Virus record (IMG/VR): IMGVR_UViG_3300021432_000012
Coordinates: 1-51,034 of that record
From: a virus
Direction: 5' to 3' (one strand)
Length of the DNA: 51,034 nucleotides
In this document: piece after piece, positions 1 to 51,034 of the stretch
How the letters are laid out: each line of letters begins with the position of its first letter
Position numbering within the stretch: position 1 is the first letter of the stretch
The notes under the pieces: generated by a model
Database searches by the model: none
What the model was told of the DNA's origin: nothing
What the model saw: the letters and a program-made list of their open reading frames with translations, nothing else
Position numbers and translations under genes: made by a program

Positions 1-127
1 CGCAAAAATCATTGCAGTGAATCAGGAAGCTTTTGATGTTTTCATGGTTCTTTGCAGTGGGAAGTTTGCAGGTCAGTTGATTATTCCTTCTGGGGTTGAA
101 ATATCGGCCCCGGCGCTGGCAAAGTGC
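1..127. repeat. 127-bp terminal inverted repeat, left copy
   Basis: The first 127 bases are identical to the reverse complement of the last 127 bases (50908-51034). Base 128 is the first difference. The repeat covers the 5' part of the two 57-bp-repeat genes and the first codons of repeat unit 1. The identity stops inside coding sequence, and 127 is a usual maximum assembly k-mer, so this probably marks an assembly break in a longer inverted duplication. Confidence 0.95.
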
Positions 128-586
128 AACGATGTGGTTGTCTGCGAAGGAGCGAGTTTCACGGTCCCGGCGCTGGCAGAGTGCAACGATGTGGTTGTCC
201 GCAAAGGAGCGAGTTTCACGGTCCCGGTGCTAGCAAAGTGCAACGATGTGGTTGTCTACGAAGGAGCGAGTTTCACGGCCCCGGTGCTAGCAAAGTGCAA
301 CGATGTGGTTGTCCGCGAAGGAGCGAGTTTCACGGTCCCGGCGCTGGCAGAGTGCGACAATGTGATTGTCCGCGAAGGAGCGAGTTTCACGGTCCCGGCG
401 CTGGCAAAGTGCAACAATGTGATTGTCCGCGAAGGAGCGAGTTTCACGGTCCCGGCGCTGGCAGAGTGCAACAATGTGTATGTCTACGAAGGAGCGAGTT
501 TCACGGTCCCGGCGCTGGCAGAGTGCAACGATGTGGTTGTCCGCAAAGGAGCGAGTTTCACGGCACCTCAACTAAAAAGGAAATGA
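17..586 (+). CDS. 19-residue-repeat (solenoid-like) protein, left copy
   Basis: Protein of about 189 residues. A head of about 31 residues precedes eight tandem 19-residue units of the pattern P(A/V)LA(K/E)C-x-x-V-x-V-x-x-GASFT(V/A), and the tail is PQLKRK. Such short repeats with regular hydrophobic positions suggest a beta-solenoid. One Cys per unit would form a ladder. I do not know the function. The GTG at 17 is only the first possible start in view. The frame is open to the left edge (A-K-I-I-A before it), so the gene is probably truncated at its 5' end. A second copy lies inverted at the other end. The stop codon overlaps an ATG, and the next gene follows at once, so it heads the rightward early operon. 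Confidence 0.8.
   Translation: MNQEAFDVFMVLCSGKFAGQLIIPSGVEISAPALAKCNDVVVCEGASFTVPALAECNDVVVRKGASFTVPVLAKCNDVVVYEGASFTAPVLAKCNDVVVREGASFTVPALAECDNVIVREGASFTVPALAKCNNVIVREGASFTVPALAECNNVYVYEGASFTVPALAECNDVVVRKGASFTAPQLKRK
110..565 (+). repeat. Eight contiguous 57-bp tandem repeats
   Basis: Eight in-frame 57-bp units without spacers. Most of each unit is invariant. Variation is confined to the codons after the Cys (N/D, D/N, V/I/Y, C/R/Y, E/K), one A/V and one K/E position, and the unit-end V/A. The same variants recur in different combinations, as expected from recombination or slippage between units. Confidence 0.95.
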
Positions 587-787
587 TTGATAAATAGCAT
601 GAAGCCAAATCATCTTATAGCATGGCAAATGACAATGAATCTCACCGCTAAATCAGCGGCAGAGCTTCTAGGAGTCAGCCGCATGAGTTATTCAAGCTGG
701 ATTAATGGCAGGCATCCTATCCCGAAATCCGTTGATTATGCGTGCACTGCTATTTTCTTCGGAATGGTTCCTTATTCAGAAAGGTAA
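587..787 (+). CDS. Cro/XRE-like helix-turn-helix protein
   Basis: Small protein (66 residues from the TTG at 587, or 62 from the ATG at 599). A helix-turn-helix is visible around SAAELLGVSRMSYSSWINGRHPIP, the common phage pattern of A-x-x-LGVS-x-x-x-Y-x-x-W-x-x-G. It probably binds operator DNA as an early-gene regulator. AAGGA at 577-581 is well spaced for the TTG and too far from the ATG. It sits directly after the repeat gene. A second HTH of this type is at 13090-13287. Confidence 0.7.
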   Translation: MINSMKPNHLIAWQMTMNLTAKSAAELLGVSRMSYSSWINGRHPIPKSVDYACTAIFFGMVPYSER

Positions 788-791
788 AAAC

Positions 792-1088
792 ATGATGATA
801 TTTAAATTTCCGCTTCAGCCAAATTCAGAAGGTGGCTGGACGATCAGCACGGCTTATTTGAAAGAAATAGCTTCTCATATTGCCGAAAATTCCGTGTCTT
901 GGGAGGACATAGAAACTGTCCTATTAGCACTTGTGCAAATGCACGACCCTGCGCATGACAGCGATTGCTCCATGCATAATTCGCCTGCTTATCCGAATGG
1001 TTTGTGCGATTGCTCTAGAATGCATATTGGCGCATTTGAGAATGAAATGCTTAACGCTCAAGCTAAATTGAGGAAAAACGATGAGTAA
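792..1088 (+). CDS. Small phage protein, unknown function
   Basis: 98 residues; the ATG at 792 has GAAAGG upstream. The C-terminal half has a Cys/His cluster (H-D-S-D-C-S-M-H ... C-D-C-S-R-M-H) that could bind a metal. It overlaps the next gene by 8 bases, so both belong to the rightward early operon. No family recognised. Confidence 0.65.
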   Translation: MMIFKFPLQPNSEGGWTISTAYLKEIASHIAENSVSWEDIETVLLALVQMHDPAHDSDCSMHNSPAYPNGLCDCSRMHIGAFENEMLNAQAKLRKNDE

Positions 1089-1377
1089 GCAATGTCCATC
1101 ATGTGGTGGCGACTGTGGAGGCACAAAACAGACAGGGTGCAAATACAAAGGCAGATTGACCGATAGTGAATTGATCCAAGAAGCTAAGTTGTACGCGCAA
1201 TATTCTTCTATCGAAGATTCACAGAAACTTGTCCCGGACATGGACATAGAGGCGGAAATAAAAGTCATGAATACCGAATACGACAAATGGGCGACAGAAA
1301 ATACGCCTGTTCGTGAAAGCATGGCGTGGCATGACGGCTTCTGCGCTGCATTGAAACTCTTGAAGAGGGAATCATGA
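1081..1377 (+). CDS. Small protein with N-terminal zinc knuckle
   Basis: 98 residues. The N-terminus has C-P-S-C-G-G-D-C-G-G ... G-C, which could form a small zinc ribbon. The rest is helical and ends in a W-H-D-G-F segment often seen in small phage accessory proteins. It overlaps its neighbours on both sides (4-base ATGA overlap with the next). Function unknown. Confidence 0.65.
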   Translation: MSKQCPSCGGDCGGTKQTGCKYKGRLTDSELIQEAKLYAQYSSIEDSQKLVPDMDIEAEIKVMNTEYDKWATENTPVRESMAWHDGFCAALKLLKRES

Positions 1378-1598
1378 CTCAGCTAAAACAAGTATCTGAA
1401 AAAGAATACGTTGATTTTGTGCAGACACTCAATCTTCAATATTTCGGTGAAGATGTTTCTCCAGATAATTACTGTACAACGTATTGGGTGAAAGGAAGCG
1501 GAAGACCATGGCATGAATCTATCGTAGCGCGCAGTTTACCTGATATTACGACAAGCAATCACCGCCAGAAAGTTTTCTACATTCATGAGGTGCCATGA
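1374..1598 (+). CDS. Small phage protein, unknown function
   Basis: 74 residues, ATGA overlap with the upstream gene and a 4-base overlap with the downstream one. Mixed polar sequence with no transmembrane segment and no recognised motif. Tight packing supports translation. Confidence 0.6.
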   Translation: MTQLKQVSEKEYVDFVQTLNLQYFGEDVSPDNYCTTYWVKGSGRPWHESIVARSLPDITTSNHRQKVFYIHEVP

Positions 1599-1804
1599 TG
1601 TTTAAAATAGACAGAAATATCCCCCCTCCACATAAAAAATCCAAATATCCATTTGGAGATATGAATGTTGGAGATTCAATCCTTATCCCATACAGTAAAT
1701 ATGCTACTGCAAGTGTCTCTGCGAGAAATTTCGGCAAGAAAAATGGTATGAGATTTACTACCAGGAAAAGCGAAGGTGAAGCTAGAATATGGAGAATCGC
1801 ATGA
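1595..1804 (+). CDS. Conserved small phage protein (YPFGDM-type)
   Basis: 69 residues. The core K-Y-P-F-G-D-M-N-V-G-D-S followed by a basic FGKKNGMRFTTRK segment and a terminal RIWRIA matches a small protein type I recall from many phage early regions; its function is unknown. ATGA overlaps join it to both neighbours. Confidence 0.65.
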   Translation: MMFKIDRNIPPPHKKSKYPFGDMNVGDSILIPYSKYATASVSARNFGKKNGMRFTTRKSEGEARIWRIA

Positions 1805-2178
1805 GCGGCCCGATTGATTCTCCCACTATCATAAAACGTGCTGGACTAGTTGAAGAACAATTGAAATATCGAGACTTGACGGTCAAGGACATCAAAAGAG
1901 TATTCTATGTCAAAAACGAATCGGCATATCAATCAGTCGTTAGGTACTTGGTCGATAACGACCTCATGCACTGCATAGGAACTGTTCCAGGAAGCAAATC
2001 ACGAGAAAAGATATACCGGCGCGGCCCTGGTGTTGAAGAATGCGTAGAGCGTCATTTAAAGTCTCCATTCAACGCGAAAAACTGCAAGAAGCAGGAATGG
2101 TGGACTCAGTTGGAATTGTGTAAAATGCTTGGTAACAATTCTAAGACTGATGTTTCGTATTGCGAAAGTATTGCGTAA
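1801..2178 (+). CDS. Possible winged-helix small protein
   Basis: 125 residues from the ATG at 1801, which overlaps the previous stop and has GGAGA five bases upstream; an in-frame ATG at 1789 is the alternative. The segment D-I-K-R-V-F-Y-V-K-N-E-S-A-Y-Q-S-V-V-R-Y-L looks like a DNA-binding helix pair in which an S-x-Y-Q-x-V helix would read DNA, followed by a wing-like region. The assignment is by pattern only. Confidence 0.55.
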   Translation: MSGPIDSPTIIKRAGLVEEQLKYRDLTVKDIKRVFYVKNESAYQSVVRYLVDNDLMHCIGTVPGSKSREKIYRRGPGVEECVERHLKSPFNAKNCKKQEWWTQLELCKMLGNNSKTDVSYCESIA

Positions 2179-2275
2179 GTCTAACTAGCGATAACATGTG
2201 GCTTTCACTAGTCAGCATGGGTATTTTTTTAAAAACCGCGCCAGACGGATTCTGGAAATCTTAAAAGGAAATAAA

Positions 2276-2686
2276 ATGTCTGACGAATCTATTGAAAAAG
2301 AAATAATCTATAAAGGATTGACAGCGCCGAGAGTTACGCCAAGCAAAATAGAGGCAATTATAGACGGAGAATATTACTTTACTGCATCTTCTGCAATGGA
2401 AAATAATCCAAGTATCCCAGGATTTCATAAAGAATTAGATTTATTAACTTTTTGCGTTCTTGTATTGGAAAATGGTTTTACAGTTACTGGCGAAAGTGCA
2501 TGCGCGAGTGCAGAAAATTTCGATTCAGAATTGGGAAGAAAAATTGCTCGTGAAAATGCAATACAGAAAATTTGGCCGCTTGAGGGTTATCTTTTGAAAT
2601 CAAAACTTGCAGATAAAAAATATCCTGTTCAACCTCCACAAGACAATGCGCATGTAGGGGATGGATGCGAGAAATTCATAGAATGA
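2276..2686 (+). CDS. N4 gp49 / Sf6 gp66 family protein
   Basis: 136 residues. The central stretch T-F-C-V-L-V-L-E-N-G-F-T-V-T-G-E-S-A-C, then N-F-D-S-E-L-G-R-K-I-A and I-W-P-L-E-G-Y-L-L, is the signature of this widespread phage family, whose function is not known. The ATG at 2276 has AAAAGGA upstream; a longer frame from 2198 lacks a ribosome site. It is the last gene before a perfect inverted repeat at 2692-2731. Confidence 0.8.
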   Translation: MSDESIEKEIIYKGLTAPRVTPSKIEAIIDGEYYFTASSAMENNPSIPGFHKELDLLTFCVLVLENGFTVTGESACASAENFDSELGRKIARENAIQKIWPLEGYLLKSKLADKKYPVQPPQDNAHVGDGCEKFIE

Positions 2687-2691
2687 TTTAG

Positions 2692-2731
2692 TGAAATTCT
2701 AAAGTGAAATATTGCATTCTTTAGAATTTCA
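2692..2731. promoter_or_regulatory. Perfect 13-bp inverted repeat, operator or terminator
   Basis: TGAAATTCTAAAG at 2692-2704 and its exact complement at 2719-2731, separated by 14 bases. It is AT-rich and not followed by a T-run, so an operator or mRNA structure fits better than an intrinsic terminator. It lies 26 bases before the gene at 2757. Confidence 0.55.
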
Positions 2732-2756
2732 TTAAATACATATTTCAGGAGACAAT

Positions 2757-3095
2757 ATGTCAATGCTTATCCAGCAGTTAGAACAGCAGCTAGCACAGTT
2801 AAAAGCTACCGCAGCAGCCGCGCAGGCGATACCTACAGCCTTAGCACGCCCTGATATTCAGGCTATGATTGCTGCTGAAGTGTCTAAAACGTCAGTGCCG
2901 TCTGCGCAGCCGTCAGCGGTGCCTAACGAAACAGCGGTCATGATGGCATTGCTAGGATCGGCATTCACCGAGGATCAGCAGATGTGGATATCGGCTAATG
3001 TGAAATCTCTACCTGCCTTTATCGTGTCTGATGCTGGCAAGGCTTCGCTAAATAAACTGTTGTATGAGTTTCAAAGCTTTATGACGCCGAAATAG
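2757..3095 (+). CDS. Ala/Gln-rich coiled-coil small protein
   Basis: 112 residues; ATG with CAGGAGA upstream. The first 25 residues (L-I-Q-Q-L-E-Q-Q-L-A-Q-L-K) form a clear heptad coiled coil, then an A/P/S-rich linker and a globular end. Its 3' end faces the leftward genes. Function unknown. Confidence 0.65.
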   Translation: MSMLIQQLEQQLAQLKATAAAAQAIPTALARPDIQAMIAAEVSKTSVPSAQPSAVPNETAVMMALLGSAFTEDQQMWISANVKSLPAFIVSDAGKASLNKLLYEFQSFMTPK

Positions 3096-3097
3096 GG

Positions 3098-3184
3098 TCA
3101 TCCGTGGTTGGCAACTTTTCTGATTAATGTGCCATTTATTTCGTCGTAGTGGAATAATTCTTGAAGTTTTGCCCGAGTAAGCAT
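3098..3184 (-). pseudogene. HNH endonuclease remnant (N-terminus only)
   Basis: 28 codons on the minus strand with a good ribosome site (GGAGAATCG) before the ATG. The peptide L-T-R-A-K-L-Q-E-L-F-H-Y-D-E-I-N-G-T-L-I-R-K looks like the opening of phage HNH homing endonucleases (typically R-L-K-E-L-x-x-Y-D-P-x-T-G). No HNH core follows. I infer a decayed homing gene; a real micro-ORF is the alternative. Confidence 0.5.
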
Positions 3185-3211
3185 TCGATTCTCCAGTTAA
3201 GAGAGTTAAAG

Positions 3212-3263
3212 AATCGCGCCAGACGGTAACTAACCGTTTTTCGAATGCCTTCTAGGCGCGATT
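3212..3263. terminator. Inverted repeat between converging genes
   Basis: AATCGCGCC (3212-3220) pairs with GGCGCGATT (3255-3263); inside lies ACGGT-aacta-ACCGT followed by five T. The interval lies at the 3' end of the leftward gene at 3284-4156 and just upstream of the HNH remnant. It could act as a terminator, but the structure is not classical. Confidence 0.35.
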
Positions 3264-3283
3264 TGAAATGCTATTTTATACCA

Positions 3284-4156
3284 TCAACGAACGCTTGTGT
3301 TAGATGATACTGGATTGCCAGAAGCAGTCATAGTTCCCAAATTTACAATGCCGTTATGGATTATCTGGTTCTGATTAATCAGAGCCTGCAACCCTGATGC
3401 AATCGTATTCAGAACTTGAAATTGCTGTTGCTGCTGAGCTTGGGCTTGGTTCTGATTGACATTTTGCGTGATCGTCAATTCAGTCTCCCTGCTATGCCGC
3501 TGGCTATTACGATCACCCTTCAGTTCGATAATCTCATTCTGAGCAGTTGCCAGCATACGATTCAACGCAGCATCATTGTTAGCGATAATCAAAGCACGTG
3601 TCTTATCGCCATCAACTTGGATAGCTTGGGAAACTGCGTACTGCGCGCCGGCGATTTGCAAAGCCGTATCTTTGAACGCCAAGGCCGAAGCTGTTCCTGT
3701 ACGCTCAACAGCCGTTGCCACAGCCGCCGTATTCAATGCAACCTGAGTTGCCAAGTCGCCGCCCACCTTCTGGACTTGAACGCCCAAAGCCGCCGCATTC
3801 AACGCCGCCTGAGTATTTGCTTCGCCTTGGCCCTTGGCGATTTCAACACCTAGCGCTGCATTGCCTACGCCAACAGCTAGTTGCGTAGCTCCTGCGGTAC
3901 GTTCTACTGCGGCCTGAATCTCGCGCTGGCTCTCTGCATCGAAACGAGCCGTTACCAAGCGCTCTAAGCTAGCTACGCGCTCATTACTGTTCATGTTGAC
4001 GCCATCTGCTGTCCCGCGATTGCCAAAAAGACCGTTACCGCCTAATAGTGCGCCTCCAAGCACGCCACCAAGTAGGCCAGCGCCTAGGCCGCCTCCGATT
4101 GCTGCGCCAGTCCCAGCGCCAGGTGTAAAAATATTGTGTACAGGTGTTCCGTCCAT
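3284..4156 (-). CDS. Gly/Ala/Gln-rich phage protein with long helix
   Basis: 290 residues from the ATG at 4156, preceded by GGAGAAAATC; an upstream in-frame ATG lacks such a site. The N-terminus is glycine-rich and hydrophobic (GAAIGGGLGAGLLGG, then LLGGNGLFG), could enter a membrane, and is followed by N-E-R-V-A-S-L-E-R-L. The rest is long Ala/Gln-rich helix ending in a Q-Q-Q-Q-Q stretch. This composition resembles phage virion proteins or helical injection proteins. It is the only leftward full gene in the left early region. Function unknown. Confidence 0.7.
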   Translation of the reverse strand: MDGTPVHNIFTPGAGTGAAIGGGLGAGLLGGVLGGALLGGNGLFGNRGTADGVNMNSNERVASLERLVTARFDAESQREIQAAVERTAGATQLAVGVGNAALGVEIAKGQGEANTQAALNAAALGVQVQKVGGDLATQVALNTAAVATAVERTGTASALAFKDTALQIAGAQYAVSQAIQVDGDKTRALIIANNDAALNRMLATAQNEIIELKGDRNSQRHSRETELTITQNVNQNQAQAQQQQQFQVLNTIASGLQALINQNQIIHNGIVNLGTMTASGNPVSSNTSVR

Positions 4157-4238
4157 GATTTTCTCCAGTGAATTCGAATTGCCAGAATGGCGGTTAATCA
4201 TGGATCAGTAGGCGTATTGCGTAAGTTGCTGTTTTGTA

Positions 4239-4268
4239 TTGCTATTTTCGTTGCATATTCGTTAAAAT
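4239..4268 (+). promoter_or_regulatory. Putative sigma-70 promoter
   Basis: TTGCTA at 4239-4244, 18-bp spacer, TAAAAT at 4263-4268. It lies in the divergent gap between the leftward gene ending at 4156 and the rightward small genes from 4294. Confidence 0.45.
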
Positions 4269-4293
4269 ACGTCAACTTATCATGGGGCGGCAT

Positions 4294-4506
4294 ATGCAAG
4301 AGCAAAAAAAAGACGGTCGCCCGTTAATTCACCCAGAACAGGAAGTCGCCCTAGCAAATTACACGGCTAGGATAACTTTCCGGCAGGCGCGTATCGCGAG
4401 AAAGATAGGTAACGGAAACTTGAGCGAGGGATTGAGAAAATGCATAGAGAAGGCGGCGATAGACTTGCAGTTCATGCAGGCATTGCCAGTCCAAAAAAAG
4501 AAATGA
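4294..4506 (+). CDS. Small basic phage protein, possible DNA binding
   Basis: 70 residues from the ATG at 4294, chosen because a GGGGCGG lies just upstream and the promoter at 4239-4268 would start RNA close to the other ATG at 4282. The segment G-R-P-L-I-H-P-E-Q-E ... L-S-E-G-L-R-K-C-I-E-K-A resembles small ribbon-helix-helix-type phage regulators (strand, then S-E-x-L-R-x-x-I). It overlaps the next gene by ATGA. Confidence 0.55.
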   Translation: MQEQKKDGRPLIHPEQEVALANYTARITFRQARIARKIGNGNLSEGLRKCIEKAAIDLQFMQALPVQKKK

Positions 4507-4658
4507 TCCGGGCGTATTTTTACGCTCGCGGTTTTCTACGCTCGGTGATTCTTGATACTAATGATTTTGGATGGGCTAAATTAGATTTAGCTGACTGGCT
4601 TTCTGAGCATAGAATGTCGCCAACTTCTGCTGTCATGTTTGAAATATTTGTTAAATAA
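4503..4658 (+). CDS. Small phage protein, unknown function
   Basis: 51 residues; the ATG overlaps the previous stop (ATGA). Aromatic and hydrophobic residues alternate, without a clear membrane segment. No family recognised. Confidence 0.5.
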   Translation: MIRAYFYARGFLRSVILDTNDFGWAKLDLADWLSEHRMSPTSAVMFEIFVK

Positions 4659-4673
4659 CAAAACTAAAATAGT

Positions 4674-4702
4674 TTGCAATTGCTCCTGAGAATTCCTATA
4701 CT
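4674..4702 (+). promoter_or_regulatory. Putative sigma-70 promoter
   Basis: TTGCAA at 4674-4679, 17-bp spacer, TATACT at 4697-4702. An imperfect inverted repeat (GAATTCCTAT ... ATAGGTAATTC) spans the -10 and could be an operator. It serves the three small genes 4727-5104. Confidence 0.6.
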
Positions 4703-4726
4703 ACATAGGTAATTCTAGGAGTGATT

Positions 4727-4918
4727 ATGATTACGTATATTTTGTTATTGCTGATGTCGGCGGACCCTAATCCGACATTCATGATGATGGCTGAATTTCC
4801 TACGAAAAAAGCCTGTACAGATTTTGTGGAAAGCAACAATTTCACGCCTCCGCAAAAGGCCCGTCTAGTTTGTCAGGGATTCGTTCTTGAAGATGCGCCA
4901 GCCGCCCCCCCCAAATAA
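4727..4918 (+). CDS. Small protein with hydrophobic N-terminus
   Basis: 63 residues. The N-terminus M-I-T-Y-I-L-L-L-L-M could be a signal or anchor. Two Cys residues downstream could form a disulphide if exported. The ATG at 4727 has AGGAG nine bases upstream; a GTG at 4721 is closer to it. Function unknown. Confidence 0.6.
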   Translation: MITYILLLLMSADPNPTFMMMAEFPTKKACTDFVESNNFTPPQKARLVCQGFVLEDAPAAPPK

Positions 4919-5000
4919 GCCAGCCTCAGAAAAGAAAAAGTGTCTAGATTTCAACGGCATGGATTGCAAGCGCTCTCGTGATATGGAAGTCGGCATATGA
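4893..5000 (+). CDS. Tiny basic Cys-containing ORF
   Basis: 35 codons overlapping the previous gene in another frame and ending in an ATGA overlap with the next. Pro-rich start, then a Lys/Arg-rich part with two Cys (K-C-L-D-F-N-G-M-D-C-K-R). Support is only the coupling to neighbours. Confidence 0.4.
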   Translation: MRQPPPPNKPASEKKKCLDFNGMDCKRSRDMEVGI

Positions 5001-5104
5001 ATACGGAAATTAGTTTAGGCGACGTATTGGCGTTCGCCTACCTGATCGGAGTTTTGATCGGAATGGTGATTGGTTTCAAGATGGGTAGAGCGTTAAAGCA
5101 GTGA
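4997..5104 (+). CDS. Tiny single-span membrane protein
   Basis: 35 residues with one clear membrane segment (L-A-F-A-Y-L-I-G-V-L-I-G-M-V-I-G-F) followed by a basic end. The ATG overlaps the preceding stop. Last gene before the 675-base gene-free stretch. Confidence 0.55.
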   Translation: MNTEISLGDVLAFAYLIGVLIGMVIGFKMGRALKQ

Positions 5105-5139
5105 TTTAAGAAATATTTGCGAAAACAAACAAATACTCC

Positions 5140-5168
5140 TTGAAATTATTGCTCTAGTAAATTAATAT
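5140..5168 (+). promoter_or_regulatory. Strong sigma-70-like promoter
   Basis: TTGAAA at 5140-5145, 17-bp spacer, TAATAT at 5163-5168. Expected start near 5175, just before the first hairpin of the structured RNA. Confidence 0.7.
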
Positions 5169-5173
5169 TGTCT

Positions 5174-5346
5174 TGTCTGAGCAATCAGATTCGCTAACGG
5201 ATGGTGCCGAGCGATGCAAATACAGATGGAATGTGCCTCAAAGTTTTTTGGAGGGTAGTGTAGAACGTTCCCGGGACCATCTGCCCATGCAAGGAATGTT
5301 CTGCGCCACCAAGCGCCTACCCTCCAAAGGTCTTTGAGGTTTTTTT
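5174..5346 (+). ncRNA. Candidate structured phage small RNA (about 170 nt)
   Basis: A promoter (5140-5168), a compact fold and an intrinsic terminator define a discrete RNA with no ORF. Helices seen by hand: TCTGA-gcaa-TCAGA at 5176-5189 with a GNRA loop; TCGCT/AGCGA (5191-5195 with 5210-5214) enclosing CGG/CCG; a 23-position stem 5236-5258 with 5317-5339 broken by a single U-U mismatch; AGAACGTTCC/GGAATGTTCT at 5262-5271 with 5293-5302; GCGC-caccaa-GCGC at 5303-5316. The last three form a three-way junction closed by the long stem, and seven T follow at 5340-5346. I do not recognise it as 6S, tmRNA, RNase P or SRP RNA. It could be a regulatory RNA or a decoy. Confidence 0.65.
5236..5346 (+). 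terminator. Intrinsic terminator closing the small RNA
   Basis: CCTCAAAG (5236-5243) pairs with CTTTGAGG (5332-5339), directly followed by seven T. The stem continues inward through GGAGGGTAG/CTACCCTCC. Confidence 0.8.
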
Positions 5347-5369
5347 ACGCCTAAATATTTTGAATTAAC

Positions 5370-5761
5370 TGTGCCATGACCAAATCAGCATGGCTTAAAT
5401 GGGAACGATAGGAATCTCGGCATGCAGTAAGTGAATACTGAGTATAGAGGGCACAACCGCCGAACGGCAGTATTCGAGAGTCAAGAATGACCAGTAGGAC
5501 AAGCGTGGGGTGTAGTGGTTAGAGCGTGCTGGTGGGCCGTGAGGCTTATAGTCTGACCAAATGACGGGCAATTAGCGTAGTTACTTGGATTGAAAAATAT
5601 TCAATTTAATTGTCCGGCAGCCAACCGAGGATAACTCTAAGAGTTTGACTGGGGGTGCTGTTGACTTTGGGATTCAATCCAAGAGAAAAAATAGATTCTA
5701 ATTAGTACCTAATAGGGGTCTGTTTATAGAAAAGCAATATTGGTAATTGAGAAATATTACC
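5370..5761 (+). other. Structured leader upstream of helicase gene
   Basis: No ORF is credible here. Visible pairings: GCCATG/CATGGC (5373-5378 with 5389-5394); TCTCG/CGAGA (5415-5419 with 5475-5479) enclosing GAATACTG/CAGTATTC (5433-5440 with 5468-5475), sharing one C; CTTGGATTGAA/TTCAATCCAAG (5584-5594 with 5673-5683), which competes with local ATTGAA/TTCAAT (5589-5594 with 5600-5605); and GGTAAT/ATTACC (5742-5747 with 5756-5761) next to the helicase ribosome site. A tRNA-D-arm-like string occurs near 5511-5526. It could be a structured RNA or a regulated 5' leader. Confidence 0.45.
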
Positions 5762-5779
5762 TGACAAGGAATAAATAAA

Positions 5780-7312
5780 ATGCAAGAAAGCTTAGTAGCT
5801 GGTTTGGAAAGTGAAAAATCTTCTTCCAATATTGTGAATGAATTGGTTCTTCGTAATTATCAAGAAGATGCCATCATACTAATCAAGAATTCCTTGGCTA
5901 ATGGGAATAAAAGAATTGTCCTTCAAGCCGCTACCGGGTCAGGTAAGAGCGCGATTTGCGAAACAATGATCGTGGGTGCCTTGAAAAAAGGAAAGCGAGT
6001 CATGTTCCTGGTGAATCGCGTTCAACTAGCCGACCAAATGTCGACCCATTTGAGCCGCGCAAAGATTGAGCATGGGATTCTACAAGGGGCAAATACTCGT
6101 GGCACTTATCACGATTGTGTGATTGCCTCAATAGATACTATTCATAAGCGGGGATATCCTGAATGCGATCTTATTCTTTGCGATGAAGTGCACGGGGCCG
6201 CTGGGTCAGAAAAATATCACAAACTCATAGAGCATTACAAAGGAATTCCTATCATTGGAGTGACTGCCACATGCATGGCAAAGGGACTTGGTAAGCAATA
6301 TAAATTCGGTAAGTTATTTGAAGATATTGTTTGCCCAATTTCTATCCAAGAATTGATAGATCAAGGTTATCTGGTTGATGTTGATATTTACGCTCCGAGC
6401 GAGCCAGATTTAAAAAATGTAAAAATAGTAGCCGGTGACTATCACGAAAAGCAGCTTGCAGAGGCGGTCGATAAACCGACACTGATTGGGGATATAGTCG
6501 ATAACTGGATGCAAAATGCAAAAGGAAAGCAAACGATAGTCTTTGCCGTAGATATCGCACACAGTAAGCACATCGTAGAGCGTTTTAATGCCGCTGGAAT
6601 CAACGCGGAGCATATTGACTACATGATGACCTATGATGAGAAGAAAGAGATTGTAGGCAGGTTTAAAGCTTCGGAATTTACAATTTTATCGAATTGTGCA
6701 TTGCTCTCTGAGGGATTCGATGCGCCAGCTACTGAAGTCATGATTTTGGCGCGTCCGACAAAAAGTAAGATCAGATATTTGCAGATGGTAGGGCGTGTCC
6801 TGCGCCCGTTTGCTGGAAAGGATAAAGCGGTATTATTCGACCATTCCGGATCAACTGCTCAGCTAGGATTCCCGACCGATGATTTTCCGATTGTTCTTGA
6901 TGATGGGAAACCTAAAAAATCATCCGGATCGGATAAGAAAAAAGAGGAAAAGTTACCGGTTAAATGTACTAGTTGCAAATATCTCCGTAAGAACGGAGGT
7001 AAATGTCCGATATGTGGATTTGTGCCGCAAAAGAAAAATTCTGTCGTGACTGCGATAGGTAGTTTGACGAAAAAGGAAAAAACAAAAAAATCAATATACG
7101 AATCTATGAACAAGCAGCAGGTTTTTTCTGAACTACGATATATTGCTAATGAAAAAGGTTATTCTGATGGATGGGTAGCAAATCAATATAGAAGTTTTTT
7201 TTCTGTCTGGCCGCGTGGTCTTGAAAATACGATGTCGGAGCCTGGAATTCTCGTGCATAACAAAGTGAAATCTAATTTCATCAGATTCGCGAAGGGCAGA
7301 AAAAATGGCTGA
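5780..7312 (+). CDS. Superfamily 2 DNA helicase with zinc ribbon
   Basis: 510 residues. Walker A ATGSGKS at 51-57, Walker B D-E-V-H at 135-138, motif III-like V-T-A-T downstream, and a C-terminal helicase domain ending in the motif VI-like Q-M-V-G-R-V-L-R-P. A C-x2-C ... C-x2-C zinc ribbon follows (C-T-S-C ... C-P-I-C). This is the DEAD/DEVH type used by phages to open DNA at replication. AAGGA lies upstream of the ATG. It overlaps the primase gene by 8 bases, so the two are a replication unit. No polymerase gene is present, so host polymerase is likely recruited. Confidence 0.9.
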   Translation: MQESLVAGLESEKSSSNIVNELVLRNYQEDAIILIKNSLANGNKRIVLQAATGSGKSAICETMIVGALKKGKRVMFLVNRVQLADQMSTHLSRAKIEHGILQGANTRGTYHDCVIASIDTIHKRGYPECDLILCDEVHGAAGSEKYHKLIEHYKGIPIIGVTATCMAKGLGKQYKFGKLFEDIVCPISIQELIDQGYLVDVDIYAPSEPDLKNVKIVAGDYHEKQLAEAVDKPTLIGDIVDNWMQNAKGKQTIVFAVDIAHSKHIVERFNAAGINAEHIDYMMTYDEKKEIVGRFKASEFTILSNCALLSEGFDAPATEVMILARPTKSKIRYLQMVGRVLRPFAGKDKAVLFDHSGSTAQLGFPTDDFPIVLDDGKPKKSSGSDKKKEEKLPVKCTSCKYLRKNGGKCPICGFVPQKKNSVVTAIGSLTKKEKTKKSIYESMNKQQVFSELRYIANEKGYSDGWVANQYRSFFSVWPRGLENTMSEPGILVHNKVKSNFIRFAKGRKNG

Positions 7313-8228
7313 TAAAAATTATCCTACTATCGAAGCGGCTCTTGGGAAATGGCATGATATTTTAATTACCCTTGGCGTAGATCAGAAGTTTTTAACGGGA
7401 CGACATACGTCATGTCCTCTATGTGGTGGGATAGATCGGTTTAGGTTCGATAATAAAGATGGAAGTGGTTCATTTTATTGCTCTCAGTGCGGGCCTGGTT
7501 TTGGAATGCAATTTTTGATGCGCCTTTATGGGTGGAGATTTTCAAATGCCGCTAAGGAAGTTGATAAGATCGTCGGTAGAATGAAAATAGGTTCTTTCGC
7601 CTCACAAAAAACAGAGCAAGAAAAAATTGCGGCAATAAAAAAAGTTTTGAAAGAATGTCGAAGAGTAGTGCATGGTGATCCTGTATGGACATACCTTAAT
7701 CGAAGAACTGGAATACAGGAAATACCTTCAGACATCAGATATCATCCTCGTTTATATCATTCTGAAGGTGAGCGTCACCCCGCAATGGTTTCAATATTGC
7801 GCGATCAATACGGAAGAGGAAGCACTTTACATCGAACATACTTGACTTTTTCTGGAGAGAAGGCGAATGTTCAGATAGTGAAAAAATTTATGGCTGGACT
7901 CTGTTTAAATGGTTCGGCAGTTAGACTATCTCTCGTTTCTGATGAAATTGGGATAGCGGAAGGAATTGAAACCAGTATTGCAGCTTCATTGCAATTTAAT
8001 ATTCCGGTTTGGGCTGCAACAAATTCTGTTTTATTGGAGCGATGGGAAGTTCCAGAAGGCGTAAAAAGAATAGTCATATTTGGAGATAATGACAGAAATT
8101 TTACAGGCCAGTCTGCGTCATATAATCTAGCTAGAAGATTGACGTTAAAAGGATACGATGTCGAAGTAAAAGTTTATCCGGAAATGGACAAGGATTTTGC
8201 CGATGCATGTTTCGAGAGAGTTTCTTAG
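7305..8228 (+). CDS. DNA primase (zinc finger plus Toprim)
   Basis: 307 residues. Zinc-binding residues H34, C37, C40, C59 and C62 (H-T-S-C-P-L-C ... F-Y-C-S-Q-C), then a Toprim domain with A-E-G-I-E-T at 218-223 and F-G-D-N-D at 259-263, which supply the metal-binding acids. It resembles the N-terminal primase part of P4-alpha-type proteins, but the helicase is a separate gene upstream. It would make RNA primers for phage DNA synthesis. Confidence 0.9.
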   Translation: MADKNYPTIEAALGKWHDILITLGVDQKFLTGRHTSCPLCGGIDRFRFDNKDGSGSFYCSQCGPGFGMQFLMRLYGWRFSNAAKEVDKIVGRMKIGSFASQKTEQEKIAAIKKVLKECRRVVHGDPVWTYLNRRTGIQEIPSDIRYHPRLYHSEGERHPAMVSILRDQYGRGSTLHRTYLTFSGEKANVQIVKKFMAGLCLNGSAVRLSLVSDEIGIAEGIETSIAASLQFNIPVWAATNSVLLERWEVPEGVKRIVIFGDNDRNFTGQSASYNLARRLTLKGYDVEVKVYPEMDKDFADACFERVS

Positions 8229-8451
8229 AGAGTTCGCCTATTTGGCTAACTTATACAAATGGACGCCATCCGACATTGAAGAAATAAAACAGGCTACTAG
8301 AATTAGCCACGATTTAAAAAAATATTGGGAAATTTTAGCTAAGGCGCATCATGCGGGGTATGAGCAAACCGAGAACAACTGTCATATTCGCTTATACGAT
8401 TGGTGCATAGAGAATGGCAGAATGGACTTATGGAATGGGATAGAAAAATGA
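8203..8451 (+). CDS. Small helical phage protein
   Basis: 82 residues from the ATG at 8203 with CAAGGA upstream, overlapping the primase end by 26 bases. Mostly helical with W-T-P-S-D-I-E-E-I-K. No family recognised. ATGA overlap with the next gene. Confidence 0.6.
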   Translation: MHVSREFLREFAYLANLYKWTPSDIEEIKQATRISHDLKKYWEILAKAHHAGYEQTENNCHIRLYDWCIENGRMDLWNGIEK

Positions 8452-8771
8452 AAATTGGAGATTTGAAGCGGCATTATTTGGCACTCATTGCTGACGGTAA
8501 AAATAGTGGCTCGCTAAAACTAATGGAATCTGATGAGGGATTTCTTGTGATCTTTAAAGATGTCCAAGCATTAGACGCTGCCAACAAGAAGCGAGAATCA
8601 GAATTGGAAGCAATAAACGCTCGATTATTAGAATCATTGTATCTGGCGTTGCCTTTCGTAGAAGATCATTTGGGAAGCGAATTGTATAAAGTAGGCATAC
8701 CTAAAAATGCGTGTGAAAAAATACGCAATGCTATTGCTGCCGCAGAGAATAAGGAGAAAATGAAATGCTGA
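8448..8771 (+). CDS. Ead/Ea22-like small phage protein
   Basis: 107 residues, ATGA overlap start. A helical middle (D-A-A-N-K-K-R-E-S-E-L-E-A-I-N-A-R-L) leads to L-P-F-V-E-D-H ... Y-K-V-G-I-P-K-N-A-C-E-K-I-R-N-A-I-A-A, a segment I recall from phage accessory proteins of unknown role. Confidence 0.6.
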   Translation: MKIGDLKRHYLALIADGKNSGSLKLMESDEGFLVIFKDVQALDAANKKRESELEAINARLLESLYLALPFVEDHLGSELYKVGIPKNACEKIRNAIAAAENKEKMKC

Positions 8772-8941
8772 TTATGAATGAGGAACAAATGTCTGAGGTA
8801 CATGACTATATCAAAGATAATTTGCGTATTAATGTGAAGACAACAAGAAAATATACCGGTGGCGACCCTCTTTATGCGGATGTCCACACTCTTCAACTTG
8901 TTTTGTGCGATGAAATTATCAGTGAGGATTCGATATCATGA
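8765..8941 (+). CDS. Small acidic phage protein
   Basis: 58 residues, overlapping both neighbours (ATGC within the previous end, ATGA with the next). The segment V-K-T-T-R-K-Y-T-G-G-D-P-L-Y-A-D-V-H-T-L-Q-L-V-L looks like a small beta fold. Function unknown. Confidence 0.6.
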   Translation: MLIMNEEQMSEVHDYIKDNLRINVKTTRKYTGGDPLYADVHTLQLVLCDEIISEDSIS

Positions 8942-9309
8942 CCAAACTAACCGAATACCAGCAAACGAAGTTTGATGAAGCGATGTTGCTTCTTCGCCTG
9001 CTCACAGATGCCGTTTCAGAGGGATGGGGAGAGCAAGAAGAAATGGATTGTAAGGAATTTCTCACGCAACTATGTGCGCAGATTGGGAAACAGAATCGAA
9101 CCTTTGTAAAACTTTCCGCCAAAGAACTTGCCGATCCTGAATACATTCAGTCCTACATAGACGAAATGTGGGAAGACATACAGATGTTCTATGCCGAGCG
9201 CGACCAACTGAAGGAAGAGAACGAGAGGCTGAAGCAGTGCACATGCCCGAAGAAAGAAATTCTCGCCAATGCGATTGTCCGCGCCTACAAAGAATTTTCG
9301 GAGGAATAA
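8938..9309 (+). CDS. Small phage protein with C-terminal coiled coil
   Basis: 123 residues; ATGA overlap start. A helical first half, then F-Y-A-E-R-D-Q-L-K-E-E-N-E-R-L-K as a short coiled coil and a C-T-C-P-K-K motif. Function unknown. Confidence 0.6.
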   Translation: MTKLTEYQQTKFDEAMLLLRLLTDAVSEGWGEQEEMDCKEFLTQLCAQIGKQNRTFVKLSAKELADPEYIQSYIDEMWEDIQMFYAERDQLKEENERLKQCTCPKKEILANAIVRAYKEFSEE

Positions 9310-9312
9310 GAT

Positions 9313-9861
9313 ATGGATGAATATAAACAATTATCTTGCCCGTTCTACGGCAGTGAAAATATCAGCTCAGGTGAAATACTATTTACAGATATTGCAGGCG
9401 AATCAGTAACGCAGTCCATGTGTGAAGATTTCGGCGCTCTCGGACCAGGCGCTTGTCTTGCTACTGATGAGGTTGATTATGGCGACGTGAAGGCGATAGC
9501 GGCATGGAATCGGCGCGCCCCATCCATTCCACAACCTCAATCACTGCTGAGTGATGAGGAAATAAAAGACGTTATGTGCAAAACTACATTGCGCGGCTTT
9601 GTATCTTCTTTTGATATGGTTACAATCGCTCGCGCTATCGAATCCAAAGTCCGCCAGCAAGACGAAGAGGTGCGTAGGGATGCAGAAAGGCTTATGTTTT
9701 CTTTTGAAGCCGACGGATTTGGTTGCATAGAAAAAGATAAATATGATTTTGCTATTGAAGTTGCTGCTGAAAACATGCGTGAAGTGCCAACTAAAGAAGA
9801 CGAATTAAACGGCGTTCGCAGATTGATTGATGCTGCGATCGCAAAAATAAAAGGAGAATAG
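9313..9861 (+). CDS. Lar-like restriction-alleviation protein, degenerate
   Basis: 182 residues. The start L-S-C-P-F-Y-G-S-E-N and A-I-A-A-W-N-R-R-A are the ends of a Lar-family module, which normally reads C-P-F-C-G-S and protects phage DNA from type I restriction. Here the second Cys is Tyr and the second Cys pair is incomplete, so the zinc site is probably lost. A helical C-terminal part of about 100 residues is added. Confidence 0.65.
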   Translation: MDEYKQLSCPFYGSENISSGEILFTDIAGESVTQSMCEDFGALGPGACLATDEVDYGDVKAIAAWNRRAPSIPQPQSLLSDEEIKDVMCKTTLRGFVSSFDMVTIARAIESKVRQQDEEVRRDAERLMFSFEADGFGCIEKDKYDFAIEVAAENMREVPTKEDELNGVRRLIDAAIAKIKGE

Positions 9862-9864
9862 AAA

Positions 9865-10032
9865 ATGAAATTTCAGAAACCACTACCAATCGAAGCAACT
9901 GAAACGCCAATCGAAAAACCGCGCAAGGAATACAAACTACCGCAGGCCATGCTAGATCAACTCAAGCGCTGCGAGGAACTGTATCCTGAGCATACGCATA
10001 TCAGGACAGTAGGGGAGAATAATAATGGATAG
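9865..10032 (+). CDS. Small Pro/Glu-rich phage protein
   Basis: 55 residues with an AAGGAG site upstream of the ATG. Pro/Glu/Lys-rich N-terminus, then a short helix (Q-A-M-L-D-Q-L-K-R-C-E-E-L). It overlaps the next gene by 8 bases. Function unknown. Confidence 0.55.
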   Translation: MKFQKPLPIEATETPIEKPRKEYKLPQAMLDQLKRCEELYPEHTHIRTVGENNNG

Positions 10033-10477
10033 TTCTGACAGTTACATGTCTTACTCACAAATGGAAGCATTAGCTTTTCAACAGAAACAGAGAGAATACA
10101 CACAAGAAAATACCGCAAACGTTGGTTTGCAAGACAAATTTTCTACATTAATTAATAAACAATCACCATTAAAGGTAGTGCCGCACAGATGGGCCAAGGA
10201 AATGCATGCATTCGCAGATGGGCATGAAATTGAGCAAAAATATGTAGCACAATTAGCAGAATCTATTTGGACTCCATCTCCTTCTCCAAATTTCTGTAAC
10301 TCTAGTTTTCATTTCCGCATAAAACCTGAGCCTGTTTATCCAGTTTCAAGAATGACTGTTGGTGAAATGTGTGAAGCTGCTGGGATTATGTTCAGTAGCT
10401 TCCACCCTGGACTTGCCGTCTTGTGTCAAACAGCCATCCGTCGTGCCATTGAAGACGGAGATGTAAAACTACCATGA
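10025..10477 (+). CDS. Phage protein with HAFADGHEI module
   Basis: 150 residues. The stretch K-E-M-H-A-F-A-D-G-H-E-I-E-Q-K ... F-H-F-R-I-K-P-E-P is a small module common in phage accessory proteins (often H-A-W-A-D-G-A-E-I), of unknown function. Helical ends on both sides. ATGA overlap with the next gene. Confidence 0.65.
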   Translation: MDSSDSYMSYSQMEALAFQQKQREYTQENTANVGLQDKFSTLINKQSPLKVVPHRWAKEMHAFADGHEIEQKYVAQLAESIWTPSPSPNFCNSSFHFRIKPEPVYPVSRMTVGEMCEAAGIMFSSFHPGLAVLCQTAIRRAIEDGDVKLP

Positions 10478-10671
10478 GTAAAGTAGAAACAGCAATTTCC
10501 AATCTTGCCGATGGATTTTGTAAGATAGGCCAAGGCAAAGAGCAGCGCGATCTATACGTTAAGGCACTTGAAAGCCTAATAAGGATGGCGATATCTGAGC
10601 ATGATCTTGCGTGTGACTTAGACTATGCTAGGTGCATGGGAATAGTAAAAGGAAATGGTGAGGAGTCTTGA
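10474..10671 (+). CDS. Small helical phage protein
   Basis: 65 residues; ATGA overlap start. Short helical sequence with two Cys. Function unknown. Confidence 0.55.
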   Translation: MSKVETAISNLADGFCKIGQGKEQRDLYVKALESLIRMAISEHDLACDLDYARCMGIVKGNGEES

Positions 10672-10820
10672 AGCCACGAGTAAAAATATTCAGACCGACT
10701 GGCATCATCATCCTTTGGCGTTGCGAATGCGAAAATACTTATGGCATTGGAATTTCAGTAATGGGAGCATATCGGACATGGAAAATAAAGCGAAAATTAA
10801 TCTCAAATACGAATGTTTGA
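10668..10820 (+). CDS. Small phage protein, TTG start
   Basis: 50 residues from TTG at 10668, overlapping the previous stop with AGGAG just upstream. The sequence M-K-P-R-V-K-I-F ... W-R-C-E-C-E-N-T-Y-G-I-G ... A-Y-R-T-W resembles a common small phage protein (K-P-R ... W-x-C ... G-x-G ... A-Y-x-x-W). Function unknown. Confidence 0.55.
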   Translation: MKPRVKIFRPTGIIILWRCECENTYGIGISVMGAYRTWKIKRKLISNTNV

Positions 10821-10954
10821 ACTTGCCAAAGACGCCGGAAAGGGTGAAAATACTTTCTGAAACGCAGCAAAAGTACCAAAGACAGAAACGCACAATTGAT
10901 TCGATGTCTCAGGTTAAACTAGGATGGGGATCGAATAAAAAAGGATTGGCCTGA
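10778..10954 (+). CDS. Small basic ORF overlapping previous gene
   Basis: 58 codons from the ATG at 10778, in another frame over the last 43 bases of the gene before. Lys/Gln-rich. No good ribosome site (GGGAG is 13 bases away). Weakly supported. Confidence 0.4.
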   Translation: MENKAKINLKYECLNLPKTPERVKILSETQQKYQRQKRTIDSMSQVKLGWGSNKKGLA

Positions 10955-11179
10955 GGCTGGCACTTAATGCGAAGTTAGGCGCATGGAAGATGGCAATCTT
11001 CCCTTTGATAAAGGATGGTACTGCATTCTTACCTAATATCAGTAGACGCAGGCAAGACCTATGCTCTTGAGCCTATAAGTTCCAGTCTGAACGCGTAAAT
11101 GACATCTACGTGCAATTCGTAGTCCTTCAGGTGAGCAAGCTAAGCGCTACAGATTAGCCAAGGCGGTGAAGCCGCTAAT
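10955..11179 (+). other. Untranslated stretch with serial hairpins before tRNA
   Basis: Several simple hairpins are visible: ATGCG/CGCAT, GGAAGAT/ATCTTCC, CCTTT/AAAGG, CTACG/CGTAG and GGC/GCC. No convincing ORF. It could be a processed RNA leader of the tRNA or an independent RNA. Confidence 0.35.
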
Positions 11180-11253
11180 GCAGCTAAGTACAAGGTGTGC
11201 CGCATGCCCTCCAAGCATCGCAGATCAGGGTTCGACTCCCTATAGCTGCTCCA
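11180..11253 (+). tRNA. tRNA-Gly (anticodon TCC), atypical
   Basis: The acceptor halves GCAGCTA and TAGCTGC pair fully, followed by T73 and an encoded CCA. T73 is usual for tRNA-Gly. The D stem is GTAC/GTGC with a short AAGGT loop. The anticodon stem is CATGC/GCATC around loop CCTCCAA, giving TCC. The T arm has TTCGACT. Oddities are A at position 8, C at position 33, and one mismatch each in the anticodon and T stems, so it may be divergent or decaying. Confidence 0.75.
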
Positions 11254-11270
11254 AATTCAGGAGGACTATC

Positions 11271-11426
11271 GTGTATGCAGAAAACAGCGAAATTCTCTAC
11301 AACGCAGAGCATTTATCAGCGGATGACGAGCTTTCCACTGAAACGATAGTCGGTTATATCGCAGTGAAATTCGGTATGACGACTGCGCAAGTCTTCCAAG
11401 CAATAGAAAAGGAATGCTCAAAATGA
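11271..11426 (+). CDS. Small phage protein after the tRNA
   Basis: 51 residues from GTG at 11271, chosen because AGGAGG precedes it and because a longer frame would run through the tRNA. Acidic and helical (Y-I-A-V-K-F-G-M-T-T-A-Q-V-F-Q-A-I). ATGA overlap with the next gene. Confidence 0.6.
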   Translation: MYAENSEILYNAEHLSADDELSTETIVGYIAVKFGMTTAQVFQAIEKECSK

Positions 11427-11626
11427 ATGATGCCAGATTCAGAGCATTGCCTTTTGGCACTGTCGCGGAAAAGATGGAGACATACGATTTGGTTGTTTAT
11501 CCTCAAAAACTTACAGACGCCGGATATGCGCAGAAATATCCAGGCTTCATTGATCTTGGAGCGATTGCAATTCTTCAAGATGCGCCAATTATTGCTTTTG
11601 ACCATATAAAAGAAATACTATCGTAA
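11423..11626 (+). CDS. Small phage protein, unknown function
   Basis: 67 residues from the ATG at 11423, which overlaps the previous stop; another ATG lies 9 bases upstream. Mixed alpha/beta character, no membrane segment. Function unknown. Confidence 0.55.
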   Translation: MNDARFRALPFGTVAEKMETYDLVVYPQKLTDAGYAQKYPGFIDLGAIAILQDAPIIAFDHIKEILS

Positions 11627-11634
11627 TAAAGTTT

Positions 11635-11664
11635 TTGATAAAGATTTTGATATTGTGCTATTCT
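11635..11664 (+). promoter_or_regulatory. Possible promoter
   Basis: TTGATA at 11635-11640, 18-bp spacer, TATTCT at 11659-11664, upstream of the small membrane-protein genes. Confidence 0.4.
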
Positions 11665-11692
11665 GTAATAGTTTTTAACAAAGGTGAAAATC

Positions 11693-11776
11693 ATGAATAA
11701 AATCTTCCAAGCTGGCAATGGCAGCCCTCCACCTCCTCCAACAAAAGCCCCAATCAAGAGACCTGGTAAAAAATGA
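11693..11776 (+). CDS. Pro-rich micro-protein
   Basis: 27 residues (F-Q-A-G-N-G-S-P-P-P-P-P-T-K, ending P-G-K-K) with AAAGG upstream. The stop overlaps the next start. Proline-rich micro-proteins like this are common in phage structural clusters; the function is unknown. Confidence 0.5.
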   Translation: MNKIFQAGNGSPPPPPTKAPIKRPGKK

Positions 11777-12171
11777 CTCTCAATGCCATTTTATTTTGTG
11801 TCGCTCTATGGGCTAATCGGAGTGATGCAAAATCGCTTGTGCTGACATTGATTGTCTCTTCCGGGGTCTTTGTGCCGGTGCCTTGGTATCCGGCCCCGGA
11901 AGATTGGTTTATCCGCTGTATCCTCGTGGAATTGATCGTTCTATCATGCGCTTTGATGCTCGCTGTAAAAGCGACACGAGTCATTGTGTGGTTAAGTATT
12001 ATGCTGGTAGTCGCCCACATGATAGGATGGTATGCTTGGTATCAGTCGGAAGTCTCGGAATATCGTTTTATTGCTCGGATGCTAGAGTCAGCAGAATTGC
12101 TGAGTTGCATTCTTTTCTCGACCATCATTCTTAGCAAATTACAATCATGGACCAGCCGTCTAATACGATAA
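11773..12171 (+). CDS. Multi-pass membrane protein
   Basis: 132 residues with about four hydrophobic segments (near 1-15, 22-38, 48-62 and 66-82) and a C-terminal one. Together with the coiled-coil membrane protein that follows it could be a holin-like or membrane-organising pair, but nothing proves it. Confidence 0.6.
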   Translation: MTLNAILFCVALWANRSDAKSLVLTLIVSSGVFVPVPWYPAPEDWFIRCILVELIVLSCALMLAVKATRVIVWLSIMLVVAHMIGWYAWYQSEVSEYRFIARMLESAELLSCILFSTIILSKLQSWTSRLIR

Positions 12172-12515
12172 CTTTGTGGTTATGGGGTTTAGGTCTTATG
12201 TTTGGTCTGATTTCCGCGCTCCTGTCGTACCTTTGGAAAGGTCATGATGACCGCCTAAAAACGCATCAGGACGCCTTGGAAAAAAAGGCTAACCTAACCC
12301 AGCAGCAAGAAGTTGAACAACGCCTAAGCGCTGAAATGGACAGGATTCGCAACGAAAATATACGACTCGAAGATAGACAAATCAGAGAAGTAGAAGGGTT
12401 GAAACAGAATATCAACGGCCTGGCCGCCAGGTTAGGCGAAGCGATAGAACAATCAGAGCGTCGCCAATCTGATAAACTAGATATTATCCTAGACGTTTTG
12501 CGTAAAGGTGATTGA
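12147..12515 (+). CDS. Single-span membrane protein with coiled coil
   Basis: 122 residues: one N-terminal membrane segment (L-W-L-W-G-L-G-L-M-F-G-L-I-S-A-L-L), then a long heptad helix rich in Glu, Arg and Gln. The architecture resembles phage spanin- or DUF1515/2730-like proteins. It overlaps the previous gene by 25 bases. Confidence 0.6.
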   Translation: MDQPSNTITLWLWGLGLMFGLISALLSYLWKGHDDRLKTHQDALEKKANLTQQQEVEQRLSAEMDRIRNENIRLEDRQIREVEGLKQNINGLAARLGEAIEQSERRQSDKLDIILDVLRKGD

Positions 12516-12532
12516 TTTTTAAGGGGAACGAA

Positions 12533-12757
12533 ATGAGCTTACAAGATATTAAGGCCGCTGCCGAAACCGAAGTATTGATGGCCGAAGATGTTCTGGCCCA
12601 CGCAAAAGCCAAATTTCAAGCTGCTATTGATGCAATTGACGCAGCTGCTCCACATTTGAGCCTATGGGCAGAAGTAGAAGCCGCGGCCCAGAAATATGGT
12701 GCCGAGGCATCCCAAGAGTTCCAATCGCTTGCCCAGCGCGCTCGCGCCCTGTTCTAA
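12533..12757 (+). CDS. Small Ala-rich helical protein
   Basis: 74 residues from the ATG at 12533 with AAGGGG upstream. Two or three amphipathic Ala-rich helices; soluble. Function unknown. Confidence 0.6.
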   Translation: MSLQDIKAAAETEVLMAEDVLAHAKAKFQAAIDAIDAAAPHLSLWAEVEAAAQKYGAEASQEFQSLAQRARALF

Positions 12758-12759
12758 GC

Positions 12760-13107
12760 ATGATATCCAACAAAGATATCTGGAAAGCCGCCAGCATTGC
12801 GGCTGCATCTGAATCGACCAATTCGGATTTTGTAACTTATCAACTTGATGAGCTTCTGAAACGACGGTCAGACGAAGAAATACAGCAATTGAAAAATTTC
12901 GTCCGCGACATCATTGATGTTTATCAAGATGTAAGAGACAAAGAGCCGACCGACGGAAATCTTTCAGAGCGATGGCTGGAAATGATGCGCGATCTTTACG
13001 TACCCCAGGATGATATAAGCGAAATAGCAGAAATTATTGAATCCATAGACCAAGTAGCCCCAGAGATAAAGAAGGCAGCATGCGGTAAATCAAGAAAAGT
13101 CGCTTAA
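12760..13107 (+). CDS. Acidic helical protein, unknown function
   Basis: 115 residues from the ATG at 12760, two bases after the previous stop. No clear ribosome site, so translation may be coupled. All-helical and acidic. Its 3' end overlaps the leftward HTH gene by 18 bases. Confidence 0.55.
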   Translation: MISNKDIWKAASIAAASESTNSDFVTYQLDELLKRRSDEEIQQLKNFVRDIIDVYQDVRDKEPTDGNLSERWLEMMRDLYVPQDDISEIAEIIESIDQVAPEIKKAACGKSRKVA

Positions 13108-13287
13108 GAAGTCACGTGCGTCTTGTTGGGAGCAAAGATAATGGCAAGCCATTCCAACGACAATAGGAATATTTGAGCCATTTACATATCTGGAATAGGT
13201 AGCACGGCTTATCCCTAAAGCAGCAGCGGCTTCCTCATAGGTATATCCCATGTCAATTTGCCACTCTCTGAGTTCTTGAGATGTCAT
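13090..13287 (-). CDS. Cro/XRE-like helix-turn-helix regulator
   Basis: 65 residues. M-T-S-Q-E-L-R-E-W opens the typical phage Cro-like form; the HTH is Y-E-E-A-A-A-A-L-G-I-S-R-A-T-Y-S-R-Y-V-N-G. The ATG overlaps the stop of the upstream gene (ATGA). Last gene of a leftward cluster that diverges from the promoter at 13829-13857, so it is a candidate switch regulator. Confidence 0.7.
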   Translation of the reverse strand: MTSQELREWQIDMGYTYEEAAAALGISRATYSRYVNGSNIPIVVGMACHYLCSQQDARDFLSDFS

Positions 13288-13403
13288 TGCACGCCACCAT
13301 TCGGCATGCCTGCCTTCAGCCAATCTTGAAAGCTGCCGAAATGCAGCCGATAGAAAGAAGATGCAAGGTAGTTCCTGAAATCCTGCTTACGGGTAGCGTA
13401 CAT
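13284..13403 (-). CDS. Small basic protein
   Basis: 39 residues (M-Y-A-T-R-K-Q-D-F-R-N-Y-L-A-S-S-F) with GAAAGAGG upstream, overlapping the HTH gene by ATGA. Aromatic and basic. Function unknown. Confidence 0.55.
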   Translation of the reverse strand: MYATRKQDFRNYLASSFYRLHFGSFQDWLKAGMPNGGVQ

Positions 13404-13404
13404 T

Positions 13405-13551
13405 TTATGCCTCTTTCGATTTAGGATATTTGCCGAAAAACAAGAAATAGCATTCTTCAACTGGAATGCCGAGATAAAGACACATTTCCGCGAATCGCCG
13501 ATCACCATAGACTAAGCGCAGGACTGCTGCGAGTTTTTGGCTAGTTTGCAT
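13405..13551 (-). CDS. Small protein in HTH operon
   Basis: 48 residues, M-Q-T-S-Q-K-L-A-A-V-L-R-L-V-Y-G-D ... E-E-C-Y-F-L-F-F-G-K-Y-P. The helical first part may be a DNA-binding relic. No good ribosome site. Placed between two supported genes of the same strand. Confidence 0.5.
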   Translation of the reverse strand: MQTSQKLAAVLRLVYGDRRFAEMCLYLGIPVEECYFLFFGKYPKSKEA

Positions 13552-13559
13552 AGGAATGT

Positions 13560-13745
13560 CTATTTTGAAATATACTTCCGGTTGAACTGCTCAAGTTTCT
13601 GATCATAATCAGCACGTTCCTTTTGATTCTCGCGCCGGTCATGTACTCGACGTTCTATGGCGTGAGGAGCATCATGTGTGCGGCGATCTTGGGGGCGTAG
13701 AGATTCTGGGACATGCGCCAATGTGTCTTTCAGCGAATCAAACAT
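13560..13745 (-). CDS. Small charged protein, first gene of leftward cluster
   Basis: 61 residues with a good ribosome site (GGAGAGACATC). Very rich in Arg, Asp, His and Lys, ending in a heptad helix. Function unknown. Confidence 0.6.
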   Translation of the reverse strand: MFDSLKDTLAHVPESLRPQDRRTHDAPHAIERRVHDRRENQKERADYDQKLEQFNRKYISK

Positions 13746-13788
13746 GATGTCTCTCCTTTATCTCAAGTTTTTTCGCACGATTCTATAA

Positions 13789-13799
13789 CTACAGTGTAG
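13789..13799. promoter_or_regulatory. Palindrome between divergent operons
   Basis: CTACAGTGTAG is an exact odd palindrome in the divergent gap between the leftward HTH cluster and the rightward promoter. A second small palindrome (ACTCA-tttt-GAGT type) follows at about 13799-13811. It is a plausible operator for the Cro-like protein. Confidence 0.4.
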
Positions 13800-13828
13800 A
13801 CTCATTTTGAGTTTTTATAAGGACTATT

Positions 13829-13857
13829 TTGATGGATTCCGCTGAATAATGTATAAT
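13829..13857 (+). promoter_or_regulatory. Strong sigma-70-like promoter
   Basis: TTGATG at 13829-13834, 17-bp spacer, perfect TATAAT at 13852-13857. Drives the rightward genes from 13894. Confidence 0.75.
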
Positions 13858-13893
13858 GATACTCAGATTAAATTCTTTCCAAGTTAGCTTCCT

Positions 13894-14082
13894 GTGAAAA
13901 CATCTCCTGACTTATCTTTATCTTCTCTTGAAGAATTGGTAACGCAATTTATAAAAGAAGGCGGAAATATGACATTTGTGCCTGAATTGGCGGTATTCTC
14001 CCTTGCGACACTTGGCATAACTATAGAATCAGCCATGCGCGCTTCCAGTTACGCTATCTTGAAGGAGATGCAATGCCATTGA
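13894..14082 (+). CDS. Small phage protein, GTG start
   Basis: 62 residues from GTG at 13894, 36 bases after the TATAAT box. Helical and acidic-to-neutral. It overlaps the next gene by 10 bases. Function unknown. Confidence 0.55.
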   Translation: MKTSPDLSLSSLEELVTQFIKEGGNMTFVPELAVFSLATLGITIESAMRASSYAILKEMQCH

Positions 14083-14243
14083 TTAAAAGCCCGTCTAAGA
14101 AAGCCTTTTCAACTAATATCGCGACAGAGCGCGATGTTGGCAAGCCGATCAAGCAAGCCATTGCAATTGCCGAAAGCGTTAAGCGCGAATCAATCAAGGA
14201 TTCCCTGAATAAACGGCTATCCGGATTACTCGGTGGAAAGTGA
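14073..14243 (+). CDS. Conserved small basic phage protein (KSPSKKAF type)
   Basis: 56 residues with GAAGGAG upstream. The pattern M-P-L-I-K-S-P-S-K-K-A-F-S-T-N-I ... G-K-P-I-K-Q-A-I-A-I-A is a very common small protein of phages with unknown function. Its last codons contain the left inverted-repeat copy that borders the G+C-rich insert and overlap the convergent broken frame. Confidence 0.75.
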   Translation: MPLIKSPSKKAFSTNIATERDVGKPIKQAIAIAESVKRESIKDSLNKRLSGLLGGK

Positions 14244-14483
14244 CAAATGATGAGTAGTCTCTTCCATGTGGAAACGGGTATTGCACTCAATGCACACGAG
14301 CAGGGCGTTCTCGACCTTGGTATGGTCGCCGTCGGTAAAGGCCCGAAAGTGCGCCAGAACCTCAGCGTCAGCATCCATCTCAGCCGGCGCGAACAGTCCG
14401 TGGCAGCACGCGCAGCGGTAGAGGCTCTTGCTCTCGGCCGCGCGCTGGGCGCGCAGCTGGCGGCCGGCCGAGAGTTTAACAGC
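14226..14483 (-). pseudogene. Zinc/HNH-like frame without a start
   Basis: 85 codons in frame directly after the PAPS-reductase stop. They contain Y-R-C-A-C-C-H-G ... V-C-I-E-C-N-T-R-F-H, two Cys pairs as in HNH nucleases or zinc ribbons. There is no ATG or GTG before the first Cys pair. The GTG at 14491 that overlaps the PAPS stop enters the wrong frame; restoring one base near 14480 would join it. So this is a frameshifted gene, a readthrough extension, or an unusual start. Confidence 0.45.
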
Positions 14484-15332
14484 TCAGTCACCGCAAAAGC
14501 ACGAGATGGCTTCTTCATTGTTGTCAAACCCATACATGTCGGATTGGTTCCTAACGAAGTCGTACATACTGCCGTAGCCAGGCCGGTCGATGCGGAACCG
14601 GCAGCCATCCCCATGAGCAACCGCTTCGGCCTGCTTCTCCTGGGTAGCCCACCAGATGCCGCGCTCGGGCTTCTCAGCAATCAGGCTGACCAGGGAAGCG
14701 CCTGTCTTCAGGAAGCACAGGTCGCAGTTGCCGTGAATCGTCTTGCCGCCGTTGTTGGGCAAAGCAAGGTCAAAGGGCTGGGCGCGCCAGAACTCCCCCA
14801 CGCCACCGGCGGTAACGAAGGCATCGGCCAGCGGGATGCGAACGAACTCGTCCGGCGTCTCGGGATGTGGGTTGAATCTGAACTTGGCGACCCGGCGCGG
14901 CTCGTCGGCCCGGATGCCAAGCATCGTTTCCCACTCCTGGATGCCCAGGGACCGAAGGTAGCGGTGAATGGTGCGGGTCTTCAGCTCGGAGGAGCAGTAC
15001 CGGGAGCGAGGATTGGGAAGCACGCCGCCCCGCTGCCGAATAACCGCTTCGAAGGGATCACCGTTCCGGCTCGCCGTTTCGAAAGTGACAACCTCGAACT
15101 GGCCTCCCTCCCGATATTCAAGCCACGTGATGTGCACGCCCCAGTGCAGCGCGATATCTCGAATGAAGCGGAGTGTCGCCTCATCCTCCTTGCCGGTGTT
15201 GCAGAAGATGAGGAATGTGTCATCAGGGACTCCACCGTTGCTCTCGATGACTCGCTTCAGCAGGTAGGCAGAAGTCCGTCCGCCGCTGACGTTGACACAA
15301 GCTGGGCTGGCAATCTTAAAAGGGTCAAACAT
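14484..15332 (-). CDS. PAPS-reductase / ATP-pyrophosphatase family protein
   Basis: 282 residues. The PP-loop S-G-G-R-T-S is at 16-21, followed by F-C-N-T-G-K-E and a C-S-S-E-L-K-T motif, then C-D-L-C, and a C-terminal C-F-C-G-D. This is the phage form of the adenosine-phosphosulphate reductase superfamily, which adenylates or reduces sulphur substrates. Related enzymes take part in nucleic-acid thiolation or DNA phosphorothioation, but the phage role is unknown. ATG at 15332 with GAGGA upstream. It is leftward inside a rightward region and unlike its neighbours in base composition, so probably acquired. Confidence 0.85.
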   Translation of the reverse strand: MFDPFKIASPACVNVSGGRTSAYLLKRVIESNGGVPDDTFLIFCNTGKEDEATLRFIRDIALHWGVHITWLEYREGGQFEVVTFETASRNGDPFEAVIRQRGGVLPNPRSRYCSSELKTRTIHRYLRSLGIQEWETMLGIRADEPRRVAKFRFNPHPETPDEFVRIPLADAFVTAGGVGEFWRAQPFDLALPNNGGKTIHGNCDLCFLKTGASLVSLIAEKPERGIWWATQEKQAEAVAHGDGCRFRIDRPGYGSMYDFVRNQSDMYGFDNNEEAISCFCGD

Positions 15333-15342
15333 GATGTCCTCA

Positions 15343-15406
15343 TTTCCACCACTTAATCCGGAATTTAATTATACTGAACAACTATGTTTTCCACCACTTA
15401 TTCCGG
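15343..15406 (-). promoter_or_regulatory. Promoter with paired operator-like repeats
   Basis: On the minus strand a perfect TATAAT lies at 15373-15368, 35 bases before the PAPS-reductase start. Two 19-bp direct repeats differing by one base (15343-15361 and 15388-15406) flank it, one over the -35 side and one just downstream. That arrangement suits a repressor. Confidence 0.5.
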
Positions 15407-15460
15407 AGTGCCGAATAAACATTGGTCACAGGGCGAAAAGAAGAAAAAATAGGATCAATC

Positions 15461-15649
15461 ATGATTGAGGCCGTGATATTACTGGAAGTAATTGCTCTAT
15501 CACTCCTAATTGGGCTAGCACTCGCAGTATTAGCTATTTACAAGCTTCTCACTTCAGATATAGACTCGCAAGAGCGCATCATCAATGACAGCCCACCGTT
15601 ATCGCGCATCGTAGTTACCGTCCATCAACAAGATTATGAGGAATCATAA
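15461..15649 (+). CDS. Small single-span membrane protein
   Basis: 62 residues from the ATG at 15461 with AGGA upstream. One hydrophobic segment of about 25 residues (V-I-L-L-E-V-I-A-L-S-L-L-I-G-L-A-L-A-V-L-A-I) and a polar tail. Function unknown. Confidence 0.6.
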   Translation: MIEAVILLEVIALSLLIGLALAVLAIYKLLTSDIDSQERIINDSPPLSRIVVTVHQQDYEES

Positions 15650-15780
15650 TGACTGAAGACCAAATCAAATCCCACGAAGATGACTTGCGCGCTCGGATAG
15701 AGTCGCTATTTTCTTACGTCCATCCTGATATTGGGACAAAAGGCTTGTCGCCCACTCAAGTACACCACGTAGGCGAATAG
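15649..15780 (+). CDS. Small acidic protein before terminase
   Basis: 43 residues, TAATG overlap with the gene before. Helical, with P-T-Q-V near the end. Function unknown. Confidence 0.5.
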   Translation: MTEDQIKSHEDDLRARIESLFSYVHPDIGTKGLSPTQVHHVGE

Positions 15781-15787
15781 GCACAAA

Positions 15788-16318
15788 TTGAAAAATTCCT
15801 CCTTCACCAAAGACGCATCAAAACTCACTGAGAGGCAAAAACGCTTCGCGGAGGAATACCTCATTGATCTAAACGCTACGGCAGCTTACAAGCGCGCTGG
15901 ATACGCTGGAAAGGGGAATGGTGCTGAGGTCAATGCTTCCAGGCTACTAAGTAATACTAAGGTGCAACAATATGTACAATTTCGCATGGATAAGCGGTCT
16001 GAAGACTTGGGAATTGATGCGAATTATGTCCTTGCGGCTATAAAAAGCACAATGGAGAGGTGCCAGCAAGCCGAGCCAGTTATGGTTTTCAACCATGAAA
16101 CAAAGGCTATGGAGCCTTCTGGTGAGTACAAGTTCGACTCTATGGCCGTACTGAAAGGTGCCGACCTATTAGGTAAGCATCTAAAGATGTTCACTGACAA
16201 GATAGAGCATTCTGGCCCAGATGGTGGCGCGATCCAGATAGCAGCGGTTGATATGACCAAGCTTACAGAGGCCGAATTGGCTGTATTGACGAAAACTCTT
16301 GGAAAGATAGCTGAATAA
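15788..16318 (+). CDS. terS: Terminase small subunit
   Basis: 176 residues from TTG at 15788. L-T-E-R-Q-K-R-F-A-E-E-Y-L-I-D-L-N-A-T-A-A-Y-K-R-A-G-Y is the classic opening of the Terminase_2 family, whose N-terminal HTH binds the packaging site. L-K-G-A-D-L-L-G-K-H-L-K-M-F follows. It acts with the ATPase encoded 97 bases downstream. Confidence 0.9.
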   Translation: MKNSSFTKDASKLTERQKRFAEEYLIDLNATAAYKRAGYAGKGNGAEVNASRLLSNTKVQQYVQFRMDKRSEDLGIDANYVLAAIKSTMERCQQAEPVMVFNHETKAMEPSGEYKFDSMAVLKGADLLGKHLKMFTDKIEHSGPDGGAIQIAAVDMTKLTEAELAVLTKTLGKIAE

Positions 16319-16414
16319 CAGTGAAGTGGTATTATAAAGTGCCAAAAAAAGCGGGTTTATACCGATAATAGACAATACCAGTTGCATATTAAGCATTAAT
16401 TACCTTCAAAATGC

Positions 16415-18007
16415 ATGATCGACCTAAGCCGCTTCACCAAACGCCAAGCAAAAGAACTTCACGAACTCGCATTGCTTGAGCAAGAGCGACGTCACTGCAA
16501 TAAACTAATCAACTTCGTCGAACGAGCTTGGCCCATTATTGAGCCTACTGAGCCGTTTCAATATAATTGGCATCTTGATGTAATCTGCGACCATCTCGAA
16601 GCGATTACACGCGGAGAGCTTAAGAATCTGCTAATCAACGTTCCGCCAGGCACTATGAAAAGCATCTTGGTCAGCGTCATGTGGCCTGCATGGGAATGGC
16701 GGCTAGACCAATCTCTACGATATTTCTGCGTTTCCTACAGCGAAACTCTGACAATCCGCGATAGTACCAAGGTCCATGACATCATTGAATCTGATTGGTA
16801 TCATAAACTTTGGCCGAAAGTCGCGATCAAAAAGGGCGAAGATCAGAAGACCAAATATGCACTTACCGGGGGTGGTTGGCGCTTGGCTACTTCAATTGGC
16901 GGTCGCGGCACTGGTGAGCATCCTGACCGCAAGATCGTTGATGACCCGAGTAATGTCCTGCAATCCGAATCGGATGTAGAACGCCAAGGAAGTTTAGACT
17001 ATTTCGACCGCACGCTATCTACGCGGGGAGCTTCACGTAACGCTGCTACTGTTGTTGTAATGCAACGTCTCCATGAGAAGGATTTGACCGGTCACATCAT
17101 GGCGCAGGCAGACTACGAGAAGGACTGGTCACATATCTGCTTGGAAATGGAATATGAAAGTGACCGCTCCAGACCATTCATACCGTTCACCGATCCACGA
17201 AAGAATCTCGGCGACTTGCTATGGCCTTCTTTCCTGAACCGAAAAGCAGTCGAAACGATAAAGATGCGGCTTGGAAGTTATGGTACTGCTGGTCAGTTAC
17301 AGCAACAGCCTGCTCCAGAAGGAGGCGGGATACTCAAGGTTGAGAATTTCAAGACTTGGTCGAAAGACACAGAAATCCCTCCATTCTTCTACATACTCCA
17401 ATCGTATGATACGGCATTCACAGATAAAACAAAGAACGACCCTACTGGCTGCTTAGTTCTCGGGCTGTTTCGTCACAAGGGCCGAATCTGCGTGATGATT
17501 CTTGATGCGTGGGACGATTGGCTAACCTACCCAGAATTCCGAGAGAAGATTATTGCTGATTGGTCTGTCCCGTATGGCGGCAATAAAAAGTCTGAAGCTA
17601 ACAAAGCGCGCCGTCCTGATGCGTTACTTATCGAGGAGAAAGGTTCTGGCATTGCCGTCATACAAGAGTTGCGCCTAGCGGGAATCCCGGCTTTGTCTTA
17701 CAATCCAGGTAAGGCAAGCAAGGAACAGCGAGCGCATATTGTCGCCCCTATCGTAGAGCTAGGCATCATTTACGTGCTAGAATCGCAGAAATTGGGCGAA
17801 GAAGGTAAGCCTCGCACTTGGGCGCGGCCTTTCTTGGCGCAGGTAGAAAAGTTTCCAAATGCAGAACATGATGAGTATGTAGATTGTCTGACACAGGCTC
17901 TGATTCTCCTACGTGATAAGGGGATGTTTGACCTACAAGAAGTACCTGAAGACCCAGATATTGAAGTAGACTATCACGCCAAGAAACGCGGAAACCCTTA
18001 CCTATAA
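16415..18007 (+). CDS. terL: Terminase large subunit
   Basis: 530 residues. ATPase: Walker A variant V-P-P-G-T-M-K-S at 76-83, with K-I-V-D-D-P at 173-178 as the Walker B/metal region. Nuclease: S-Y-D-T-A-F at 330-335 and L-I-E-E-K-G-S-G near 405-412 supply acidic residues of the RNase H fold, with D-E-Y-V-D-C near the end. It pumps and cuts phage DNA at the portal. It is followed six bases later by the portal gene. Confidence 0.93.
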   Translation: MIDLSRFTKRQAKELHELALLEQERRHCNKLINFVERAWPIIEPTEPFQYNWHLDVICDHLEAITRGELKNLLINVPPGTMKSILVSVMWPAWEWRLDQSLRYFCVSYSETLTIRDSTKVHDIIESDWYHKLWPKVAIKKGEDQKTKYALTGGGWRLATSIGGRGTGEHPDRKIVDDPSNVLQSESDVERQGSLDYFDRTLSTRGASRNAATVVVMQRLHEKDLTGHIMAQADYEKDWSHICLEMEYESDRSRPFIPFTDPRKNLGDLLWPSFLNRKAVETIKMRLGSYGTAGQLQQQPAPEGGGILKVENFKTWSKDTEIPPFFYILQSYDTAFTDKTKNDPTGCLVLGLFRHKGRICVMILDAWDDWLTYPEFREKIIADWSVPYGGNKKSEANKARRPDALLIEEKGSGIAVIQELRLAGIPALSYNPGKASKEQRAHIVAPIVELGIIYVLESQKLGEEGKPRTWARPFLAQVEKFPNAEHDEYVDCLTQALILLRDKGMFDLQEVPEDPDIEVDYHAKKRGNPYL

Positions 18008-18013
18008 AGCAAA

Positions 18014-20779
18014 ATGGCTATACTACCCATCGAACAGGAATACGGCAGGCACATTGATCCTATCGTGGATGGGGAAGACGAATCGCCCGATCTACCAGAT
18101 TTGCCTAGTATGACCCAGAATCCTGATGGGTCTATTGATTTTCACGATGATGATGAAGATCAAGAAGAAAGTGGATTTCTTGATAATTTGGCAGAAATCT
18201 TAGAAGATGGCGAACTTCGTGCCATTGCCAGTGATCTTCTGGAAAAGATCGAGATTGACCGTGGAGCGCGTGAGGCACGGGACAAACAATACGCCGAGGG
18301 AATCAAACGTACGGGATTGGGTAGTGAGGCTCCAGGTGGCGCAGACTTCGAAGGCGCTAGCAAAGCTGTTCATCCGGTACTGGCTGAAGGTTGCGTAGAT
18401 TTCGCCGCTCGTGCCATCAAAGAGATTTACCCTCCTTCCGGGGCTTGCAAAACTCAGATAATCGGCAAAGTTACTGATGAAAAACTGGCGAAGGCTGAGC
18501 GCAAGAAGCAGTACATGAACTGGCAATTGACGACACAGATTGCCGAATATAGAGATGAAAAAGAGCAGGAACTGACGCAATTGCCGCTCGGTGGATCGCA
18601 GTACATGAAATGGTACTATGATCCAGTTCAGAGGCGTCCACGCGTCGAATTCATCCCAATCGACCATTTTCTCCTACCATTCTCTGTCACGCACTTCTAT
18701 TCGGCGCATCGTGCCACGCATCAGCAATTAATCAGCCGTCAGACGTTCGAGAAACGCATCGAGTCTGGTTTATATCTCGATGTGAGATATACCGATCCGG
18801 GTCAAGATGATTTAGAGACTAAGGCGCAGAAAGCAAGCAACAAGATTGAGGGCAAGGAAGAACTATTCTACAACGAGGACGGTCTGCGCACGGTCTATGA
18901 AATTTATGTCGATTATGATATCAGCGTAGAAAAAGGCGTACGACCATACATCATCAGCATTGATGAAGCAACAAGCGAAGTGCTGGCGATTTACCGAAAT
19001 TGGGATGAGGAAGACGAAAGCCACAAGAAACTTGATTGGGTGGTCGAAGATAAGTTCATTCCTTGGCGCGGGGCATACGGAATAGGATTGCCGCACTTAA
19101 TCGGGTCACTCGCTGGCGCATTGACTGGTGCGCTGCGTGCATTGCTGGATTCGGCACATATCAATACTTCCCCATCACTGGTTAAGCTGAAGGGTGGCCG
19201 TAATGCCGGAGAATCCATCTCTATTGATCCTGGCACGATAGCAGAACTAGAAGGGGTTGCCGGTGTAGATGACATTCGCAAGATGATTATGCCGATGCCA
19301 TACAACCAACCTTCTCCTGTCCTGTTCCAGTTGCTCGACTGGATCACGAATCAGGCTAAAGGAGTGGTCGGCACCGCGGAGGAACGCATTGCCGACGCTG
19401 GCAATAATATGCCAATGGGGACAGCACTTGCGCTTATTGAACAGGGTAGCGTTACTTATTCGGCGATTCATGGACGGCTGCACGCGGCTCAGAAAAAATC
19501 CTTGGAAATATTGCACCGAATCAATTCAAAGTTTCTTGATGACGAAGAAACTATAGAAGAACTTGGGGATTTGATTGTTAGGCGCGAAGATTTTCAAGGG
19601 CCAATGGATATCATCCCGGTATCTGATCCTAACATCTTCAGTGATGCACAGAGATACGCGCAGTTGCAAGCTGTCATGCAATTGGCCGATAAATACCCGC
19701 AACTTTATGACGAAGGCGAACTGAACAAGCGCGCTCTTGCGCTCCTGAACTATCCAAACGCTGAAGATATCCTAAAGACATCGCCAGATGCGCAAGAGCT
19801 TGACCCGATCATGGAGAACTACACAGCAGCAGAAGGAAAGCAGCCACTGAAGGTATATGACGATCAGGACGATTTGACTCACATGATGACACATTTGCAC
19901 TTCATGACAAGCCCAATATTCGCCCAAAATCCTATGATGAATGGCGTAATTGGGCCTTTGATGGCGCATGTTAAAGATCACTTCTTGGCTTTCTATAAAA
20001 AAGAAGCGCAAGCCGCTGTCGCTGCTACCGCGCAAGTTACGGGTACTTCAGAGGACCAAGCGCATTCGGTTGCATCTGGAGTGGGCGATGCCGTGATGGC
20101 GCAGAAGCTAGCACCAGTCATGCAAATGATGCAGCAGGTTCAGCAGTATCAACAGCAGAATCCCCCTTCTCCACCTCCGCTTGATCCGCAGTCTCAGGTC
20201 GCATTGCAGTTAGGCCAAGCAAAGATTCAGGCGCAAACCCAACAAGACCAAGCTGTCTTGGCTCAGGAAGGCCAATTAGCGCAAGCGAAGATGCAGGCAG
20301 AAGCACAAGAGAAACAGGCACAGATGGCTTTCGACCAGCAAGTGCAACAAGCACAAAGCCAGAAGGACATGATAGAAGCGCAACAAAATGCTCGTGATGC
20401 TGAACTAGCCGCACAAACTGAGGCTGTGAATGCTCACATCAAAGCGCAGACCGATTTGCAAATGAATGAGCAGGATAACCGGACGGCGATGCTTATCGAA
20501 ACGATGAAAGAGCAGCAGCAAGCGCAGATTGAACAGAATAATCATGTGCGTGACATGTTATCAATGATTAAAGATCAGGGAACGCCTAATATTGACTTGA
20601 CTCCGATCAAGGAAATGATGAGCGACCATGTGAATGCGTTGAACAACATGATGGGCCATATCAAAGACCTTGGTGCGCATCACGTTGAAATGCAAATTGC
20701 AATGCAGAAATTGAGCAAGCCTAAACGCGTTATCAGGGATGCAAATGGCGATATTGTTGGATTACACACTGAGGATTAA
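18014..20779 (+). CDS. Portal protein with long Gln-rich tail
   Basis: 921 residues, long for a portal. An acidic start is followed by D-F-E-G-A-S-K-A-V-H-P-V-L-A-E-G-C-V-D-F-A-A-R-A, a stretch I associate with podovirus portals; the crown and wing parts follow. From about residue 700 to 870 it is a Gln/Ala-rich helix that would form the barrel reaching into the head. It forms the dodecameric DNA gate bound by the terminase. Confidence 0.85.
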   Translation: MAILPIEQEYGRHIDPIVDGEDESPDLPDLPSMTQNPDGSIDFHDDDEDQEESGFLDNLAEILEDGELRAIASDLLEKIEIDRGAREARDKQYAEGIKRTGLGSEAPGGADFEGASKAVHPVLAEGCVDFAARAIKEIYPPSGACKTQIIGKVTDEKLAKAERKKQYMNWQLTTQIAEYRDEKEQELTQLPLGGSQYMKWYYDPVQRRPRVEFIPIDHFLLPFSVTHFYSAHRATHQQLISRQTFEKRIESGLYLDVRYTDPGQDDLETKAQKASNKIEGKEELFYNEDGLRTVYEIYVDYDISVEKGVRPYIISIDEATSEVLAIYRNWDEEDESHKKLDWVVEDKFIPWRGAYGIGLPHLIGSLAGALTGALRALLDSAHINTSPSLVKLKGGRNAGESISIDPGTIAELEGVAGVDDIRKMIMPMPYNQPSPVLFQLLDWITNQAKGVVGTAEERIADAGNNMPMGTALALIEQGSVTYSAIHGRLHAAQKKSLEILHRINSKFLDDEETIEELGDLIVRREDFQGPMDIIPVSDPNIFSDAQRYAQLQAVMQLADKYPQLYDEGELNKRALALLNYPNAEDILKTSPDAQELDPIMENYTAAEGKQPLKVYDDQDDLTHMMTHLHFMTSPIFAQNPMMNGVIGPLMAHVKDHFLAFYKKEAQAAVAATAQVTGTSEDQAHSVASGVGDAVMAQKLAPVMQMMQQVQQYQQQNPPSPPPLDPQSQVALQLGQAKIQAQTQQDQAVLAQEGQLAQAKMQAEAQEKQAQMAFDQQVQQAQSQKDMIEAQQNARDAELAAQTEAVNAHIKAQTDLQMNEQDNRTAMLIETMKEQQQAQIEQNNHVRDMLSMIKDQGTPNIDLTPIKEMMSDHVNALNNMMGHIKDLGAHHVEMQIAMQKLSKPKRVIRDANGDIVGLHTED

Positions 20780-20781
20780 TC

Positions 20782-21219
20782 ATGTCTGGATACAAAGGAA
20801 ACACATGGGCGAATAACTTGCAGAAGCTGACGTTCAATGCGACGGCTATCGCCAACATTGCCGACAACGCTGCTACCTCGCCATTGACGAATCTATACCT
20901 TTCTCTGCATACTGCTGATCCTGCATCAAGCGGTAATCAGGGGACTAACGAAACGGTCTATACGAACTATGTCAGACTGGCAGTTGCGCGAACTTCTGGC
21001 GGTTGGACGGTATCAACAAATTCCAGCACGAACGCGGCTACTGCGGCTTTTGCGCAATGCGGCGCGACCGGCGCGACGATTACGCATGTGGGTATCGGTA
21101 CGGCTTCTAGCGGGGCAGGCATTCTTCTGTACGCGGGGCCGCTCACATCCTCCTTGATCGTGAACAATGGCATTACTCCACAGTTTGCGGCATCTGGGCT
21201 GACTGTTACTGAATCTTAA
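20782..21219 (+). CDS. Virion protein, fibre/decoration-like
   Basis: 145 residues. L-Y-L-S-L-H-T-A-D-P ... N-Y-V-R-L-A-V-A-R-T-S-G-G-W-T-V-S is a recurring phage structural segment. Ser/Thr/Ala-rich beta protein without catalytic motifs. Probably a head or tail accessory protein. Confidence 0.65.
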   Translation: MSGYKGNTWANNLQKLTFNATAIANIADNAATSPLTNLYLSLHTADPASSGNQGTNETVYTNYVRLAVARTSGGWTVSTNSSTNAATAAFAQCGATGATITHVGIGTASSGAGILLYAGPLTSSLIVNNGITPQFAASGLTVTES

Positions 21220-21221
21220 TC

Positions 21222-21674
21222 GTGAATACTATGTCAATAACTCCAGCACAATTATCCACATTTAAGACGGACATTCAGAGTAATGCTGGCGTAACAGCTT
21301 TGCTTGCTGCAAAGAATTACACAGGAATTGCGGCGTTTTATAACGGAGCAGGTACTGGTAGTGTGTGGAATCCTAGTCTGACAATAGCTCAGATAATGAC
21401 AGCTATTGTCTGGTCTGAATTCATTGCTTTAACAACTGCAAAGATGACTGCATTCCAAGTAATGACGGCTAATGGACAAATTGATGCCACAAGCGCAAAT
21501 ATTAGAAATGGGTTTTCTACAATATTCGCGGCAACTACGACATTGACGAATTTGACAGCAATCGCTTCTAAAACTCCGACTGTCTTTGAGGCTTTGTATG
21601 CATCTGCCAATGTGACGCCGGTCTATGGGTATGTTGTCCAGTTGCAAGATGTCTATAATGCGCTAGGGGTATAA
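21222..21674 (+). CDS. Structural protein, unknown role
   Basis: 150 residues from GTG at 21222; the ATG at 21231 is possible, and neither has a clear ribosome site. Ala/Thr-rich and helical. Sits between beta-rich virion genes. Confidence 0.55.
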   Translation: MNTMSITPAQLSTFKTDIQSNAGVTALLAAKNYTGIAAFYNGAGTGSVWNPSLTIAQIMTAIVWSEFIALTTAKMTAFQVMTANGQIDATSANIRNGFSTIFAATTTLTNLTAIASKTPTVFEALYASANVTPVYGYVVQLQDVYNALGV

Positions 21675-21675
21675 G

Positions 21676-22155
21676 ATGACCACTAATTTTAAAGAGGCAC
21701 TAAATACCCAGAGTACATTGACGATCACTCTCGCTAGTTTGGCTGCGTCGGCGACTGCCGGGAGGCAATCTACTTTGGTGGATAACCGCACGAACTTATT
21801 CCAAGGCGCGCAGATCATGGTCAAATTTAAGACCGGGGCATCTGGCGTATCTGCTACCGGAACAGTAGTAATTTATGCAATCGGCTCTATGGATGGAGGA
21901 ACGACTGTCACTGATGGTGGTGGAGCTTCAGATGCTGCACTCACGCGGGTGAATGCGATTCCTATTGCAACAATGAACTGTACTGCGAATGCTACTACCT
22001 ATATCGGCGGTCCTTATGAAGTCGGCCCATCATTCGGCGGTGAATTGCCTGGTGAATGGGGAATTTTGCTTGTCAATAATACAGGCAGCACATCTGATAC
22101 GACGGCTGGTAATTTTTCTGTTCAATACCAAGAGTTCTACACTACTGGCGCTTAA
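21676..22155 (+). CDS. Virion protein, decoration-like
   Basis: 159 residues, Thr/Ser/Gly-rich beta protein (G-V-S-A-T-G-T-V-V-I-Y-A). Two bases after the previous stop. Probably a head-fibre or decoration component. Confidence 0.6.
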   Translation: MTTNFKEALNTQSTLTITLASLAASATAGRQSTLVDNRTNLFQGAQIMVKFKTGASGVSATGTVVIYAIGSMDGGTTVTDGGGASDAALTRVNAIPIATMNCTANATTYIGGPYEVGPSFGGELPGEWGILLVNNTGSTSDTTAGNFSVQYQEFYTTGA

Positions 22156-22158
22156 CCA

Positions 22159-23613
22159 ATGAAAGCGCTACGTACGTCGCAACCCGGTCAACCTGCGTTT
22201 CTTGATCTCACCAATCGCTATACACGTGGCATTCTATCAGCTTGGACGAATAATTGGATAGCCACGCCTGGCAGGATTGATCCGGCAAAGCTAGGTACTT
22301 CTGTTGCTGGCCCGTTTGGGCAGGCTAGTTCATGTAACGGCACGAGTGATGTTATTACACTTCCTGCCGGATCGCTTTCGCATGGTGGTGCTTGTACAAA
22401 ATTTGCTTTCCTAAAAATAGGAGCAGCTACTAGCACGCATTGTATTTCCGGATCAGGAAACAGCACTGTTGCTTGGCGCACTAACGTAGCCGCAATTGAT
22501 ATTGTCAATGTAGGCGTACAGGTATGCGGAAGCTTTGCTGGCGTAGTTTCAGCAAATGAGGTTTGCACACTTGCTTTTGTGGTTGGTGGAACTGGAGTTA
22601 CGGGCGACCCTATTAGTTTATATAAAAATGGTATCTTATTTGGGTCTTCAACATTAACAGTCTCCCTTCCATCTGGAGCAGGAACTCCTCAATTAGGAAG
22701 TAATGGCGCAGCAGGCCAATTTTGGGACGGCTCAATTGCGTTTCATGCTGATTTTAGCGTCGCACTTACCGCATCTGAAATTCTTGCATTGCACACAAAT
22801 GCATGGCAGGTATTTTATCAAAAGAGCAGACGTCAAAGCATTATCGTCCCGGCATCTACTGGAAGCACTGCAACAATCGCAGGGACTAGTACATTAGCAG
22901 GAACATTGGTCGGTATCGGTGCACTTTCTGCAAATATCGATTGCACATCTACACTAGCGGGAACGCTGACTGGAATTGCCGCTGCCATCGCCACAATCGG
23001 CACTACGTCATCAGTTAGTGGGACTTTGACAGGAATTGGCGCGCTTGCAATGTCAATTGGTGGTCTAAGTTCAGTCGCAGCAACATTAACCGGCATTGGG
23101 CAGTTAAATGCGACCATTGGCGCAAGTTCATCTGTCAATGCTGTCCTTGGAACTGGCAGCCAGATGGCGACTATTGCCGCTACTTCTACAGTCGCCGCTA
23201 CAATGTCAGGGTCTGGAGCTTTCACCGGACAGATAGATAATACATCCTCTGTCAGTGCGACATTATCAGCTGGTGGAACTGCACAAAGTGGAGTCACACG
23301 TGCGTTTGCGATTGAATACTACACAAAACTGATTGAAGAAAAGAATAAGAAGGAAGAAAAGAAGGTAACAGAGAAGAAGTTCAAGAAGCGCAAGCCATTA
23401 TATGAAATTGATGATGAAGAAGACGATGATTATGTGCCGCCTTCTTACGTTTTTACGCCTAGAAAGCGTGTTGATATTAACATTACAGCGATGATTGCAG
23501 ATATAATGCGCATTGGACATCCTGTAAATCAATATGGTTTTCGTCCGCAACGTTCACCGCAAGCGAGAATGCGCAACAAGCGCGATGAAGAAGCGCTATT
23601 GATGTTATTTTAG
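22159..23613 (+). CDS. LamG-like virion protein with repeats and charged tail
   Basis: 484 residues in three parts. About 20-220 is a LamG/concanavalin-like sandwich. About 225-385 holds near-repeats of roughly 25 residues with the pattern T-S-S-V-x-x-T-L-x-G-I-G-x-x-x-x-x-I. The last 95 residues are Lys/Glu/Asp-rich with D-D-E-E-D-D-D. The first parts suit an adhesion or surface-binding virion protein; the tail may bind the capsid or nucleic acid. Confidence 0.7.
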   Translation: MKALRTSQPGQPAFLDLTNRYTRGILSAWTNNWIATPGRIDPAKLGTSVAGPFGQASSCNGTSDVITLPAGSLSHGGACTKFAFLKIGAATSTHCISGSGNSTVAWRTNVAAIDIVNVGVQVCGSFAGVVSANEVCTLAFVVGGTGVTGDPISLYKNGILFGSSTLTVSLPSGAGTPQLGSNGAAGQFWDGSIAFHADFSVALTASEILALHTNAWQVFYQKSRRQSIIVPASTGSTATIAGTSTLAGTLVGIGALSANIDCTSTLAGTLTGIAAAIATIGTTSSVSGTLTGIGALAMSIGGLSSVAATLTGIGQLNATIGASSSVNAVLGTGSQMATIAATSTVAATMSGSGAFTGQIDNTSSVSATLSAGGTAQSGVTRAFAIEYYTKLIEEKNKKEEKKVTEKKFKKRKPLYEIDDEEDDDYVPPSYVFTPRKRVDINITAMIADIMRIGHPVNQYGFRPQRSPQARMRNKRDEEALLMLF

Positions 23614-23623
23614 GAGAAATAGA

Positions 23624-23899
23624 ATGGCAACTCAAAGGCAACATTACACTTATGCCACTACTGGAAAAGTAGAAGGTATAAAGAAAAGTCCTACGCGTGA
23701 TGGTGGCGAAGACAGCATGAAAAAAGGTGGTCTTGTACGAGAAAAAGAAACAGGCAAGAAGGTTAACAAAAGCGGAGTTGTCCATAAAAAAGAAGGCGGC
23801 ATGATTAAGGGTCTTCCAGAAAGCCCCATTACTGTCGCAAAACGTGACAATGGCATTCCAGGTTACAAGCATGGCGGCAAGGTAAGAAGCAAAAAATGA
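23624..23899 (+). CDS. Small Lys/Gly-rich virion-operon protein
   Basis: 91 residues, Lys and Gly rich with repeats of the K-K-G-G-L-V / K-E-G-G-M-I / H-G-G-K-V type. Strongly basic. It overlaps the next gene by ATGA. Function unknown. Confidence 0.6.
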   Translation: MATQRQHYTYATTGKVEGIKKSPTRDGGEDSMKKGGLVREKETGKKVNKSGVVHKKEGGMIKGLPESPITVAKRDNGIPGYKHGGKVRSKK

Positions 23900-24084
23900 T
23901 TGCTCAATTAGAAAAGGCTCTCCTTAGGCTTCACGAAAAACGTGAGGAATTAGGGAAAAGCGTTTTCGATACACCGCCAGCCAATATGGAGCAGTTCAAT
24001 AAATTGCTCGGTCAGTATCTTGGATTGGGTGAGGCACTCGCGGAAATTGATTTTATTTTGAAGGGGATTGAAAATGAAATTTAA
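23896..24084 (+). CDS. Small helical protein
   Basis: 62 residues: two helices of which the first (L-E-K-A-L-L-R-L-H-E-K-R-E-E-L) could be a coiled coil. ATGA overlap start. Function unknown. Confidence 0.55.
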   Translation: MIAQLEKALLRLHEKREELGKSVFDTPPANMEQFNKLLGQYLGLGEALAEIDFILKGIENEI

Positions 24085-24316
24085 AGTAACTTACCCATCC
24101 GGTGTTGTAGAGGAATGTGAGCACTCAGATGATAACCAAACCATAGCAGGTTTCATCAATGCGAAGTTCGGGTCTGTTGATCCTGCGGAACATGGCGTCA
24201 CAGTCGAAGAAATAAGCGAGTCTCCTACTGTAACCGAAGCCACGCCAGAAGTTGTCCCAACAATCGTCAATATGACGGCTACTGTAACCGCAGTATCTCA
24301 AGCGAGCGGAGGATAA
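24074..24316 (+). CDS. Small acidic protein
   Basis: 80 residues from the ATG at 24074, preceded by AAGGGG; a TTG six bases earlier is less likely. A small alpha/beta head (F-K-V-T-Y-P-S-G-V-V-E-E-C), then a Thr/Val/Pro-rich tail. Function unknown. Confidence 0.55.
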   Translation: MKFKVTYPSGVVEECEHSDDNQTIAGFINAKFGSVDPAEHGVTVEEISESPTVTEATPEVVPTIVNMTATVTAVSQASGG

Positions 24317-24318
24317 TC

Positions 24319-24495
24319 ATGGCTACGAAATGGATACAAGGTGCAATAAAAAAACCTGGCGCTTTACGTAAAGAATTGGGCGTTAAAGCTGGTGAAAAAA
24401 TCCCAGCAAAGAAACTCGAAAAAGCCGCAGAAAAAGGCGGCAAAGAAGGTAAGCGCGCAAGACTCGCTGAAACTCTCAAAGGATTCAAGAAATAA
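24319..24495 (+). CDS. Small Lys-rich phage protein (KKPGALRKELG type)
   Basis: 58 residues with GGAGGA upstream. The pattern A-I-K-K-P-G-A-L-R-K-E-L-G ... I-P-A-K-K-L is a frequent small phage protein of unknown function. Followed at once by an intrinsic terminator. Confidence 0.7.
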   Translation: MATKWIQGAIKKPGALRKELGVKAGEKIPAKKLEKAAEKGGKEGKRARLAETLKGFKK

Positions 24496-24498
24496 TCG

Positions 24499-24519
24499 AA
24501 AGCGCTACGGCGCTTTTTT
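24499..24519 (+). terminator. Intrinsic terminator
   Basis: AAAGCGC-tacg-GCGCTTTTTT: a 7-bp stem with a tetraloop and a T-run, ending the group 20782-24495. Confidence 0.75.
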
Positions 24520-24647
24520 ATTACAAATATATATTGCGCACAACTTGATTGTTCATATTAAAGTTTAGTGCAATGCAATTGGCAGTAATCAAATTTATTG
24601 CGATTAAATTGCGAAAGTTTTATTGTAGTGCCACAAGGAGAAGACGA

Positions 24648-25127
24648 ATGTCTGCTGAATTAGTAATGCCAACATCTACCGATCTGCAAAAATATGCCGA
24701 TGTCAAGCCAGTCGTAAGGACTGACCCTATTCCACTTGATTGGTATTTCCCGAAACTTGATCCAGGCCGCAGACCATTGGGAGCTCGCGTTATTGTCCAA
24801 TTGCGCCGCACTAAAAAGACTTCCAAGGGTGGGATCATCCTGCAACATGAGACAAAAGTCACTGAGAAATGGAATGACCAAGTGGCTATGGTCGTTGCAC
24901 TTGGGCCGATTGCTTTCCGCAATCGGGAAACAATGGCTGAATGGCCCGAGGGAATTTGGACATCTCCAGGTAAATTTGTCAGTGTCCCGCGATGGGGTGG
25001 TGATCGGTGGGAGAAGAAAGTAGAAGGGGAAGAAGAAGAAGTAACCTTTGTAACTTTCAATGACCATGAACTTATTTCGGAAATTACCGAAGACCCGCGC
25101 AATGTCAACGCTTACATTTTGGAGTAG
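24648..25127 (+). CDS. GroES-like co-chaperonin
   Basis: 159 residues from the ATG at 24648 with ACAAGGAG upstream; a longer frame from 24549 lacks a site. R-P-L-G-A-R-V-I-V-Q-L-R-R-T-K-K-T-S-K-G-G-I-I-L matches the Cpn10 core with its mobile-loop region, and V-A-L-G-P matches the next strand. The C-terminal half has an insertion (W-P-E-G-I-W ... V-P-R-W-G-G-D) beyond usual GroES length. It probably replaces GroES on host GroEL to fold the capsid protein. It heads the scaffold/capsid operon. Confidence 0.8.
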   Translation: MSAELVMPTSTDLQKYADVKPVVRTDPIPLDWYFPKLDPGRRPLGARVIVQLRRTKKTSKGGIILQHETKVTEKWNDQVAMVVALGPIAFRNRETMAEWPEGIWTSPGKFVSVPRWGGDRWEKKVEGEEEEVTFVTFNDHELISEITEDPRNVNAYILE

Positions 25128-25130
25128 AAA

Positions 25131-26075
25131 ATGAGCAACCAAACTGAACATGAAGAAGACTACGAATTAGACGAAGAACTTGACGAACATCATGAGGATG
25201 AAAACCATGATGGCGAAGAGAAGAAAGAGGATGACAATCCTGATGAACAGGAACATGATGAACGAACTGGCGATCACGATGAAGAACGTGAGGCTATTCA
25301 GGCCCGTCGCCGCAAGGAACGTCAAGATAGAAAACAACGACGCAAGGAATATGAGGATGGTCTAAAGCGGGAGATAGCCGCTGCTAGGCAACAGAACCAA
25401 ATCCTTGAGGAACGTCTAGCATCGGTCGAGAAAAAAACTACCTCCAGTGAGTTGATGCAGCTTGACCAAGCAATCAGCGAACTAAACAATCAGGCTCTTT
25501 TTTACAAGAATCAAGTTGCGGACGCTAGTACTCGCCAAGATGGCATGGCAGTAGCAGATGCGACAGAGCGCATGATCGAAGCCCGTAATAAAGCTGTTCA
25601 GCTTCAAACTATCAAGCAGAACTACAGTAAGCAGCAAGTCAATCAGCCGCGAGGATTGGATACTCGTGCTCAAGAGCTTGGGCAAAGATGGCTTTCTAGT
25701 AATACTTGGCTGAATATGCATAATACTGATGCCGATACGCAGTTGGTGAAAGATATTGATAACCAAATTGCAAAAGAAGGTTTTGTGCCTTCTACGGAGG
25801 CTTATTGGGACGAACTTACTGCGCGTGTCAATAAATATTTGCCACATAAAGCAAATGGGAATAGAATGCAAAGCAGCAACAATAAAGAAAGCCGCAACAA
25901 AACGGTTGTTACTGGTTCCGGGCGTGAGTCTTCGTCGAGTGGAACCAATACATTCCGGTTGTCCCCTGATAGGGCGAAGGCTTTGGCAGACGCCGGATAC
26001 GAACCCGGTACACCAGAGTACGCAAAAATGGTTAAAAGGTATCGTGCTTACGATACGGATAACCGTAAAAACTAA
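25131..26075 (+). CDS. Scaffolding protein
   Basis: 314 residues. A very acidic head (many D, E, H) is followed by a long charged coiled coil (about 60-150) and a polar tail, with P-D-R-A-K-A-L-A-D-A-G-Y-E-P-G-T near the end. This, its place before the capsid gene and its length fit phage scaffolds that line the procapsid and then leave or are cut. Confidence 0.8.
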   Translation: MSNQTEHEEDYELDEELDEHHEDENHDGEEKKEDDNPDEQEHDERTGDHDEEREAIQARRRKERQDRKQRRKEYEDGLKREIAAARQQNQILEERLASVEKKTTSSELMQLDQAISELNNQALFYKNQVADASTRQDGMAVADATERMIEARNKAVQLQTIKQNYSKQQVNQPRGLDTRAQELGQRWLSSNTWLNMHNTDADTQLVKDIDNQIAKEGFVPSTEAYWDELTARVNKYLPHKANGNRMQSSNNKESRNKTVVTGSGRESSSSGTNTFRLSPDRAKALADAGYEPGTPEYAKMVKRYRAYDTDNRKN

Positions 26076-26093
26076 TCAGGAAGGATAACGACC

Positions 26094-26645
26094 ATGACAC
26101 GACATTCAAACGGCTTTGTAGGCGGTGATGACCGTCTCCGCAAATCGTCCGGCGACAATCGTACAGATCGCGATTCTGCTGATTTGGACCGCATTGCGCA
26201 AGATGGAACCGCTCTAACTGCTGCGGAACGGCGTAAGCTGCTACGCGCAGAATTCACGCAAGAAATTCTACCATCCTGTCCTCCCATTCCTGGTTGGCAT
26301 CTTTGCTGGTTATCGACTAATAGCAAGGGTGACCCAATCCATGCACGCATGCGCCTTGGCTATGTTCCAGTCAAGTCAAATGAAGTGCAGGGATTGGAAA
26401 AATACGGGATGACTGGCGGAGAATGGGATGGCATGATTTCTTGTAACGAAATGCTTCTGTTTAAAATCCCCAATGAGACCTATCAAGACATGATGACATT
26501 GTTTCATCATGATATGCCATTGGAAAATGAAGAAGCAATCAGGAGCCAGATAGACGGGCAGGAAATTGCCGTGGAAGCTGAAAAAGGCGTTCCCGATGGT
26601 TTCAACCAACTCGCGCATAAAGTCCGAACCCCTACATTTATTTAA
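26094..26645 (+). CDS. Conserved head-operon protein
   Basis: 183 residues between scaffold and decoration genes. P-P-I-P-G-W-H-L-C-W-L-S-T and G-D-P-I-H-A-R-M-R-L-G-Y form a conserved core. No known domain. Head maturation or decoration is possible by position. Confidence 0.65.
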   Translation: MTRHSNGFVGGDDRLRKSSGDNRTDRDSADLDRIAQDGTALTAAERRKLLRAEFTQEILPSCPPIPGWHLCWLSTNSKGDPIHARMRLGYVPVKSNEVQGLEKYGMTGGEWDGMISCNEMLLFKIPNETYQDMMTLFHHDMPLENEEAIRSQIDGQEIAVEAEKGVPDGFNQLAHKVRTPTFI

Positions 26646-26660
26646 TTTCGGAGAAATATC

Positions 26661-27230
26661 ATGAGTGCAACGAGCAACCCATTTGGCTTCCGTCCTGCGG
26701 AAAGCCCAATAGGCAATTCGCGTGCAAATACGTACAATATCGCCTCTGGCTATGGTACGGCTATGTACAAAGGACAGCCTGTCATTCTGAATACTAACGG
26801 CACAATCACAGCTGGTACTTCCGCAGCCGATATTATCGGTGTATTCGCGGGTTGTGAATATGTCGATTCAACTGGACGACCACAACGGTCAACTTTCTGG
26901 CCTGCTTCCACTACTGTACTCGCAGGTACTTTGCCTGTCGCGTATGTATGGGACGACCCGAATACCGTATTTGAAGTTCAATCTGATGGATCAATAGCCC
27001 AAGTTGATATCGGTGATCAGTGCGACGTAAGTAACGTAAGCAATGCAAATACTACTGCTGGGTTGTCTCAGTGCACACTGAGCGCAACGAAAGCAGGGGC
27101 CGGCTCTCAAGGCCAATTTCGTATTCTGCGCTTCGCTGGTCAGGTAGATAATGTGGTAGGTGACGCTTTTACCGTGGTTCAGGTACAAATCGCACGTAGC
27201 CAGTATATCGCTAACAAAGTCGCCATTTAA
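26661..27230 (+). CDS. Head decoration-like protein
   Basis: 189 residues. N-P-F-G-F-R-P ... Y-K-G-Q-P-V-I-L-N-T-N-G-T-I-T and I-I-G-V-F-A-G-C-E-Y-V-D are typical of phage decoration proteins that bind outside HK97-fold capsids. Directly before the capsid gene. Confidence 0.75.
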   Translation: MSATSNPFGFRPAESPIGNSRANTYNIASGYGTAMYKGQPVILNTNGTITAGTSAADIIGVFAGCEYVDSTGRPQRSTFWPASTTVLAGTLPVAYVWDDPNTVFEVQSDGSIAQVDIGDQCDVSNVSNANTTAGLSQCTLSATKAGAGSQGQFRILRFAGQVDNVVGDAFTVVQVQIARSQYIANKVAI

Positions 27231-27259
27231 TTAGCCAAAACTCATAAAGGAGAATTATC

Positions 27260-28177
27260 ATGGCAACTAATATTATGCGCAGTACGGACTTTAAAAGCAT
27301 CGTTGAGCCAATACTCAACGAAGCCTTTGACGGCATCTACGACCAACGTGATGACGAATACAAACAGATTTTCAAGGAAAGCATGGGTATTCCACGTGCT
27401 TATCATGAAGAACCTGTGCTGTTCGGCTTCAACGCCGCACCGGAACTTCCAGACGGCATGCCAGTCACGTATCAGGCCGGTGGTATCTTGTTCAACCAGC
27501 GCTATATCTACAAAGTCTACGGCTTGGCTTATGCCTTGACAAAAGTCTTGGTAGAAGATGGCGACCATATCCGCATCGGCAAAACCTATGCAGAGCATCT
27601 AGCACAATCCTTGATTGAAACCAAGGAACTGAATTGCGCCAACATCCTAAACCGTGCATACAATTCATCGTATAACATCGGTGACGCGACTACTTTGGGC
27701 AGTTCTTCTCATCCATTAGTGAATGGTACTTTCTCTAATATATTGTCGGTGGCAGCAGCTTTGTCACAGACATCGTTAGAGCAAATGCTGATCTTGTTAC
27801 GCACTAACGGCGTGGACAACAACGGCAAAAAAGTACGTTTGATGCCTGAAAAATTGGTAGTTGCACCTGGTAACGAATTGCAAGCAGAAGTCTTGCTCAA
27901 TTCCGTCCTGCGTACCGGAACCAATAACAATGACATCAACCCTATCAAGTCGATGGGTTATCTGAAGAAAGTGGCTGTTATCACTCGCCAGACTTCAGCA
28001 ACTCAGTGGGGTATCACTACCGATGTTAAGGACGGCTTTAAACTGTTGATGCGCCGTAAAATGGAGAAATCCATGGAAGGCGATTTTGAAACAGACAGCA
28101 TGCGCTTTAAATGCACTGAGCGTTACATCGCAGGGGTCACTGACCCACGCGTGTACTACTCTACTCCTGGCGTTTAA
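27260..28177 (+). CDS. Major capsid protein (HK97 fold)
   Basis: 305 residues with AAAGGAG upstream. Position, size, spacing and a strong terminator behind it fit the major head protein. The stretch Y-K-V-Y-G-L-A-Y-A-L-T-K-V-L-V-E-D-G-D and E-R-Y-I-A-G-V-T-D-P-R-V-Y are typical of Mu gpT / podovirus HK97-fold coats. Confidence 0.85.
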   Translation: MATNIMRSTDFKSIVEPILNEAFDGIYDQRDDEYKQIFKESMGIPRAYHEEPVLFGFNAAPELPDGMPVTYQAGGILFNQRYIYKVYGLAYALTKVLVEDGDHIRIGKTYAEHLAQSLIETKELNCANILNRAYNSSYNIGDATTLGSSSHPLVNGTFSNILSVAAALSQTSLEQMLILLRTNGVDNNGKKVRLMPEKLVVAPGNELQAEVLLNSVLRTGTNNNDINPIKSMGYLKKVAVITRQTSATQWGITTDVKDGFKLLMRRKMEKSMEGDFETDSMRFKCTERYIAGVTDPRVYYSTPGV

Positions 28178-28187
28178 TGTGAAATTT

Positions 28188-28216
28188 TCTAGGAGGCTAA
28201 CCCCTCCTAGATTTTT
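28188..28216 (+). terminator. Intrinsic terminator after capsid gene
   Basis: TCTAGGAGG-ctaacc-CCTCCTAGA followed by T4-5: a 9-bp perfect stem. It probably lowers expression of the genes behind the abundant capsid transcript. Confidence 0.8.
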
Positions 28217-28230
28217 GAAAAGGAATTATC

Positions 28231-29385
28231 ATGGCTCTCTGTTTCAATACGGGACCAAATGTCACAACAGGCAATCTTGATACTTCTCAAGTGCATGATG
28301 CTGATATCGGGCCTAATGTGGATTATCAAGGTTCTGGGCTGCTAGACCCGCGCTTTGTGGGTTCTGTCGGTGCTGCTCCAGGTTCTAAAGTATATGCAGT
28401 TTATACAAACCCATTCATTGCGATGGTTGATGCCATTCCGCAAGCTATCGGCGTAGGCCGTATTGCAGCGGCGCAGAATATCACCAATGCAACGGCAATG
28501 ACACTGGTAAGTGCTCAAGGTGCTGGTGTATCTCCAAATATGCCAGTAGTTCCTTTGGGTTCGCAGGTATCTTCTGCGAATGTGGTCAAGGCTTTGGTGC
28601 TTGATTTTGGTTTCAGTACAGGTAATACAACTGCGACATCTGCATCTGTTACCATTCCTGCTGGAGCTAGCAAGTTCTATACGCCAGGTCAGAAAATAGC
28701 AATTTCAGGTGCAGGCGCATCGGCTAACAATCCTCTTCTGACTTCAGTTGTTTCTGTCTCTGGCACAACTCTTGTAGTTAAAGACGTTGCAGGCCAGACA
28801 GTAAGCAATGCGCAGATAGGAACATTGGATTTGACAGGCACTCAAATCTGGCCTTACATCTATGCTGGCGGTGTTGCTTGTTATGACCCGACTCAAGGAT
28901 TGGCTAGGTGTGTTTCAATCACTGGTGCTGCTTCTAATGCTGGCTCTACTTTCACCGTAAAAGGTTATGACATCTATAACCAGCCGATGACTGAAGCAAT
29001 TACAGTAGGTGCTGGTGTGACTACAGCAGTGAACGGTAAAAAAGCTTGGAAGTCGATTGTTTCTGTGACTCCAAATTCCACAGATGCTCATAACTACAGT
29101 GTAGATACTACCGATATTTTCGGACTTGCTGTACGTTCTGATTTCTGGGAATACATGAACGTTTATTACAATGGTGCGTTTGTTTCTGTTAGCACTGGTT
29201 GGACTGTCGTAGACACCACAACTCCAGCGACTACCACCACAGGCGATGTACGCGGTACTTATGCAGTGCAGAGTGCATCTAATGGCACAAAACGTTTAGC
29301 GGCATTTACTTCATTGCCGATATATAATGCCATAGGTGCTAATAACCTGAATACGGTAACGCTGTTTGGTGTTACTAACGTTTAA
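28231..29385 (+). CDS. Virion structural protein
   Basis: 384 residues, AAAAGGA upstream. N-terminal N-T-G-P-N-V-T-T-G-N then Ser/Thr/Ala/Gly-rich beta repeats, ending in I-G-A-N-N-L-N-T-V-T-L-F. Likely a head or connector-associated virion protein. No catalytic motif. Confidence 0.65.
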   Translation: MALCFNTGPNVTTGNLDTSQVHDADIGPNVDYQGSGLLDPRFVGSVGAAPGSKVYAVYTNPFIAMVDAIPQAIGVGRIAAAQNITNATAMTLVSAQGAGVSPNMPVVPLGSQVSSANVVKALVLDFGFSTGNTTATSASVTIPAGASKFYTPGQKIAISGAGASANNPLLTSVVSVSGTTLVVKDVAGQTVSNAQIGTLDLTGTQIWPYIYAGGVACYDPTQGLARCVSITGAASNAGSTFTVKGYDIYNQPMTEAITVGAGVTTAVNGKKAWKSIVSVTPNSTDAHNYSVDTTDIFGLAVRSDFWEYMNVYYNGAFVSVSTGWTVVDTTTPATTTTGDVRGTYAVQSASNGTKRLAAFTSLPIYNAIGANNLNTVTLFGVTNV

Positions 29386-29449
29386 TCACACTCACCCCTC
29401 GTGCTGTATAGCATAAGGAGGGGGAAGGAAAAAATATCGGATAGAAAAG

Positions 29450-30448
29450 ATGGCTACTTCGGGGACAGTCGGCGCTACTTTCTGGGACGTTACGACGGTC
29501 TTAGAGCATGCATTTCGCAGGTGCGGAATATTGTCCACATCAATCACTGCCGAGATGCAGTTATCTGCGAAGGAAAATCTTTTCTTCCTCCTTTCTGATC
29601 TCGCAAACAGAGGTATTAGTCTCTGGTGCGTTCAAAAAAACATCATAGGACTTTCCTTAAATCAGGAAGTCTACAATCTCCCTGTAGGAACTGTTGATAC
29701 TCTTGAAGTGCTCTATCGTACTGCAAGTTTCGTAGGAACTCCCACTTCTGCTACCGCAACTACATGGTCTACTGACTCAGGATCAGGACTTACTTCTGTA
29801 GTGACTACCATTGGCGTAACTTCCGCTACCGCACAAACACTTAATTTGGCAGTTGATACATCGCCTGATGGATCGACATGGACACAGCTTGGAGGCGTCA
29901 CACAGATAATCTGTGTAGCCAATACTCCAATGTGGTTCGACATCAATAATTCGATTGCACAACGTTTTTGGCGTGTCCGCGAGACTGTCTTGGGGACTTT
30001 GACGCTCTCTAGTGCTCAATTTGGATATAGTACGAATGAAGTACTGATGGCGAAATTGAACCGTGATGATTATGTGAATCTCCCGAACAAGAATTTCGCA
30101 GGCCGTCCGCTTCAGTTCTGGTATGACAAACAGGTAACAATCCCGCGTATTTGGTTATGGCCCACGCCAAATGACGCTACTGCTCAGATAGTAGTGTGGA
30201 ATCAAAGGCAGATACAGGATGTGGGAGCCTTGACGAATCAATTGGAAATACCTCAGCGCTGGTTAGAATCTGTGATTTTCTCATTGGCACATCGGCAGGC
30301 ATTGGAAATACCGGTGTCAATGATGCCTCCCGGAAGAATGGAATATCTTGAATCACAGGCAGAAAAACATTTACAACGTGCCGAAGCTGGTGAATCAGAC
30401 GGCTCCAATATGAAAATAATGCCAAACATCAGGGCGTACACAGCATGA
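29450..30448 (+). CDS. Head-to-tail adaptor, gp4-like
   Basis: 332 residues. L-E-H-A-F-R-R-C-G-I ... A-K-E-N-L-F-F-L-L-S-D-L-A-N-R-G, then a beta domain insert (about 90-180), and A-K-L-N-R-D-D-Y-V-N-L-P-N-K-N-F-A-G-R-P-L-Q-F-W-Y-D resemble podovirus adaptor proteins that bind under the portal. The beta insert looks added. Confidence 0.7.
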   Translation: MATSGTVGATFWDVTTVLEHAFRRCGILSTSITAEMQLSAKENLFFLLSDLANRGISLWCVQKNIIGLSLNQEVYNLPVGTVDTLEVLYRTASFVGTPTSATATTWSTDSGSGLTSVVTTIGVTSATAQTLNLAVDTSPDGSTWTQLGGVTQIICVANTPMWFDINNSIAQRFWRVRETVLGTLTLSSAQFGYSTNEVLMAKLNRDDYVNLPNKNFAGRPLQFWYDKQVTIPRIWLWPTPNDATAQIVVWNQRQIQDVGALTNQLEIPQRWLESVIFSLAHRQALEIPVSMMPPGRMEYLESQAEKHLQRAEAGESDGSNMKIMPNIRAYTA

Positions 30449-30699
30449 GCAAATATCTTGATACAAATGGTAAAACTAGTCTCGCAGTAGGAATATGTGA
30501 CCGTTGCCATTTCAAAATGGCGCTCGCAGATATGGTCTCCGATCCTAATTCACCGGGCCTACGTGTGCATGCTGAATGTAAAGACCAATTTGACCCATAT
30601 CGTTTAGCCGCACGACAGCCAGAAAAAATAACCGTCCGTGAGCCGCGTCCTGATGCTGATATCAGCTTACCTACTGGCGTAATACCGCCGACTCTGTAA
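30445..30699 (+). CDS. Small zinc-binding virion-operon protein
   Basis: 84 residues, ATGA overlap start. C-D-R-C-H-F-K-M ... H-A-E-C looks like a zinc finger, a common small phage protein type next to adaptors. Pro-rich tail. Function unknown. Confidence 0.65.
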   Translation: MSKYLDTNGKTSLAVGICDRCHFKMALADMVSDPNSPGLRVHAECKDQFDPYRLAARQPEKITVREPRPDADISLPTGVIPPTL

Positions 30700-30708
30700 G
30701 GAGAAATC

Positions 30709-31995
30709 GTGTCTTTTAGCAACGTTTTTGGAGGCCAGACACTTCAGTCAAACGACGTAGCGTATCGTGCCGTGTCTTTGACTGCGAGCATAACTCTAGT
30801 CTGGCCGCAGTTCAGTGTATCGCCAACTGATTTTGTTGCAAAAATCATGGATGTTACTCCAACTGGCGCATTCAATATTACGATGCCGCCAGCAAATCAG
30901 GTATCTACTGGTGATATCTGTTTGGTGATTAATCGTGGCGCTTCTACGATTGGTATTCTTCGTAACGACGGTGTCACTATTACTTCTGTCGCGACAGGGC
31001 AGGTTTATTATTTATATTTGACAGATAACAGCACAACGGCAGGTACTTGGCAGTCCTTCCTTTACGGGTCTGGCTCAAGTTCGCTTACAGCTTCTTCAAT
31101 TGCTGGATATGACACGATTGCAATAGGCAGCACTCTGAATGTGCAGCATCCGATTGTAACTTTCAGTGCCAATAAAAATATTGTCGCTAGTGATCGTGGA
31201 TCAGTTCAGACTTGGACGAGCGGGACAGGAACTTTGACTTTGCCTCTGCTGAGTTCATTATCAAATGCAGGTTTCTATATCTCTGTTTCTAACCAAGGAT
31301 CAGGCATTCTCACGATTGCACCTACTGGTGCAGATGTGATCGATTCGGTGACTTCTATTGCTTTGCAGCCAGGCGACACATTGATGTTACATGCTGCGAC
31401 TGCGACGAACTGGTACACGATAGGACGTGGAAGAAATACGCAATTCGCCTTTACCCAATTGACCAAGACTGTCACTGGTGGGACAACAACATTGACTCAG
31501 ACAGAAGCATCCAATGTAATCCAGAATTATATTGGCGCTTTGACGTCCAATCAAACAGTAGTTTTGCCAGCGACGGTACAGGTTTATTACATCACAAATT
31601 CAACGACAGGGAATTTTACTTTAACGTTCCAAACTCCTACGCCTGGTCTTACCGTGCAATCCGCTCAAGGCAGCTCACAGATTTTATTCTGTGACGGAGT
31701 GAATGTTACGCAAGCGAACAATTCAATTGTAAGCAATATACCTAGTCTGACACTTGGCCCTGGTTCTGTATCCAATCCTTCACTTTCTTTTCAAGGAAGT
31801 TCGACAACTGGTTTGTATCAAAGTTTGCCGGGGTATTTGGATATTTCCGGTGGTGGCATAAAAGCCTTAGAGGTTACGCCAGGTGGGCAAGTTGTTATCC
31901 CTAATGTTTTGATTACCGGTGGCTCTATTACTGGTGCTAATTTGCCTAGCGCACCTATCCCAGATTTTATACTTTACGCACAAGGAATATCATAA
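30709..31995 (+). CDS. Tail-fibre-like beta-rich protein
   Basis: 428 residues from GTG at 30709 with AAGGAG upstream. Ser/Thr/Gly/Ile-rich beta repeats throughout, with S-L-T-L-G-P-G-S-V-S-N-P-S-L-S-F-Q-G-S-S-T-T-G-L-Y-Q, a typical collar/foot motif of phage fibres. Probably adsorption. Confidence 0.7.
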   Translation: MSFSNVFGGQTLQSNDVAYRAVSLTASITLVWPQFSVSPTDFVAKIMDVTPTGAFNITMPPANQVSTGDICLVINRGASTIGILRNDGVTITSVATGQVYYLYLTDNSTTAGTWQSFLYGSGSSSLTASSIAGYDTIAIGSTLNVQHPIVTFSANKNIVASDRGSVQTWTSGTGTLTLPLLSSLSNAGFYISVSNQGSGILTIAPTGADVIDSVTSIALQPGDTLMLHAATATNWYTIGRGRNTQFAFTQLTKTVTGGTTTLTQTEASNVIQNYIGALTSNQTVVLPATVQVYYITNSTTGNFTLTFQTPTPGLTVQSAQGSSQILFCDGVNVTQANNSIVSNIPSLTLGPGSVSNPSLSFQGSSTTGLYQSLPGYLDISGGGIKALEVTPGGQVVIPNVLITGGSITGANLPSAPIPDFILYAQGIS

Positions 31996-32643
31996 ATGTC
32001 TACGCAAGCACAATATGCCGTTACTCCAAAAATAGGCAACGTTGCTATTTCTACGGCAAATACGAATAGAGATGGGACAGGAACCATAGGGATTTGCTAT
32101 GTAGCAGGAAATAGCGGAGCTAGGATTGATAGGGTTCAAACTGTCGCAGCAGGAACAACTACTACTAATGTAGTGAGGTATTTCATTACTCAAGGTGCGC
32201 CAGGGCCTGCAATCGCGACGATTACTTTTTCTGGTACTACAGCGACGGTAACTACTTCGACGGCGCATGGGTTGAGTACTGGAGCTTTGGTATCAGTACA
32301 AGGTGCCTACCCTATTGATTACAACGTCTTCGGAGTGGCAATCACGGTGACATCAACAACTGCATTCACCTATACGATGTCAACTACACCTACGGTCAAT
32401 GCAACGACAACAGGGTATTTTTCATCGACTGTTGCAACACCAGTGACTAAGCTTTTCCGTGAAGTGCTTATTACCGCGAATACTCCTTCAACGTCTGTGG
32501 GTGTATTCAGTAATACGATGGCGACAAATAGCGCAACTGATATTGGATATTTCCCATTGATCCTTCCACCTGGTTATTCTTTGCGTTGTTCCACAAATAA
32601 TGCTGAGACCTATAACTGCTTTGCAGATGGAGGTGATTTCTAA
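31996..32643 (+). CDS. Beta-rich virion protein
   Basis: 215 residues beginning one base after the previous stop. Thr/Ala-rich. T-S-T-A-H-G-L-S-T-G-A-L-V-S-V-Q-G-A is seen in phage structural proteins. Overlaps the next start. Confidence 0.6.
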   Translation: MSTQAQYAVTPKIGNVAISTANTNRDGTGTIGICYVAGNSGARIDRVQTVAAGTTTTNVVRYFITQGAPGPAIATITFSGTTATVTTSTAHGLSTGALVSVQGAYPIDYNVFGVAITVTSTTAFTYTMSTTPTVNATTTGYFSSTVATPVTKLFREVLITANTPSTSVGVFSNTMATNSATDIGYFPLILPPGYSLRCSTNNAETYNCFADGGDF

Positions 32644-34493
32644 TGGAAGCTGGAGCTTATGGTTTCCCGCCAGGCGTCACGACGGTTAATTTTTCAAATA
32701 TCGCGTCTGCCAATGCGATAGCTACCACAAGTCTTACCTTGAGCGGGACGGCACAATATCAACCTACTCAAATGTCAGCGCTTGGTCAATCTGTGACGCT
32801 TCCGAATGCTTTGCAGTTGCCTCTTGGTGGTCCGCAATTCATCATTGATAATTCGAAGGGTACTTATCCGGTAGGACTCAGGGATAATACAGGAGCATTA
32901 TTGTTTGGAATCTCTGCTGGTGGTGTCGCTTATGCTTCATTGAGTTCAAATTCTTCTCAGGCCGGTGCATGGACAATTAATGGTACAAATCTTGAACCTG
33001 GGTTTATTACGATAGACAATACTTTCAGTAATACATTTAGCGCTACTTACAGGAATGCATTCGTTGCTTTGGACAGCAATACATCTATTCATTTTGCATC
33101 AATCGCTAGCGGATTTTCTGCGTTCATTGTAGATAATAAAGGGAAGGTCGTTTCTACCCCGGTGACAGTGGATGCTGGCGCTTCCATGCGGCCTATTATC
33201 GCTTATAAAATCGACGCGACGGACGCTATAGTTTTCTATGGCGATGGAACGACATCTAAAGTCGTTGTGTTGACATTGACAGGGGCATCTCCTACTTTGT
33301 CATTAACGGTAAATACAGCGCAGAGTACAACTGCTCCTGGTGGTTCATGGGGGGGAGAAGATTCCCAGCATTCACCAGTTCTTATACAACTTTCTAGTAC
33401 TCTGTATTCAGTCGGATATACGATTGCGGCAGTTGCTAGTACATTCGCTATTTCAGTTTCTGGAGTTAGTATAACAATTGGCGCAGCCGTCAATATGTTA
33501 GCAGCAAATGCATTAAGCAATAGTGTAACAATGTATGCGTTGACTTCAACAACTGCATTGATGCTTGTGCTAAATACCAGCACTATAAAAGTAAATGCCG
33601 CTGTCATATCAATAGCTGGGTCAACATCTTCAGTTGGAACTGTAGTAGCAACTGCATCTAGCACCACACAGACTTCTGGTAATCCGGTAGCGTCTTCTCT
33701 ATTGTCATCAACAAAAGCAGTAGTTGCTCTGGATAATAATGGAGCGGTGCAAATGAATGTTGTTCCACTTACTATCGCAGGAAATGTTATTACTGTAGGA
33801 TCAGAATTAACTGTTGAATCATCATCAATAATACAAAGTTCATGTCTTTATAAAACGGATAACGCGACCAGATTCAACCCGCATTTTTGGCTAATTTCTG
33901 CTGGAGGGTCTAATGTATTTGGCATGTGGTATTTTGATACCAATGGAGTATCTCGCGTAGTTATTCTTACTGAAAATTCAGGAACGATTACAGCAGGAAC
34001 AATTGTATATAACAGCATATCTTCCGCCGCTACTAATGCAGTCGGCAACGGAATAATGATGCAACAAGGAATAACTGAATTCTCTGCTTTACGATGTTCA
34101 TTGTCGAATACAGCGGGGTTCGGTTTATATATTTCTGCACATAAAATAAACGGAAGCACTATTACTGTAGGTGATGGGCAAAATGCAAGAGAGGCAAATC
34201 AATTGGGCCTATCTGCTCTTAATTTTGCGAAAGATTCTAGTGGTAATTATTGCGTGTTGGTTACATCAACAAATGCATCAGGATCAGTAAGGGTTCCAGT
34301 TTTCAGAAGTAATGGAGATGTTATCAATTATCGTGGCGCTTTCAGCATTCCAGAAATAAATGTTGCTGCTGGAACGACCTTAACGGCAAATCCGTCCAGC
34401 AATAGATTTGTCATCATAGGTTCGACAATCGCCGGTACAAATGGTCTCAATAGTCAGCAATTGAGATTGCTTAATGTGGAGATGGCAGCATGA
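32643..34493 (+). CDS. Large beta-rich protein, candidate receptor-binding
   Basis: 616 residues, Ser/Thr/Ile/Val-rich, with a repeating blade-like pattern through 130-540 that could be a beta-propeller. N-terminal G-G-P-Q-F-I-I-D-N probably attaches to the fibre. ATGA overlap with the next, chaperone-like gene. It is a candidate host-recognition protein. Confidence 0.6.
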   Translation: MEAGAYGFPPGVTTVNFSNIASANAIATTSLTLSGTAQYQPTQMSALGQSVTLPNALQLPLGGPQFIIDNSKGTYPVGLRDNTGALLFGISAGGVAYASLSSNSSQAGAWTINGTNLEPGFITIDNTFSNTFSATYRNAFVALDSNTSIHFASIASGFSAFIVDNKGKVVSTPVTVDAGASMRPIIAYKIDATDAIVFYGDGTTSKVVVLTLTGASPTLSLTVNTAQSTTAPGGSWGGEDSQHSPVLIQLSSTLYSVGYTIAAVASTFAISVSGVSITIGAAVNMLAANALSNSVTMYALTSTTALMLVLNTSTIKVNAAVISIAGSTSSVGTVVATASSTTQTSGNPVASSLLSSTKAVVALDNNGAVQMNVVPLTIAGNVITVGSELTVESSSIIQSSCLYKTDNATRFNPHFWLISAGGSNVFGMWYFDTNGVSRVVILTENSGTITAGTIVYNSISSAATNAVGNGIMMQQGITEFSALRCSLSNTAGFGLYISAHKINGSTITVGDGQNAREANQLGLSALNFAKDSSGNYCVLVTSTNASGSVRVPVFRSNGDVINYRGAFSIPEINVAAGTTLTANPSSNRFVIIGSTIAGTNGLNSQQLRLLNVEMAA

Positions 34494-34942
34494 CGCAATT
34501 ACTTATTCAGGGATCATCAATATTAGCTCAAGCGCCATTGACTGACACCGGAGATGCGATTCATTCGGTTGATTGCATTTATCCCAAAACATCAATGTCT
34601 GGATGGCAGATTATTGATGTAGCCGTTCCTTCTGGGTTTGTTCCTTCTGCATATACGTGGAATGGGGCTGCGCTTGTTCAGAATTCTGTAACTTTTGTTG
34701 CGCCTGTTCCGCAGTCAGTGACGCGGTTTCAAGGAATGGCGGCATTGCAAAAAGCCGGACTACTTTCCAAGGCTCAATCTATTGTCTCTGCCAGTACTGA
34801 CCCTATGGTGTCGATTGCGTGGAACAATACATCAACTTTCGATAGAGGAAGCCCTACAGTAGCGGCGATATCGGCAGCGCTATCTTTGACTAGCGCACAG
34901 GTAGATGCCCTATTTGTTGCTGCTAGTCAGATTACTGCATAG
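34490..34942 (+). CDS. Fibre-associated small protein
   Basis: 150 residues. V-P-Q-S-V-T-R-F-Q-G-M-A-A-L-Q-K-A-G-L-L and D-R-G-S-P-T-V-A-A-I are a module common at the end of phage fibre operons (often called tail-fibre assembly-like). Start overlaps the previous stop (ATGA). Confidence 0.65.
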   Translation: MTQLLIQGSSILAQAPLTDTGDAIHSVDCIYPKTSMSGWQIIDVAVPSGFVPSAYTWNGAALVQNSVTFVAPVPQSVTRFQGMAALQKAGLLSKAQSIVSASTDPMVSIAWNNTSTFDRGSPTVAAISAALSLTSAQVDALFVAASQITA

Positions 34943-34949
34943 GTGAAAT

Positions 34950-35576
34950 ATGGCTGAATCAATGACTTTTAATTCTCTTATCACCGATGTTGAGAATTAC
35001 TTGGAAAGGACGGATACGAATCTCATTAATTCGATTCCGAGATTTGTCATGTATGCAGAGAATAGAATTGCCGCAGAATTGAAAATTCAAGGTTTCCAAA
35101 CTCCGATTTCTGGGACATTTCAAGTCGGTATGAGTACGTTACCTAAGCCTGCTTTTTGGCGTGATACGATCAGTTTTAATTTGACGGATTTGAATGGGAA
35201 TAGGGTAGAGATACTTCCTCGTTCTTATGAATACTGCCGGAATGTATACACGAATCCGACTACACAGGCACAGCCAAGATTTTATGCTGACTATGACCCA
35301 AACAATTTCCTGATTTCTCCAACGCCAGATCAGGCATACAACTTTGAATTGCTCTATCACGCAAGATTACAACCTTTAGACGTGTCGCATCAAACAAATT
35401 GGATGACAATTACTGTCCCTCAATTACTGTTCTATGCAACGATGATAGAGGCTCAGATTTTTCTGAAGAATACCGACATGATGAATTTCTGGCAGTCGAA
35501 TTATGATCGCACAATGGCAGCGCTCAATAAAGAAAGCCAAGATCATAAAATAGATAGGACTATCATCAATGGCTGA
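34950..35576 (+). CDS. Second adaptor-type protein
   Basis: 208 residues. L-I-T-D-V-E-N-Y-L-E-R-T-D-T-N-L-I-N-S-I-P-R-F-V-M-Y-A-E-N-R-I-A-A-E-L resembles small podovirus head-tail adaptor or connector proteins. Y-D-R-T-M-A-A-L-N-K-E closes it. Overlaps the next gene by 8 bases. Confidence 0.7.
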   Translation: MAESMTFNSLITDVENYLERTDTNLINSIPRFVMYAENRIAAELKIQGFQTPISGTFQVGMSTLPKPAFWRDTISFNLTDLNGNRVEILPRSYEYCRNVYTNPTTQAQPRFYADYDPNNFLISPTPDQAYNFELLYHARLQPLDVSHQTNWMTITVPQLLFYATMIEAQIFLKNTDMMNFWQSNYDRTMAALNKESQDHKIDRTIING

Positions 35577-37338
35577 GAATGTCTACGCTATTACTAGCCA
35601 AGCTGGTATCCAGAGGGACGGCACATCACTTGATAGCCCTCTGTATTCGGATGCGCTATGGTGTCGCTTTCAACGTGGACGCCCACGCAAGATAGGTGGC
35701 TACAAGTCTATCAACGATCAATTAGCAGGACCGATACGTGGCACTTATCTTGATGCTAGGAATTCATCGTCTACTGTTCATACCTTCAGCCAAACAGGAA
35801 TAGAAAAGCTACAAATTAATGCACTTGGCTCTGCTGGTGGAATTGTAGATAGAACGCCTGCTGGATTTGTCGCTAATTCGAATTTCACATGGTCGATGTC
35901 TTCCATGTTCAGTTCAACAGGTGGCTCATATGCCGCTCTGATAGCCGCATCTACACCAGATTTAGCAGATATCTCTGCCGATATTGGAGGCGGTATTTAT
36001 GCTGGAGATTTGTCTGGGACAGGGGCATTTATTCAGATTTCAGACGGATCAGGGAATATTTTAGTTTCTGGTGGAGCGGTCGTTTTGCAACCTTTTTTAT
36101 TCGTCTATGGAAGCAATGGGTTAATACGAAATTCCAACGCGAACGACTTTTCTACTGCAACAGGTTGGACAACAGGCGGCGCAAATTTTGCCAATAGCGC
36201 GAACGTGGCAGGGACAAAAATAGTGAAAGGTCTTCCTATGCGCGGCGGCACAGTGGCTCCTGCTGGGCTATTCTGGTCACTTGATAGTTTGATTCGCGTT
36301 ACATTCGTCGGAGGTAGCGCGCTTTGGAGATACGACACAATTTCAGCATCCATTTCCGTATTATCCAAAAATTCCATCGTTGAATATGACGGCCTATATT
36401 TTTGGATCGGGATAGACCGGTTTTTTGTCTATAACGGTGTGGTGAATGAGCTTCCAAATAGTGTGAATTTGAATTATTTCTTTGATAATTTGAATTATTC
36501 TCAGCGTCAAAAAGTCTTTGCCGTGAAAGTTCCTCGCTATGGTGAAATATGGTGGATGTATCCGAGCGCAGGTCAAACCGAATGCAATAAAGTCCTGATT
36601 TACAATGTGCGAGAAAGAACATGGTATGACAATGTGATAAGCAGGTCTGCTGGTACGAATGCAAGCGTCTATCAATATCCTATCATGGCTGGTGTCGAGG
36701 ATTCATATCAATCGGTTAAAATATCTATTACTCAAACTTCCGGTACTTTTGCCATTGGCGATTCTGTCACTGGTAGTTTGTCATTAGTTGTAGGGAAGAT
36801 AGTTAAAATACTTGGTGGAAACATTAACGTTACCACGACATCACTCAATAATTACGTTAATAATGAAGTATTAACAAACCAAAATGGCTCAACTGCGCTA
36901 ATTACTAGTGCTCCAGCAAATCAGCAAATAGATGTATTGTGGCAACAAGAAACAGGCGTTGATAAAGTCCATAATTCGACAGTAACTGCTATCAGAAGCT
37001 ACTTTCAAACAACAGATTATGCTCAATTTCTTGAAGGCGCATTTACACAAGCGGACGCGGGGCCAGATCAGCAAACTAGGGCAATCCGTTTAGAGCCTGA
37101 TTTCGTCAGGTCTGGTCCAATGAATTTTTATGTCAACGGTTCATCGTTTTCGACTCCGACTGTGAAATATCCCAATGTTTTATCAAATGCTTACCCATTC
37201 CAGCCTACTGACTCTTTCATTAATCTGCGTGAGCAACGACGCATCATGCAATTGCGATTCGAAAGCAATGTGATTGGTGGGAATTACCAATGTGGCAAAA
37301 ACATACTGACTTTCGAGAAAGGCGATAGGCACGGATGA
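35569..37338 (+). CDS. Packaged-DNA-stabilisation-like tail hub protein
   Basis: 589 residues. L-W-C-R-F-Q-R-G-R-P-R-K-I-G-G-Y-K-S-I is the standard opening of P22 gp10-like or hub proteins, and the body has beta-propeller-type strands (I-Y-N-V-R-E-R-T-W-Y-D-N-V). It would plug or extend the portal after packaging. ATGA overlap with the next gene. Confidence 0.7.
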   Translation: MAENVYAITSQAGIQRDGTSLDSPLYSDALWCRFQRGRPRKIGGYKSINDQLAGPIRGTYLDARNSSSTVHTFSQTGIEKLQINALGSAGGIVDRTPAGFVANSNFTWSMSSMFSSTGGSYAALIAASTPDLADISADIGGGIYAGDLSGTGAFIQISDGSGNILVSGGAVVLQPFLFVYGSNGLIRNSNANDFSTATGWTTGGANFANSANVAGTKIVKGLPMRGGTVAPAGLFWSLDSLIRVTFVGGSALWRYDTISASISVLSKNSIVEYDGLYFWIGIDRFFVYNGVVNELPNSVNLNYFFDNLNYSQRQKVFAVKVPRYGEIWWMYPSAGQTECNKVLIYNVRERTWYDNVISRSAGTNASVYQYPIMAGVEDSYQSVKISITQTSGTFAIGDSVTGSLSLVVGKIVKILGGNINVTTTSLNNYVNNEVLTNQNGSTALITSAPANQQIDVLWQQETGVDKVHNSTVTAIRSYFQTTDYAQFLEGAFTQADAGPDQQTRAIRLEPDFVRSGPMNFYVNGSSFSTPTVKYPNVLSNAYPFQPTDSFINLREQRRIMQLRFESNVIGGNYQCGKNILTFEKGDRHG

Positions 37339-37571
37339 GCTTTTTTGTTCCCGATCCTCGATATATGGACTTTGTCCGGTGGGCAAGTGTTCTCAATGAG
37401 GAACTTTCGCAGTATAATTTAGCAATACCAACAAGCGTAGATGACTGGAAGTCATGGGCCATGCGGTTGGTAAGTACCCCTGATTTATCGGCTGATGCAT
37501 ATCCTGATCCATCTTCGTATGAAGATTGGCGAGATTGGGCTGCACAAGTCGCACTATTATCAAGCGGATAA
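37335..37571 (+). CDS. Small Trp-rich virion-operon protein
   Basis: 78 residues, with repeated W-x-x-W/D-W motifs (S-V-D-D-W-K-S-W-A, E-D-W-R-D-W-A). ATGA overlap start. Function unknown. Confidence 0.55.
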   Translation: MSFFVPDPRYMDFVRWASVLNEELSQYNLAIPTSVDDWKSWAMRLVSTPDLSADAYPDPSSYEDWRDWAAQVALLSSG

Positions 37572-37573
37572 AA

Positions 37574-39454
37574 ATGGCTGATACAACTCCTTCCAATTGG
37601 GCTGACCTATTAGGTCTCCTACAGCCTAGCTATCAAGCAAATAAATCAGCGATGGAACAATCTGGCAGAGATTCCATCAATACCCCCTATGGGATGCTGA
37701 ATGGCTCTCAGATTCAGCCGGGTTCGTGGAATGGCTCTCAGGATGTCAATGACATCAACAGTATCATCATGGGAGGAACAGGATCGAATGGAGTTCTTCC
37801 AGGATGGAACCGTACATTTATACCTGATGGCAAAGGCGGCTATACAACACATGACACACAACAGTCTGGAGGATGGGCAAGTGATCCTTCGAAATTAGCC
37901 ATGCTCATGGCAGCAGGAATTACAGCTGGCGCGGCCTCTGGTGCCTTAGGTGGTGCTGGCGCAGCGGCTGATGCCGGGGCCGGTGCTGGAGCTATTGGTA
38001 GTGGAGCGTCTTCGATTCCTTTGGATATCAGTTCTGAAATTGTTGGAGGTGCAGCGACTCCTGGATTAACCGCAAGCGAGATAGGCGCGGCAGGTGGTGG
38101 TGGCCTTAGTTCTCTTGGTTCCTCAATACCAGTGGATATTTCTAGTGAAATAGGGACAACGAATGTAGGTCAAGGTGCCTTATCTAATCTTGGCGGTGAT
38201 ATCCCCGGATATAGCCCTAGTCTTGGTGCAGATCAAGGTATGAATGAATGGAACAAATTAATCAGTCAGAATGATGCGCCGCCGGGTTCCTTGTATCAAG
38301 GGAATGTCCCTACTTATGATACAACAGGGAAATCGCTCGTTGATAAGCTGATTGATAATGGAACAAATAAGCTCCTTAATAAAGGAATTTCTTCTTTGTT
38401 AGGTGGCACTGCTGCCGGTGGCGCGCAATCAGGTGCAAGTAGCGGTGGTAGCGGAGGTCCAAACTTTTCCGCGCTGCCAAATATGATATTAGGTAAGGGA
38501 CAAGGATGGACGCCACAAATGGCATATGATCCGTCTTTACCTAATACACCACAATTTCAACAAGTACAAGGTTACGCCAATGGAGGTCTCGTGGACGATT
38601 TAGCTAGCTGGTTTGGTGGCGATAGTTCGCCCGTTTCCGATGTTGGAAGTTCGGTTTCTCCTGACCAAAATTCAAACGAATGGCTAAAACTGATAGGTCA
38701 GAATGATCCATCAGTGACTATAGATCAAGGGCCGAATGAATGGAATAAACTGGTAGATCAGAATACATCTGCGCCAAGTAGTTATGGTAGCAATGGCGGT
38801 AGTTTGGGCGATACAATAACTGGTGGACTTAGTTCGGTATGGAACACATTGAAAGGACTCGACCCTAAAACGATACAGATGATATTAGGTGGCGTAGGTC
38901 TGGCTAGTTCCTTACTTGGGAAGCACGGTCAGAACGCACAAGGAATTCCTACTTCATTATCTGGGCAACTTTCGATGCTTGGTGGGTTGAATCGTTCTCC
39001 AAGTGCAGCAAGTATGAACGACATGGCATCCTATTTCAATTCGCCCGCTTACACAAAGACGCAACAATTTATAGGGACTCCTGCGCAATATGCAAAAATA
39101 CCCTATACGAACCAAGGATCATATCAATGGTTCACGCATGCTGATGGCGGTATGGCAGACGAAGGGAAAACTGTCCGCGCTCCTATGGGCTGTCTTCATA
39201 TGATGGAACATGGGGGACATGTGAACGGCCCAGGCGATGGACAGTCCGATCATGTGCCTGCTCTATTGTCTCGTGATGAATTTGTAGTCCCAGCGGATGT
39301 AGTCTCTGCTTTGGGTGCAGGGTCTTCGTCTGCTGGCGGACATTCTCTACAACAATTAATAGACGCGGTTCGCCATGATGCTAGGTCTGGCCCTACGGAT
39401 AGGATACCTCCTGCGCCTAAATCTCCGCTTGAATACCTGAAAGGGAAACGATAA
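37574..39454 (+). CDS. Gly/Ser-rich internal or tail protein
   Basis: 626 residues from the ATG at 37574, two bases after the previous stop; an earlier frame lacks a site. Low-complexity Gly/Ala/Ser stretches and repeats of N-E-W-x-K-L-I/V-x-Q-N-D/T are visible. The end G-P-G-D-G-Q-S-D-H-V-P-A-L-L-S-R-D-E-F-V-V-P is seen in large internal or tail proteins of podoviruses. Probably ejected or internal. Confidence 0.6.
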   Translation: MADTTPSNWADLLGLLQPSYQANKSAMEQSGRDSINTPYGMLNGSQIQPGSWNGSQDVNDINSIIMGGTGSNGVLPGWNRTFIPDGKGGYTTHDTQQSGGWASDPSKLAMLMAAGITAGAASGALGGAGAAADAGAGAGAIGSGASSIPLDISSEIVGGAATPGLTASEIGAAGGGGLSSLGSSIPVDISSEIGTTNVGQGALSNLGGDIPGYSPSLGADQGMNEWNKLISQNDAPPGSLYQGNVPTYDTTGKSLVDKLIDNGTNKLLNKGISSLLGGTAAGGAQSGASSGGSGGPNFSALPNMILGKGQGWTPQMAYDPSLPNTPQFQQVQGYANGGLVDDLASWFGGDSSPVSDVGSSVSPDQNSNEWLKLIGQNDPSVTIDQGPNEWNKLVDQNTSAPSSYGSNGGSLGDTITGGLSSVWNTLKGLDPKTIQMILGGVGLASSLLGKHGQNAQGIPTSLSGQLSMLGGLNRSPSAASMNDMASYFNSPAYTKTQQFIGTPAQYAKIPYTNQGSYQWFTHADGGMADEGKTVRAPMGCLHMMEHGGHVNGPGDGQSDHVPALLSRDEFVVPADVVSALGAGSSSAGGHSLQQLIDAVRHDARSGPTDRIPPAPKSPLEYLKGKR

Positions 39455-40590
39455 TGGGTTTCCTAGATCAACTGACGACGCCAACAGGCGGGGCGTCAAT
39501 TACAAACAGCACTGCATCACAGCAGGTTATGCCTGATTGGTATAATCAGTACGTGCAGGGGCTTGCACAGAAAGCGACTCAGGCTGCGAATGTAGGGTAC
39601 ACACCTTATACGGCTCCACGTCTGGCTGGGTTTTCTCCTGACCAATTAGCGGCACAGCAAACCATAGAACAAAGCCAAGGAGCATGGAAACCTCAATTGG
39701 ACGCTGCCAATAGTGTTTTAAGCACTAATATGGGCAACGTTGATGCGCGTCTTGGTGCCGGTGCTAATTATGGTTCAGGTGCAGTTTCTGGTGCTGGTGC
39801 GGCAAACACCGCAGCCAATAGTGCAGTTGCTGGTCCTGCTCAGAATTGGACACAGAACTACAAGCAGTACATGTCTCCCTATACTGACCAAGTAGTCAAC
39901 GAAATAGGAAGACTTGGCAATCAAAACTTGATGGAGAATTTACTGCCTCAAGTGCAGTCTTCATTTTTAGGATCAGGCCAATTCGGCTCAACTCGGAATG
40001 CAGATATTTTAGGACAGACGATCCGTGGCGCTCAACAAAACATCAGCGGGCAACAAGCTGGGGCATTAGAACAAGGTTATGGGACTTCAGCGAATATTTT
40101 CGGAAACGATGCAAATCGCGCCCAGCAACAACAATCTTTGCAGGCACAAACTGCTTTGGGCGGCGGCAATTTGGTATCAAATTCAAATCTTGGTGCTGGC
40201 GGCCTAGCAAATCAAGCGGCACAGATAGGTTCCCAAGCTGCGCTAGGAACTGCTGGCGCATTGGGTAATCTTGCCGGATTAGGTAGCAATCTAATTGGAA
40301 CCGATGCGCAAAGATTGTCCGCGGTAGGAGGCCAACAGCAACAGCAACAGCAGGCCGGTCTTGATGTGAATTATCAGGATTTCCTCAATCAGCAAAACTA
40401 CAATAAAAACAATGTAGGATTCCTGAATCAGGCATTGGGTGGAATGCAGATACCGACAGGACAAGTAAATTTGATGAACCAAACAGGCGTAGGCACAAAC
40501 CCATTACAATATATCGGGGCTTTGAGCGGGTTAAATTCTTACAGCCCTACGCCTCCAGTTCAAAAAAATCCGGCTCCAGCAGGGACTTAG
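39454..40590 (+). CDS. Internal/ejection-type protein
   Basis: 378 residues overlapping the previous stop. Y-T-P-Y-T-A-P-R-L-A-G-F-S-P-D-Q and Gln/Ala/Gly-rich helix with a Q7 run. Matches helical virion proteins next to the transglycosylase gene. Probably part of the DNA-injection channel. Confidence 0.6.
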   Translation: MGFLDQLTTPTGGASITNSTASQQVMPDWYNQYVQGLAQKATQAANVGYTPYTAPRLAGFSPDQLAAQQTIEQSQGAWKPQLDAANSVLSTNMGNVDARLGAGANYGSGAVSGAGAANTAANSAVAGPAQNWTQNYKQYMSPYTDQVVNEIGRLGNQNLMENLLPQVQSSFLGSGQFGSTRNADILGQTIRGAQQNISGQQAGALEQGYGTSANIFGNDANRAQQQQSLQAQTALGGGNLVSNSNLGAGGLANQAAQIGSQAALGTAGALGNLAGLGSNLIGTDAQRLSAVGGQQQQQQQAGLDVNYQDFLNQQNYNKNNVGFLNQALGGMQIPTGQVNLMNQTGVGTNPLQYIGALSGLNSYSPTPPVQKNPAPAGT

Positions 40591-40598
40591 GATAAAAC

Positions 40599-42671
40599 AT
40601 GGATGATACACAAAATAGCGGGACACCTCTACCACAAGGACAGACTCAATCTTTGATGGGGGCATTAGGGAAATTAGCGGAAAATCCCGTTAATCCTTCC
40701 TTAGGAGGGTTATCGTTTGCCGCTGGCATAATGAAGCCTGCATTAGGAGGGTTCGGAGAAGCATTGGGTAGCGGATTAGGAGCGCAAGCAGAAACCCTCA
40801 AAAATCAAGAAGCTCTAAAAGCGAGCTATATCCCACATGTAACTCAGGCACTCATCCAGGCTGCACAAATGCAACGCCAGATGGCGATTGATCAAATGAT
40901 GATGGGAATGCTGAACAAGGGAAGAATTCCTCAAAATGGCGTCTCACAACAAAATCCACAACAAGTTGGACAAAGTGATAATGGGCAGCAAAATGTCGGG
41001 TCTCCTGATGCTAGTAATCCTCAGCCACAAAATGTAAATGCTGGAGTTAATAATGCTCCTGTTTCTGGTCAGATGCTCCCACAAGGACAAGCTGGAGTCG
41101 GGAATCTTGATCCTACCGATTTGGCCGTAATGAAATATTTCGGTAAGGATATGACGCCAGAATGGAAACTTGCTAAATTTGGCGAGAAACTTGACCCTAA
41201 TAGTTTCCGTGCAATGCCTGATGGCTCTACCGTTTATTTACCAGATGTGACAAAGGGCATTGGTTATGATGTGAAAACTGGCAATGCGATACAAATTCCT
41301 GGTTTTGCTGAATCTAATGCAGCAATTGAAGGAGCTAAAACGACCGCAGTTAAGAGCGCAGAGAACAAACAGACCTTGTTACCGTTGGGATATGTAGGAC
41401 CAAACGAGCGCCCTGTAGGCGGGACTATTTCCGAATATCTAGGAACTCCTGCGACTCCAGGCACTGCGAATTCTCCAGCATCTCCTCTTACGCCACATCC
41501 TTTTGTTGCCGCTGCTTCACAGGCTACAGGAATTCGCCCTTCTTTATTGAATGCAGTCATCAAGACTGAAAGCGGGGGTAATCCAAATGCCGTATCTCCT
41601 AAAGGAGCGCAAGGGCTGATGCAATTAATGCCTGATACTGCGAAACAATTAGGTATTAATCCGAAAGACCCAGCACAAAACATACAAGGCGGCGCAACCT
41701 ATTTGAAGCAGATGCAGGATAAATACGGTAGTGAACCGCTTGCCTTAGCTGCTTACAATATGGGGCCGGGAGCAATGGATTCTTGGCTGAAGAAGGGTGC
41801 TAACTGGTCTGATCTTCCGCAAGAAACGAAAGATTACGTTTCTAAAGTATCGATGAATGAAGGTTTACAAAATGCTGCACCACAAGCGGTAAATAATGCC
41901 GGAGCACAAACTGATGCTAGTGGACGTCCAATATTGCAATCTGCAACCGAAGCTGCACAAGCAGCAGCTAAAGTAGCGTTGGGCAAAGAATCTGGGTCTG
42001 CCGATATAAAGAATTTTAACGAATATAAAAATAACCTTGATAAGAGCGTCGATGAACAACGTTCATTGGTTCAACGTAATCAGGAAATTCTGCCATTACT
42101 CCAGCAATATCAGACTGGTGGCGCAGCGCCTAATGAACGTTTGGAATTAGCTTCCAAGATACAGAATACATTTCCAGGTAATTCTGTCGCTAAGGCTTTG
42201 GCTTCAAGGATTGCAGGAGGAGATGTATCTGCGGGGCAGGAATTGAACCAATTATTATCAAGCGCAGGTTTAAGCAATTTGATCCAGACATTACAAGGTC
42301 AGGGGCGCGTGAATAATGCTGAATTTAAAGCATTGCAAGCCCATGCTGAAAGCAATATGAGCGACCCGGATACTTTGCGTAGGCTGATGGATTACCAAAA
42401 TAGGCTTTATCAACAATCTTATGGAGAGCAGCAAGGCATTGCCTCTGCTCAAAAGGCTGGAACTCTAAATCCGCAAACTTGGCGCGCTGATTACTCGAAA
42501 GTTCTCAATGACAATGCACTTGGAAAACAAACTGAACCTGTCTCTGCTCCTGTCGCTGCGGTGATTGCAAATTCCAAGAATAATGGAAAACAAATTCCGC
42601 AGAAAGGAAAGTCGGCATCTGGAAAGCCCATTACTTTCAATCCTAAAACAAATCAATGGGAGTACGACTAA
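40599..42671 (+). CDS. Virion protein with lytic transglycosylase domain
   Basis: 690 residues. A soluble lytic transglycosylase (SLT) domain at about 305-420 has catalytic Glu324 in V-I-K-T-E-S-G-G, then G-L-M-Q-L-M-P and A-Y-N-M-G-P-G. It cuts cell-wall glycan so the DNA can pass. The flanks are Gln-rich helical. Likely an ejected protein. Confidence 0.85.
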
Positions 42672-44866
42672 TGGGTACTCCAGTTCCTTTGAATGATCTT
42701 CCGCAAGAGATGCAGCCTATAGATCAAGGTAAGGCTGTTCCTGCGGCTGATTTGCCACGTGGAGTTGCAACTAACCCTAATGCATCTCCTAGTATTTTAG
42801 ATTATGGCAAAGCGCTTTTGACTGGTATCAATCGGGGAACGTATGCCAATCTTTTAGGGATGCCAGCGGATACTATCGCCAATGCAGAGGATTTAGCTAA
42901 GGCAGCTATTGGATATCCCTACAGTAAATTGACAGGAAAACCACCACCTGATTGGACTGCGCCTATGGATAGAGCGCAAGTCCCAGGAACGTCAGATTGG
43001 ATCGCCAATAAGATGAATGAAGGCGCTAGAAATTTAGGCGTCGTTTCTCCAGTAAACAACCCCATTCCTCAAAGTGGGTTAGGCCAAATATTGCATGCTA
43101 CTGGAACTGGAATAGGTTCTGCTGTTGCTCCTGCTTCTAGTGGTACGCAGGCATTAAAAAATGTCGCTCTTGGTGGGCTATCTGGGATGGCTGCTGGTTC
43201 TGCTGGTGCTGCTGGAGCATCCCCAGAGGCTCAAATACTCGCCGGAATGCTTCCCGGAGCCGCAGGAAAAGCCATAGGCGGAGCAACTAGACTTGCTCTT
43301 ACTGGAGGCCCAGAAAACCAACAGCGCGTAGCACAACGCGTACAAGACCTAAAGAACGCTGGTATCGAAAGTCCTTCCTTGGGGCTTTCGACTGGTAGTC
43401 CTTTGATTATGGGAATAGAAAATCTCGCATCTAAATTGCCTGGATCAGTAGGTACATTCCAAAATGCGGCAACAGGAAATATTCAAGGGATGCAAAATAA
43501 AATAAAGGCAATGCGTGATGCTGCATCTCCTAGTTACGGTGCAATTCCTGCTGGGGCTATGCTGCAAAAAGATATCACGAATTTCCCAGCGACACGAATT
43601 GATCCTACCTATAGCGGCCTTCTTGACAAAGTAATGGATATCGTAGGGCCGCAAACGCAAACAGCAATTCCTAATACTTTATCTACTGCTAGGCAATTGG
43701 CGGCTCCTAATCCGGGAGCACCAGCATCAACAAAAGCATTGATTATTCCAGCTATTGATAAAATGTCTAAGGCATTAGCATCTGACACGGCACTTTCTCC
43801 ACCACCTTCAAGCAATGCATTTATTCCAGGCGCATCAGCTTTAACTACGCCGCAAGAGCCGAGTATTCCTTTTCAGGCGTTACGTAACCTACGCACTGGA
43901 ATAGGCGCTGAGGCACGATCAAAAGATATCACTGCGACGCCAGCAGAAGCGCAATATAAAAATCTGTATGGGGCAATGAGTCAAGATATAGGGCAAGGAA
44001 CGCAAGCAGTTGATAGAGCAAATGCTACTAGATTGGGAGAATTAAGAGCGCAGGATACTTTGACGCCTAGTGAGATGAAAGAATTATCTACATTGGAAGC
44101 ATCGGCGCAGACTCCAACAGGCCAACAGCAAATGGTGCAAGCGTCTACTGGTCCATTGTCGCCATCACAAACACCTGCGAGCAATGCATGGAATCGGTCA
44201 AATGATTTTTATTCAGCAGCGATGGATAGGGTTAAGAAATTGCAGCCAATAGCAGATATGTCTTCTCCAGAAGCTGCCTATCGCGCATATGTAGGTGCTG
44301 CGCCGGGTAATGTAACCACGATGAATGCGGTTAAAAAAAGTATCACGCCAGATACTAGGTCAGCTATCGCAAGTACCATCTTGGATCAAATGGGACTTGC
44401 CTCGCCAGGAAAGCAAGATAATACAGGAAATGTTTTTTCTCCTGAAACGTATTTGACTCAATACAATAAATTAGGCGAGCCTGGGCGTCAGGCACTATTT
44501 TCTGGATTCCATGGATCGGAAAATATCAACAGCGGAACTCAGGATGTAGCTAAAGGCGCATCCATGTTACGGGACGCTTCTAAAATATGGGCAAATCCTT
44601 CTGGTACGGGAGGGAATGTCATGGCAGCAGCAGGAATGGGAGGAATTTTGTCTAACCTATTCTCCAATCCTGGCGTTGCCGCTGGTGGTGCTTTGGGCCT
44701 ATTGGGCGGGAATATCGCGGCGAGAAAATTGCTTCTCAATCCTGATTTCATTAACTATATGATAAAGCAACAACAGCCAAATTCACCTAGGATTCAAAGT
44801 GGCTTACAGACATTGATGAATAATGCGACAATGGGATTACAAGGTACTGAGGATCAATCACAGTAA
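42671..44866 (+). CDS. Large internal virion protein
   Basis: 731 residues from the ATG at 42671, overlapping the previous stop (TAATG). Ala/Gly/Ser-rich, with a hydrophobic Gly/Ala segment near 665-690 that could enter a membrane. No catalytic motif. Position after the SLT protein suits an ejection protein. Confidence 0.6.
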   Translation: MGTPVPLNDLPQEMQPIDQGKAVPAADLPRGVATNPNASPSILDYGKALLTGINRGTYANLLGMPADTIANAEDLAKAAIGYPYSKLTGKPPPDWTAPMDRAQVPGTSDWIANKMNEGARNLGVVSPVNNPIPQSGLGQILHATGTGIGSAVAPASSGTQALKNVALGGLSGMAAGSAGAAGASPEAQILAGMLPGAAGKAIGGATRLALTGGPENQQRVAQRVQDLKNAGIESPSLGLSTGSPLIMGIENLASKLPGSVGTFQNAATGNIQGMQNKIKAMRDAASPSYGAIPAGAMLQKDITNFPATRIDPTYSGLLDKVMDIVGPQTQTAIPNTLSTARQLAAPNPGAPASTKALIIPAIDKMSKALASDTALSPPPSSNAFIPGASALTTPQEPSIPFQALRNLRTGIGAEARSKDITATPAEAQYKNLYGAMSQDIGQGTQAVDRANATRLGELRAQDTLTPSEMKELSTLEASAQTPTGQQQMVQASTGPLSPSQTPASNAWNRSNDFYSAAMDRVKKLQPIADMSSPEAAYRAYVGAAPGNVTTMNAVKKSITPDTRSAIASTILDQMGLASPGKQDNTGNVFSPETYLTQYNKLGEPGRQALFSGFHGSENINSGTQDVAKGASMLRDASKIWANPSGTGGNVMAAAGMGGILSNLFSNPGVAAGGALGLLGGNIAARKLLLNPDFINYMIKQQQPNSPRIQSGLQTLMNNATMGLQGTEDQSQ

Positions 44867-45004
44867 GCGAATCATTGTGCCTATGATATTGAAGATGAAC
44901 AGAAGTACACCGATTGACGATATCAGGATTAAGGGACATTTGAAATCGCCTTTTTCTGAATAATTGAAAAATTCCTTATCTTGCTTGTATTCTGGCAATT
45001 TCAT
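44858..45004 (-). CDS. Small membrane ORF opposite lysis genes
   Basis: 48 residues on the minus strand: charged head, then a membrane segment (L-I-L-I-S-S-I-G-V-L-L-F-I-F-N-I-I-G) and M-I-R-L-L. Its only ribosome-like AGGA is distant. It lies in the gap before the holin. Uncertain. Confidence 0.35.
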   Translation of the reverse strand: MKLPEYKQDKEFFNYSEKGDFKCPLILISSIGVLLFIFNIIGTMIRLL

Positions 45005-45061
45005 TGTAAGATGAAATCCTATAATATGAGTAAGAATCATTGTAGGATAGAAAGGCATATT

Positions 45062-45286
45062 ATGCTAATAGACGAATGGAAAAAAGCGCATAAGTTCCTC
45101 AGTGTTCAGGTAACAACGATTACCGGAGTATTAGCTATGGCATATGAGTATATCCCTCAAATTCAGCAATATTTCCCTCCAGGTTGGTTTAAATACGCTG
45201 TAGGAGCAATTCTGATAGCACGCCTGTTAAGGCAACAGAAGAAAGAAGAAAATGGACATAACATTACTGATTCAGGAACTTCGTAG
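45062..45286 (+). CDS. Holin
   Basis: 74 residues from the ATG at 45062 with GAAAGG upstream. Two hydrophobic segments (V-T-T-I-T-G-V-L-A-M-A-Y and F-K-Y-A-V-G-A-I-L-I-A) with a charged C-terminus. It overlaps the lysozyme gene by 35 bases. It would form membrane holes that release the endolysin. Confidence 0.75.
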   Translation: MLIDEWKKAHKFLSVQVTTITGVLAMAYEYIPQIQQYFPPGWFKYAVGAILIARLLRQQKKEENGHNITDSGTS

Positions 45287-45689
45287 AGATGAGGGTGTAC
45301 GCTATTCCCCTTATCTGGACAGTAAAGGCATCAAAACTGTCGGCGTTGGTCACAATATGATCGCGAATCCTCTAGTAAATGAAATTTATCCTTTGACTGA
45401 CGATCAGGTAAATGACATTCTCAGCGATGATTTAAAAAATATTTTTTCTGCGCTTGATAATAATCTACCATGGTGGTCTTCATTGGATGAAGTAAGGCAG
45501 CGCATCCTAGCGAATATGGCCTTTAATATGGGCATTCATACACTCTTAGAATTCCACAATACGTTAGGCGCAATCCAATTAGGTGATTATTTAGGAGCGG
45601 CAAACGGAATGAGAAATTCAGCATGGGCGCATCAAGTAGGACAACGTGCAGAGCGGCTTGCACAAGCAATGCAGACCGGAGTAATGTAA
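45252..45689 (+). CDS. T4-type lysozyme (endolysin, GH24)
   Basis: 145 residues. E14, D23 and T29 have the T4 lysozyme spacing (E-11, D-20, T-26), within R-R-D-E-G ... Y-L-D-S-K-G-I-K-T-V-G-V-G-H. It cuts peptidoglycan. No signal peptide, so it needs the holin. Confidence 0.9.
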   Translation: MDITLLIQELRRDEGVRYSPYLDSKGIKTVGVGHNMIANPLVNEIYPLTDDQVNDILSDDLKNIFSALDNNLPWWSSLDEVRQRILANMAFNMGIHTLLEFHNTLGAIQLGDYLGAANGMRNSAWAHQVGQRAERLAQAMQTGVM

Positions 45690-45884
45690 ATGACATGGTC
45701 TGTTTTTACCTTTACGCATAGTCTTCCACAAGTTATTCCTGATGATGATTTATATCCTCATGAATTCCTTAATTGCAAATGTCATCCATTTGTAACTGAT
45801 GATAAAGACGATGATGAAGTTCTTGTACACAATAGTTTTGATGGGCGAGAGAACTTCGAACGTAAAGATCGATTGCCTTCATAA
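45690..45884 (+). CDS. Small conserved lysis-region protein
   Basis: 64 residues, starting at the base after the lysozyme stop. V-L-V-H-N-S-F-D-G-R-E-N-F is a motif shared with small phage proteins. Acidic centre with C-K-C-H. Function unknown. Confidence 0.65.
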   Translation: MTWSVFTFTHSLPQVIPDDDLYPHEFLNCKCHPFVTDDKDDDEVLVHNSFDGRENFERKDRLPS

Positions 45885-45892
45885 GGAATAAT

Positions 45893-46468
45893 ATGCCAGT
45901 ATTTTTGCTGAGCTTTTTAGCCAAAGATGGATTTAAATTAATCGCCGTATTGGCTTTATTTTCAGCTCTTGCTTATGGAGAACATCGTTTCCACAAATGG
46001 GAAAAATCGCTAGTTCAGCAAGGATATGATGAAGCACGCAAAGAAGATGATGCAAAACAATCTATCGCAAATGAAAAGGCAGAACGCCTATTAATTACTG
46101 CCAACAATGCCATTGCGCAGTCGCAGCAGGAAATCCAAAATCTCAGCAATCAACTTGCATTAAGAGCCAAGGAGTTACAAGATGCAAAAGAAGAACGTCA
46201 GAAACTTGTGGCTGATTATGCTGCTGGTCTTAAGCGCATGTCAGTCCGTACCATTGGGGGTGCCAATTGTGAGGGTGGAAACTCCAAACAAAATAGTAGT
46301 TCCTCCGCTTCCCACGGAAGTAATGAAGGGCGATCCGAGCTTGTGCCAGAAGTTTCTGCTGATATTCTCGACTTCGCCGGAAGATATCAAGACAACGTGC
46401 GGAATTTAGACATTTGCATTGATGCTTATAACGGCATGCGTGAGCAGTTAAATAAAGATGAAAAATAA
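45893..46468 (+). CDS. Rz: Rz i-spanin
   Basis: 191 residues: N-terminal membrane segment (L-I-A-V-L-A-L-F-S-A-L-A-Y) followed by a periplasmic coiled coil. It spans the periplasm with Rz1 and fuses inner and outer membrane at lysis. Rz1 lies inside it in another frame. Confidence 0.85.
   Translation: MPVFLLSFLAKDGFKLIAVLALFSALAYGEHRFHKWEKSLVQQGYDEARKEDDAKQSIANEKAERLLITANNAIAQSQQEIQNLSNQLALRAKELQDAKEERQKLVADYAAGLKRMSVRTIGGANCEGGNSKQNSSSSASHGSNEGRSELVPEVSADILDFAGRYQDNVRNLDICIDAYNGMREQLNKDEK
46182..46409 (+). CDS. Rz1: Rz1 o-spanin lipoprotein (nested)
   Basis: 75 residues inside Rz in the +1 frame. Signal with lipobox L-V-L-S-A-C, predicted lipidated Cys20, then a Pro-rich short chain (V-V-P-P-L-P). 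The nested arrangement is the usual spanin one. Another start could lie a few codons down. Confidence 0.8.
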   Translation: MQKKNVRNLWLIMLLVLSACQSVPLGVPIVRVETPNKIVVPPLPTEVMKGDPSLCQKFLLIFSTSPEDIKTTCGI

Positions 46469-46656
46469 TGGCACGACTGAATCTGGCTATACTTTATTGC
46501 GCATGGGTCACTACAATTATTTTCATCTTGATTAATTGCGATGTGCCGAAGAAGAAGCATAAAATTGCCATCATAACGATTTCTGAAAGAGTCGATGATA
46601 GGCTGTTAGAAGTAAAGAAAAAAGCAGAGCGATTAACTGGCATTCCGTTGAAATGA
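46468..46656 (+). CDS. Small membrane protein after spanins
   Basis: 62 residues; the start overlaps the Rz stop. One membrane segment (I-L-Y-C-A-W-V-T-T-I-I-F-I-L-I) and a basic tail. Function unknown. Confidence 0.55.
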   Translation: MARLNLAILYCAWVTTIIFILINCDVPKKKHKIAIITISERVDDRLLEVKKKAERLTGIPLK

Positions 46657-46675
46657 AAACTGATATGCACAATCT

Positions 46676-46837
46676 ATGGACGCGGTACTGACAAACTTAT
46701 TATGCGCCTTCTTCGGTGCGTTTGTTTGGCATATTGTATGGGTATTTGCGATCCCGTTTTTAATCGCAAAGGTTATGCACCATAGATTTAAGTCTCATTT
46801 CACTTGGAAGCTTTATTTCTTCGGCAAGTGGGAATAG
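46676..46837 (+). CDS. Small membrane protein
   Basis: 53 residues, M-D-A-V-L-T-N-L-L-C-A-F-F-G-A-F-V-W-H-I-V-W-V-F-A, one long hydrophobic span and a basic aromatic tail. Weak ribosome site. Last gene of the rightward lysis operon. Confidence 0.5.
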   Translation: MDAVLTNLLCAFFGAFVWHIVWVFAIPFLIAKVMHHRFKSHFTWKLYFFGKWE

Positions 46838-46945
46838 TGGCGAATCCGACTAGCATATGCCTTCGCGTTGCGGTCGCTGATGATGGACTGCTATTCAGCT
46901 ATAGCTAAATGATGCCGCTTGCGCGACTCCCCGGCCCACTCAGGG

Positions 46946-47275
46946 TCATCTTCCCGCAGAAACTACCGTCATAACCAAGGTTCCCGATGTCCATGCAGTG
47001 CAATTCAGGCGGACATATTGTATCGGCTGAACATAACTACCATCCGTATTTGCTGTTTTACCTGTTACTGTAGGATGATCGAACCATGTCGCATTTGCGG
47101 CCGTCACAGTGCCGTTAGTTCCGTCCCCTATGGTGTCATAGCAATGTTGCACTTTAAATGTCGCAGTGCCAGTAATAACCACGCCAAACCCTAGATTGAA
47201 GTACCCATCGTAGCTTACTTGGACTGGTGGCGTTGTCGTGACGGAGGATATTGCTGCTGTAACTTGTGCGCGCAT
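46946..47275 (-). CDS. Small beta-rich protein, unknown function
   Basis: 109 residues with AAGGATAATC upstream. Thr/Val-rich beta strands, similar in character to phage decoration or secreted proteins. Last gene of the leftward arm, downstream of the protease. Confidence 0.6.
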   Translation of the reverse strand: MRAQVTAAISSVTTTPPVQVSYDGYFNLGFGVVITGTATFKVQHCYDTIGDGTNGTVTAANATWFDHPTVTGKTANTDGSYVQPIQYVRLNCTAWTSGTLVMTVVSAGR

Positions 47276-47345
47276 GATTGATTATCCTTGTAAATAATTC
47301 TTCGTATTTTACGCCAATTGCCCGAAAATTAGTACTTTACAGAGA

Positions 47346-47371
47346 GAAAGCCCAAGACTATTTGGGCTTTC
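47346..47371. terminator. Perfect 10-bp hairpin, terminator-like
   Basis: GAAAGCCCAA-gactat-TTGGGCTTTC between the protease gene and the small gene at 46946. The T-run after it is short on either strand, so it is a weaker or processing site. Confidence 0.55.
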
Positions 47372-47423
47372 AATAATATGTTTGATATGCCTGTAAAGTT
47401 ATTTTCAGTTCATATTAGCTCCT

Positions 47424-48719
47424 TTAAGAATGAATATTCCAGTGTTGCGGTAAATGTGACGCAATTCCGACTTTCACTATCTGGCATTGATTGGCATCTG
47501 AAGTTACCTGATTAAGAGTAGACCGTGCTAAATCAATGTGAGTGCCGTCTATTTGCATGGCAATGCTGTAGTACTGCCCCATATCTTGCTCGTTCAATAG
47601 ATAATCATGCGCCGCCATGTCACCACCAGAAGTTAAATTGGCTACGTAATCTGCTACTTGGGAATAGAGTGTACCTGCATTCATACCAGCGTCAAGTTTG
47701 GCAGTATAAAAAGCTTCTCCTGCTGCGTCGGCATCCCGTCCAAGCACAAAATGAAACATATCATCTACTATCTGCTTATTAGTTTCTCCAGCGTGGATAG
47801 CTTGGGCTTCTGGCGAATTCCACATGGATTGAGCAATAGTGTCGGCAGAATACGTACCTGCTTTTAACAAGTCTGTAAAAAACTTCTCGCCTCCTGCTTC
47901 CGGCAGCCTACGCATTTCTATCGCGTACAACTGAGCTATTTTGGCAGACTCTACGGAGTAAGTCTGATTCACGCCTTCAAAACCGCTTATTGCATACAGT
48001 TCCCAAACATTAGCCATGTGGTTGACAGGACTCCAGTCACCCGGGAACTCATTCATCGGGATAACCTCTAGCCCATTGTCTCCATAACCAGTACCCCATG
48101 AATTTTGGATTATTAAGGAGCCTAGCGGGTTCGCTTGGGAGGCGTCCAAACCTTTATCGTACCCTATGATAGTTGCGCAGTGGCCGCCAAGCAGACCGGA
48201 ACTTGGGGAGTTTGCAGCGTGCAGCGTGTTTAATGGGCCGTGTTCCCACGTCAGCCAATCCTTAGCATTGAAGTCCATCTGCACCGGTTTTCCTTGCTTT
48301 AACTCCCCAATAATCCAATCCAGCATGACATAGTTCTGCTGGCAAGGGGCTAGCAAGTCTGCATCGTAACCTGTAATGGTGTGCTTGGCGGCTTCTTGGT
48401 ACACTGCGTCCGGCGCTTTTGTCATTGCATTTGTATCGTTGTATGCCCACATGGATTCTGGAGCTACGCCTTTTGTTTCTAAGTCTGCCAGCACTTGCGA
48501 TGTTATTGTGCCGTAAGGTATGGAGTGATGAAGGATGTCCTCTTGGCCGTTCCAATAAACAAAATCGCGTGACCCGTTGAATGTGGCCTTACCCTGCAAT
48601 TGTTCAATTAAATTGATTGATGTCATCATTGCATTAGGAACACATGACCCTTGATCCGCTTGATCGTAAGTTTGTCCAATAAACTGTGTGAGATAGATAC
48701 TGGTAGGCGAAGTAGACAT
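47424..48719 (-). CDS. Papain-like cysteine protease with DUF4214-like domain
   Basis: 431 residues with GGAGGAAAA upstream. The catalytic triad of peptidase family C1 is complete: Gln20 (oxyanion) and Cys26 in D-Q-A-D-Q-G-S-C, His180 in G-G-H-C-A-T-I-I-G-Y-D, Asn206 in I-Q-N-S-W-G-T-G-Y-G-D-N-G. From about 255 to 395 it resembles DUF4214: A-Q-L-Y-A-I-E-M-R-R-L-P-E-A-G-G-E-K-F-F and V-L-G-R-D-A-D-A-A-G-E-A-F-Y. No signal peptide or propeptide is visible. A papain-type enzyme is rare in a phage and its target is unknown; it could act on virion or host proteins. Confidence 0.8.
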   Translation of the reverse strand: MSTSPTSIYLTQFIGQTYDQADQGSCVPNAMMTSINLIEQLQGKATFNGSRDFVYWNGQEDILHHSIPYGTITSQVLADLETKGVAPESMWAYNDTNAMTKAPDAVYQEAAKHTITGYDADLLAPCQQNYVMLDWIIGELKQGKPVQMDFNAKDWLTWEHGPLNTLHAANSPSSGLLGGHCATIIGYDKGLDASQANPLGSLIIQNSWGTGYGDNGLEVIPMNEFPGDWSPVNHMANVWELYAISGFEGVNQTYSVESAKIAQLYAIEMRRLPEAGGEKFFTDLLKAGTYSADTIAQSMWNSPEAQAIHAGETNKQIVDDMFHFVLGRDADAAGEAFYTAKLDAGMNAGTLYSQVADYVANLTSGGDMAAHDYLLNEQDMGQYYSIAMQIDGTHIDLARSTLNQVTSDANQCQIVKVGIASHLPQHWNIHS

Positions 48720-48734
48720 TTTTCCTCCTTGAAT

Positions 48735-48938
48735 TTAAATCGTGAAAGAGCCAAATATTTTTTGCAGCCAATTACGATCATCCTCTATAGTTATTTGGCT
48801 ACGCATAATAGCAGGGCCGTTAAATTTAACATGTTCTTTCTGCAATCTCTCATGTCGGTTAAGCATAGCAGTTCTTTGAACTTTCATGCGACGGTCTTTC
48901 TGTTCTTTGGCTAATTCGTGGCCTCGATTAGTTTTCAT
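48735..48938 (-). CDS. Small basic protein
   Basis: 67 residues, Lys/Arg-rich helices (E-Q-K-D-R-R-M-K-V-Q-R). AAAGTAGGAC upstream. In the leftward operon just before the protease. Function unknown. Confidence 0.55.
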   Translation of the reverse strand: MKTNRGHELAKEQKDRRMKVQRTAMLNRHERLQKEHVKFNGPAIMRSQITIEDDRNWLQKIFGSFTI

Positions 48939-48941
48939 GTC

Positions 48942-49058
48942 CTACTTTCTGGCATGTACTTTTTGAATTAGTAGGAGCGCTTGAAGCTTAGCAAGTGCGG
49001 CTACTAGCCTCTCCATTTCATTGATTAATTCAAGCTCAAGTTCGATTCGAGTTTTCAT
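48942..49058 (-). CDS. Tiny coiled-coil protein
   Basis: 38 residues, E-L-E-L-E-L-I-N-E-M-E-R-L-V-A-A-L-A-K-L, a compact heptad helix. Overlaps its upstream neighbour by 23 bases. Weak ribosome site. Confidence 0.5.
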   Translation of the reverse strand: MKTRIELELELINEMERLVAALAKLQALLLIQKVHARK

Positions 49059-49170
49059 ATATCACATTCCATATGAGAAGTAAAAGACTGGCGAATGCTA
49101 TACACAATAAAGCCAGAGGAACAATTAAAGGAAAAGCAATAAAAGATATAATCCTAAGAGCAGTTCTCAT
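49036..49170 (-). CDS. Tiny membrane protein
   Basis: 44 residues, mostly one or two hydrophobic segments (I-I-S-F-I-A-F-P-L-I-V-P-L-A-L-L-C-I-A-F-A). ATGA overlap with the gene upstream. Confidence 0.5.
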   Translation of the reverse strand: MRTALRIISFIAFPLIVPLALLCIAFASLLLLIWNVIYENSNRT

Positions 49171-49370
49171 TTTGGCATCCATAGGTATTGAACACGAAAA
49201 CCGAATATTTCAATGTACTTCATATATCGGAATTTTATTCTGAAAATTCTCGGCCCAAAGCGAGACTTATAGAAATACAGACCAATGCGCCAAAACCTAA
49301 CCCAAGATGCATAATCACGATCAATTGTCAGACTGAGTGATCCGAATGAGTAATGCTTAATCCTCTTCAT
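49167..49370 (-). CDS. Small aromatic basic protein
   Basis: 67 residues, rich in Arg, Phe, Tyr and Trp (W-R-I-G-L-Y-F-Y-K-S-R-F-G-P-R-I-F). Overlaps both neighbours. Function unknown. Confidence 0.55.
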   Translation of the reverse strand: MKRIKHYSFGSLSLTIDRDYASWVRFWRIGLYFYKSRFGPRIFRIKFRYMKYIEIFGFRVQYLWMPK

Positions 49371-49551
49371 TTTGTAATCTCTTCACTTGCATTTCTGGCT
49401 TGCGTGACCGAACCCATGCAGCGTATGCAATAGGGTCTTTTTTATCATATGTCATAGTCCGTGTCATATGGCCTTGGTCACGCAATGACTGAGAAAGAAG
49501 ATCACTTTTCCCATCCATGTAAAAGGTAGGAGATACAGAAATAGTTTCCAT
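49357..49551 (-). CDS. Small phage protein, unknown function
   Basis: 64 residues. M-T-R-T-M-T-Y-D-K-K-D-P-I-A-Y-A-A-W-V-R-S-R. AAGGA upstream. Overlaps the next gene by 14 bases. Confidence 0.55.
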   Translation of the reverse strand: METISVSPTFYMDGKSDLLSQSLRDQGHMTRTMTYDKKDPIAYAAWVRSRKPEMQVKRLQNEED

Positions 49552-49552
49552 T

Positions 49553-49648
49553 TCATTTTTCCTTATAATGCGGAGGATGATTAATGCCGCATATCACAAG
49601 ATAGCCTATTAACAGGAAAATCCCAAGGATAAAAAAGAGAGTTAGCAT
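49553..49648 (-). CDS. Tiny membrane protein
   Basis: 31 residues, one span (L-T-L-F-F-I-L-G-I-F-L-L-I-G-Y-L-V-I), with GGAGG well placed before the ATG. Confidence 0.55.
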   Translation of the reverse strand: MLTLFFILGIFLLIGYLVICGINHPPHYKEK

Positions 49649-49686
49649 GCCATCCTCCGGTTATGCAAGATCGACGTTAGCGATGA

Positions 49687-50328
49687 TTATGCTGCTTTAC
49701 GTTTTACTGAGTCTAATTTTTTGATATGTGATCTGATTTTACTACCCATCAAAGACCATAGGGCTATCTTTTCCTCTTGAGAGGGTATTCCGTGCCATAA
49801 ACTGAATAGTTCATCGTCTTTCGAATCTGAGAAAAGCGCGTCAAGCTCATCCCTGATTCCAAGAAGTTTATGCTGATTTGTGGGCGAAAGTTTTTCAAAT
49901 GCACCGTCAGTTCCTGATATCGTTTCTTTCTTCTTAGTATTCGTTGCTTTCTGTCCGTCATCATCATCTTGATAGAGACCAGTGATTGCTGCTAATGAGT
50001 AGCGCCTACCATAAGTTAGTGCCGATCCAAATCCCTGCGGATCATTTTTCACTATTGGCATAGTAAGCTCACTCTCAATCCATTCACCAGAGCTATGCAT
50101 TAGCCGCGTAACAAGGCTTATATGCATATCTGACGTCTTACCAGGGCTTTGCATAAAAACTATGCCATTGCTATTTAAAGCTATTTTGACGGCATCGATT
50201 ACTGATGGCAAATCCGCGTATTTTGATTTCAAGTGCGGATTTACAGAATCCTTAATAGCAAAAGTTATTTGTTTTTGAGCCTCTAAGAAAGCTGGCAAAA
50301 ATGATGTTAATGATTCGCTAGTATTCAT
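49687..50328 (-). CDS. ERF-family single-strand annealing protein
   Basis: 213 residues from the ATG at 50328 with GAGGA upstream. N-P-H-L-K-S-K-Y-A-D-L-P-S-V-I-D-A-V, then F-G-S-A-L-T-Y-G-R-R-Y-S-L-A-A-I-T-G-L-Y-Q-D-D-D-D-G-Q-K-A is the ERF signature. It binds single strands and anneals homologous DNA, aiding phage recombination, concatemer formation and repeat-mediated rearrangement. Confidence 0.92.
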   Translation of the reverse strand: MNTSESLTSFLPAFLEAQKQITFAIKDSVNPHLKSKYADLPSVIDAVKIALNSNGIVFMQSPGKTSDMHISLVTRLMHSSGEWIESELTMPIVKNDPQGFGSALTYGRRYSLAAITGLYQDDDDGQKATNTKKKETISGTDGAFEKLSPTNQHKLLGIRDELDALFSDSKDDELFSLWHGIPSQEEKIALWSLMGSKIRSHIKKLDSVKRKAA

Positions 50329-50335
50329 ATTTTCC

Positions 50336-50566
50336 TCAATGATTAGCAACGTACAAGACAGTAATCGCACAGATAGCAATTACAATTCCGCTGATAATCA
50401 AACTTACATCGATACCAGGGGCTGATTCGCCAAGTATATAATCTGATTGCATATGCGCACGATTCAGCCGTGCTAATTTACGCCAAGTGCGCCAATTTGC
50501 ATACTTTATTGAGATACGCGCACTCAATAATCGGATCATTGATTGTATTATCTGTTTCACAATCAT
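50336..50566 (-). CDS. Small protein with C-terminal membrane segment
   Basis: 76 residues from the ATG at 50566, overlapping the stop of the repeat gene. A basic helix, then a C-terminal span (V-S-L-I-I-S-G-I-V-I-A-I-C-A-I-T-V-L-Y-V-A). Function unknown. Confidence 0.6.
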   Translation of the reverse strand: MIVKQIIQSMIRLLSARISIKYANWRTWRKLARLNRAHMQSDYILGESAPGIDVSLIISGIVIAICAITVLYVANH

Positions 50567-51018
50567 TTCCTTTTTAGTTGAGGTGCCGTGAAACTCGCTC
50601 CTTCGCGGACATACACATCGTTGCACTTTGCCAGCGCCGGGGCCGTGAAACTACCTCCTTCGTAGACAACCACATTGTTGCACTTTGCTAGCACCGGGAC
50701 CGTGAAACTCGCTCCTTCGTAGACAACCACATCGTTGCACTTTGCTAGCACCGGGACCGTGAAACTCGCTCCTTCGCGGACATACACATTGTTGCACTTT
50801 GCCAGCGCCGGGACCGTGAAACTCGCTCCTTCGCGGACAACCACATCGTTGCACTTTGCTAGCACCGGGACCGTGAAACTCGCTCCTTCGTAGACATACA
50901 CATTGCCGCACTTTGCCAGCGCCGGGGCCGATATTTCAACCCCAGAAGGAATAATCAACTGACCTGCAAACTTCCCACTGCAAAGAACCATGAAAACATC
51001 AAAAGCTTCCTGATTCAC
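50563..51018 (-). CDS. 19-residue-repeat (solenoid-like) protein, right copy
   Basis: 151 residues: the same head as the left copy, six 19-residue units and the same PQLKRK tail. The GTG at 51018 may not be the true start because the frame is open to the edge. It heads the leftward arm and overlaps the next gene by four bases. The two copies share all of the first 127 bases and differ in unit number and unit variants. Confidence 0.8.
   Translation of the reverse strand: MNQEAFDVFMVLCSGKFAGQLIIPSGVEISAPALAKCGNVYVYEGASFTVPVLAKCNDVVVREGASFTVPALAKCNNVYVREGASFTVPVLAKCNDVVVYEGASFTVPVLAKCNNVVVYEGGSFTAPALAKCNDVYVREGASFTAPQLKRK
50584..50925 (-). repeat. Six contiguous 57-bp tandem repeats
   Basis: Inverted counterpart of 110-565, with six units instead of eight. 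Variant codons are the same set in other combinations. Confidence 0.95.
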
Positions 51019-51034
51019 TGCAATGATTTTTGCG
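50908..51034. repeat. 127-bp terminal inverted repeat, right copy
   Basis: Exact reverse complement of 1-127, up to base 50908. Confidence 0.95.

Follow-up and report, generated by a model that had tools for sequence, protein, structure and literature searches.

The CI RNA of satellite phage P4 is a small structured immunity RNA that lies in the leader of the phage replication operon. Phage lambda produces 6S RNA from its own promoter, pR′, as an untranslated transcript of roughly 200 nt ending at a strong terminator, tR′, before an operon. The pRNA of phage phi29, which is about 174 nt long, contains a three-way junction and a complementary loop pair that varies in sequence between phages. 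RNA-based phage immunity is also exerted by the c4 RNA of P1 and P7 (PMC12197685), and the kissing loops of GOLLD and ROOL, two non-coding RNAs associated with phages, covary (PMC12286853). In addition, extrachromosomal prophages of mycobacteriophages, which have no integrase, carry RNA-based origins beside parABS (Wetzel et al., 2020, PMC7157519).

The locus described here lies in the window, that is, the whole analyzed stretch of 51,034 nucleotides, a 51-kb virus contig (IMGVR_UViG_3300021432_000012) that carries genes for terminase, portal, ejection, and lysis. It encodes a structured element, RNA1, whose fold matched mutations have kept intact in a dozen or more related viruses. Literature searches returned no description of such an RNA.

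Location and Predicted Structure of RNA1

RNA1 lies inside a 675-nt gap, flanked by a 35-codon ORF that ends at 5105 and a helicase gene that starts at 5780. The phage has an ordinary large terminase, from which RNA1 is 11 kb away; RNA1 instead adjoins the helicase and primase genes. The features of the region are as follows.

5140–5168, + strand: predicted sigma70-type promoter, TTGAAA (−35, 5140–5145), 17-nt spacer, TAATAT (−10, 5163–5168)
5174–5346, + strand: RNA1, predicted self-terminated small RNA of ~173 nt
5175–5190, + strand: 5′-most hairpin with a GCAA (GNRA) loop, GTCTGA-GCAA-TCAGAT (structure prediction; alignment A13)
5191–5214, + strand: conserved 5′ hairpin, loop AUGGUG at 5201–5206
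5202–5206, + strand: UGGUG in the 5′ loop, kissing partner of CACCA at 5307–5311
5223–5229, + strand: linker CAGAUGG, complement of CCAUCUG at 5277–5283 in the loop of junction hairpin 1
5236–5258, + strand: 5′ arm of the main stem, 23 positions
5262–5302, + strand: junction hairpin 1, arms 5262–5271/5293–5302, loop holding CCAUCUG (5277–5283)
5303–5316, + strand: junction hairpin 2, GCGC-CACCAA-GCGC, arms 5303–5306/5313–5316
5317–5339, + strand: 3′ arm of the main stem, 23 positions
5340–5346, + strand: T7 tract completing a predicted intrinsic terminator
5350–5690, + strand: RNA2, a second conserved non-coding block and separate element between RNA1 and the helicase gene
5780–7312, + strand: SF2-type DNA helicase gene (phrog_16, 5.5e-92), the first gene past RNA1 and RNA2
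7305–8228, + strand: DNA primase gene (phrog_510, 2.6e-65)

The original prediction had described most of this architecture as a transcript without an ORF, and the long ORFs nearest to RNA1 are indeed the two that bound the gap. Its promoter is found as TTGAAA-17-TAATAT, its seven-T tract follows the 3′ arm of the stem, and its second hairpin is the conserved 5′ element of RNA1. The 23-position stem with one mismatch holds up, program and inspection both giving one T.T mismatch plus two G.U pairs, and the two inner helices are the arms of the junction hairpins, which form a three-way junction with it. The GNRA hairpin is likewise present, but it is confined to the window phage and absent in the relatives, and is thus not a conserved part of the fold. 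That the fold seemed too complete for chance agrees with a minimum free energy of −69.3 kcal/mol for 5174–5346, whereas dinucleotide shuffles average −48.0 ± 4.2 (z = −5.1) and not one of the 200 is as stable. Promoter-like sites in the region number 6 vs. 2.8 in shuffles, which is weak evidence on its own. A standard terminator scan makes no call at RNA1 because the arms of the stem are separated by a 58-nt loop. Promoter and terminator activity have the status of predictions.

The claim that RNA1 matches no known family also stands. The only Rfam match at gathering score in the window is int-alpA at 3194–3262 on the − strand, with none at RNA1, and a permissive search of the RNA1 stretch gave only chance-level miRNA and tmRNA noise; the relatives of RNA1 likewise have no Rfam family match beyond chance level. 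Readings of the region as a tRNA, group I intron, retron, or pRNA were rejected, as ARAGORN calls no tRNA in the RNA1/RNA2 region and Rfam gives no match.

Several other elements were observed in the neighborhood. The int-alpA RNA (RF02996) is present in the window (3194–3262, −) and in the related contig L356 (2743–2807, −), in both cases adjoining an Ala/Gln-rich protein gene, though no integrase was found. At 4683–4721 of the window, a near-perfect hairpin, CTCCTGAGAATTCCTAT...ATAGGTAATTCTAGGAG, overlaps a promoter −10 and contains the AGGAG ribosome site of the next ORF (65 aa), with a z of about −4 on both strands. Equivalents of RNA2 (window 5350–5690) occur at 4336–4756 in L356 and between RNA1 and the helicase gene in L357, L358, and L411. 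Those of the window and L356 form one family (about 75% identity over a 162-nt core), while those of L357, L358, and L411 form another with shared blocks including GGGGCCATAACCCAGCCCTAGCGG and CGGGTGAGGTTTGGACG; the RNA2 blocks have no Rfam match. A tRNA D-arm-like stretch within RNA2, GGTGTAGTGGTTAGAGC (window 5511–5527), is kept in L356 as GGTCTAGTGATTAGAGC.

Relatives of RNA1

Relatives were found through the helicase and through structure. An alignment of the close helicase subfamily (A4) led to L356, with 68% helicase identity, and to L357, L358, and L411, with 55–56%. All four have, upstream of the helicase gene, a long stem that ends in a T-tract and is capped by a three-way junction. 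Scanning for structure in the 2.2 kb ahead of each helicase relative, and later in all loci, brought in L421, L400 (two copies), L064, L406, L409, L410, L414/L415, L427/L428, and L237. L434 and L437 came in as independent members through a degenerate pattern based on junction hairpin 2, and model R2, built without L411, recovers L411 at 33 bits (E = 0.0025). The relatives are mostly metagenomic contigs, and members were partly picked by eye from the structure scan. Family members span ~115–175 nt, and the smaller type is assigned to the family by shape, position, and loop pairing, not by sequence similarity; the larger and smaller types may have a convergent origin.

A T-tract is present in all listed relatives and a promoter-like site precedes RNA1 in most, though this site is weak at L411, L237, and the second copy in L400 (L400b). 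RNA1 lies upstream of helicase-primase genes in the window, L356–L358, L411, and the A-type members. RNA1 of L434 and L437 is followed not by a helicase gene but by a small ORF of unknown function; genes preceding RNA1 in L434 were judged by eye to resemble ninB/ninG. In L400b, L064, and L237, a possible start codon lies about 20 nt past the end of the predicted terminator, whereas other members have 250–450 nt (RNA2) between the terminator and the first gene. The two copies in L400 (1190–1309 and 3885–4020) precede different operons and carry different kissing loops.

Queries of 50,697 phage records at the nucleotide level found no relatives, whether made with the window region or with L356, L411, and L421, and neither did a search of viral contigs with single helicase and primase proteins; relatives of the portal protein lack the RNA1 region. 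An exact 14-nt pattern hit about 100 contigs, nearly all by chance as judged by blastn, although L064 among them carries an RNA1 member. Under strict filters, model R2 matched none of 768 proteobacterial genomes. In addition, 13 records, which may be incomplete, gave no match to tyrosine or serine integrases (PF00589/PF00239) or to ParA-type PF13614. Thus, integrated prophages are not an obvious home of RNA1.

Some candidates were set aside. The seeming long-stem terminators of L209, L304, L318, L360, and others appear to fall in coding sequence, a superficially similar long stem in L196 lacks a T-tract and was left out of the member count, and the terminator of L211 is repeat-based, being a 25-bp terminator of AGGACAGG repeats (3667–3758) directly after the helicase gene. 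Separately, phages PS-1 (L109, 2379–2991) and YA3 (L112, 2263–2733) have non-coding gaps of 470–610 nt with Cro-type genes on one side and helicase-side genes on the other. They contain a 53-nt element, 91% identical in the two phages, and a GC hairpin immediately ahead of the helicase gene.

Compensatory Change and the Coding Strand

A MAFFT alignment of all members together was not structure-true, and subgroups were therefore aligned instead. Alignment A13 comprises the window, L356, L421, L434, and L437, and was scored on the nested structure together with the kissing pairs. In this alignment, 94.0% of cells are paired, 18 of 37 pairs are changed on both sides, and the covariation score of 0.470 is never reached by shuffles. 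When partners were slid by 1–3 columns as a control, 33–48% of cells were paired, 1–4 pairs were changed on both sides, and the score fell to 0.06–0.08. All five pairs of the 5′ hairpin (helix 1; 5191–5214) show double changes; the main stem and junction hairpin 2 were scored as helices 3 and 4. The kissing helix between the 5′ loop and junction hairpin 2 (helix 2) is 100% paired, with the window carrying a compensatory C-G to U-A change in UGGUG/CACCA. The smaller members L406, L409, L410, L414, and L427 (alignment A6) give a similar picture, with 95.3% of cells paired, 11 of 40 pairs doubly changed, and a score of 0.430; all eight of their kissing pairs are 100% paired and five are doubly changed. 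The stems have therefore been doubly changed rather than broken, which is the outcome of the check for compensating changes that the original prediction had proposed.

The strand can be read from the same alignments and models. There are 13 G.U cells vs. 2 A.C cells, and the covariance model scores 83–107 bits on the + strand vs. 22–34 on the − strand; a first covariance model of 21 pairs was weak, yet strand-specific. Because both the excess of G.U over A.C and the model scores favor +, the functional product is the + strand RNA. As judged from sequence comparison, RNA1 is almost certainly a family of real structured RNAs.

Complementarity and Rapid Turnover of the Kissing Loops

The most informative feature of RNA1, overlooked by the original prediction, is the kissing complementarity of its loops. 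In nearly every small member, the 5′ hairpin loop has a Watson-Crick complement of 6–10 nt in the junction domain. The letters of the two arms differ from phage to phage while the pairing is retained, as follows.

L357: TAGCAG/CTGCTA
L358: TGAACGG/CCGTTCA
L400, two copies: TTGGCGG/CCGCCAA and TTGGCCG/CGGCCAA
L406: GTGGAACC/GGTTCCAC
L409: GTCAGACC/GGTCTGAC
L410: ATAGGAAC/GTTCCTAT
L414: GTGCAAAC/GTTTGCAC
L427: GTGGTAAC/GTTACCAC

The larger members, among them that of the window, show two contacts, one between the 5′ loop and junction hairpin 2 and one between the linker and junction hairpin 1. The former is UGGUG/CACCA in the window, GGC/GCC in L356, and UGGC/GCCA in the other aligned members, with one compensatory change among them. 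The latter is CAGATGG/CCATCTG in the window, AACAGTG/CACTGTT in L411, GATGGG/CCCATC in L437, and 12 nt long in L421. When 5′ regions were swapped among members in 20,000 permutation draws and matched bases were counted, the 110 matched bases observed (mean of draws 74, maximum 88) were reached by none. This result, 0 of 20,000, is unchanged without L064 and the first copy in L400 (L400a), whose complementarity had raised their rank.

The loops also change faster than their surroundings. In two pairs of metagenomic phages, RNA1 diverges by 16–28% while the promoter and downstream non-coding DNA are 99–100% identical. Between L406 and L409, identity is 92/92 in the promoter, 284/284 in RNA2, and 93/111 in RNA1 (Fisher's test, 9e-13), and between L410 and L414 it is 91/92, 279/283, and 78/109, respectively (3e-17). 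The kissing arms differ at 3+3 positions in the first pair and 4+4 in the second, and every difference is matched by its partner. In L427 and L428 the situation is reversed, as RNA1 and the promoter are identical and RNA2 is different, which points to exchange of modules. Exchange or diversification therefore affects RNA1 as one unit, whose hypervariability could come from cassette exchange as well as from selection.

Since the loops of L406 and L409 have changed while RNA2 is identical at 284 of 284 positions, the partner of the 5′ loop is RNA1 itself. This argues against a P4 CI-like target in RNA2, and a duplex test agrees, specific pairing between RNA1 and RNA2 being not significant (p about 0.16). 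Complements of the 5′ hairpin do occur just past the T-tract in L357 (13 nt; 4565–4577 and 4682–4694) and in L437 (9 nt), and pairing of the 5′ region with the downstream 110 nt exceeds the permutation in 99.1% of draws (p about 0.009). These may serve as an alternative pairing in readthrough transcripts, and they leave limited room for a target downstream. A scan for trans targets within the phage genome was uninformative, with 9 scattered complementary 11-mers vs. 4 expected from mononucleotide shuffles. Kissing probably occurs in cis rather than in trans.

Proposed Role and Alternative Explanations

The reading preferred here, at a probability of roughly 0.4, is that RNA1 is a phage control RNA, made from its own promoter and self-terminated, at the entrance of an early operon, with the kissing pair as its tag. 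RNA1 would form a long rod capped by the three-way junction, and its 5′ hairpin loop (in larger members, the linker as well) would pair with the loops of the capping junction, either in cis or between copies. RNA polymerase starting at the RNA1 promoter would make RNA1 and stop at its end, and RNA1 would act as a gate to the early operon, which is the replication operon in most members. The kissing pair would set the stability or recognition of the structure, and each phage's element would respond solely to its own RNA through the phage-specific tag.

The kissing pair changes fast and always as a matched pair, which fits such a tag; a specificity role for the loops is put forward tentatively. 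With either a possible start codon ~20 nt past the T-tract or RNA2 in between, RNA1 is placed where gating of an operon is possible, and the odds that it controls the downstream operon are put at about even. The 250–450 nt of RNA2 before the first gene in most members mean that a simple attenuator cannot explain the whole region, and PHROG scans identified no antiterminator factor. It is doubtful that the two loops are a lock and key under diversifying selection, forming, in cis or between molecules, a self-kissing identity tag that controls replication or excludes relatives.

An alternative is kissing in trans between RNA1 molecules of one phage, the 5′ loop of one molecule pairing with the junction loop of another, leading to exclusion, incompatibility, or copy control among co-resident phages, with a logic comparable to that of plasmid copy-control RNAs. 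The fast diversification of the loops with matched partners between flanks that are 99–100% identical fits this proposal, as does the lack of integrase and ParA matches in the records, which suits non-integrating phages whose compatibility could be set by replication control. Complementarity alone fits cis and trans alike. However, there is no antisense arrangement, a specific pairing of RNA1 with its own RNA2 is not supported (p about 0.16), and the records, which are possibly incomplete, hold no sign of lysogeny. Such self-recognition is therefore regarded as unlikely, although it is the best placed of the alternatives.

Next in order, and also unlikely, is a plain cis-acting leader, in which a promoter-terminator gate resembling lambda pR′-6S RNA-tR′ is opened by an antitermination factor and the loops vary merely by cassette exchange. 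Nearly every member has the promoter-like site and T-tract that this requires, a possible start codon follows about 20 nt past the T-tract in L400b, L064, and L237, and the two copies in L400 stand ahead of two operons. A plain leader leaves the conserved kissing pair and its rapid matched change unexplained, and a 23-bp stem capped by a three-way junction exceeds what a terminator needs.

A structural role, in which RNA1 forms oligomers through its kissing loops like phi29 pRNA or GOLLD and ROOL, or is bound by proteins through its shape, is improbable. The conserved shape with free sequence and the complementary loop pair, as in pRNA, are what it predicts, and intermolecular kissing loops do build nanocages of phage ncRNAs (PMC12286853). 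RNA1 is nevertheless located in the replication region, away from packaging genes, is matched by no Rfam model of pRNA, GOLLD, or ROOL, and is a single self-contained three-way junction rather than an ornate RNA.

Slightly weaker again is an antisense immunity RNA of the P4 CI/P1 c4 type, whose loops would target other sites in the leader and so make transcription of the replication operon end early. The position of RNA1 ahead of helicase-primase and the complements after the T-tract in L357 and L437, together with the excess over 99.1% of permutation draws, can be cited for it. It is already weakened by the change of the L406/L409 loops against an unchanged RNA2, and neither the RNA1-RNA2 duplex test nor Rfam lends it a significant match. 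Finally, it is very improbable that the inverted repeat works at the DNA level, whether as a cruciform, an origin, or a protein site, or folds by chance alone, since its position in the presumptive replication-origin region before helicase-primase is outweighed by the strand-specific promoter, T-tract, and G.U pairs and by compensatory changes that include a non-nested kissing helix.

If RNA1 is indeed a control RNA with a kissing tag, it would represent an undescribed RNA family in a part of the phage genome that usually goes unannotated. It would also bear an unusual signature, a fold kept by matched changes while its pairing loops outpace all surroundings, and such turnover is expected for specificity determinants. 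RNA-based control of phage replication or co-infection would then be open to loop-swap tests. The second, larger conserved RNA beside RNA1 is also flagged.

Comparison with Known Systems

Like P4 CI and P1 c4, RNA1 is a small structured phage RNA, and short loop complementarity decides the specificity of those RNAs; as with P4 CI, it lies in the untranslated leader region of a replication operon. In contrast to both, its complementary partners sit inside RNA1, it has its own predicted terminator, and RNA2 does not change together with its loops. Neither RNA was matched by Rfam in the window or the relatives in gathering and permissive searches, although P4 CI may have no model. Like lambda 6S, RNA1 has a promoter in front, is untranslated, and ends at an intrinsic terminator ahead of an operon, an arrangement predicted from sequence in the case of RNA1. 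However, RNA1 precedes replication rather than late genes, has a conserved kissing three-way junction, and is accompanied by no Q-like gene identified in PHROG scans.

The likeness to phi29 pRNA lies in size, the three-way junction, and the conserved complementary loop pair, whether this pair links molecules (trans) or closes one (cis). RNA1 differs in its place beside replication genes, in a phage with an ordinary large terminase, and the Rfam covariance model of pRNA does not match it. GOLLD and ROOL are much larger and lie near tRNA islands, unlike RNA1, which is not matched by their Rfam models. The mycobacteriophage origins resemble RNA1 in that integrase-less phages carry a non-coding RNA in the replication region, with incompatibility as a selective force, a likeness at the level of description; the hosts differ and no parABS is found here (no PF13614 in 13 records).

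RNA1 thus belongs with none of P4 CI/c4, lambda 6S, pRNA, GOLLD/ROOL, or the mycobacteriophage origins. It is therefore filed here as a new family of phage small RNAs, and is regarded as a variation on RNA control elements already known, short of a proven new principle.
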